The translations under genes and the position numbers were made by a program. Below, one piece after another: positions 1-37,848 of a stretch of 37,848 nucleotides of DNA (the first letter of the stretch is position 1; every line of letters starts with the position of its first letter). The notes beneath the pieces are model-generated. The model was given only the letters and a program-made list of their open reading frames with translations. It made no database searches and was not told the origin of the DNA. Where the stretch lies: positions 1-37,848 of the forward strand of contig NZ_JAMTDV010000011.1 in assembly GCF_023806565.1 (NCBI RefSeq), given 5' to 3'. The stretch is from Accumulibacter sp. Its GTDB lineage: Bacteria > Pseudomonadota > Gammaproteobacteria > Burkholderiales > Rhodocyclaceae.

Positions 1-46
1 ACCTCATCACAACGCCGTGCAACAGTAAATGTTCAACTTATTTTTG

Positions 47-1687
47 CTAGGCTCCCAAGTGTACGAAGGCATAGAGGCCCTCGCCGCGTGGCAGCAGGAG
101 GCCGCTGCGCCGTGCCACCCAGCCAAGGTAATCGCGTGCGGCCGCACCCGCCTCGGCGATTCCGGATTTCTCCATTCTCTCCGCCAGCCAGCCGCAGACT
201 TCGCTTTCCGACACGAGAATCCCCGATTGTTGGTCGCCCTCGGAGCGCCGTACCTGCATCTGGAAGCCGACATAGGCCAGCCAGCCCTTGCGTTCCTTCC
301 ACCCATGGTGCGCGAGGCGGTCCGGTCCGGGGGCCAGTTTGCGGCCGCTGTCGATCGTGTTGATATACGCATTGGCGATTTCGTCGTAGAGCAAGGCCTT
401 TCCGTCCGGCAGATCGGCACGCTCGCGATGCACTACCGCCATCAGCGTCAGCAGGTTGGGCGTACGCGCCAAGTGCAGGGTGATGGCATGACGCGACACC
501 GATGCCACCAGGTCGGCCGCCTTGGCGCGCGCTTCGATTTCGGAGCGGCAACGTTGGCTATACCAGTTGGTCGCGAATGCTGCGATCCGCGCGTCGTCGA
601 AGGGCATCAGGTAGCGGCGGACAGCCCAGGTGGCAGGCTGGTGACGCTCCGCCAGGGCTTTGCCCAGAACCAGCCATTCTTCGTCAAAATCGATGCGCGG
701 CTTGTCCACGCCAGACGTCCCGCCACGCTCGTTGTCCGGCATTCGGTTGCGATGAGTCCACTCATCGACTTGCGGTTTCCACTTCGCAAGCGGGCTACGC
801 AGCGTGGACTCCTCGACACGCGACTCTAGCTCCGCCAGCAGGCTAGTCCGCCTGAGTTCCTCCAGCAGCAGCAGCTCCCGCGCGCTGATCGATAGATTCG
901 CGGGCTTGGCCATTACCGAGTGAAAAGCAGCGGTGCCGAACACCCTCGGCCGCTGCAGCTCCAACCCGAATCCGTACTCGCCAACTCTTTCTGGACTTCG
1001 TCCAAAAGGAAACTCGTTTCTGTCGATTGGCAGGTCGTCATAGCCGACGATGCGTGAGGTGGCAAGAACACAGGCGTCTTGCAGGCTCGCCTCCCTGACC
1101 CAAGCCTGCACGACTTTACGCGCCGCCACCGGAATCTCATCGACACCGTCGAGGATGAGAACGTATTTTCCTGCTTCGACTCTGGCACGCAGATTGGCCT
1201 TCAGTTCTTCGCTCGTCCTTTCGCCGAGCAGGCGTTGCGCAATGGGTGCAACGAGACCAGTGAGCGGGACGTTCTCGGCAAAGACTTCCGGTGACAGCTC
1301 GCGCAAGAGGCAGGGCAGCGGCACGCGATCTTCCAGGAATGCCGGCAGCGGCGTCGAAAGCCCGGCAGACAAGCGCCACGCCAACCAGTTGGCGAGCGTC
1401 GTCTTGCCGCCACCGGGGTCGCCGAGGACGACCAGGCGGCGATGCTCTTCCAGCGCATCGAGCAGGCTCTGTCCTTGCGGCCAATTGCTCAGGTCGCTCT
1501 CGGGATTCACCTGTTGTGCGGCCAGCAACGGGGGCACGTAGATCGTCTCGATGCGGATCCGCGGCAGGTCCCGCATGCTGTCGAGCGCGAGGATCTCGAC
1601 CGTCCCCATCCGTGTCGCCACTTCACTCAGGTAGCGGCGCAGACTCAAGTCATCCCACAGAGGTTTCAGCGTCTGCGCGGTGCTCAT
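47..1687 (-). CDS. NACHT-domain P-loop NTPase, C-terminally truncated
   Basis: STAND-class NTPase of the NACHT family. The reading frame has a Walker A motif GDPGGGKT (residues 89-96), a Walker B motif LILDGVDEIP (177-186) and the following LATSRIVGYD sensor segment (208-217). About 130 residues that look like an insertion separate this from the RRYLMPFDD helix (about 357-365). The frame ends abruptly just after YAFVHL, where family members normally continue with a FQEYxAA-like motif and a C-terminal sensor region. Here a TAG follows within three codons, and no frame restores the motif in the remaining 46 bases. The ATG overlaps the stop of the upstream KAP gene by four bases (ATGA), so the two were probably co-translated. 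Bacterial NACHT proteins are known anti-phage sensors; that role here is inference, and the truncated copy is probably inactive. Confidence 0.8.
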   Translation of the reverse strand: MSTAQTLKPLWDDLSLRRYLSEVATRMGTVEILALDSMRDLPRIRIETIYVPPLLAAQQVNPESDLSNWPQGQSLLDALEEHRRLVVLGDPGGGKTTLANWLAWRLSAGLSTPLPAFLEDRVPLPCLLRELSPEVFAENVPLTGLVAPIAQRLLGERTSEELKANLRARVEAGKYVLILDGVDEIPVAARKVVQAWVREASLQDACVLATSRIVGYDDLPIDRNEFPFGRSPERVGEYGFGLELQRPRVFGTAAFHSVMAKPANLSISARELLLLEELRRTSLLAELESRVEESTLRSPLAKWKPQVDEWTHRNRMPDNERGGTSGVDKPRIDFDEEWLVLGKALAERHQPATWAVRRYLMPFDDARIAAFATNWYSQRCRSEIEARAKAADLVASVSRHAITLHLARTPNLLTLMAVVHRERADLPDGKALLYDEIANAYINTIDSGRKLAPGPDRLAHHGWKERKGWLAYVGFQMQVRRSEGDQQSGILVSESEVCGWLAERMEKSGIAEAGAAARDYLGWVARRSGLLLPRGEGLYAFVHLGA

Positions 1688-2739
1688 GCCGTGCTTCCTG
1701 TCGTCGTGCTTGCGCGCCGCTTGAGCAAAGGAATGAAATCCCTTTCCACCAGAACATCGCGTTTTTCACGCACCAGTGGAGCGATCCAGAAAATCTCGAT
1801 GGCGTTGGGATCCGGGTAGTTCGATTGCCACGGTTCGCCTTCGCCTTGCCCCGGCAATCGTGTTTCAGGCAAGCGTAGCGCACCAATCCACTCCGGCGGG
1901 CGCCGTTGCGGGAACGGCGCTCTTGGTAAGGACTCTTCGGCGAAGGAAACTTCCTGAATATCGCCGCAGCACCACGCCTTGATTTCGTCCCAAAAGCGCG
2001 GCTGGAAACACCAGCGCTCCCACAGGTCCCGGTGGAACTGGTAAACGTATGCAGCGACGAGCACTCGCACCGAATACGCTTCCTGCGCTTCGGTCTCGGC
2101 CGGCCACTTCGCTCGCTCGGCAAAGCGCAACACTTGGTTGGCAAGCGCCTTGAGGCGGCGAGGGTTCGGCGGCAGACAAGCGAGGCTGCCGAGCGCCAAT
2201 TGCAGGGCCAGCTTCTGCTCGGGGGCGACATCGAGCCAATGGGCCAGATGGAGCAATGGATCGGGCGGCGGCGGCAAGCGAAAGATGTTGGTGCAAATCT
2301 TCTCGAGATAGTGCGCCGCGCGCAGGTGCACGACGGCTGGGGAAGTTTCCTTGGCTACTGCCAGTTCCTTGCTGATGGCATCCACCAGCGCTTGCTCGTT
2401 CATTCCGATAACAAAGACGCAGCGCGGAACATTGAGATAAATCTTCAATCCCTCGAGCAGGCGAAACGCTGCCGTCGAGTTGCAGCGATCGAGGTCATCA
2501 ATGAAGACGACCAGTCGCGCACCATCCCCGTCGGGCAACAAACTCTTGATCGTTTCGTTCAGGAAGCCGCGGATCGAATCGGTCGACAGCTTTTCGGCGA
2601 GGTTCGCCTTTTCCCACTTCTCGCCTATGCTCTCGATCCGGTCGGCATTGGGAACCGGCACCTCGGCGCCTATCGTCTTGGCTGCGTCCCCCAGGGCACT
2701 CAGGATGTAGCGGCCGGCTACTTCGCCGAGCTTTTTCAA
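1684..2739 (-). pseudogene. KAP-family P-loop NTPase, C-terminal part after in-frame stop
   Basis: Second part of a KAP NTPase gene. It carries the family's Walker B segment LVVFIDDLDRC (residues 76-86 of this piece), followed by a stretch typical of the family: CVFVIGMNEQALVDAI, then HYLEKICTNIFRLPPPP. The frame is the same as that of the N-terminal part and is separated from it by one TAA at 2743-2745. The displayed start is a TTG two codons after the stop and has no ribosome binding site of its own. The sequence across the junction (KKLGEVAGRYIL) is what would be expected inside an intact family member. I therefore read this as the rest of a gene broken by a nonsense mutation, not as an independent gene. 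It ends with an ATGA overlap into the NACHT gene. Confidence 0.75.
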
Positions 2740-2742
2740 CTG

Positions 2743-3129
2743 TTACTTCACGGCTGGAGCAAACGACAGTTGGCGGCGCATCTCGTGCAGCAGCGCGACA
2801 ACCGGCGCCGCTTCGTTCTGGTAGCGCCATGCTTCGAACCAGACAGTAGCGATTTCCCCGCGCTTCTTCTCGCGCTCCTTCTTTCGCTCCTCCGTCTCGA
2901 CGACGCGATCAGCGTCAGCGACTGAGCCATCGTCCGGCGACGGATCTCCGCCGAGACGCCACTGCAACTGGCGCATGAAACTGGTCTTGCCCGAACCCCA
3001 GTCCCCCTGCACGCCGAAGACATGAGGTGGGTGGCAGCCCATGATGTGCGCGCACAGTTCGTCGAGTTCCTCGCCCCAACTCAGTTGGTCATCAAGCGTT
3101 GGCAGGTCACTATGCGGTTTGGCTGGCAT
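2743..3129 (-). pseudogene. KAP-family P-loop NTPase, N-terminal part with Walker A
   Basis: First 128 residues of a KAP NTPase. The Walker A motif GDWGSGKTS lies near residues 42-50, and the characteristic VWFEAWRYQNE segment follows about 60 residues later. A charged E/K-rich linker lies between them. The frame then meets TAA (2743-2745) and continues in the same frame for another 351 codons, which hold the Walker B motif. The chosen ATG (3129) starts just ahead of the conserved part; an in-frame ATG at 3222 would add 31 residues and has no better ribosome binding site. The KAP family includes the phage-exclusion protein PifA of plasmid F, so a defence role is plausible. Alone, this piece cannot form a complete nucleotide-binding site. 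Confidence 0.72.
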
Positions 3130-3279
3130 CGTTTTCACTCGTCCAATTGATCTGGCGAATGATTGTCGCAGGATATCCGGAATTTGGACAAATCTTCCCC
3201 GGTCTGACGAGTTGGTACCCATAAGGGAAGGGCGCAGTCCATTGCGGCCGTGTCTCCGGCGGCTGGTCCGGCACCTCGT

Positions 3280-4371
3280 TCATGGCAGCGATCTGCGCAG
3301 CCACGGCAGCAGCGCGGCCGCCGCTTCGGCCGCGCCGGACGGGCTGGGAACCGGCGGCGCTGCCTGTTGCCACAGGGCCGCCAGTGCTTCACCCAGACGC
3401 CCCGCGAGCAGGTCGGCCTGGCTGATTTCGCGGCAGCGGGCATGGTCGTGCAGCCAATCGATCAGACAATCCTGTTCCGGCCACTCGTCGCGTCGCACGT
3501 AGAGGATGGGCGTACCATTGCAGGCCGCCTCGGCGAAGGTGCCGTAACCGGGTTTGCCGACTACGGCGTCTACTGATCGCAGCAGATCGATCAGCGGTCG
3601 ACCGAGCGGTTCGAAGGCGCTGGCGGCCGGATGCGCGAGTGCCCAGTCCTGCGGGACGAGCCAGCGTACTCCCGGAATGGGCGGCCAGTCGGCGATCGGC
3701 AGTCGTTGAGCAATGCCGCCGAACGCGATCAGTACCAGTCGATTGTCCTCATCACACTGCAACTGCGCACGCACGGCCTGCCGGCAGTCGTTGCCGACAC
3801 CGGCCACCGGACCGATCGGGCGCAGGCGCGGCAGGTCGGCCATGGCCATGCCGGGAGTCAGCCGCAGGAAGCATTCGGCGCTCTGATAAGCGGCCAGCAT
3901 CTGACGATGAATCGTCGCCGCCCAGCGCTCGCCACCGAAGAAATGCGCAAAGAGCTCGGCCCAGTTGAGCGAGCACATCGCCAGCGAGGGAATGCCCGCC
4001 CGTGCCGCTCCGGCCAGCGGCAAATAAGCGACGTCGCTGAAAACCAGGTCCGGCTTGAGTTCGGCGAGGAGGGCCGCTTCCAGATCGACCCGGTGTTCCC
4101 AGTCGGCATGCTGCCGGCGATAGGCATGGGCGGTCGCAGCCAGATCGACGCGCATCGAATCGAGCATGACGTAGCCGAAATCGCTGCTGCCAGCGAGGCG
4201 CGTAAAGCCAGACCGAACGCGGGCCTGCAACGTATCGGTCGGCAAACCGCTGCGTATTGTGAGGCGCAGTCCGGGCAGCCGGCCGGTGAGGACGTCGAGT
4301 ACCGGTGCCACTTGCGCCAGATGGCCGAAGCCGTGCGCCGACACGTCGACGAAGAGGTGGGGTTCCTGCAT
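3280..4371 (-). CDS. MurG/YjiC-like glycosyltransferase
   Basis: Protein of 363 residues resembling GT-B glycosyltransferases of the MurG / UDP-glycosyltransferase type. Near the N-terminus FVDVSAHGFGHLAQ resembles the glycine/histidine loop of the acceptor domain. In the C-terminal half VLIAFGGIA begins the donor-binding domain, and VDAVVGKPGYGTFAEAACNGTP matches the nucleotide-sugar region of the family. The in-frame frame extends upstream to 4512 but overlaps the trhP coding region, so I chose the ATG at 4371, directly before the conserved start. It lies 14 bases after trhP on the same strand and is probably co-transcribed with it. The sugar and acceptor cannot be told from the sequence. 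Confidence 0.8.
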   Translation of the reverse strand: MQEPHLFVDVSAHGFGHLAQVAPVLDVLTGRLPGLRLTIRSGLPTDTLQARVRSGFTRLAGSSDFGYVMLDSMRVDLAATAHAYRRQHADWEHRVDLEAALLAELKPDLVFSDVAYLPLAGAARAGIPSLAMCSLNWAELFAHFFGGERWAATIHRQMLAAYQSAECFLRLTPGMAMADLPRLRPIGPVAGVGNDCRQAVRAQLQCDEDNRLVLIAFGGIAQRLPIADWPPIPGVRWLVPQDWALAHPAASAFEPLGRPLIDLLRSVDAVVGKPGYGTFAEAACNGTPILYVRRDEWPEQDCLIDWLHDHARCREISQADLLAGRLGEALAALWQQAAPPVPSPSGAAEAAAALLPWLRRSLP

Positions 4372-4385
4372 TGCTGCTCCGCGTC

Positions 4386-5699
4386 TCAGACGAAGCGGGC
4401 CAGCATCGCTCCCGGCAGGTCGGTCGGCAGGGGAATCCAAACCCGATGGCCGTTGCCGGGTGCGACGCCGATCTCGGCCCCGTCGAGGTTTTGTATCCGT
4501 TCGATCGTGCATTGCCGGTTACCCGAAGGATGGATGATTTCGATACGATCACCCACCGAAAAGCGGTTCTTCACCTCGATCAGCGCCCGTTCGCCCGGCG
4601 CGTCCCAGGCCAGCACGTCGCCGACGTAGAGGCTTCGCCCCGATTCCGAGTGGCCGCGCAGGTAATTCTGCAGTTCATGCTCATGGTGACGCTGGTAGAA
4701 ACCGTCGGTGTAGCCGCGATTGGCCAGTCCTTCAAGTTCACCGAGCAGTGCCGGATCGAAGGGGAGCCCGGCAACGGCGTCGTCGATCGCGCGACGATAG
4801 ACCTGGGTCGTGCGCGCGACGTAGTAGGGTGACTTGGTGCGTCCCTCGATCTTCAGCGAATCGACGCCGATTTCGCACAGACGGCGAACGTGTTCGACTG
4901 CCCGCAGATCCTTCGAGTTCATGATGTAGCTGCCGTGCTCGTCTTCGTCGATCGGCATCAGTTCGCCCGGACGCTGCCTCTCTTCGAGCAGCCAGTCGCT
5001 CGCGCCGGAGTGCCGGACTGGCGCCGCGGCGACGTACAGGTCGCCGGTCGCATCGGCTTCCGCCGGCATCAGGCGGTAATCCCAGCGGCACGAGTTGGTG
5101 CACGTTCCCTGATTGGGATCTCGATGATTGAAGTACCCGGACAACAGGCAGCGGCCCGAATAAGCGATGCACAATGCGCCATGGACGAACACTTCAAGCT
5201 CGATATCGGGGCACTCCTGGCGAATCTCGGCGACCTCGTCGAGCGACAGCTCGCGGGAAAGGATGACCCGTCTGATCCCCAGTTTTCGCCAGAAGCGCAC
5301 CGCAGCGAAGTTGACGGTATTCGCCTGCACCGACAGGTGGATCGGCAATTCGGGCCACTTCTCGCGAACCACATCGATCAGTCCGGGATCGGCCATGATC
5401 AGTGCATCCGGTCCGAGGGCAAGGACCGGCGTCATGTCCTTCAGGTAGCTGCGGACCTTGCGGTTGTGCGGCAGGACGTTGCTGACCACGTAGAGTTTCC
5501 TGCCGGCAGCGTGTGCCTCGTCGATGGCGTTGCCGAGTGCGACGAGATCGCCGAAATCGTTGTTGCGCACGCGCAGGCTGTAGCGCGGCTGGCCGGCGTA
5601 GATTGCGTCCGCACCGAAGGCGATGGCAGCTCGCAGCATCGCCAGCGACCCTGCGGGGGCGAGTAATTCGGGAGCGGGCAGGGCGGCGACGGCGGACAT
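4386..5699 (-). CDS. trhP: U32-family tRNA hydroxylation protein TrhP (YegQ)
   Basis: Protein of 437 residues, close to the length of E. coli YegQ/TrhP, which takes part in prephenate-dependent formation of 5-hydroxyuridine at tRNA position 34. The N-terminus PELLAPAGSLAMLRAAIAFGADAIY is the usual start of U32 proteins. The U32 signature is present as EVFVHGALCIAYSGRCLLSG, followed by RDPNQGTCTNSCRW with further conserved cysteines. The C-terminus (about the last 80 residues) fits the small beta-barrel of this subgroup. The longer sibling RlhA is about 650 residues, so length favours TrhP. The ATG at 5699 starts the conserved part. The gene is divergent from rng and lies upstream of the glycosyltransferase. 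Confidence 0.88.
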   Translation of the reverse strand: MSAVAALPAPELLAPAGSLAMLRAAIAFGADAIYAGQPRYSLRVRNNDFGDLVALGNAIDEAHAAGRKLYVVSNVLPHNRKVRSYLKDMTPVLALGPDALIMADPGLIDVVREKWPELPIHLSVQANTVNFAAVRFWRKLGIRRVILSRELSLDEVAEIRQECPDIELEVFVHGALCIAYSGRCLLSGYFNHRDPNQGTCTNSCRWDYRLMPAEADATGDLYVAAAPVRHSGASDWLLEERQRPGELMPIDEDEHGSYIMNSKDLRAVEHVRRLCEIGVDSLKIEGRTKSPYYVARTTQVYRRAIDDAVAGLPFDPALLGELEGLANRGYTDGFYQRHHEHELQNYLRGHSESGRSLYVGDVLAWDAPGERALIEVKNRFSVGDRIEIIHPSGNRQCTIERIQNLDGAEIGVAPGNGHRVWIPLPTDLPGAMLARFV

Positions 5700-5721
5700 C
5701 CGGAGAAGGTGCGGGACGGGG

Positions 5722-5727
5722 TAGAAT
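5722..5727 (+). promoter_or_regulatory. possible -10 element for rng
   Basis: TAGAAT 45 bases before the rng start, in the short divergent region between trhP and rng. No convincing -35 box lies 16-18 bases upstream, so this is only a weak candidate. Confidence 0.3.
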
Positions 5728-5771
5728 GCGGCGACGCGGAATCTTACTCCCATTCTCCCTATCGACTCGCC

Positions 5772-7226
5772 ATGTCCGAAGAGATACTGATCAATTTCAC
5801 GCCGCAGGAAACGCGCGTTGCCGTCATGCACCAGGGCGTCGCGCAGGAACTGCACATCGAGCGTAGCGCAAGTCGCGGCTTCGTCGGCAATATCTACGTT
5901 GGGCGCATCGTTCGCATCCTGCCCGGCATGCAGTCGGCGTTCATCGACATCGGCCTGGGTCGTACCGCTTTCCTGCACGTCGCGGACATTCGCGAGCCGC
6001 GCCCCAGCGACGAACCGCTGCGGCCGATCGAGCGCCTGCTCTTCGAGGGGCAAAGCATCCTGGTGCAGGTGATCAAGGATCCGATGGGCACGAAGGGCGC
6101 GCGCCTATCTACGCAGGTCTCGATTGCCGGGCGCATGCTGGTCTATCTCCCGCAGGACAAGCACATTGGAATCTCGCAGCGCATCGAGCGGGAGTCGGAA
6201 CGCGAAGCGCTGCGCGAAAAGCTGGGCCGCCTGGTGCCCGGAGACGAACCCGGAGGCTTCATCGTCCGTACCATGGCAGAGAGCGCGACCGAAGCCGAGC
6301 TGGCCAAGGACATCGAATACCTGCGCAAGCTCTGGCGAGACATCCAGACCCAGTCGACGACTGCGGCGCCGCCAGCGCTGCTCTACCAGGAACTGTCGCT
6401 GGCGCAACGTGTGCTGCGCGATTTCGTGAACCCCGAGACCGCGCGCATCGTCATCGATTCGCGCGAGAATTTTCAGCGGCTCACGATCTTTGCCGCCGAA
6501 TACACGCCAACGGTCGCACCTCTGCTCGAACATTACGTCGGGGAAAGGCCGCTTTTCGACCTGCATGGCGTCGAAGACGAGATTCAGAAAGCGCTCGCCC
6601 GCCGCGTCGATCTGAAATCGGGGGGTTATCTGATCATCGACCAGACCGAGGCGATGACCACCATCGACGTCAACACCGGCGGTTTCGTCGGCGTGCGCAA
6701 CTTCGACGACACGATCTTCAAGACCAACCTCGAAGCGGCGCAGACGATCGCGCGCCAGCTTCGCCTGCGCAACCTCGGCGGCATCATCATCATCGATTTC
6801 ATCGACATGGAGAACGAGGAACACCGGGCAGCCGTGCTCAGCGAGTTCAACAAGGCCCTGGCGCGCGATCACACGCGCCTCACGGTAAATGGCTTCACCG
6901 CCCTCGGCCTGGTCGAAATGACCCGCAAGCGGACGCGCGAATCGCTTGCCCACGTCTTGTGCGAGGAATGCCCGACCTGTGGCGGGCGTGGCGAGGTCAG
7001 GACGGCGCGCACCGTTTGTTACGAGATTCTCCGCGAACTCCTGCGCGAAGCCCGCCAGTTCAACGCGCGCGAATACCGCGTGCTCGGCAGTCAGGCGGTG
7101 ATCGACCGCTTCCTCGACGAGGAGTCGCAGGGGCTGGCCATGCTCTCCGACTTCATCGGCAAGCCGATTTCGCTGCAGGCCGAACCCAGCTATTCACAGG
7201 AGCAGTACGACATCGTCCTCATGTGA
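5772..7226 (+). CDS. rng: ribonuclease G
   Basis: Endoribonuclease of the RNase E/G family, 484 residues, the usual length of RNase G and lacking the long C-terminal scaffold of RNase E. An S1-type RNA-binding domain occupies about residues 36-120 (GFVGNIYVGRIV, then AFIDIG and AFLHVADI). The DNase I-like catalytic part has the two metal-binding aspartates in TTIDVNTGGFVG (around residue 298) and IIIDFIDM (around 340). The zinc-link cysteines are in CPTCGGRG. Known roles of RNase G are 16S rRNA 5'-end maturation and mRNA decay. The ATG at 5772 fits the family N-terminus MSEEILIN; upstream codons in the frame fall in the promoter region. Confidence 0.95.
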   Translation: MSEEILINFTPQETRVAVMHQGVAQELHIERSASRGFVGNIYVGRIVRILPGMQSAFIDIGLGRTAFLHVADIREPRPSDEPLRPIERLLFEGQSILVQVIKDPMGTKGARLSTQVSIAGRMLVYLPQDKHIGISQRIERESEREALREKLGRLVPGDEPGGFIVRTMAESATEAELAKDIEYLRKLWRDIQTQSTTAAPPALLYQELSLAQRVLRDFVNPETARIVIDSRENFQRLTIFAAEYTPTVAPLLEHYVGERPLFDLHGVEDEIQKALARRVDLKSGGYLIIDQTEAMTTIDVNTGGFVGVRNFDDTIFKTNLEAAQTIARQLRLRNLGGIIIIDFIDMENEEHRAAVLSEFNKALARDHTRLTVNGFTALGLVEMTRKRTRESLAHVLCEECPTCGGRGEVRTARTVCYEILRELLREARQFNAREYRVLGSQAVIDRFLDEESQGLAMLSDFIGKPISLQAEPSYSQEQYDIVLM

Positions 7227-7329
7227 ATTCGCGTGACGCCCGTCAGGATCGCTTCGCTGGCAAACACGCGATGGGCAAGGGGACGTCCAAATGCTCCTTT
7301 CGATTGCCTCCGGGCGGGCCGCTGGCAGC

Positions 7330-7359
7330 TTGACCAGGGCCTTGCTAGCGCCCTATAAT
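7330..7359 (+). promoter_or_regulatory. sigma-70 promoter of the tRNA gene
   Basis: TTGACC at 7330-7335 and a perfect TATAAT at 7354-7359, 18 bases apart. The tRNA begins 12 bases after the -10 box, so the 5' leader is very short. Confidence 0.75.
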
Positions 7360-7371
7360 CGATCGTCCTAA

Positions 7372-7448
7372 GGTGATGTAGCTCAGTCGGTTAGAGCGAT
7401 GGATTCATAACCCATAGGTCGGTGGTTCAATTCCACCCATCACCACCA
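7372..7448 (+). tRNA. tRNA with CAT anticodon, probably elongator tRNA-Met
   Basis: A 77-base cloverleaf with encoded CCA. The acceptor arms GGTGATG and CATCACC pair perfectly, the D stem is GCTC/GAGC and the T arm is GGTGG-TTCAATT-CCACC. The anticodon loop TTCATAA gives CAT. The anticodon stem ATGGA/CCCAT has an A-C mismatch next to the loop. A CAT anticodon may also belong to tRNA-Ile2, whose C34 is changed to lysidine. It is not an initiator, because the first acceptor pair is matched and there is no run of three G-C pairs in the anticodon stem. Confidence 0.93.
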
Positions 7449-7473
7449 ATAAATCAAACGATTAGCGCACGCT

Positions 7474-7491
7474 CCAAAGAATTTGGTTTTT
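7474..7491 (+). terminator. weak intrinsic terminator after the tRNA
   Basis: CCAAA-GAA-TTTGG followed by five T residues, 25 bases after the tRNA. The stem has only five pairs, so it is a modest candidate. The remaining bases up to 7663 show nothing I recognise. Confidence 0.4.
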
Positions 7492-7663
7492 CAAGGATTG
7501 CGCCCGCGTTACATTTGCCGTAGTCAAGCCGGATTCTTGGCCATCATTTCTCGTGCGCCTGCAAGGCATATCGTGAAACGGTAAAGCATCAACCTGCGGT
7601 TTCTGTGTCAGTCACAAGAGCCCCGGCGCTTGGCCGCGCCTTGATGCCTCGACAAAGATCGTC

Positions 7664-8053
7664 ATGAACGTTCGTCGGGCAATGCCAAGGTTCAAAAGTG
7701 GCTTTTTCGCCGTCATCGCTGTGTGTCTGCCAGTCATGGCCGCCGCAGTGCCAATGTACACTGCGGTCGACCTTGGCACGTTACCGGGCAGCCTAAACAC
7801 CATCGGCCTAGCCATAAACAGCAGCCGGCAGATCACGGGCTACGCAGGCATGGCTACTGGTGTCATCCACGCATTTCTTTAATCCGCGGGCGCATTGACA
7901 GACTTGGGTACCTTGGGTGGGACCGAAAGCCGCGCCCAAGGCTTCAACGCCACCGGCCAAGTCGCGGGCAATGCCGACATGGCTGGCGGTGCCTCTGCTC
8001 CCCGCGCCTTCCTGTACTCCGGCGGAACTATGTACCATTGTTTTCGTCATTGA
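7664..8053 (+). pseudogene. relic of a secreted HAF-repeat protein
   Basis: A 130-codon frame with one internal stop. It begins with a signal peptide (basic N-region, hydrophobic core FFAVIAVCLPVMAAA) and continues into repeats of the extracellular HAF type: VDLGTLPGS, then AINSSRQITGYA, then HAFL. At 7880-7882 TAA stands where these repeats normally have tyrosine (HAFLYS). In the same frame the sequence resumes as SAGALTDLGTLGGTESRAQG, NATGQVAGNADMAGG and RAFLYSGGTM. It then loses similarity and stops at 8051. So one substitution killed the gene and the 3' part was lost. HAF-repeat proteins are exported surface proteins of unknown function and often have many more repeats. Confidence 0.75.
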
Positions 8054-8359
8054 CCGAGGTGAACAAGGTCGCCCTGCTTGGCACGAGGTGGCGGAAGAAC
8101 AGCTGATTGCTCGGGAAGAATCTGCGAGTGGCGCGCCCTACTGATGTACCGCACACGGCGGACTTGGACGGCCGAGCGTTTGCCTGGTGCAGGGCCGAAG
8201 TCTGGAAGGCGTGGTGGCAAGGTTTTGCCCCTTGGTTGAGGATTTGGGTGCAGTATACGCTTTCGGACTCCACCACCGCCTGAAGCGGTGATGGGCTTGT
8301 CCCGACCATTTGGGAGCAGGCACGGGCCTTTCGGGCGGTCGTTTGCTGAGGGGATGGTG
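8054..8359 (+). other. 306-base non-coding strip, possibly part of a dispersed repeat
   Basis: No gene is recognisable between the HAF relic and the synthase-PilZ gene. It contains a strong imperfect inverted repeat at 8270-8294 and some G/C-rich runs. Open frames on the minus strand here (for example 8047-8424) have composition like a shadow or repeat and no family features. Confidence 0.4.
8270..8294. repeat. imperfect inverted repeat (hairpin)
   Basis: Arms at 8270-8279 and 8285-8294 pair at nine of ten positions around the loop CTGAA. No T-run follows on either side, so it is not a standard terminator. It resembles REP-like or mobile-element-associated palindromes, but this cannot be shown from one copy. 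Confidence 0.5.
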
Positions 8360-9670
8360 ATGATCAGAAAACTAGTCCTGCCGGTGCGAAGGCTGCTGGG
8401 CGGGACGCTGAGAAAGCTGTTCAACGTTCTCCCGCGAGAGAGGCGCTTCGCCGTCTACCGCAATTTCGTTGATTGCGATCCCGCCCCGAACGCGAGCCTT
8501 GAGCTGAAAATCGCCGAAACGCAGGAGGAACTCGAGGCGTGTTTCACTCTGCTGCATGATGCATACGTCGCCAGCAAGTTCATGAAACCCGATCCTTCCG
8601 GGATGCGCGTCACCATTTACCATGCGCTGCCGACGACCACGACGTTATGCGCGAAGTATGATGGCGAAGTGGTCGGTACGCTGTCGTTGATCAGGGAGAG
8701 CGTGCTGGGCTTTCCGCTGCAGAGAATCTTCGACTTGTCGGCGCTGCGCGAAAAGAAGGGAAACATCGCGGAGGTATCGGCGCTGGCGATCCACCGCCGC
8801 TTTCGTCGCACCGGCGGGAGCATTCTGTTCCCCCTGATGAAGTTCATGTACGAGTATTGCACAACCTTCTTCGATACTCGGCATTTGGTGATTGCGGTCA
8901 ATCCCAGTCACATCGAGATGTACGAGTCGCTGCTCTTTTTCAAGCGTTTGACGCAAAATGTGGTCGAAAACTATGATTTCGTGAATGGTGCGCCAGCGGT
9001 CGGTGCCACGCTGGACTTGAGTACTGCCCCGGAGATTTTCCGGAAGCACTACGCGTCGAAGCCGCCCAAGAAAAACCTCTATGCGTTTTTCACCGAGGTC
9101 AAGCTACCCAACATCAAACTCCCGCAGCGCCGTTTCTATACCACCAACGATCCGGTGCTGACTCCCGGGTTGCTCGACCACTTCTTCAATGTGCGTACGA
9201 GTGTCTTCATGCAATTGAGCGATCGAAAGAAGAGGTTGTTGCACACCATTTACGATCTGCCAGCGTACCGCGCGATACTGCCGCCGGCTCCCGAGGAAAG
9301 CCAGGCAAATGCAGCAGACAGGAGCCACCGGCGGTTTTCGGTACGCTGTCCGGCGCGGTTCTCGGTTCTGGGGTCCGACGGTAGCGAAAGCCGAGTCCGG
9401 CTCGACATCGTCGAACTCTCTCGTTACGGTTTTCGGGCGCACACGAGAACCCCCGTCCCTATCAATGTCTGGGGCGAGGTCATCGTTCAGCTGGGGCCGC
9501 GGGAAATGTCGCAGACACACGTCTTTGCATGGCGGCAAGCGGAGCCCGGCGCCTACGACTTCGAACTCGGCGAGCCCGATCTGATCTGGCGCAAGTTCGT
9601 CAATGCGCTCTACCGGGGCAGCACCCAAGCCGATCTGGAAGATGCGACTCGCTTCATGGTGGAAAGATGA
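8360..9670 (+). CDS. FeeM-like N-acyl amino acid synthase with C-terminal PilZ domain
   Basis: Protein of 436 residues with two parts. The N-terminal part (about 40-240) is a GNAT-fold domain of the FeeM N-acyl amino acid synthase type: the LKIAETQEELEACFTLLHDAYV opening, the VGTLSLIRES strand, EVSALAIHRRFRRTGGSILFPL at the acyl-donor site, and VIAVNPSHIEMYESL. The C-terminal part (about 320-420) is a PilZ domain, normally a c-di-GMP sensor, with HRRFSVRCPARF giving the RxxxR motif. The second motif, D/NxSxxG, reads ELSRYG, with E instead of D or N. The likely role is acylation of an amino acid from acyl-ACP, perhaps tuned by c-di-GMP. The ATG at 8360 is preferred over 8354 because GAGGGG lies six bases before it. 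Convergent with the AraC gene. Confidence 0.75.
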   Translation: MIRKLVLPVRRLLGGTLRKLFNVLPRERRFAVYRNFVDCDPAPNASLELKIAETQEELEACFTLLHDAYVASKFMKPDPSGMRVTIYHALPTTTTLCAKYDGEVVGTLSLIRESVLGFPLQRIFDLSALREKKGNIAEVSALAIHRRFRRTGGSILFPLMKFMYEYCTTFFDTRHLVIAVNPSHIEMYESLLFFKRLTQNVVENYDFVNGAPAVGATLDLSTAPEIFRKHYASKPPKKNLYAFFTEVKLPNIKLPQRRFYTTNDPVLTPGLLDHFFNVRTSVFMQLSDRKKRLLHTIYDLPAYRAILPPAPEESQANAADRSHRRFSVRCPARFSVLGSDGSESRVRLDIVELSRYGFRAHTRTPVPINVWGEVIVQLGPREMSQTHVFAWRQAEPGAYDFELGEPDLIWRKFVNALYRGSTQADLEDATRFMVER

Positions 9671-9707
9671 TCGCCCGTCTGCGGTCCTTCGTCGCGCACT
9701 AGGGCGG

Positions 9708-10787
9708 CTATCCCGGAGAGCCTCGTTCGCGTCGCCCATTGCCAGTCCCGTGCAGCCGTCGGCGGTATTGTGCAGGAGACATACCGGTCCATCGCACGAA
9801 CGCGCGATAGAAGGCGGCACTGTCCGCGAAGCCCAGCTCGGTGGCAATCTGCGTGATCCCTTCTCTGGTCTTGGCGAGTCGGCTGATGGCCAAGTCACGG
9901 CGAAGTGCATCCTTGACCGCCTGAAAGCTCGATCCCTCCTCTGCCAGTCGGCGATGCAAAGTGCGTGGCGAAAGATGCAGGGTCTGTGCGACATCGCCGA
10001 GCGAACCTGGAGTCGGGAGCGCATCACGCAAGGCATTGCGTACGCGCAGCACCATCTCCCGGTCGCGACGATACAGCATGGTCAGCTTGCCAGGTGCTCC
10101 GTCGAGAAACGCGAGCAGCGCGGCCTCGTCACGGCGAACTGGCAGATCCAGGAAGTTCGCGGCGAACACGGCGGTCAGTGCCGGTGCATCAAAGGTCGAG
10201 CCGGCGGTATAGATCAGCGCGTAGTCGTCGGCATGTTGCGGTCGTGGATAAGGGAAAGCCACCGAATCGAGGACGATGCTGCGTCCCACCAGCCAGGAAA
10301 AAAGTCCGTGCAGCAGTCGCAACAGCCACTCGAAAGCGAAAATGCGGCCAATCTGCAGCGGACGACTTTCTCCTATGCACAGAAAAGCCTGCTCCGGGTT
10401 GCTCTCGAGGCGGACGGCGAGGTCGGGCAAAACCAGGCGCAGAAAACGGATGCTGCGTTCGATGGCGTCCACCAGTGTCGGTGCGGTGACGACGCTGCGA
10501 CAAAGGAACTCGAAGGTGCCGCTGCGCATCGGCAGTGAAAAGAGTCCAAAGCCTTCATCGTCCAGTTCGTCCGTGATCAGATTGTAAAGGTCCGCGTAGC
10601 GGGCTACAGGGACGCGGGCTGTCGGATCGCAGAGGATCTGCCTGGGAATGTGGGTACGGTCAAGGAGTGGCGCTGGGTCCCGCCCCGCATGACGGAGACC
10701 GGCGAGCATGCCCTGGACGAAGGCCATGGCGACGGTTGCGCGTGTGGCTCCAGCCGGTGGCGTGGCGGTCTTCTCAGGGTACGGCAC
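9708..10787 (-). CDS. AraC-family transcriptional regulator, probable regulator of icmF
   Basis: About 359 residues. The N-terminal two thirds match the arabinose-binding-like ligand domain of large AraC regulators, beginning near MAFVQGMLAGLRHAG. The C-terminal 100 residues hold two helix-turn-helix motifs: LGDVAQTLHLSPRTLHRRLAEEG, then ITQIATELGFADSAAFYRAFVRW followed by the usual GMSPAQYRRRL. The start is uncertain: GTG at 10787 has a weak GAGAAG before it, a TTG at 10826 would extend the protein, and ATG at 10727 would shorten it. It is divergent from icmF with about 160 bases between the genes, so control of the mutase in response to an acyl-CoA-derived or other small ligand is the simple inference. 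Confidence 0.85.
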   Translation of the reverse strand: MPYPEKTATPPAGATRATVAMAFVQGMLAGLRHAGRDPAPLLDRTHIPRQILCDPTARVPVARYADLYNLITDELDDEGFGLFSLPMRSGTFEFLCRSVVTAPTLVDAIERSIRFLRLVLPDLAVRLESNPEQAFLCIGESRPLQIGRIFAFEWLLRLLHGLFSWLVGRSIVLDSVAFPYPRPQHADDYALIYTAGSTFDAPALTAVFAANFLDLPVRRDEAALLAFLDGAPGKLTMLYRRDREMVLRVRNALRDALPTPGSLGDVAQTLHLSPRTLHRRLAEEGSSFQAVKDALRRDLAISRLAKTREGITQIATELGFADSAAFYRAFVRWTGMSPAQYRRRLHGTGNGRRERGSPG

Positions 10788-10949
10788 TGGCTTCTCGCAA
10801 GATCGTGTATTGACAGGATATTCCAAGTTGGCAATATTTACAGTGTTAGCGGCGTCTTGGGGAGTGGCTTTATTGGCGTCAACTTTCTACCATGTGTCTT
10901 CCTGTGCAATTCGTGGTGACCTTTTCCGATTTCGTGGAGCGCAAACGAC

Positions 10950-13900
10950 ATGACCGACCTATCCATTGCCAAGAAGCTCTTGCCCTACAAGCCCAAGCAC
11001 AAGGTACGTTTCGTCACCGCTGCATCGCTGTTCGACGGGCACGATGCGTCGATCAACATCATGCGGCGCATCTTGCAGTCGACTGGCGCCGAGGTCATCC
11101 ACCTTGGCCACAATCGCTCCGTGCAGGAGATCGTCAACGCGGCGCTGCAGGAGGATGTCCAGGGAATTGCCATCACCTCGTATCAAGGTGGGCATGTCGA
11201 ATTCTTCAAGTACATGATCGACCTGCTGAAAGCCGGCGGTGGCGAGAACATCAAGGTCTTTGGCGGTGGTGGCGGCGTCATCGTGCCGAGCGAAATCGAG
11301 GAATTGCATCGCTACGGGGTCACCCGCGTCTATTCGCCAGAAGATGGGCAGTCGATGGGTTTGCAGGGGATGATCAACGAGGTCGTGGCGACCGCCGACG
11401 TCGACCTGTCGGTGCTGGCGCCGCAGGACCCGGACGCAATCCTCGCGGCGCTGAAGGCCGGTGACCGCCGCAAGCTCGCACAGATCATTACGGCGCTGGA
11501 AAACGGTGTGTACCCGGAAGCGCTGCGCAAAAAGCTGACGCATGCCGCCGCTGGCCTGAAAGTGCCGACGCTCGGGATCACCGGTACCGGCGGCGCGGGC
11601 AAGTCGTCGCTCACCGACGAACTGGTGCGCCGCTTCCGGCTCGACCAGGGGGACAGCCTCCGACTGGCGATCATTTCGATCGATCCCTCGCGTAAGCGTA
11701 CGGGAGGCGCGCTGTTGGGCGACCGGATTCGCATGAACGCGATCGAGCATCCCAACATCTACATGCGCTCGCTTGCGACGCGGGAAACCGGTTCCGAAGT
11801 CTCCGCCGCGCTGCCGGAGGTGATCGCCGCGTGCAAGCTTACCGGATTCGATCTGGTGATCGTCGAGACATCCGGAATCGGCCAGGGCAATGCCGCCATC
11901 GTGCCGCTGGTCGATGTTTCGGTCTACGTGATGACCCCCGAATTTGGCGCAGCGTCGCAGCTCGAGAAGATCGACATGCTTGATTTCGCCGATTTCGTGG
12001 CCATCAACAAGTTTGACCGAAAGGGTGCCGAGGATGCCGCACGCGATGTGCGCAAGCAGTATCAGCGCAATCACGAGGCGTTCAGCCAGAGCCCGGACGA
12101 GATGCCGGTGTTCGGCACGATGGCGGCCCGTTTCAACGATGACGGCGTGACTGCGCTCTATCAGGCCATGGCACCGAAACTGCATGCCCTTGGCCTGAAG
12201 CTGAAGAAGGGCAAGCTGCCGCCTGTCGGCGTTCGCCAGTCGTCGAACCAGCGCGCGATCGTACCGCCGCAGCGTGTGCGTTACCTCGCTGAAATCGCCG
12301 AAGCGGTGCGCAATTACCACACGCACACCGCCGAGCAGGCCGAGATGGCTCGTCAGCGTCAGTCGCTGCGAACGGCCAGGGATCTTTTCGTCGCCTGCGG
12401 CAAGCCGGCTGGCGATTTCGACGAATTGATTGCATGGAAGGATCGGCAACTCGATCCGCGGGCATGGAAACTCCTCGACATGTGGCCGAAAACCGTTGAA
12501 CTGTACGCGCAGGACGAGTACGTTGTGAAAATACGCGACAAGGAGATTCGCACTCGGCTCACTCATACCTCGCTGTCGGGGTCCAGGATTCGCAAGGTGT
12601 CACTGCCGACCTACCGTGACGATGGCGAAGTGCTGCGCTTCCTGATGAAGGAGAACGTTCCGGGTTCGTTCCCCTTTACCGCCGGAGTTTTTGCTTTCAA
12701 ACGCGAGAACGAGGACCCGACCCGTATGTTTGCCGGCGAAGGCGATGCCTTTCGCACCAACCGGCGCTTCAAGAAGGTTTCCGAAGGAATGCCGGCAAAA
12801 AGGCTGTCGACGGCCTTCGATTCGGTCACCCTGTACGGCTGCGACCCTGACGCCAGGCCAGACATTTACGGGAAGGTGGGCAACTCCGGGGTGTCGATCG
12901 CGACGCTGGACGACATGAAGGCATTGTTCGACGGCTTCGACCTCTGCGCACCGACGACTTCCGTGTCTCTGACCATCAACGGACCGGCGCCAATCATCCT
13001 GTCGATGTTCTTCAATACGGCGATCGACCAGCAGGTAGAGAAATTCCGCACCGACAACGGTCGCGAGCCGACCGAAGACGAAACACAGAAGATTCGCGCG
13101 TGGGTGCTGGCCAACCTGCGAGGCACGGTCCAGGCGGACATCCTCAAGGAGGATCAGGGTCAGAATACCTGCATCTTCTCGACCGAATTCGCGCTCAAAA
13201 TGATGGGTGACATCCAGGAGTTCTTTGTCCATAATGACATTGGCAACTTCTACTCGGTGTCGATTTCCGGCTACCACATCGCCGAGGCAGGTGCCAATCC
13301 GATCTCGCAACTGGCGTTTACTCTGGCCAACGGTTTCACCTACGTCGAAACCTATCTGGCGCGCGGCATGCATATCGACGACTTCGCGCCCAATCTGTCG
13401 TTCTTCTTCAGCAACGGCATGGACCCCGAGTATTCGGTGATCGGCCGCGTAGCTCGCCGCATCTGGGCGATTGCGATGAAGAACAAGTACGGAGGCAACG
13501 AGCGCAGTCAGAAGCTGAAGTACCACATCCAGACTTCGGGCCGTTCGCTGCATGCGCAGGAAATGGCATTCAACGATATTCGCACCACGCTTCAGGCACT
13601 GATCGCCATCTACGACAACTGCAACTCGCTGCACACCAACGCCTACGACGAAGCGATCACCACGCCCACCGAGGAGTCCGTTCGTCGGGCGATGGCCATC
13701 CAGCTGATCATCAATCGCGAGTGGGGGCTGGCGATGAACGAGAATCCGAACCAGGGATCGTTCATCATCGAGGAACTCACCGACCTGGTCGAAGAAGCCG
13801 TGCTCAAGGAGTTCGAAGCCATTGCGGCGCGCGGCGGGGTTCTCGGAGCGATGGAAACCGGCTATCAGCGAGGCAAGATCCAGGAGGAGTCGCTGTATTA

Positions 13901-14216
13901 CGAACACAAGAAGCACGACGGCTCGTTCCCGATCGTCGGTGTCAATACCTTCCGCAATCCCAAGGGCGACGCGCAGATCGAGATCGAACTGGCGCGGTCG
14001 ACCGACGAAGAAAAGCAGTCGCAACTGACACGGCTGCGGAGCTTCCAGACGCGCAACGCGCCCGCTTCCGGTGCGATGATCGAACGTCTGAAGCAGACGG
14101 TGATCGACAACGGCAACGTCTTCGGGGTCTTGGTGGATGCTGTTCGGGTCTGTTCGCTCGGGCAGATCACCGGTTCGCTCTACGAAGTCGGTGGCCAGTA
14201 CCGACGCAGCATGTAA
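10950..14216 (+). CDS. icmF: fused isobutyryl-CoA mutase IcmF
   Basis: Adenosylcobalamin-dependent mutase of 1088 residues that interconverts isobutyryl-CoA and n-butyryl-CoA. Order of parts: B12-binding domain (about 17-150, [17 protein letters not shown], with the cobalt-ligating histidine), a MeaB-like G-protein chaperone (Walker [10 protein letters not shown] near 211-219, [13 protein letters not shown]), then the large catalytic barrel (about 550-1088). Two substrate-specificity sites point to isobutyryl-CoA: F in RMFAGEG, where methylmalonyl-CoA mutase has Y, and Q in GQNTCIF, where that enzyme has R. The catalytic SISGYH is present. The ATG is preceded by GGAG at 10936-10939. It is divergent from the AraC gene. 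It may link branched and straight C4 acyl-CoA pools, which matters in a PHA-storing organism. Confidence 0.95.
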
Positions 14217-14390
14217 GCAGCGGCGCGTGCGGCGGCTCCGGGCAAGGCGTACCGGGGCCGACGGGTGACCGGCGTCCGGCGCAGCGCGATCTGGTCCTTG
14301 GGCACGCAGCAGCGTGCGCCGGAAGCCTGTTGCATCTTTGGCGGGATTGGTCCAGCATCGCCCATCGCCTTAATATAAAGAGGGACCGAC

Positions 14391-16559
14391 ATGGTGGCTG
14401 CACTTCGGCGTCTGAGCCTGACCTACCGACTCGTTCTGATGACCGGCCTCGCGCTGCTGGCCATGCTGGTGATCGTCTGGCAAGCGCTGACCGCGATGCA
14501 CAGCCTTCTCTACGAGGATCGGCAGGTGAAGACAAGGCATCTGGTCGAAACGGCAACCGCCGTCCTGGAGTATTTCCATGGCCAGCAGCAGAAGGGTAAC
14601 CTGACCGAGGAGGAAGCGCGGGCGCAGGCGATGGCAGCGGTGAAAGGGCTGCGTTACGACAATACCGAGTACTTCTGGATTCACAACCTGGAAAAGCCGG
14701 TGCCCAGAATGGTGATGCATCCGACCGTGCCGGCGCTCGACGGAAAGGTGCTCGATGAGGCGCGCTTCAACAAGGCGATCTCGCTGCAAGCCGGAGTTGC
14801 GGGAGAACGGGTAAGCGTCGACGGGAAAAACCTCTTCGTCGGGTTCAACGAGGTGGTCGCCAAGGCCGGCGAGGGTTACGTCGAATATCTCTGGCCAAAG
14901 CCAGTGGCCGGAGGTGGTGTCAGCAGCGAGCTGTTTCCGAAATTGTCCTTTGTTCGCAAGTTCGAGCCCTGGGGCTGGGTCGTTGGCTCGGGCATCTACA
15001 TCGACGACGTAAACCTGATTTTCCGGGAGCAGGCGACCCGCTGCGTCGTCATTGCACTCATCGCCACCGGTCTCTTGCTGCTTACCAGCTGGCTGATTCG
15101 CAATGCCATCGTCAGCGAGTTCGGCGGTGAGCCACGCCTGGCTTTGGCTGTGTCGAGCCGGATTGCCGGTGGCGACCTGACACAGGAAGTGCCGCTGCAG
15201 GCAGGTGACCGGAGCAGCGTCCTGTTTGTCCTGTCGCATATGCAGAACAGCCTCCGGGAAATGCTGCGTGCCATCTTCATCAACGCTGGCAAGGTACAGG
15301 GCAGCATCGAGCGCTTGTCGGCTGAATCCAACGAGATCAACTTGGCCACCCAGGTGCAGGCCGGCGCGGTGCAACACACCCGCTCGGCGATCACCGACGT
15401 CTCGGCGAGTGTGGATGAGGTCAACGGCCTGGTGCATGCGACCGAGGGCGGGGCACATGAAGTGGCGAGACGAGCCCACGATGGAGCCGAAGTGGCGGCG
15501 CGGGTGGCAGTCGAGATGCAGGCCATCGCCAATACCGTTTCGGCGTCATCTGATCAGGTGTCGAAGTTGGTGGCGAGCACCAGCGAGATCGGCAAGATGG
15601 CCAGGGTGATCAAGGAAATCGCGGACCAGACCAATTTGCTGGCGCTCAACGCAGCGATCGAAGCTGCGCGCGCCGGCGAGCAGGGGCGCGGTTTTGCCGT
15701 GGTGGCCGACGAGGTGCGCAAACTGGCCGAGCGTACCAGCAACGCGACGAGCGAGATCGGCGCCATCCTGCAGGGCATCCGGAGCGACACGGAAAGCGCC
15801 GTCGAAGGCATGCAGGCGGCTGCACCGGTGATTTCCAGCGGCGTTGCGCAGGCCAATTCGGCAGCCGACACTCTACATGCGATCGAGCAGCAGGCGCAGG
15901 ACACCCTGCGCAAGATGCAGGCACTGTCACAGGCAACGCGCGAGCAGACGCGCCGCATCCAGGACATCGTCAACAACGTCGATTCGGTGATGCACGCCTC
16001 CGGTCAGACCGAGAACGTGATCAAACAGTCGCTACAATCGGCGGCTGATCTCGAGCAGGCGTCGGCCGCGATGTACTTGATGGTGCAGCGCTTCCGGATC
16101 GGTGAACTCGGCGAGACGCGAGTGCCAGTGGCAGCGCGTGCCGAGGGCGCGGCCAAGCCGCTGATGGAATGGTCGTCCGCTCTCGCCGTCGGGCATTCCG
16201 AGATCGATCGCCAACACCAGATCCTGATCGAAATCGCCAACCGGCTGAACAACGCCATGCGCACCGGAGCGGGGCGAGCCGCGTGCGGGACGATTCTTGA
16301 CGAACTCGTCGATTACACGATCAACCACTTCGGCTTTGAAGAGAAACTGATGGAGAAACACCAGTACGCGCACCGTGAAGCACATGCACAAGCGCATCGG
16401 CAGTTGATCGAAGATGTTTCGAAATTCAAACGTCAGTTCGAGGCCGGCGGATCGATTTCGATCGAACTGATGGGTTTCATCCGCGACTGGCTGGTCAACC
16501 ATATCCTCAAGGTTGACAGGGCGTTGGCTGGCGATTTGAGCGCCCGGGGAGTGTCGTGA
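14391..16559 (+). CDS. Cache-type methyl-accepting chemotaxis protein with C-terminal hemerythrin domain
   Basis: Chemoreceptor of 722 residues. A first membrane segment (about 13-35) and a second (about 217-236) flank a periplasmic single-Cache domain containing [12 protein letters not shown] and [19 protein letters not shown]-like linker follows. The signalling hairpin tip is fully conserved ([20 protein letters not shown] then [18 protein letters not shown], about 409-450). From about residue 592 there is a bacteriohemerythrin: [25 protein letters not shown] and NHILKVD supply the di-iron ligands. The protein probably combines sensing of a periplasmic ligand (Cache domains often bind small organic acids) with cytoplasmic oxygen sensing. 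GAGGGA at 14380-14385 supports the ATG. No chemotaxis partner genes are nearby. Confidence 0.92.
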
Positions 16560-16626
16560 AGCGCAGCCGACGACGGCCTGTGTGTGAGCCATGCTTGCCC
16601 GGGCTGTCCGCGTCCGCGACGTCGCA

Positions 16627-17925
16627 ATGAGCGAGCTGACGCGGCACCATTACCGTCGGCGCACGATGGCGCTGGCGGTCGTGGTTGCTGCCTACGTCCT
16701 GTCATTTTTCCAGCGCTTTGCGCCGGCTGGAATTGCCCAGGATCTCATCACTGCGTTCCACACCACCGCTTCGTCGCTGGGCGTGCTCGCGGCGACCTAC
16801 TTTTACGTCTATACGGTAATGCAGGTGCCGACGGGTGTTCTCGTCGACACGCTCGGGCCGCGCCTGATTCTGCTCCTCGGCGGACTCGTCGGTGGTTGTG
16901 GAAGCCTGCTGTTCGGCACGGCGCCCAGCTTCGAACTGGCCATTCTGGGAAGGACGCTGATCGGGCTGGGGGTTTCGGTGACTTTCATCGCCATGCTCAA
17001 GATCATCGCCCTTTCTTTCGATGAGCGGCGTTTCGCCAGTCTGGTTGGGGTCAGCATGCTGGTTGGCAACCTGGGGTCGGTGCTGGCCGGTGCGCCTCTC
17101 TCGTGGCTGGCGCAGGTCACTGGCTGGCGAGCGGTGTTTCTCGGCCTGGCAGGACTCTCGGTGTTGCTTGGCCTGGCCTGCTGGCGCTTGCTGCGCAGCG
17201 ATGTCGACATGCCGGGAACCGCCTCGGCGGTCGTTCCCGGTCGGCCGCGCTTCGACCGCACGGTAGTGCTTTCCGGTCTGCTGTCGGTGCTCAGGAACCG
17301 GGACACCTGGCCGGGGGTCTGCGTCAACTTCGGCATCAGCGGCAGCTTCTTCGCTTTTGCCGGTCTCTGGGCGACGCCTTTCCTCACCCAGGTGCATGGC
17401 ATGTCGCGTGCGATCGCGGCCAACCATGTCAGTCTTTACTTTGCCGGTTTCGCGCTCGGATGTGTGTCTGTCGGCACGCTTTCCGATCGTCTCGGCCGGC
17501 GTAAACCGGTGCTGATCTTGAGCAGCCACCTGTACGTGGCGATCTGGCTGGTCTGGCTGCTTGCAGGCACTTTGCCCCTGAGCGTGAGTTACTCGCTGTT
17601 TGCACTCATGGGGCTGACCACCGCCGGCTTCACGCTGACCTGGGCCTGTGCCAAGGAGCTCAATCCCCCGCTGCTTTCCGGTATGTCGACCAGCGTGACC
17701 AACATGGGTGGTTTTCTCGCCGGGGCCATTCTGCAACCACTGGTTGGCTGGGTGATGGACCGGACTTGGCAGGGGGGACTGACGGCGAACGGAGCGCGCC
17801 TATATACGTCAGACGACTTCCACGCCGGCCTGTTGCTGCTTGCCGGGACGGCAGCCTTTGGGGCGCTGTTCGCCTGGGGAATCCGCGAAACTCATTGTCG
17901 CAACGTTTGGCGGCAAGCCGGTTGA
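16627..17925 (+). CDS. MFS transporter
   Basis: Major facilitator of 432 residues with about twelve hydrophobic segments. The first half has the family loop in the form LVDTLGPRLILLLGG between helices 2 and 3, and the second half has the repeat of that loop as LSDRLGRRKPVLI. The short basic N-terminus (MSELTRHHYRRRT) is cytoplasmic by the positive-inside rule; I chose this ATG (16627) over one at 16591, whose extra 12 residues look non-coding. It lies 67 bases after the chemoreceptor on the same strand. The substrate cannot be assigned; the form resembles small organic anion carriers. Confidence 0.88.
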   Translation: MSELTRHHYRRRTMALAVVVAAYVLSFFQRFAPAGIAQDLITAFHTTASSLGVLAATYFYVYTVMQVPTGVLVDTLGPRLILLLGGLVGGCGSLLFGTAPSFELAILGRTLIGLGVSVTFIAMLKIIALSFDERRFASLVGVSMLVGNLGSVLAGAPLSWLAQVTGWRAVFLGLAGLSVLLGLACWRLLRSDVDMPGTASAVVPGRPRFDRTVVLSGLLSVLRNRDTWPGVCVNFGISGSFFAFAGLWATPFLTQVHGMSRAIAANHVSLYFAGFALGCVSVGTLSDRLGRRKPVLILSSHLYVAIWLVWLLAGTLPLSVSYSLFALMGLTTAGFTLTWACAKELNPPLLSGMSTSVTNMGGFLAGAILQPLVGWVMDRTWQGGLTANGARLYTSDDFHAGLLLLAGTAAFGALFAWGIRETHCRNVWRQAG

Positions 17926-18005
17926 GGGCGAACACGCGCGTGCCGATCAACTGGCTGGACGCATCATCTGCGTAGCGGCGCAAGGTCGATCGATCGCGCC
18001 ATCGC

Positions 18006-18536
18006 TCAGCGCCACTCATAAACCAGTTCCACTCGTCGCATGGTTCGACGACAGGTTTCACTGTCGCATTTCACTTTGTTGCTTTGTTCGCTGCCGATCG
18101 GCAGCCGGCGAATCTGATTTCTCGGCACTCCCAGCGAGCGCAGCCGGTCGCTCACCACCTCCGTGCGCTTGTCGGCGACGGCCAGGTTGTAGGCCGTGCT
18201 ACCGAGGTTGTCGGTGTGTCCCACGAGTACCACCACCAGTTGCGGATCCTCTTTCAGTTTCTGGGCGTTCTGGCGCAGAATCTCTGCCCCTTCGTTGTCG
18301 ATCGTCGCACCGTCAAACGGGAAATAGACTGTTCTCCTTGCTGCATCATCGGCAAACGGCGTCGGCTTCGCGTTCCCCTGGCGCGCGCCATACGCGGGTT
18401 GCCGCGCGGCCTGCACTTGCGGTGCCTTTGCCTTTCCCGAATCGTCCGCGGCAGGTGGCTTGTCGACGGAGGCGCAGGCCGCGAGAAGGAGCACAAGGGT
18501 CAGCGAGCCATGGATTGGCGAACGAGGGAGCAGCAT
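18006..18536 (-). CDS. OmpA-family outer-membrane lipoprotein
   Basis: Protein of 176 residues with a lipoprotein signal peptide: hydrophobic LTLVLLL then a lipobox LAAC, cleaved before the cysteine at about residue 21. A proline/alanine/glutamine-rich linker leads into a C-terminal OmpA peptidoglycan-binding domain: VYFPFDGATID, GHTDNLGSTAYNLAVADKR and SDRLRSLGV. It probably ties the outer membrane to peptidoglycan, in the manner of Pal. Two cysteines in the last 30 residues (CDSETC) are close enough to form a disulfide. The ATG at 18536 starts the signal peptide. Convergent with the MFS gene across 80 bases that hold no clear terminator. Confidence 0.88.
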   Translation of the reverse strand: MLLPRSPIHGSLTLVLLLAACASVDKPPAADDSGKAKAPQVQAARQPAYGARQGNAKPTPFADDAARRTVYFPFDGATIDNEGAEILRQNAQKLKEDPQLVVVLVGHTDNLGSTAYNLAVADKRTEVVSDRLRSLGVPRNQIRRLPIGSEQSNKVKCDSETCRRTMRRVELVYEWR

Positions 18537-18836
18537 GGGCGATGCACCGTCAGGTCGAGACGCGAAGAAGTAGTGTAGTGAACAGGAGTGTAGCAATGAT
18601 TCTCGATCGGCAGGGTGATTCAGGAATGGACAAGCGGGCGCAAGCGGTGGCGATGATGATCTGCTGTATCAGTTCGGACAGTCGCTGCCTGTTGCCCGAT
18701 CAGCGACCTCCGACCTGGCGCCAAGCTGCCGCCTGGCGCAAGCGCGCGCCGGGCCGCTCCGCTATCGGTGGCCGGTAGTACTCCTGGCAACCCCGCCAAG
18801 TCCGCCGGTGAATGTCTGCCAGTGCCGGTGGACGAT
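18537..18836. other. 300-base gap between the lipoprotein gene and tkt
   Basis: Should hold the promoter of the lipoprotein gene (minus strand) and the end of the tkt transcript. I see no clear terminator. A plus-strand frame of 50 codons at 18626-18778 (ATG to TAG) has no recognisable features and only a weak AGG before it, so I do not call it a gene. Confidence 0.4.
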
Positions 18837-20852
18837 TTAGGCGATGCCGACCAGACGGCGCGCTTGCCCAACGATACTTGCAACGTTGATGCCGAAGTAT
18901 GCGTACAGTTCCGCAGCCGGCGCGGATTCACCAAAACGGTCGATGCCGATCACCGCGCCATTTGGCCCGACGTATTTCCGCCAGAGGTCCGGGTGCCCTG
19001 CCTCGACGGCGAGCGTCGGGATCGTTGGCGGCAGCACTTCCTGGCGGTAGGAGACTGGCTGGAGATCGAACCGTCGCGTACAAGGCATGGCGACGACTCG
19101 TGCCGCAATGCCCTCCTGCCCCAGCATCGCTTGCGCCTCGACGAGAAGTGCGACTTCGGAGCCGGTACCGATCAGCACGACCCCCGGCGTTCGCCCCTCC
19201 GCTTCGCGCAATATGTACGCGCCGCGCGCGATGTTGGCAGTCTGCTCGGCGCTCCGTGCCAGGGCAGGCAGACTTTGACGGGAGAGCAACAGACAGGATG
19301 GGCCGTCGCGCCGTTCCAGCGCAGTGGTCCATGCCACAGCCGTTTCCACTGCATCGGCCGGGCGCCAGACGTCGAGACCCGGGATCAGCCGCAGGGAAGC
19401 GGCATGCTCGATCGGTTGATGTGTCGGGCCGTCTTCGCCGAGGCCGATCGAATCGTGAGAATAGATCATGAGCTGCCGCTGTTTCATCAAAGACGCCATG
19501 CGAATTGCGTTGCGCGCATAATCGGAGAAGACTAGGAAGGTCGCGGTGTACGGAATGAAACCTCCGTGCAGGGCGATGCCGTTGGCAATCGCGGTCATGC
19601 CGAATTCGCGTACCCCATAGTTGACGTAATTTCCGCCGGCCTCCCGGTTGGCGGGACGGGTCCCGCTCCAGTTGGTGAGGTTCGATCCGGTCAGATCGGC
19701 CGAGCCGCCGAGCAACTCGGGCAATATGGGGGCAATGGCTTCGATCACGTTTTGCGAAGCCTTGCGCGTCGCCACGGCGCTGGTCTGCTTCCCGAAGACT
19801 TCCATCAAGGCGGCAACGTGATCCTGCCAGTCGCTTGGCAGGTCTCCCCGCATGCGGCGATCGAAGTCATCCGCCAGCTCCGGGTAGCGATTGCGATAGG
19901 CGGCGAAATTCGCGTCCCATGCGTATTCGGCAGCTTCTCCTCTGGTGCGCGCGTCCCAACCGGCACGCACGTCGTCGGGGATTTCGAAGGCGGCAAACGG
20001 CCATTCGAGTTGGCGACGCGTGTTGACGATCTCGTCGCTGCCAAGTGGCGCACCGTGCACGTCGTGCGTGCCGCCCTTGTTCGGCGATCCAAAACCGATC
20101 ATCGTCTTGCAACAGATCAGCGTGGGCCGGCCGGTAGCCGTTCTGGCGAGGCGTATGGCGGCCTCGATCGAATCGACGTCGTGGCCGTCGCAATGTGCCA
20201 CCACGCGCCAGCCATAGGCCTCGAATCGTTTGGGCGTATCGTCGGCAAACCAGGGTTGCACATGGCCGTCGATTGAAATGTCATTGTCGTCGTAGAAGAC
20301 GATCAGCTTGGACAGTGACAAGCGGCCGGCCAACGAGCATGCCTCGTGGGAAATGCCCTCCATCAGGCAACCGTCGCCAACGAAGGCGTAAGTGTAGTGG
20401 TCGACGATCTTGTGTCCGGGGCGATTGAAGGTCTCGGCAAGCAGCCGTTCGGCGAGCGCCATGCCGACTGCGTTGGCGAGGCCCTGACCCAGCGGCCCGG
20501 TGGTCGTCTCGATGCCGGGAGTCATGCCGAATTCGGGGTGTCCGGGAGTTTTCGAATGCAGTTGCCGGAAGCGCTTCAATTCCTCGGTGGGCAGATCGTA
20601 GCCGCAAAGATGCAGCAACGCGTAGATCAGCATCGATCCATGGCCGTTGGAGAGAACGAAGCGGTCCCGGTCGGCCCACCGCGGATTGGCAGGATTGTGT
20701 TTGAGATGGCGACGCCAGAGGACTTCGGCGATGTCCGCCATTCCCATCGGCATGCCGGGGTGCCCCGAGTTTGCCGCCTGCACGGCGTCTATGGCGAGAA
20801 AGCGCAGCGCGTTGGCGCAACGACGGCGGAATTTGCGGGATTCGGTGGGCAC
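18837..20852 (-). CDS. tkt: transketolase
   Basis: Full-length transketolase (671 residues). It transfers two-carbon units between sugar phosphates using thiamine diphosphate, here in the regenerative part of the Calvin cycle and the pentose phosphate pathway. The N-terminal domain has [12 protein letters not shown] and the cofactor motif starting GDGCLMEG and ending in DDND. The middle domain has the conserved [19 protein letters not shown]. Start codon is GTG, well supported by AAGGAG six bases before it. It lies 45 bases downstream of prk, so it belongs to the fbp-prk-tkt operon. In Calvin-cycle operons this gene is often named cbbT. Confidence 0.96.
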
Positions 20853-20897
20853 GAAAGTCTCCTTGGGTGGGGCGCGGGAATGGGTCGGGGCGACGTC

Positions 20898-21773
20898 TCA
20901 GCGCGAACGCCGCTTCTTGTCCATCAACTGCAGGATCATCGGCGTGAAAATGATTTGCATGGCCAGGCCCATCTTGCCGCCGGGGCAGACGATGATGTTC
21001 GGTCGCGACATGAACGAGTCATGCAACATGCTCAGCAGATAGGCGAAATCGATCCCTTTCGGTTTGGCAAAGCGGATCACCAGCATGCTTTCGTCCTGCG
21101 ACGGAATATCCTGGGCGATGAATGGATTCGAAGTGTCGACCGTCGGTACCCGCTGAAAATTGACGTGCGTCTGGGAGAATTGCGGGCAGATGTAGTGGAC
21201 GTAATCAGGCATCCTGCGCAGGATGGTGTCCATCACCGCCTCGGTCGAATAACCGCGCTGCGCCTTGTCGCGATGCAGCTTCTGAATCCATTCCAGGTTG
21301 ATGATCGGCACCACGCCAATGCACAGATCGACGTGCCGGGCGATATTGATGGTATCGGTCTTCACGGCTCCGTGCAGACCTTCGTAGAACAGCAGGTCGG
21401 TGTCCGACGGCAGATCCACCCACTCGGTGAAGGTGCCCGGCGGTGATCCGTATGACTTGGCTTCGGCGTCGTCGTGCACATAGTGGCGACATCTGCCGCG
21501 GCCGGTTTCGCCGTACTGCCGGAACAGTTCTTCCAACTCGCTCAGCAGATTGGCCTCCGGGCCAAAATGACTGAAATGGTTGTCGCCGGCGAGACTTCGT
21601 TCGGCCATCGTTGCACGCATCTCGGCACGGTCGTAGCGATGGAAGCTGTCGCCCTCGATGATCGCAGCGTTGAGTTTTTCGCGCCGAAAGATGTGCTGGA
21701 AGGCGCGCGTCACCGAGGTCGTGCCGGCGCCGGAGGATCCGGTGATCGCAATGACTGGGTTCTTGATCGACAT
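20898..21773 (-). CDS. prk: phosphoribulokinase, bacterial (class I) type
   Basis: Protein of 291 residues, the length of the octameric proteobacterial enzyme that makes ribulose 1,5-bisphosphate from ribulose 5-phosphate. The P-loop is the family's variant GSSGAGTTSV near the N-terminus. The catalytic region has EGDSFHRYDRAEM, and LLFYEGLHGAV is the Walker B-like segment. Later HVNFQRVPTVDTSNPFI is typical of the class. The ATG at 21773 directly precedes the conserved start (MSIKNPVIAITG); the longer frame lacks support. It follows fbp by 159 bases and precedes tkt by 45. Often named cbbP in such operons. Its only known role is with RuBisCO, which is not encoded in this window. Confidence 0.96.
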   Translation of the reverse strand: MSIKNPVIAITGSSGAGTTSVTRAFQHIFRREKLNAAIIEGDSFHRYDRAEMRATMAERSLAGDNHFSHFGPEANLLSELEELFRQYGETGRGRCRHYVHDDAEAKSYGSPPGTFTEWVDLPSDTDLLFYEGLHGAVKTDTINIARHVDLCIGVVPIINLEWIQKLHRDKAQRGYSTEAVMDTILRRMPDYVHYICPQFSQTHVNFQRVPTVDTSNPFIAQDIPSQDESMLVIRFAKPKGIDFAYLLSMLHDSFMSRPNIIVCPGGKMGLAMQIIFTPMILQLMDKKRRSR

Positions 21774-21932
21774 GGAGTGCGGTCTCCGTAGGTTGGGAAA
21801 AATTTTCGCTCTGTTTCGCTGCTCGGAAACCGTCAAGGGATTTGCGGTCGAATCGTGGCCTTGCTCAGCCTCTCACTGGACGGTCCTGCGAAGCTTTCGG
21901 TGCTACCGTTGGGCGGCCGGCTGCACAAGGGT

Positions 21933-23015
21933 TCAGTCATCCCTGAACAATGTACGCGTCGAAAAGAGGGGCGATCTGAATGGCTGGTCATCGCCGCTTT
22001 CGTGTTCGCGGTGATAGCGCTCAATGCGCTCGACCTCGTCCCGCGAACCGAGAATGACCGGCACGCGCTGGTGCAGACTGGTTGGCTGCACGTCGGTGAT
22101 GCGTTCACTGCCGGTCGAGGCCAGACCCCCCGCCTGACCGACGATCATCGCCATCGGATTGGCTTCGTACATCAGGCGCAGGCGCCCAGGTCTGGACATG
22201 TCCTTGCTGTCGCGCGGATACAGAAATACGCCGCCTCGCATCAGGATACGGTGAACTTCGGCGACCATCGACGCCACCCAGCGCATGTTGAAATCCTTGC
22301 CGCGAATACCGGTCTTGCCTGCCAGGCATTCGGAGACGTAGCGCTGAACGGGCGGTTCCCAAAAGCGCTCGTTGGACGCGTTGATCGCAAACTCGCGAGT
22401 GTCCGGGGCAATGAGCAGATGGGGATGCGTCAGCAGGAACTCGCCGATGTCACGATCGAGCGTGAAGCCGTACACACCGCTGCCGACGGTCAGCACCAAC
22501 ATCGTCGACGGTCCGTACAGCGCATAACCGGCGGCGACCTGCCGATTTCCGGGTTGCAGAAAGTCAGCGGTACTGGGTCCGTCGGCACTACAATTCTCCG
22601 GACAGCGCAGCACCGAAAAGATGCTGCCCACCGAAAGGTTGACATCGATGTTCGATGAACCGTCGAGCGGGTCGAAGAGCAGCAGATACCTGCCACGAGG
22701 ATGCTCGGAGGGAATTCGATAGATGTCTTCCATCTCCTCCGAAGCCATTGCGGCAAGATGTCCACCCCACTCGCAGTGGTGGAGGAAGGCTTCGTTGGCC
22801 AGCACGTCGAGTTTCTTCTGGGCTTCTCCCTGGACGTTCTCGCTACCCTCGTCGCCCAACACGCCGGCCAGCGAGCCGCGAGATACACCCTGGGCGATCG
22901 CTTTGCACGAGCGAACCACGTCGCTGATGAGCATGGAAAAATCACCGACCAATGCCGGATTTCGGCGCTGTTCCTCGATCAGAAACTTGTTAACGTTGGT
23001 ACGTCCGCATAGCAT
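21933..23015 (-). CDS. fbp: fructose-1,6-bisphosphatase, class I
   Basis: Protein of 360 residues hydrolysing fructose 1,6-bisphosphate. The metal and substrate motif [11 protein letters not shown] is intact, and ASEEMEDIY upstream supplies further metal ligands. The C-terminal half has [27 protein letters not shown] and [13 protein letters not shown], all typical of class I. The start at 23015 ([16 protein letters not shown]) has GGAG nine bases before it. It is the first gene of the fbp-prk-tkt operon and divergent from cbbR, so CbbR control is likely. Often named cbbF in this setting. The C-terminal tail after GSRDEVERI is slightly longer than in enteric enzymes. Confidence 0.95.
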
Positions 23016-23061
23016 GGCGATACTCCAGGAGAAACCTCTTGTCGATCGGGAGATTGCCCAG

Positions 23062-23067
23062 ATTCTA
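23062..23067 (-). promoter_or_regulatory. possible -10 box of the fbp operon
   Basis: TAGAAT on the minus strand, 47 bases before the fbp start. The -35 region is poor, as expected for an activator-dependent promoter. The LysR-type palindrome is centred roughly 48 bases upstream of the inferred transcription start. Confidence 0.4.
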
Positions 23068-23090
23068 GCCGCATGATACAAAAACGCTAG

Positions 23091-23116
23091 TTAAACATAT
23101 TGTTTGTATAGTTTAA
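23091..23116. promoter_or_regulatory. CbbR-type (LysR family) operator between fbp and cbbR
   Basis: TTAAAC (23091-23096) and GTTTAA (23111-23116) are perfect inverted arms around 14 AT-rich bases, with a second nested pair AAAC-N5-GTTT at 23093-23105. It sits in a markedly AT-rich stretch in an otherwise GC-rich region, 14 bases before the cbbR start. This placement suits both activation of fbp and autorepression of cbbR. Confidence 0.65.
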
Positions 23117-23129
23117 TAAAAAATTATCG

Positions 23130-24041
23130 ATGAGAAACGCCACAATTCGCCAACTCCAGATTTTTTCGGTTGCTGCCAGCCACCTTTCGTTCGCCCGCGC
23201 CGCAGAGAACCTGCATCTGACACATGCGGCGATCTCGCTGCAGATCAAGCAACTGGAGGATGTCAGCGGTACGCTGCTGTTCGAACGAATCGGGAAGCGG
23301 GTCTTCCTGACCGAGGCCGGCGAGATACTGCTCAATCACACGCGCCAGATCCTGCAGTCACTGAAGGAAGCAGACGAGGCGCTGCTGGCACTGAAGGGAT
23401 TGAAGGGCGGGCGCATCGCAGTCGCCGTCGCGAGCACGGCAGAGTATTTTGCTCCCGGCTTGCTGGCGCAGTTCCGCAAGACGCAGGCCGACCTGCGCAT
23501 ACGCCTGCTGATCGACAATCGCGACACGGTCAGTCGCCTGCTTTCCGGCAACGAAGTCGACCTGGCGATCATGGGTCGACCGCCGGCACAGCTCGACGCG
23601 GTGGCAGTGGCCTTCGCCCCGAACCCGCTGGTAATCGTCGCCAATTCCGATCATCCCTTGAGCAGGATGGCGAGTGTCGCCATCGAGGATCTTGCAGGCG
23701 AAACGCTGATCGTGCGTGAGCCCGGATCGGGGACTCGTCTGGCGATGGAAGAGTTCTTCGATGAGCGCTCGATCAAGGCGCGCATCGGAATGGAAATGGG
23801 CAGCAATGAAGCGATCAAGCAGGCGGTGATCGCCGGGCTGGGCATCAGTTTCCTGTCGCAGCACACGCTCGGCCTGGAACTGAGAGCCGGGCGGCTGACC
23901 ATTCTGAAAGTGGAAGGTACCCCGGTGATGCGTCGCTGGCACATCGTTCGCCACAAGAGCAAGCACTTGACTCCAGCCTTGTCCGCCTTCTGGGATTTCG
24001 TTCTCGAATTCGCTCCGGGCTATCTGAGAACGCTCGTCTGA
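23130..24041 (+). CDS. cbbR: LysR-family regulator CbbR
   Basis: Protein of 303 residues. The N-terminal winged helix-turn-helix is RQLQIFSVAASHLSFARAAENLHLTHAAISLQIKQLE, followed by LFERIGKRVFLTEAG. The C-terminal effector-binding domain has the usual two subdomains, including DLAIMGRPP and GLGISFLSQHTLGLEL. CbbR proteins activate Calvin-cycle operons in response to metabolites such as RuBP, phosphoenolpyruvate or NADPH. The divergent position next to fbp-prk-tkt makes the assignment strong. The ATG is 14 bases after the presumed operator, so the 5' leader must be very short or the gene is autorepressed. Its end lies only 15 bases from the end of the convergent kinase gene. Confidence 0.9.
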   Translation: MRNATIRQLQIFSVAASHLSFARAAENLHLTHAAISLQIKQLEDVSGTLLFERIGKRVFLTEAGEILLNHTRQILQSLKEADEALLALKGLKGGRIAVAVASTAEYFAPGLLAQFRKTQADLRIRLLIDNRDTVSRLLSGNEVDLAIMGRPPAQLDAVAVAFAPNPLVIVANSDHPLSRMASVAIEDLAGETLIVREPGSGTRLAMEEFFDERSIKARIGMEMGSNEAIKQAVIAGLGISFLSQHTLGLELRAGRLTILKVEGTPVMRRWHIVRHKSKHLTPALSAFWDFVLEFAPGYLRTLV

Positions 24042-24056
24042 GATGCCGCCCGGCAA

Positions 24057-25547
24057 TCAGGCGAAGCCGGTCTGCACAGGTTCCGGCACCAGAATCCGCG
24101 GTGGTCGTCGGTAAACAGGAAAGACGATTCTAGCGACACAGCCGGGGGGGCTTCCTTCCGGGGCGTCGCGGGTCTTCGGCCGGAGGCTGGCGTCGGCCTG
24201 ATGCAGTTCAGCGATCTCGCGGACGATCGCCAACCCAAGGCCGCTGCCCTCGCCGTCCGTGCCCTCGGCGCGATAGAAGCGGTCGAAAACCTTTAGTGAC
24301 TCTTCGTCCGAGATGCCCGGCCCGCTGTCCTCGATTTCGAGCAGGGCAAAATCGCCCTGCGCAATTACCCGCGCGGTTACTCGGCCATCCGTCGGTGTGT
24401 AGCGCAGGGCGTTGTCGAGCAGGTTGTTGATCATCTCGCGCAGCAAAAAGGCGTTACCCAGGATGGCAACGTGATCTTCAGCTTCGTAACCCAGATCGAT
24501 ACGCTTTTCGAGGGCCTGGACGACCCAGGTTTCCACCACTTCGCGCAACAATTGATCGAGATCGATGGCGACCAGCGGCTGCTGCGAGTGCCCGCTCGCT
24601 TCGGCACGCGCTAGCGCCAGCAGTTGATCGACGAGGCGTGAAGCGCGGTCGGCGCCGATCAGGATCTGCCCGAGGGCGTGCCGGAGCTCTGCCGGATCAG
24701 TTTCGCGCATTGCCAGTTGTGCCTGGGTCTTCAGGCCGGTTAGCGGGGTACGCATCTGGTGTGCGGCATCGGCGATGAAACGTCGTTGTGCGGTGACGTT
24801 TTGCTGCATTCTTGCCAGCATCGCATTGAATGCTTCCGTCAACGGCCGCAACTCTTCCGGAACGCGACGTAGCGCGATCGGAGACAGATCGGCTTCGCGA
24901 CGAGCCTCGATCCGGTCGCGCAAGCGGGTAAGTGGGCGAAGTCCCTGTGACAACCCGAACCAGACTAGGATGACCGCAAGCGGAATGATCACGAATTGCG
25001 GCAGAATCACGCTGGCGATGATCTTGTTTGCCAGTTGAGAGCGTTTCTCGGTCGTTTCGCCGACTTCGATCAGGACACCGCTGGCGGGTTGCGCGTCGGC
25101 GTCGAACAGATACAGGTAGGCGACGCGGAGCGTTTGGCCACGGTACTCGTCGTCGCGGAAATGCACTTCGCTGTGCTCTTCCTTCAACCATGCTGCGGGA
25201 TTCCTGGGCGCCGGCAACTCGCTGTCGCCGACAATCAGTCGGCCGTTCCGATCCAGCAGGTGAAAATACACATTGTCGATTTCGTCCGAGCGCAGAAAGA
25301 CCTGCGCCAATCCGGGCAGCGCCAGTTGCGGCCGACCTTCCACGAAGGTGATCTGGCGAGAAATCGCGGTCACATGCTCGCGCAGGGACTGATCGTAGGG
25401 AAAGCTCGCCACGCTGTTCGCAAAATAATGGGTGAAGGCGATGCTGATCGGCCAGACGAAAAGAAGCGGTGCCAGCATCCAGTCCAGAATCTCGCCAAAC
25501 AGCGAACGCTGGAGGTCAGGATTTTCTCTCTTCCGCAGGTTTCTCAA
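24057..25547 (-). CDS. TctE/QseC-like sensor histidine kinase
   Basis: About 496 residues. A first membrane segment (MLAPLLFVWPISIAFTHYF) and a second (VILPQFVIIPLAVILVWFGL) enclose a periplasmic sensor of the TctE type. A HAMP linker follows. The phosphoacceptor is in ADAAHQMRTPLTGLKTQ, and the ATPase domain has NLLDNALRYTP, DSGPGIS and GSGLGLAIVREI. The start is uncertain: TTG at 25547 keeps the conserved SLFGEILDW part and overlaps the regulator gene by about 30 bases, while ATG at 25478 is shorter and lies inside the conserved region. Co-transcribed with the response regulator upstream. The signal is unknown; TctE-type kinases often sense carboxylic acids. Confidence 0.88.
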   Translation of the reverse strand: MRNLRKRENPDLQRSLFGEILDWMLAPLLFVWPISIAFTHYFANSVASFPYDQSLREHVTAISRQITFVEGRPQLALPGLAQVFLRSDEIDNVYFHLLDRNGRLIVGDSELPAPRNPAAWLKEEHSEVHFRDDEYRGQTLRVAYLYLFDADAQPASGVLIEVGETTEKRSQLANKIIASVILPQFVIIPLAVILVWFGLSQGLRPLTRLRDRIEARREADLSPIALRRVPEELRPLTEAFNAMLARMQQNVTAQRRFIADAAHQMRTPLTGLKTQAQLAMRETDPAELRHALGQILIGADRASRLVDQLLALARAEASGHSQQPLVAIDLDQLLREVVETWVVQALEKRIDLGYEAEDHVAILGNAFLLREMINNLLDNALRYTPTDGRVTARVIAQGDFALLEIEDSGPGISDEESLKVFDRFYRAEGTDGEGSGLGLAIVREIAELHQADASLRPKTRDAPEGSPPGCVARIVFPVYRRPPRILVPEPVQTGFA

Positions 25548-26196
25548 GATAGTAGCCGAGCCCACGAACGGTGATGATGTTGACTCCGGTCGATTCGAGT
25601 TTCTTGCGCAGACGGTGGATATAGACTTCGATCGCGTTGTGGCTGACCTCCTCGCCCCAACCGCAAAGGTGATCGACCAATTGGTCCTTGCTGACCAGTC
25701 GCTTGGCGCGCGACAGGAGGATTTCGAGCAGGCCGAGCTCGCGCGCCGAAAGTTCGAGCATGTCGCCATTCACCAGCGCGCACCGGTCGGTCTGATCGAA
25801 GGTCAGCGATCCGCACTGGATCGTCCGCGAAGTGCCCGACGAGCGGCGGCTGAGCGCGCGTACGCGTGCTTCGAGTTCGGCGAGCTCGAACGGTTTGGCC
25901 ATGTAGTCGTCGGCGCCGAGATCGAGTCCCTTGACGCGATCGTCGATGCCGTCGAGAGCCGTCAGGATCAGTACTGGCGTTGTCGAGTTGCGCGCCCGCA
26001 GGCGGCGCAGCACGTCCAGTCCCGCGAGTCTGGGCAGTCCGAGGTCGAGGATCAGCAGATCGTAACTATTGGTCAACAGCGCCGTATCGGCATCCACACC
26101 GTTGTACGCGCAGTCGATCGCGTAGCCGCCCTGGCGCAACGATCGGCAGAGGCCATCGGCAATGATGCGGTCGTCTTCGGCGAGGAGGATTCGCAT
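25516..26196 (-). CDS. OmpR-family response regulator
   Basis: Protein of 226 residues. The receiver domain has the acidic pocket AEDD near the N-terminus, the phosphoacceptor in LLILDLGLP (around residue 51), the conserved T in LILTA and the K in YMAKPF. The C-terminal winged helix has LSARELGLLEILLSRA and VYIHRLRKKLESTGVNI then TVRGLGYYL. It partners the kinase that follows directly and overlaps it. A direct repeat just upstream of its start suggests autoregulation. The closest groups are TctD, QseB and PmrA. Confidence 0.93.
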   Translation of the reverse strand: MRILLAEDDRIIADGLCRSLRQGGYAIDCAYNGVDADTALLTNSYDLLILDLGLPRLAGLDVLRRLRARNSTTPVLILTALDGIDDRVKGLDLGADDYMAKPFELAELEARVRALSRRSSGTSRTIQCGSLTFDQTDRCALVNGDMLELSARELGLLEILLSRAKRLVSKDQLVDHLCGWGEEVSHNAIEVYIHRLRKKLESTGVNIITVRGLGYYLEKPAEERKS

Positions 26197-26222
26197 GACT
26201 GGCGGCGTCTCCCTAGGCGCGC

Positions 26223-26239
26223 GTAAGTTGTCTGTAAGT
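26223..26239 (-). promoter_or_regulatory. direct repeat, candidate response-regulator box
   Basis: On the minus strand ACTTAC-N5-ACTTAC, that is two copies of one hexamer 11 bases apart, one helical turn. This spacing is the usual arrangement of tandem sites for OmpR-type regulators of the PmrA/QseB/TctD kind. It begins 27 bases before the regulator's start codon, so it would overlap the promoter or early leader. Confidence 0.5.
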
Positions 26240-26253
26240 CCCTGCTCTTAATC

Positions 26254-26353
26254 TATACACGCTGTTCTCCTTTTCATGGTCCTGGGAGTTCCGGTCAGAA
26301 CCGGAACTCGGGGAGCGCCTGAATACTGCACCAGGTGCTCCCCGCCATTTTTT
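26254..26353 (+). ncRNA. candidate small RNA ending in an intrinsic terminator
   Basis: On the plus strand, opposite to both neighbouring genes, TATACA at 26254-26259 could be a -10 box. About 25 bases on there is a perfect 10-base-pair hairpin (26286-26295 with 26300-26309, loop CAGA), then a second 12-base-pair stem (26310-26321 with 26332-26343) and six T at 26348-26353. An unpaired C/T-rich stretch CTCCTTTTCATG before the first hairpin could pair with a ribosome binding site. No protein is encoded. The -35 box is poor (TTGTCT, 20 bases away). The next 220 bases up to 26574 contain nothing I recognise. Confidence 0.35.
26309..26353 (+). terminator. rho-independent terminator, plus strand
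   Basis: A stem of 12-13 pairs with one G-T wobble, loop of ten bases, then GCCA or CCA and six T. No plus-strand gene precedes it within 2 kb, so it terminates either a small RNA or antisense transcription of the two-component operon. Confidence 0.6.
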
Positions 26354-26574
26354 GGGAACACAAAACCACCGCGCTACCGATCGGTCGCCGGGCACGCTAG
26401 CGAGCAGTCCACCTTGCGAGTGTAACATGCTCGGCGTCGCCCTTTGTTCATGCGTCGAGTTGATGGCCGTGCCGACGGCCTTTCCCGTGACACACTTGCG
26501 GACTTCCCCGGTTGATGACTGGTTGGCAGAGGGCCAGCCATCGGACGGCCCTGGGCCGACCGTAACCCGCAGCG

Positions 26575-27750
26575 TCAGCGCTCGCCGCGCAGAACGGTTT
26601 GCACCAGCTTGACCCAGTAGCGGATGCCGAGCGAGAGGATTTCGTCGTTGAAATCGTAGTGTGGATTATGCAGGGTGCAGCCACCGTTGCCGGGGCCGTT
26701 GCCCAACCATACATAGCAGCCCGGTTTTTCGCGCAGCATGTACGCGAAATCCTCGGCTCCCATCGATGGCAACTCGTTTCCGCGTACGCGATCGACTCCG
26801 AGCAATTCGCTTGCCACGCGCCGACAGACCTCGGTTTCCGCCTCGCTGTTCACGGTTGGCGGATAGCGATGATCGAAGTGCACCGTGATCTCCGCCGCAA
26901 ATGTCCTGGCGATTCCCGAGCACAGTCGCTCGATGGCCTGTTCGACCAAATCCTGCGTTACCGTCGTAAAAGTGCGAATCGTGCCGCGCACGACCGCATC
27001 ATCCGGAATGACGTTCCACGCTTCGCCACCGTGGATCTGGGTGACGCTGACCACTGCCGATTCGCAAGGATGCAAGTTGCGGGCAACGACCGTCTGCAGG
27101 GCCAGCACCAACTGACTGGTGGCGACCAGCGTATCGACGCCCTGATGAGGCATTGCCGCATGGCAGCCCTGTCCGCGCACCGCAATCTCGAAGCTGCACG
27201 TGCCGGCCATCATCGGTCCCGCCATTACCGCCATTTCGCCCACAGGGATGCCGGGCCAGTTGTGCAGGCCGAACACCGCGTCCATCGGGAACCTTGCGAA
27301 AAGGCCGTCACGGATCATTACCTCGGCACCACCCTCGGATTCCTCGGCCGGCTGAAAAATGAAATGGACGGTGCCGTCGAAATCCAGTTCATGCTGGTGT
27401 TCCGCGACGTAGCGCGCCGCGCCGAGCAGCATTGCCGTGTGGCCGTCATGACCGCAGGCATGCATTCGCCCCTCGTTGCGCGAACGGTGAGGAAAGACGT
27501 TCTTCTCGTGCAGCGGCAGCGCATCCATGTCTGCGCGCAGGCCGATGGCGCGGCTACTGCTGCCCTGCCGCACGCTGCCGACGACGCCGGTGCCGGCGAT
27601 CCCGCAATGGACCTGCAAACCGTAGCTCGTCAACTCGCGTGCGACCAGTGCGGCAGTGCGCTGTTCATGGAACGCAAGCTCCGGATGCGCGTGGATATCA
27701 CGCCGAAGCCGCGCAAGCTCGCCGAGAAAGGGGAGTTCGAGAGGTGTCAT
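26575..27750 (-). CDS. M20-family amidohydrolase (hippurate hydrolase-like)
   Basis: Metallohydrolase of 391 residues, M20D type, that removes an acyl group from an N-acyl amino acid or related amide. RRDIHAHPELAFHE opens the protein. The metal site is in GRMHACGHDGHTAM, with the cysteine and histidines of this subgroup. IFQPAEESEGGAE carries the catalytic glutamates, and the dimerisation domain lies between about residues 185 and 300. LPSMGAEDFAYML and a late HYDFND histidine complete the site. The ATG at 27750 directly precedes the conserved start. Divergent from rapZ. The substrate is open. Confidence 0.9.
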   Translation of the reverse strand: MTPLELPFLGELARLRRDIHAHPELAFHEQRTAALVARELTSYGLQVHCGIAGTGVVGSVRQGSSSRAIGLRADMDALPLHEKNVFPHRSRNEGRMHACGHDGHTAMLLGAARYVAEHQHELDFDGTVHFIFQPAEESEGGAEVMIRDGLFARFPMDAVFGLHNWPGIPVGEMAVMAGPMMAGTCSFEIAVRGQGCHAAMPHQGVDTLVATSQLVLALQTVVARNLHPCESAVVSVTQIHGGEAWNVIPDDAVVRGTIRTFTTVTQDLVEQAIERLCSGIARTFAAEITVHFDHRYPPTVNSEAETEVCRRVASELLGVDRVRGNELPSMGAEDFAYMLREKPGCYVWLGNGPGNGGCTLHNPHYDFNDEILSLGIRYWVKLVQTVLRGER

Positions 27751-27833
27751 GAGCACTATCCGATCCAGTGGAGTACGCAGTTTATTCCAGAGTGGCTTGC
27801 TGCTGGAGACAGCCATCCGGTATGCTTCGCGTC

Positions 27834-28712
27834 ATGCATCTCGTTCTCATCAGCGGTCTCTCCGGCTCTGGCAAATCGATTGCCCTCAAGGTGCTTGAGG
27901 ATGCCAATTATTATTGCGTCGACAACCTGCCATCGCAGTTGTTGCAGCCGCTCGTCGGGCAACTGGAGTTGCAAGGCTACGACAAGGTCGGAGTGGTCAT
28001 CGATATCCGCGGCGGGGATAGTGTTGCGATGTTGCCATTGCAACTGGACGCCCTGCGCGCCAACGAGTTGAGCCTGCAGTTCCTGTTTCTCGACGCGCAG
28101 GATGCGACCTTGATCAAACGCTATTCGGAGACCCGGCGCCGGCATCCGTTAGCCAGTGATCGTATGACCTTGACCGAAGCAATTGCCGAGGAGCGGGTTC
28201 GTCTGGCGGAGTTGGTCGCTCTTGGACACCACATCGACACCAGTGGAGTCAAGGCCAACGCCTTGCGTGAGTGGGTGCGCGAGTTTGTCACCCTCGACGA
28301 ATCCGCAGACCCGTGTCAGGGCCTGACGCTGCTCTTCGAGTCGTTCGGCTTCAAGAACGGCATACCGCTCGACGCCGATCTCGTTTTTGACGTCCGCTGT
28401 CTGCCCAATCCGCATTACGATTTGAACCTGCGGCCGCTGACCGGTCGTGACGCACCGGTGATCTCCTTCCTCGAGGCGGAACCCGAGGTGCTGCGCATGC
28501 GCAACGACATCGCTCGCTTCATTCGTACCTGGCTTCCTTCCTACGTCCAGGACAGCCGCAACTACCTGACCGTTGCCATCGGCTGCACCGGTGGGCAGCA
28601 TCGCTCGGTCTACTTTGCCGAGTGGTTGCGGCGCGAATTTTCTGACTGCGCACGCGTGCTGGTGCGTCACCGCGAGTTGCGCTCGCCAATGGCCATCGGC
28701 GGAAATCCGTGA
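27834..28712 (+). CDS. rapZ: RNase adapter protein RapZ
   Basis: Protein of 292 residues. The N-terminal P-loop is GLSGSGKS, with NYYCVDNLPSQLL and VVIDIRGG following. The C-terminal domain has DLVFDVRCLPNPHYD, GRDAPVISFL and the signature IGCTGGQHRSVY. In E. coli RapZ binds the small RNA GlmZ and directs RNase E to it, tuning glucosamine-6-phosphate synthesis; other bacteria use the same protein with different partners. An ATG at 27822 would add four residues; 27834 matches the family start MHLVLISGLSG. It overlaps the next gene by four bases. Confidence 0.95.
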   Translation: MHLVLISGLSGSGKSIALKVLEDANYYCVDNLPSQLLQPLVGQLELQGYDKVGVVIDIRGGDSVAMLPLQLDALRANELSLQFLFLDAQDATLIKRYSETRRRHPLASDRMTLTEAIAEERVRLAELVALGHHIDTSGVKANALREWVREFVTLDESADPCQGLTLLFESFGFKNGIPLDADLVFDVRCLPNPHYDLNLRPLTGRDAPVISFLEAEPEVLRMRNDIARFIRTWLPSYVQDSRNYLTVAIGCTGGQHRSVYFAEWLRREFSDCARVLVRHRELRSPMAIGGNP

Positions 28713-29080
28713 AGCTCTGGGCCGGGCTGCTGAAGCCCGGCGACTGGCTGCTGGTGCTGCTCGGCCTGGCGCTCTGTGTGTTCTCGTTCCCGCTGGCCTG
28801 GCGGGTGGGGGTGGCGGAAAAGGCCATCGTCCGGCGTGGTGGCGAGGTGTTTTCCGAGCTCGATCTGGCCCACAATCGCCGCATCGAGGTTCCGGGTCCG
28901 CTTGGCATCACGAGCATCGTGGTCGACAGGCGACGGGTACGAGTCGCTGCCGACCCGGGTCCGCGCCAGTACTGTGTGCGACAGGGCTGGCTGACGCGTC
29001 CCGGCGAGATCGCCGTGTGTGCTCCCAACCAGGTCACCGTCGAAATCCGGGGCGGCGCCTACGATTCTCTGTCGTACTGA
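28709..29080 (+). CDS. membrane-anchored NusG domain II protein
   Basis: Protein of 123 residues. One N-terminal hydrophobic segment (WLLVLLGLALCVFSFPLAW) is followed by an extracytoplasmic domain of the NusG-II (Lin0431-like) type. It ends in the pattern CVRQGWL, PGEIAVCAPNQVTVEI, with two cysteines that are typical for this family. It starts with GTG inside the rapZ stop (GTGA overlap), so translation is coupled. The function of this family is not established; it often accompanies membrane redox or flavin-transfer genes, none of which is present here. Confidence 0.75.
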   Translation: MKLWAGLLKPGDWLLVLLGLALCVFSFPLAWRVGVAEKAIVRRGGEVFSELDLAHNRRIEVPGPLGITSIVVDRRRVRVAADPGPRQYCVRQGWLTRPGEIAVCAPNQVTVEIRGGAYDSLSY

Positions 29081-29149
29081 TCCGTATCAGGGCGACTTTC
29101 TGCCGTCCTGGGCAGACGAGTGCGCTCGCCCGCCTTCGCCAAGCCAGTA

Positions 29150-29155
29150 TATAAT
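29150..29155 (+). promoter_or_regulatory. -10 box of the ahcY operon
   Basis: A perfect TATAAT ten bases before the SAH riboswitch. The -35 region is GC-rich and poor. Transcription from about 29162 would place the aptamer at the very 5' end of the message. Confidence 0.6.
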
Positions 29156-29165
29156 GCAGTTTTCG

Positions 29166-29229
29166 ATCCGAGGAGCGCTGCAGGGCTGTCGTTCGACAGT
29201 TTCAGGCTCGGATTTTTCAAACGGCGCTC
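29166..29229 (+). promoter_or_regulatory. S-adenosylhomocysteine (SAH) riboswitch
   Basis: All helices of the aptamer are visible. P1: ATCCGAG (29166-29172) with CTCGGAT (29207-29213). P2: CTGTC (29186-29190) with GACAG (29195-29199). The pseudoknot: GAGCGC (29173-29178) with GCGCTC (29224-29229). The conserved core GAGGAGCGCTGCA and CAGGCTCGG is intact. SAH binding is known to switch such genes on, which removes the toxic product of methylation. About 110 bases separate it from the ahcY start, including the ribosome binding site AAGGAG at 29329-29334, which may be the controlled element. Confidence 0.93.
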
Positions 29230-29341
29230 ATCCAACCAACCGGTGCCGGGCATGGAAGAAGGGTGGGCGTGGGCTGCGATCTGGCAGCCAGCGCGTACTA
29301 CAGCTTTCCGCTCTCGGTCACTGCTTTCAAGGAGCCTTACC

Positions 29342-30748
29342 GTGTCGGATGCTGTTACCCAAGACCATGTAATCGCTGACCTCGGTCTCGCCGACTGGGG
29401 TCGCCGGGAAATCCGTATCGCCGAAACCGAGATGCCGGGCCTCATGGCGATTCGTGAAGAGTTCGCCGCCGCCAAACCGCTGCGTGGCGCGCGCATCACC
29501 GGTTCCTTGCACATGACGATCCAGACTGCCGTGCTGATCGAGACCCTGGTGGCTCTCGGTGCCGAGGTGCGCTGGGCATCGTGCAACATCTTCTCGACCC
29601 AGGACCACGCGGCTGCGGCCATCGTTGCTTCGGGCGTCTCGGTATTCGCGGTGAAGGGGGAATCTCTGGCCGACTACTGGGATTACACACACCGTATTTT
29701 CGAATGGCCGGATGCCGGTTACAGCAACATGATCCTCGACGATGGCGGCGACGCGACGCTGCTCCTGCACCTTGGCAGCAAGGCCGAAAGCGATCTCGCG
29801 GTACTGGCGAATCCGGCTTCAGAGGAGGAAGCGATCCTTTTCGCGGCGATCAGGGCCAAGCTCGCCAGCGATCCGACCTGGTACTCGCGGCGCCTGGCGG
29901 CGGTCAAGGGGGTGACCGAGGAAACCACGACGGGCGTCCATCGTCTCTACCAGATGCACGCCCGGGGCGAGCTCAGAATTCCGGCGATCAACGTGAATGA
30001 TTCCGTGACCAAATCCAAGTTCGACAATCTCTACGGTTGCCGCGAATCGCTGGTCGATGGCATCAAGCGCGCCACCGACGTGATGATCGCCGGCAAGGTG
30101 GCGCTGATCGCCGGTTATGGCGACGTCGGCAAAGGGTCGGCACAGGCCATGCGCGCGCTCTCGGCGCAGGTCTGGGTTACCGAGATCGATCCGATCTGCG
30201 CCCTGCAAGCGGCGATGGAAGGTTTCCGGGTGGTCACCATGGACTATGCCGCGGACAAGGCCGACATCTTCGTCACCTGCACCGGCAACTACCATGTCAT
30301 CACGCATGCGCACATGGAGCAGATGAAGGATCAGGCGATCGTCTGCAACATTGGCCATTTCGACAACGAAATCGACGTTGCGTCGATCGAGGGCTATGCC
30401 TGGGAGGAGATCAAGCCGCAGGTCGATCACGTGATCTTCCCGGATGGCAAGCGCATCATCCTGCTGGCCAAGGGTCGCCTGGTCAACCTCGGTTGCGGTA
30501 CCGGCCATCCGTCGTACGTCATGAGTTCGTCGTTCGCCAATCAGACGATCGCCCAGATCGAGCTGTTTACGCGCAACGCCGAATATCCGATCGGCGTGTA
30601 CACGCTGCCCAAACACCTCGACGAGAAGGTCGCCCGTCTGCAGCTCAAGAAGCTCAATGCCCAGCTTTCCGAATTGACCGAGGAGCAGGCGGCGTACATC
30701 GGCGTGGCGAAGGAAGGTCCGTACAAGTCGGACAACTATCGCTACTGA
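29342..30748 (+). CDS. ahcY: S-adenosylhomocysteine hydrolase
   Basis: Protein of 468 residues splitting S-adenosylhomocysteine into homocysteine and adenosine, with bound NAD. The substrate site begins [18 protein letters not shown], and [13 protein letters not shown] follows. The NAD site is [13 protein letters not shown]. The protein ends YKSDNYRY, matching the family's conserved lysine and tyrosine tail. GTG start with AAGGAG eight bases before it; the longer open frame upstream runs through the riboswitch and is not coding. First gene of the operon ahcY - YvlD-like - metF, all in the methyl cycle context. Confidence 0.97.
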
Positions 30749-30771
30749 CGCTTACATCGACAGGGAAAGCC

Positions 30772-31125
30772 ATGCGTCTGATCCTGCTCTGGCTGCTCAA
30801 TGCGCTGGCGCTGCTTGCCGTAGCCTATCTGATGCCGTCGATCCGGGTGGCTTCCTTTGGCTCCGCCATGATCGCCGCGCTGGTACTCGGGCTGATCAAT
30901 GCCGTCTTGCGCCCCCTGTTGGTGGTGCTCACCCTGCCGGCGACGCTGCTGACGCTGGGGCTCTTCCTGTTCGTGATCAACGGCCTGATGTTCTGGCTGG
31001 CTGGTTCGATGCTGGAAGGCTTTCACGTCGGCGGCTTCTGGTCGGGGGTGTTTGGTGCCGTCCTTTACAGCATTTTTTCGTCGGTCCTTTCCTCCCTATT
31101 GCCTGCCGGCAGGGACACGAGATGA
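30772..31125 (+). CDS. YvlD/phage-holin-4-2-like small membrane protein
   Basis: Protein of 117 residues with four predicted membrane segments, of the family labelled 'phage holin family' (YvlD type). It has LWLLNALALLAVAYLMP, IAALVLGLINAVLRPLL and INGLMFWLAGSMLEGF. The name is misleading: in betaproteobacteria members commonly sit between ahcY and metF with no phage genes, as here. The start ATG lies 23 bases after ahcY; metF follows after 7 bases. The role is unknown. Its steady place in the methyl-cycle operon suggests a link to that pathway or simply a shared promoter. Confidence 0.85.
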   Translation: MRLILLWLLNALALLAVAYLMPSIRVASFGSAMIAALVLGLINAVLRPLLVVLTLPATLLTLGLFLFVINGLMFWLAGSMLEGFHVGGFWSGVFGAVLYSIFSSVLSSLLPAGRDTR

Positions 31126-31132
31126 GTGAGTC

Positions 31133-31972
31133 ATGACGCCGAGACCCGGTACCTTCAGCCTCGAGCTCTTTCCCCCGCAGACGCCCGAAGGGGCGGAGAA
31201 GCTGCGCGTGGCGCGTGCCCAGATGGCGCTGCTCGCACCCCGTTTCTTCTCGGTCACTTTTGGCGCAGGCGGTTCGACGCGTGATCGTACGCTCGCTACC
31301 GTTCTCGAAATCCAGCGCGAAGGCCATCAGGCGGCGCCCCACCTGTCGTGTATCGGTTCGACGCGCGAGAGCATTCGCAGTATCCTCGAACAGTATCGTG
31401 CGCATGGCATCCGCCACGTCGTCGCGCTGCGCGGTGATCTGCCATCGGGCATGGCGAGGCCGGGCACCTTTCGCTATGCCAACGAACTCGTCGAGTTCAT
31501 CCGGGCGGAAACGGGCTGCTGGTTCCATATCGAGGTCGCCGCTTATCCCGAATATCATCCGCAGGCGAGAAGCCCGCTCGACGATCTCCTGGCTTTCAAG
31601 CGCAAGCTCGACGCCGGTGCCGATTCCGCGATCACCCAGTATTTCTACAATTTCGACGCCTACGCGCACTTCATCGACGAGTGCCAGGCGATTGGCATCA
31701 CGGCACCGATCGTCCCCGGCATCATGCCGATTTCCAGCTACAGCAGCCTGGCCCGCTTTTCCGACAACTGCGGCGCGGAGATCCCGCGCTGGATCCGGAA
31801 GAGATTGGAATCCTATGGCGACGATGCGGCGTCGATCCGTGCGTTCGGCCTTGACGTCGTTACCGAACTCTGCGAAAAATTGCTCGCCAGTGGTGCGCCG
31901 GGCCTGCACTTCTATACGCTCAACCAGGTGGCGTTGACCAGCACTCTGTGGCAGCGGTTGCGTCTCTCCTAG
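31133..31972 (+). CDS. metF: 5,10-methylenetetrahydrofolate reductase
   Basis: Flavoprotein of 279 residues that reduces methylene-THF to methyl-THF for methionine synthesis. The conserved SLELFPPQTPEGAEKLR opens the protein, FSVTFGAGGSTRDRT follows with the folate-site residues, and HVVALRGDLP and FHIEVAAYPEYHP are typical. ITQYFYNFDAY and PGIMPISSY complete the family pattern. It is the last gene of the SAH-riboswitch operon, so methyl supply and SAH removal are probably co-regulated. Confidence 0.96.
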   Translation: MTPRPGTFSLELFPPQTPEGAEKLRVARAQMALLAPRFFSVTFGAGGSTRDRTLATVLEIQREGHQAAPHLSCIGSTRESIRSILEQYRAHGIRHVVALRGDLPSGMARPGTFRYANELVEFIRAETGCWFHIEVAAYPEYHPQARSPLDDLLAFKRKLDAGADSAITQYFYNFDAYAHFIDECQAIGITAPIVPGIMPISSYSSLARFSDNCGAEIPRWIRKRLESYGDDAASIRAFGLDVVTELCEKLLASGAPGLHFYTLNQVALTSTLWQRLRLS

Positions 31973-32081
31973 GGGTCGCCATTCCGCGGCAGCGGATTTC
32001 GCCGTCCCGGTCGCACTTCGCCATGCGAAGCCAGGCGGTTTCTGCTTGCCGTTGGTGACACCAGATACTCGATAAGGACGC

Positions 32082-32360
32082 ATGAAGGATTATTACGCCA
32101 TACTCGGCATCGCCAGCGACGCTTCAGGCGACGCGGTGCGCGCCTCTTATCGCAGGAAAGCCGGACAGCTTCACCCTGACCGGAATACCGATCCGACAGC
32201 GACCGACAAGTTTCGGGACGTCCAGGAAGCCTACGAAACGCTATCCGATCCCGACCTGCGGCATGCTTACGATGAAAATCGACGGCGCAATCTTCTCGAG
32301 AAGCCTCTGGAAACGGCGCGGGAAATCTGGAAGAGTTATATGGAAGGAGTCCTGGAATGA
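32082..32360 (+). CDS. single J-domain protein (mini DnaJ)
   Basis: Protein of 92 residues consisting of a J domain (about residues 3-65) and a short charged tail. The DnaK-activating HPD tripeptide is present in LHPDRN, preceded by the basic helix RASYRRKAGQ. It lacks the G/F region, zinc fingers and substrate-binding domain of DnaJ, so it probably brings DnaK to a specific partner. The ATG has AAGGA shortly before it. It overlaps the next gene by four bases (ATGA), and the two following proteins are natural candidates for the partner. Confidence 0.88.
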   Translation: MKDYYAILGIASDASGDAVRASYRRKAGQLHPDRNTDPTATDKFRDVQEAYETLSDPDLRHAYDENRRRNLLEKPLETAREIWKSYMEGVLE

Positions 32361-32890
32361 GGTTGTCGCCCTACTTCGCGGAGCTGAAATCTGCCTACGA
32401 GGCGGAACTCGAAGATCTGATGACGGATTCGGCCGGTCATGATGTCCTCGCCAAGCGACTGAAGGCGAAGCGCGGGCAGCTTCCCCAACTTCTGCCCATG
32501 CTCGAGTGCAACCCGGAAATGGTCGCGGTCGCCTTCCATGGCGGCATGCGTTTCGCCAGCCCGGAAGTGATGCGCGATCTTGCCCTGCTGGAACCGGAGG
32601 ACCTGCCGCCCTGGTCAGCGTTGCTGGGGTCGATATCGCTCGAGTCCTGGGCCGCGGATCTGGCCAGGATCGTCCTGGAGAATCCGAATGGCGAGCAGTT
32701 CCTGGTGGTGACCGCCTGCCTCGAGTTCCTGCAGGGCCGTTTCGACGGACTGCCGGCGGCGAGCGGCAGGCAGTCCGTCGACCAGGACTTTGACGAGGCG
32801 GAGGACGACTTCGACCTCGATGAGGCAGGTGCCGAGTGGCTTGCAGAGCAGGGCTTCGACCGCAGGGATCAATTCTCCGGGGATCATTGA
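32357..32890 (+). CDS. unassigned protein in J-domain cluster
   Basis: Protein of 177 residues that I do not recognise. It is acidic, mostly helical by pattern, and has no signal peptide or membrane segment. The middle is rich in leucine and proline (LPQLLPMLECNPEMV, LALLEPEDLPPWSALL), and the C-terminus is very acidic (DFDEAEDDFDLDEAGAEW). AAGGAG seven bases before the ATG and a four-base overlap with the J-domain gene show co-translation. Its stop shares one base with the next start (TGATG). Confidence 0.75.
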   Translation: MRLSPYFAELKSAYEAELEDLMTDSAGHDVLAKRLKAKRGQLPQLLPMLECNPEMVAVAFHGGMRFASPEVMRDLALLEPEDLPPWSALLGSISLESWAADLARIVLENPNGEQFLVVTACLEFLQGRFDGLPAASGRQSVDQDFDEAEDDFDLDEAGAEWLAEQGFDRRDQFSGDH

Positions 32891-33615
32891 TGAGTCACCC
32901 AGTCCTTGTCAAAGCGGAAAAGCTGATCCGTGTTGGCGACATCGTCGGCGCTGAAGCAGCCCTGGCCTCGATCGTCGACAGCGATGGCGACGGCGCCCTG
33001 ATGGTCGCCCTTGACGACCTGGCGGCGAAGGATTTGCTGGCGGTGCTGCGAGACTTCGATTCGTCGAAGGAATCGGTGGTCAATCTGCTGGTTTCCCCGG
33101 AGCAGTTTGCCCGGGCGATTGTTCTTGAACGGCGCTACGGCGATCAGAGTCACGAGCGGCTGCACGGCATGATCAATTCGGTCATATTTCGCCCCGATGG
33201 CGATCCGGACGAGTTTCTGGAGGCGATCGGTGAAGTCGAGGGGGGCTGCGATGTGCTTGCCGACTATCTTTGCGAGCGCAGCGAAAACATCGAGCATTTC
33301 TTTCGGACGGGAAGTTTCGATTTCTTTGCCGACGCCGACGCCGACGACGCGTACGACGACATGAGCGACGAGGAACGCCTGGACGCGCTCTCCGATCCCG
33401 GCGCCAATCGCGCGATCCTCAGTCACAGCGAGGTCAATGACCACGACTGGATGGAACTGGCGTGGACGCTTCGCTATCATTCCCCGGAGATTTTCCGTGA
33501 CGTTTTGCTGATTCTGCGTGCGCGCGCACAAGCCGGGGAAGCCGCTGGCGCAGCAGTCGAGGTTCCGATGGCCGAGCGGCCGCCCGCCGAGCCGGAGGAA
33601 GAATCCGCGCTGTAA
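32890..33615 (+). CDS. unassigned acidic protein in J-domain cluster
   Basis: Protein of 241 residues that I do not recognise. Predicted cytoplasmic. The first 150 residues look helical (LVKAEKLIRVGDIVGAEAA is reminiscent of a helical-repeat start). A run of Asp/Ala microrepeats (FADADADDAYDD) follows, encoded by repeated GCCGAC triplets near 33333-33353. The last 40 residues are rich in Ala, Pro and Glu. The start codon shares a base with the stop of the previous gene. The upstream in-frame ATG at 32836 lies inside the preceding gene and is not preferred. Confidence 0.75.
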   Translation: MSHPVLVKAEKLIRVGDIVGAEAALASIVDSDGDGALMVALDDLAAKDLLAVLRDFDSSKESVVNLLVSPEQFARAIVLERRYGDQSHERLHGMINSVIFRPDGDPDEFLEAIGEVEGGCDVLADYLCERSENIEHFFRTGSFDFFADADADDAYDDMSDEERLDALSDPGANRAILSHSEVNDHDWMELAWTLRYHSPEIFRDVLLILRARAQAGEAAGAAVEVPMAERPPAEPEEESAL

Positions 33616-33664
33616 CCGGCCGACCGGTACCCGCTAGCTTCCCCATGGAAGGATCGCTTCACGC

Positions 33665-34867
33665 ATGCAGCACAGCAGTCAGCAAGTCGCAGTTTTCGAC
33701 GACCGCCCCTTTTTCGAACGGGCGCTAGCGCATGGAGTGCGCACCGGCATCATTGACCAGAGCAGACTCGACAGCATTCTGAACGAAGCGGCGAAGGGGA
33801 TGGTGCAGATTGCCGAGTTCTTCGGGACGCAGTACCTGCGGCCAAATATCGAGGAGGCGCGCGTACGGATCGTCAATCTCGTCAGCCTGTTCCTGGAGCA
33901 GCACAGCGGAGGCGATCTCGAAGTGGCGGCGCACTCGCTGCGCGACAGCACCTTTCTTTCCCACTCGCGTGGCGGTTCCGAAATGATCAAGAGACTCTGG
34001 GCGATGCCCGAGGACGCATCGTACGGGATCCTCGTCCGACAGTCGCAAAAGGAGTTCCTGGCCGAGTGGTCGATGCGCCGCAGCCTGGCCGAATATCAGC
34101 GGACGTTCGAGCAACGGCTGGACTATCAGTTGGCGATTTCGGCAGGGCTTTGGTTTGCCGAAAACCTCGGCATGCCGGCATCGGCCGTGTCGACGGTTGC
34201 CGTCGAGTCGATCATTCGCACCGCCATCCTCGTCCATATGAGCGGCACCGGCCACGCCGCGGTACCCAATGCCGCCGGTTTGATCGCACTGATCGAGAGA
34301 ATCAGAAGGAAGGGCGTGCCAGCCAAGGGCAGAAAACAGCTCACGGCAGTATTCAAGGACTTGCCCGCAGCCTATCTGGCGGTTGCCCGGCGGGAACTGG
34401 AACGGGTGGAAAAGGAGGATCTGCCGCGAATTCTTGATGTCTCCGAGCCAATCCACCGACTGATCCGGGAACTCGAGCCGCTGTATTTCCTGCGCGATTT
34501 CGGTCCGGAGGACGCGAGTCTGTTCGACGCTGCGGTCTCGGAAGATTGGCAGAAAATCACTGGTGGCAAGACCGATGACAATTCCTTGCTGACGATCTTC
34601 ATCTGCCTCGCGGCTGGCGTGCCGGCCAGGACTGCACTCGGCAAAGCAGCCGCTCGTGCGCTGATTCGCAAGATTCGGGACGAGGGCTTCCAGCGGCAGT
34701 CGGTCCTTGGCTTCATCCGGGCGTGCGCGCCTTACGAAATGCAGGATGACCTGGAAGCGCTATGGCGAGACTTCCTTGCCGACGCCGAAGAAGTGCTGCG
34801 CGACACGAGCGACGGCACACTCAGCGAGGCGATTGCCTTCCTGAGCGAAAACTGCGTCGTCGTGTAA
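33665..34867 (+). CDS. unassigned 400-residue protein in J-domain cluster
   Basis: Protein of 400 residues, not assigned. No signal peptide, membrane segment or clear catalytic motif. The first 110 residues contain FFERALAHGVRTGIID and a run of charged helices; the remainder is probably all-helical, with many Arg/Glu pairs. It is 49 bases after the previous gene, with GGAAGGA before its ATG, and is probably the last gene of the J-domain operon. A substrate or partner of the J protein is possible, but this is a guess from position. Confidence 0.75.
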   Translation: MQHSSQQVAVFDDRPFFERALAHGVRTGIIDQSRLDSILNEAAKGMVQIAEFFGTQYLRPNIEEARVRIVNLVSLFLEQHSGGDLEVAAHSLRDSTFLSHSRGGSEMIKRLWAMPEDASYGILVRQSQKEFLAEWSMRRSLAEYQRTFEQRLDYQLAISAGLWFAENLGMPASAVSTVAVESIIRTAILVHMSGTGHAAVPNAAGLIALIERIRRKGVPAKGRKQLTAVFKDLPAAYLAVARRELERVEKEDLPRILDVSEPIHRLIRELEPLYFLRDFGPEDASLFDAAVSEDWQKITGGKTDDNSLLTIFICLAAGVPARTALGKAAARALIRKIRDEGFQRQSVLGFIRACAPYEMQDDLEALWRDFLADAEEVLRDTSDGTLSEAIAFLSENCVVV

Positions 34868-34936
34868 TCACCGTACGCTCGCACCGAATCGGCGTTTCCT
34901 GCTGGATTCGAAGCACCGGGAGAGGACTGCTCGGGA

Positions 34937-35767
34937 CTACCCCATGATGTTGTAGCCGCCGTCCATGTAGAGCACTTCGCCGGTGACGATCGTGGCGAAA
35001 TCGCAGGCCAGTGCTGCTGTCGCCAGGCCCACCTGTTCGGCCGTCACGAGCTTCCCAGTCGGAGCTTTCTCTTTCGTCTTGGCCAGGAGTTCGTCGAAAC
35101 GATCGATTCCCGATGCGGCGCGGGTCATCACCGGTCCCGGCGAAATGACGTTGACGCGAATTCCTTTCGGTCCCAACTCTGCGGCCAGGTACCTGGCCGC
35201 AGATTCCAGCGCTGCCTTAGCCGGTCCCATGATACCGTAATGCGGTACGACCTTTTCGCCACCAAAGTAGCTCATCGTGAAAATGCTGCCACCGTCCTTT
35301 TCCATTAGCGGCTCGGCCAAATGCGCAACGCGCAGCAGCGAGTGTACCGACACGTCCATCGCCATCAGGAAACCGTCACGCGAACAGTCGGTCATCCGGC
35401 CGTGCAGGTCTTCCATCGGAGCAAAGGCAATCGAGTGCAGGACGACATGCAGCTTGCCCCATTGCCGCCAGATGGTCTCGAAGACCGCCTCCAACTGGCC
35501 CGGCTCACGCACGTCGCACGGCAGGTAAAGCTCGTCGTCGACGCCGAGCGCCTGCGCAAGCTGACCGGTGTAGCGCTTCGTCTTGTCATTGAGGTAGGTG
35601 ATCGAGAGCTCTGCGCCAAAGGCGCGGAAAGCGCGAGCGCAGCCATAGGCGATCGAGTCCTTGTTGGCGATGCCGATGACCAGAGCCTTACGGCCGGCGA
35701 GTGGCTGGGGAGGAATCCCGATTGGCTGCAACGTCGGGTCGTCGGAAGCGATCAGTGGCTCAACCAT
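34937..35767 (-). CDS. fabI: enoyl-ACP reductase, FabI type
   Basis: NADH-dependent enoyl reductase of fatty acid synthesis, 276 residues. After a 25-residue N-terminal extension comes LAGRKALVIGIANKDSIAYGCA, the FabI form of the nucleotide-binding loop. Catalytic residues are a tyrosine and lysine in YGIMGPAK (Y-x6-K), with MSYFGGEKVVPHYG before it. ISPGPVMTRAASGI and a C-terminal LYMDGGYNIMG complete the pattern. AGGAG lies seven bases before the ATG. It is divergent from the DUF3141 gene. FabI can also serve a second, non-essential role when it sits near acetate or storage-polymer genes, so this may be a paralogue. Confidence 0.9.
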   Translation of the reverse strand: MVEPLIASDDPTLQPIGIPPQPLAGRKALVIGIANKDSIAYGCARAFRAFGAELSITYLNDKTKRYTGQLAQALGVDDELYLPCDVREPGQLEAVFETIWRQWGKLHVVLHSIAFAPMEDLHGRMTDCSRDGFLMAMDVSVHSLLRVAHLAEPLMEKDGGSIFTMSYFGGEKVVPHYGIMGPAKAALESAARYLAAELGPKGIRVNVISPGPVMTRAASGIDRFDELLAKTKEKAPTGKLVTAEQVGLATAALACDFATIVTGEVLYMDGGYNIMG

Positions 35768-36082
35768 GGCAATCTCCTGCCGATGCGCGGGATCTGGTGC
35801 CCGCCGCGAAAGCGGGCTGCTGCTGCGGGAGGTGTGTCGACGGCCTTATGGCGCCTGGTCCCGAGGCAACCCGATGCCGGCACGAGCATGTCGAGCGAGT
35901 ATGGCGGGCCTGCCAGGCGCCGTCAAGCCGGGCTTGGCGCCACCAGAGGCTCGGGTCGGATCGAATCGTCGGCAAAGGCGCCAACACCGCGAACAGCACG
36001 TGGGGCTGCGCGATTGGCAGGGGGTCGAATGATTGTGGATTCCCCTTTTCGCAAGCAGCTTACCCAGAAGGAGATGCGCATC
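35768..36082. other. 315-base divergent region between fabI and the DUF3141 gene
   Basis: Must contain both promoters, though I cannot place either with confidence. It holds a bulged hairpin at 35916-35941: GGCGC and CAAGCC pair with GGCTTG and GCGCC across one G. Such a symmetric element could bind a regulator. Confidence 0.4.
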
Positions 36083-37848
36083 ATGCCCGATTTGCCCAGC
36101 TCCTCCGCGGCGATCCCGTCGTCCGCGAACACGACGTCGAGCGGTAAGTCGTTCACCGATCCGTTTTCCGAGTACCTGCTGGATGCCACGCAGCGCACGA
36201 TTCTTTTCTGGGACGTGCTGCGCCAGCGCAGCAATCAGTACTACGAGCATCGGGCAATGCAGGTGCCGCATGTACTCGCTACGATGCCGAACTGGTGTTC
36301 GACGGTCGAACTTTCGCGCGACCGGCCAACCATCTGCTCGTTCGCATCCAGCCCCCGGACGGGGTCAGCATGGATCGCAGGAAGCGGCCGTTCGTGGTGG
36401 TCGATCCGCGCGCCGGGCGCGGCGCCGGCATCGGCGGCTTCAAGGCCGACAGCGAACTGGGGGTGGCCATGCGTGCGGGACATCCCTGCTACTTTGTCGG
36501 ATTCACCCCAGAGCCAATGCCCGGACAAACGATCGGGGACATCATGCGCGCGGAAGCGGTGTTCCTGGAAAAGGTCATCGAACTGCACCCCGATGCCGAC
36601 GGAAAACCGTGCGTGATCGGCAACTGTCAGGGCGGCTGGGCGGTCATGATCCTCGCCGCGGTACGACCGGAGCTTTTCGGGCCAATCATCGTTCCCGGGG
36701 CGCCGCTGTCCTATTGGGCGGGAGTCAGAGGCAAGAATCCGATGCGTTACAACGCCGGATTGTCCGGCGGCAGCTGGCTCACGGCGCTGACCGGTGATCT
36801 CGGAGCAGGCAAGTTCGACGGCGCCGGTCTGGTCAGCAATTTCGAAAATCTCGATCCGGCCAACACCTGTTGGAGCAAGAACTACAACATCTGGTCGAAG
36901 ATCGATACGGATGCCGAGCGATTCCTCGAATTCGAGGAGTGGTGGGGAGGGCATGTAAACCTCAATGCCGAGGAAATGCAGTGGATCGTCGATCAACTGT
37001 TCATTGGCAATCGTCTGGCGACCGCCGAGATCACGACCAGCGATGGCGTCCGGATCGACTTGCGCAATATCCGTTCGCCGATCGTCTGTTTCTGCTCGGA
37101 GGGAGACAACATCACGCCGCCACAGCAGGCGCTCGGCTGGATCGTCGATCTCTACGAGAATGACCAGGACCTTCTGGCCAGCCGACTAACCATCGTCTAT
37201 ACCGTTCATGAAAGTGTTGGACGCCTCGGCATTTTCGTTTCCGGTGCGATCGCCCGCAAGGAACACCAGGACTTCGCCTCGAACATCGACCTCATCGATG
37301 TCCTGCCTCCCAGACTGTATGAGGGCGTGCTGACTCCCAAGACGGCGGATGCGGCCAACAGGGAACTCGTCGGGGGCGACTGGATTGCCGTTTCGAGCAC
37401 CGGAAACTGTCCGATCTGCGACAGATCGTCCAGCCCAATCAAGACGACGAGCGTCGTTTTTCGGCCGTGCGTCGGCTGTCCGAGATCAATCTCGGGTGCT
37501 GCCGCACGCTGTTTCAGCCTTTCGTCCGCGCCTTCGCCAACGAGCAGTTCGCGAACTGGCAGCACCAGATGCAGCCGAGCGAACTCCCGTTCGAGCTGTT
37601 CTCCGACCGCAACCCGCTGATGCAGCAGGTGGCAAGACTTGCCGAGAGCGTTCGCGAGCAGCGCCGGCCCGCTTCGCCTGACAACCCGTGGATGAAGTTT
37701 CAGGAAGCAGTTTCCGCACAGCTCGTCGCCGCTCTCGACGGGTGGCGTGACCCCCGGGGTCAGACCGTCGAGCAGATTTTCCTCACGACCTACGGCAATC
37801 CCTTCGTACAGGCGCTTCTCGGCCTCGGCGCGGCGGACGACGGTCCGC
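36083..37848 (+). pseudogene. DUF3141 (polyhydroxyalkanoate-synthase-like) gene, two frameshifts, runs off the window
   Basis: Alpha/beta-hydrolase-like protein of the DUF3141 family, related to PHA synthases. Three consecutive frames make one protein. Frame one from MPDLPSSS ends at HVLA near 36280; frame two continues YDAELVFDGRTF, with a lipase-box-like GNCQGGWA around 36620-36645 whose cysteine is the presumed nucleophile, and runs to about 37395; frame three gives FEHRKLSDLRQI, SEINLGCCRTLFQPFVR and NPWMKFQEAVSAQLV to the window edge. Each change fits one missing base (the second in a T-run). AAGGAG at 36068-36073 supports the start at 36083. It could be a sequencing artefact. In relatives this gene often precedes acetate-kinase/phosphotransacetylase and fabI. 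Confidence 0.75.

What the first reader, a model, noticed from the sequence alone, without database searches (positions are those of the whole stretch)
47..3129. Coupled KAP NTPase - NACHT NTPase pair: possible undescribed two-gene defence module, now broken
Two different STAND/KAP-type P-loop NTPases are translationally coupled (ATGA). NACHT proteins act in anti-phage defence, and the KAP family includes the exclusion protein PifA, but I do not know of a described system built from exactly this pair. The pair sits at the end of a housekeeping transcript and both partners are damaged, as expected for a recently acquired and then inactivated accessory locus.
Basis: partly seen in the sequence, partly recalled or inferred. 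Interest (0 to 1): 0.75.

Follow-up and report, generated by a model that had tools for sequence, protein, structure and literature searches.

The report
Broken copy of KAP–NLR defence pair
Two neighbouring genes in this bacterium are a disabled copy of a conserved two-gene module, also carried by viruses that live inside bacteria, in which a protein resembling animal NOD-like immune receptors is paired with a second ATP-using protein; it looks like an undescribed anti-virus defence system.

Summary
Minus-strand 3129..1684 is a KAP NTPase gene with one in-frame TAA (2743-2745). It overlaps a NACHT gene (1687..47) by ATGA. The NACHT frame ends at 47 because an insertion sequence sits there; the missing half, ending in leucine-rich repeats, lies on another contig (C112) behind the other end of the element.

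A genome scan gave 19 relatives of this KAP: in 14 the next gene is this NACHT, 2 are cut by contig ends, 3 lack it. In a sample of 398 genomes, 8 of 10 KAP-profile hits are paired (own genome included). 0 of 38 generic KAP loci are. A Magnetococcus plasmid and 4 viral contigs carry it too: 27 pairs in all. The viral copies sit beside integrase, repressor, tail or spanin genes. Among three related viral copies KAP is 84-91% identical, the NACHT core 75-85%, the LRR 43-55%, as expected of a sensor.

KAP folds like RdrA, the NACHT-LRR like NLRC4/NOD2; no effector domain or membrane segment was found. PADLOC, NCBIfam and ten literature searches do not describe the pair. Defence function is inferred, not tested.

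The parts
1684..3129 (-). KAP-family P-loop NTPase gene, disrupted by one in-frame stop
   Evidence: profile match over both sides of the stop with 1 TAA inside
2743..2745 (-). in-frame TAA inside the KAP gene, at a poorly conserved position between two open halves
2983..3006 (-). KAP Walker A motif (GDWGSGKT); the motif is present in all 15 aligned relatives
2482..2505 (-). KAP Walker B motif (FIDDLDRC)
1684..1687 (-). ATGA overlap of KAP stop and NACHT start; -4 spacing also possible in 9 of 14 genome-scan relatives
47..1687 (-). N-terminal part of a NACHT-LRR gene, cut by an insertion element; the rest lies on contig C112 of the same genome (locus L007)
1400..1423 (-). NACHT Walker A motif (GDPGGGKT)
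1..55 (.). end of an insertion sequence, probably ISAzo13 family, at the contig edge; 30-55 is the 26-base terminal repeat shared with C112 and C61
56..58 (.). 3-base flank (TTG on the minus strand) repeated on the C112 side of the element: likely target duplication
3280..4386 (-). upstream glycosyltransferase-like gene (insertion-site neighbour; followed by metH in 3 of 10 genus relatives fetched)

Best explanation
The window holds a horizontally acquired and now inactivated copy of a conserved two-gene anti-phage module, a bacterial NLR split over two proteins. Gene 2 is a NACHT-LRR protein whose fast-evolving repeat domain senses an infection product and whose NACHT domain then oligomerises (inferred). 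It has no recognisable N-terminal effector. Gene 1 is a soluble KAP NTPase with an RdrA-like AAA+ fold; it is translationally coupled to gene 2 and is the partner through which the signal becomes growth arrest or exclusion of the invader, probably as an ATP-driven ring (inferred). Shown here: strict pairing, coupling, intact nucleotide-binding motifs in relatives, NLR-like and RdrA-like predicted folds, faster change in the LRR than in the rest, prophage carriage, and the two lesions in this copy. Inferred: anti-phage function, which protein is the effector, and what it acts on.
Against: No phenotype has been measured for any member. Genomic neighbours of the non-viral copies are mostly housekeeping genes (read by eye); R-M-type methylases were confirmed near L025 and L035 only, and only 7 chosen ORFs were tested with Pfam. 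No match in the 50,697 annotated phage records. Effector and target are unknown. Sequence-level links to known defence families are weak (QatA 74-94 bits against a cut-off of 600). dS is near saturation, so positive selection in the LRR is not shown. 3 of 19 scan loci have a KAP without this NACHT.
Confidence: 0.72

Rival explanations
1. The KAP protein is a guard or inhibitor and the NACHT-LRR protein alone is sensor and executioner; KAP loss would free it, as in a toxin-antitoxin arrangement.
For: Tight coupling with KAP first fits an antitoxin-like order. Some bNACHT proteins lack readily discernible effector domains and still defend (PMC12169576, passages).
Against: In L039 and L059 the KAP is damaged while the NACHT frame stays open as far as the contig runs; a freed toxin should then be lethal. 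KAP is the more conserved partner in the three related prophage copies and keeps NTPase motifs.
Confidence: 0.14
2. Superinfection exclusion or maintenance function for a prophage or plasmid rather than general host defence; a mobile-element cargo that favours its carrier.
For: Prophage copies lie between integrase and repressor, or beside tail and spanin genes; one copy is on a plasmid; L038 has an integrase gene about 2 kb upstream.
Against: 22 of 27 pairs came from cellular genome contigs, most without prophage genes noticed nearby (by eye), so benefit is probably not tied to one element.
Confidence: 0.2
3. [quoted passage not shown]
Against: Here the NACHT protein has NLR architecture with LRRs and is not fused to Orc/Cdc6; the KAP is nearest RdrA in fold. 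Apart from the L025 gene none was noticed beside the pairs (by eye).
Confidence: 0.06
4. Two unrelated accessory genes that merely travel together.
For: Accessory genes can co-travel in one locus.
Against: Adjacency with -13 to +22 spacing over members as little as about 20% identical, correlated distances, and 0 of 38 controls.
Confidence: 0.03

Closest known systems
Bacterial NLR / NLR-related (bNACHT) defence proteins
   Same: NACHT NTPase with C-terminal repeat sensor; NLRC4/NOD2-like model; LRR-bearing bacterial NACHT proteins are called bona fide bacterial NLRs (PMC12169576, passages).
   Different: KAP partner gene directly upstream; no N-terminal effector found (clade 14 bNACHT proteins are also said to lack readily discernible effectors, same passages).
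QatABCD (QatA)
   Same: QatA is also a KAP NTPase; best curated NCBIfam match of the KAP (74-94 bits).
   Different: Far below the QatA cut-off of 600 bits; partner is NACHT-LRR, not QatB, QatC, QatD.
RADAR (RdrA-RdrB)
   Different: 11-15% identity; RdrA beyond about residue 493 has no counterpart; no RdrB-like partner noticed; RdrA model score 11.2 against 600.
PifA (F-plasmid exclusion, KAP family)
   Same: KAP domain; PADLOC PifA model matches at up to 68 bits.
   Different: Two-gene system; no membrane-like segment.
KAP/Orc-Cdc6/STAND neighbourhoods (PMC10853773)
   Same: KAP and NACHT-type modules in one predicted defence neighbourhood (passage).
   Different: NACHT there is fused to Orc/Cdc6; here it is a separate NACHT-LRR protein.
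PADLOC candidate PDC-S20
   Same: KAP proteins of similar size, up to 104 bits.
   Different: A single-gene candidate by its S code (recalled); the NACHT protein matches no PDC-S20 model.

Membership tests
KAP_NTPase (PF07693) | Pfam gathering score 20 bits | tested here: met
   window pieces 30.3 and 44.4 bits; L023 83.6, L031 95.9
NACHT (PF05729) | Pfam gathering score 26.7 bits | tested here: met
   window 34.7 bits; L023 30.7, L031 35.5, L038 36.4, L055 36.8, L056 37.8; L030 25.6 falls just short
Bacterial NLR | NACHT module with C-terminal leucine-rich repeats in one frame | tested here: met
   intact relatives L023, L031, L038 (and L030, whose NACHT score is just below cut-off): LRR_4 above cut-off; model NLRC4/NOD2-like. 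In the window genome the two halves are separated by an IS. L055 and L056 have NACHT without Pfam LRR
bNACHT tripartite architecture | N-terminal effector domain | tested here: not met
   no Pfam effector before the NACHT in window, L023, L031, L030, L038, L055, L056; 84-119 residues before Walker A in the 13 aligned
QatABCD | QatA equivalog score 600 bits | tested here: not met
   74.4, 94.3, 90.8 bits for L023, L031, L034
QatABCD | adjacent QatB, QatC, QatD | tested here: inconclusive
   neighbour ORFs read by eye, no formal search; L031 has a TatD-like neighbour
RADAR | RdrA equivalog score 600 bits | tested here: not met
   11.2 bits for L031; not listed for L023 and L034 at E up to 0.1
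RADAR | RdrA-type ATPase fold | tested here: met
RADAR | adjacent RdrB deaminase | tested here: inconclusive
   none noticed among neighbours; no formal search
PifA-type membrane KAP | transmembrane segments inserted in the P-loop domain (PMC2577010 passage) | tested here: not met
   highest 19-residue hydropathy 1.75 among 15 aligned KAPs
Anti-phage defence system | measured protection from phage | not testable with these tools
   needs a plating assay

The most novel reading that the evidence does not exclude
A hitherto undescribed bacterial immune system type: an effector-less NACHT-LRR receptor that can act only through an obligate, co-translated KAP NTPase of RdrA-like fold, a two-component NLR analogous in logic to sensor/helper NLR pairs, spread by prophages and plasmids over several phyla (by record titles) and carrying interchangeable fast-evolving sensor ends (LRRs, or arrays of 6-base units coding (R/L)(A/D) repeats).
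Probability: 0.5. Interest if true: 0.82.

Novelty: new variant of a known kind. Interest (0 to 1): 0.68.

Why it matters
NLR-type receptors link bacterial and animal immunity, and bacterial NACHT proteins are usually described as one chain with sensor, NACHT and effector. A conserved pair in which a NACHT-LRR receptor without a recognisable effector is made together with a KAP NTPase would give a simple system for asking how a receptor hands its signal to a separate machine. Intact copies exist in named organisms such as Methylomonas koyamae and in prophages, so it can be tested directly.

Tried and rejected
Close relatives: the window NACHT part found only itself in 274 class genomes and no relative in the first genome-contig scan. 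The KAP C-part found weak KAP matches (29-36% identity over 73-145 residues) in 7 other of 199 family genomes; their fetched loci show no such NACHT but hold only 0.4-1.4 kb behind the KAP, so they say little. Relatives came only after the Magnetococcus plasmid gave a second sequence for a degenerate scan. A first viral scan with the short alignment found no relative; the full-length alignments did.

Plasmid hits: of the matches I looked at the neighbours of seven. Only L018 is a KAP-NACHT pair. L020 and L022 are Qat loci by their annotation; L019 is Qat-like by gene order (my reading). L016 and L017 (NACHT) have no annotated KAP neighbour; L021 (KAP) has no annotated NACHT neighbour. The further NACHT and KAP plasmid hits were not followed.

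Loci against the pairing: L036 (KAP remnant beside a Type ISP restriction gene), L040 (KAP fused to FGE-sulfatase), L041 (KAP with sigma-70 region 4) and L060 (weakest profile hit, another KAP) have no such NACHT gene. L169 and L170 (23% NACHT matches in viral contigs, same position and length) show no KAP neighbour among the ORFs listed for L169.

Control set: 38 loci (L121-L159 without L140) were chosen from the KAP hits, leaving out loci of genomes already positive and some weaker hits; L160 was fetched but not scanned. In L126 the KAP was not recovered by the profile, and L121 has only 114 bases behind its KAP, so 36 are informative. The NACHT profile is that of this family, so unrelated NACHT genes could be missed.

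First distance test used a wrong KAP for L055 because of a script slip; one search corrected it and only that is cited. The correlation does not remove shared species history. dN/dS is unreliable because dS is saturated; only identities and dN are used.

The IS: Pfam gave no hit for the 91-residue transposase start at 1e-4; the family name rests on 2 of the 10 listed plasmid matches that are annotated ISAzo13.

Literature: all ten searches listed no two-gene KAP-NACHT system; the library lacks most subscription papers, and I did not read Kibby 2023. Eight papers were seen as passages only; all others as search listings.

Considered and dropped: programmed read-through of the TAA (no supporting element was sought; the IS in the second gene makes loss simpler). 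A sequencing or assembly error at the TAA remains possible.

Full report
What is in the window. The two genes are real and on the minus strand. The KAP gene runs 3129..1684 and contains a single in-frame TAA at 2743-2745. The halves on either side lie in the same frame, carry Walker A and Walker B respectively, and each scores above the Pfam KAP_NTPase cut-off. The NACHT gene starts at 1687, overlapping the KAP stop as ATGA, and scores 34.7 bits against a NACHT cut-off of 26.7. Its frame ends at 47.

Why the NACHT frame ends. The window starts at base 1 of contig C11 (46,447 bases) of a 139-contig assembly. Window 30-55 occurs exactly on contigs C112 and C61. It is the end repeat of an insertion sequence: on C11 it leads into one inner end, on C112 and C61 into a different one, which on C112 runs into a transposase-like start. 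Of 10 listed plasmid matches to that start, 2 are annotated ISAzo13-family transposase; Pfam gave no hit. Outside the element, C112 continues with LSFQEYFCACYLAE..., a helical region and leucine-rich repeats, followed by metH. A 3-base TTG stands on both sides. In 13 of the 14 paired relatives the parts matching C11 and C112 are contiguous in one frame; in the fourteenth, L029, the contig ends first. The gene was therefore a NACHT-LRR gene split by an insertion. Its LRR is an array of 66-base units, 5.4 copies at 89% match, which suggests recent expansion.

Where it sits. Upstream lies a glycosyltransferase-like gene, downstream of the NACHT (on C112) metH. In the same genus 26 of 28 genomes have the glycosyltransferase gene. 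I fetched the downstream stretch of 10 of those. In 3 (L086-L088) metH follows within about 1.3 kb, too little room for the pair, and the KAP query found nothing there; in the other 7 metH was not found in the stretch. So the pair was added between neighbours that can be adjacent without it. No close copy of the KAP C-part was found in 199 family genomes, nor of the NACHT part in 274 class genomes, other than its own.

The pair elsewhere. A plasmid of Candidatus Magnetococcus massalia holds the same two genes, matching at 28-50% identity over parts, the KAP interrupted by an IS4-family gene and the NACHT short and followed by an IS1380-family gene. A degenerate scan of genome contigs (84,980 species by the tool's description) with the two KAP N-parts gave 19 loci. 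In 14 (L023, L025-L032, L034, L035, L037-L039) the next gene on the same strand is the NACHT gene. L024 and L033 end inside the KAP gene. L036, L040 and L041 have no such gene. Record titles of the 14 name Gallionella, Immundisolibacterales, an uncultured gammaproteobacterium, Shewanella, Hydrogenedentota, Thiobacillaceae, Actinomycetota, Methylomonas koyamae, Desulfobulbus, Venteria, Crenothrix, Methylococcales, Alteromonas and Thiotrichales (most are metagenome bins, so labels may be wrong). A profile of this KAP run over 398 genomes of the phylum hit 10 at E 1e-20: own plus L052 and L054-L059 are paired (8), L053 is cut, and L060, the weakest, is not paired. Of 38 generic KAP loci none has this NACHT beside it; 36 of them are informative, and the same scan finds the NACHT in 19 of 19 known pairs tried. 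The spacing from KAP stop to NACHT start lies between -13 and +22 wherever both ends could be placed; -4 is possible in 9 of the 14 (two of these have an alternative start). Over 18 pairs, KAP and NACHT-core distances correlate at r 0.94, with identities down to about 20%.

On viruses. In IMG/VR contigs the full KAP profile found 4 loci and the NACHT profile 7. All 4 KAP contigs carry the NACHT gene next. L167 holds a NACHT at a contig end, so its KAP cannot be judged; L169 and L170 are weak NACHT matches without a KAP. Three copies (L165, L166, L168) lie directly after an integrase gene, with a phage repressor gene further on, and in L165 a primase. L164 and L167 lie beside a phage tail gene and an Rz-like spanin gene. 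Accessory loci of temperate phages are a known reservoir of anti-phage genes, NLR-like ones included (PMC9122126, passages). Among cellular loci, L038 also has an integrase gene about 2 kb upstream. No annotated phage record matched.

Sensor signature. Between L165, L166 and L168, KAP identity is 84-91%, the NACHT core 75-85%, the last 420 residues with the LRR 43-55%, and dN in the LRR is 2.7 to 4.1 times that of the core. In another group (seen in L052, L055, L056) the LRR is replaced by arrays of 6-base units coding alternating R/L and A/D (tandem repeats confirmed for L055). The KAP-NACHT chassis is thus kept while the C-terminal end is exchanged or varied.

Reading. The pair is a conserved functional unit with the build of a split NLR. 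The likely working order is: the LRR recognises an infection product, the NACHT domain oligomerises, and the KAP NTPase, with no other effector in sight, carries the response. The first half follows from NLR knowledge and the rate pattern; the role of KAP is the least certain step. Repeated breakage (window, L018, L039 and L059 among 27 pairs, and the lone remnant L036) fits a system that is costly to keep.

Novelty. PADLOC has no model that names the pair: the KAP meets only KAP models of other systems, and the NACHT nothing better than E = 0.0006. NCBIfam QatA and RdrA cut-offs are missed by far. In print, KAP is mentioned as replacing STAND NTPases in one architecture (PMC8195603, passages; PMC10907252, passages), and beside Orc/Cdc6 proteins that may be fused to NACHT (PMC10853773, passage). 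None of the passages describes this pair. Since bacterial NLRs and KAP defence proteins are both known kinds, I class it as a new variant of a known kind.

Limits. No phenotype is known; most relatives are metagenome bins; neighbours were read mostly by eye and formally for a few chosen proteins; the organism of the window was not established (Candidatus Accumulibacter is my guess from memory).

Noticed in passing
L055 8630-8978; L056 and L052 NACHT C-termini: Arrays of 6-base units (C[GT]GG[AC]T) coding alternating R/L and A/D take the place of LRRs in NACHT proteins of one group, followed by a more conserved C-terminal stretch; looks like a hypervariable sensor made by minisatellite change.
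   Followed up: partly
own genome C128:63263-64077 (locus L140): A second KAP gene, apparently of another subfamily and split between two frames, near the end of contig C128.
   Followed up: partly
L018 2341-7859: Magnetococcus massalia plasmid copy of the pair, its KAP split by an IS4-family gene and its short NACHT followed by an IS1380-family gene.
   Followed up: partly
L036 6998-10593: KAP remnant of this subfamily directly facing a Type ISP restriction-modification gene; no NACHT gene found.
   Followed up: partly
L040 6980-9034; L041 1523-3083: KAP NTPase fused to an FGE-sulfatase domain (L040) and a KAP with sigma-70 region 4 (L041): other KAP architectures.
   Followed up: no
L169 and L170 4092-8984: Large viral-contig NACHT protein (23% match) whose N-terminus reads by eye like a restriction-endonuclease effector, without KAP neighbour noticed.
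   Followed up: no
L031 10996-12478: A TatD-like gene follows the Methylomonas koyamae pair; QatD is also TatD-like (recalled), but here a ThiF/TcdA-like gene follows, so it may be housekeeping.
   Followed up: no
L038 3920-4909: Integrase gene (PHROG integrase, 1e-50) about 2 kb upstream of the Alteromonas pair, suggesting an integrated element there too.
   Followed up: partly
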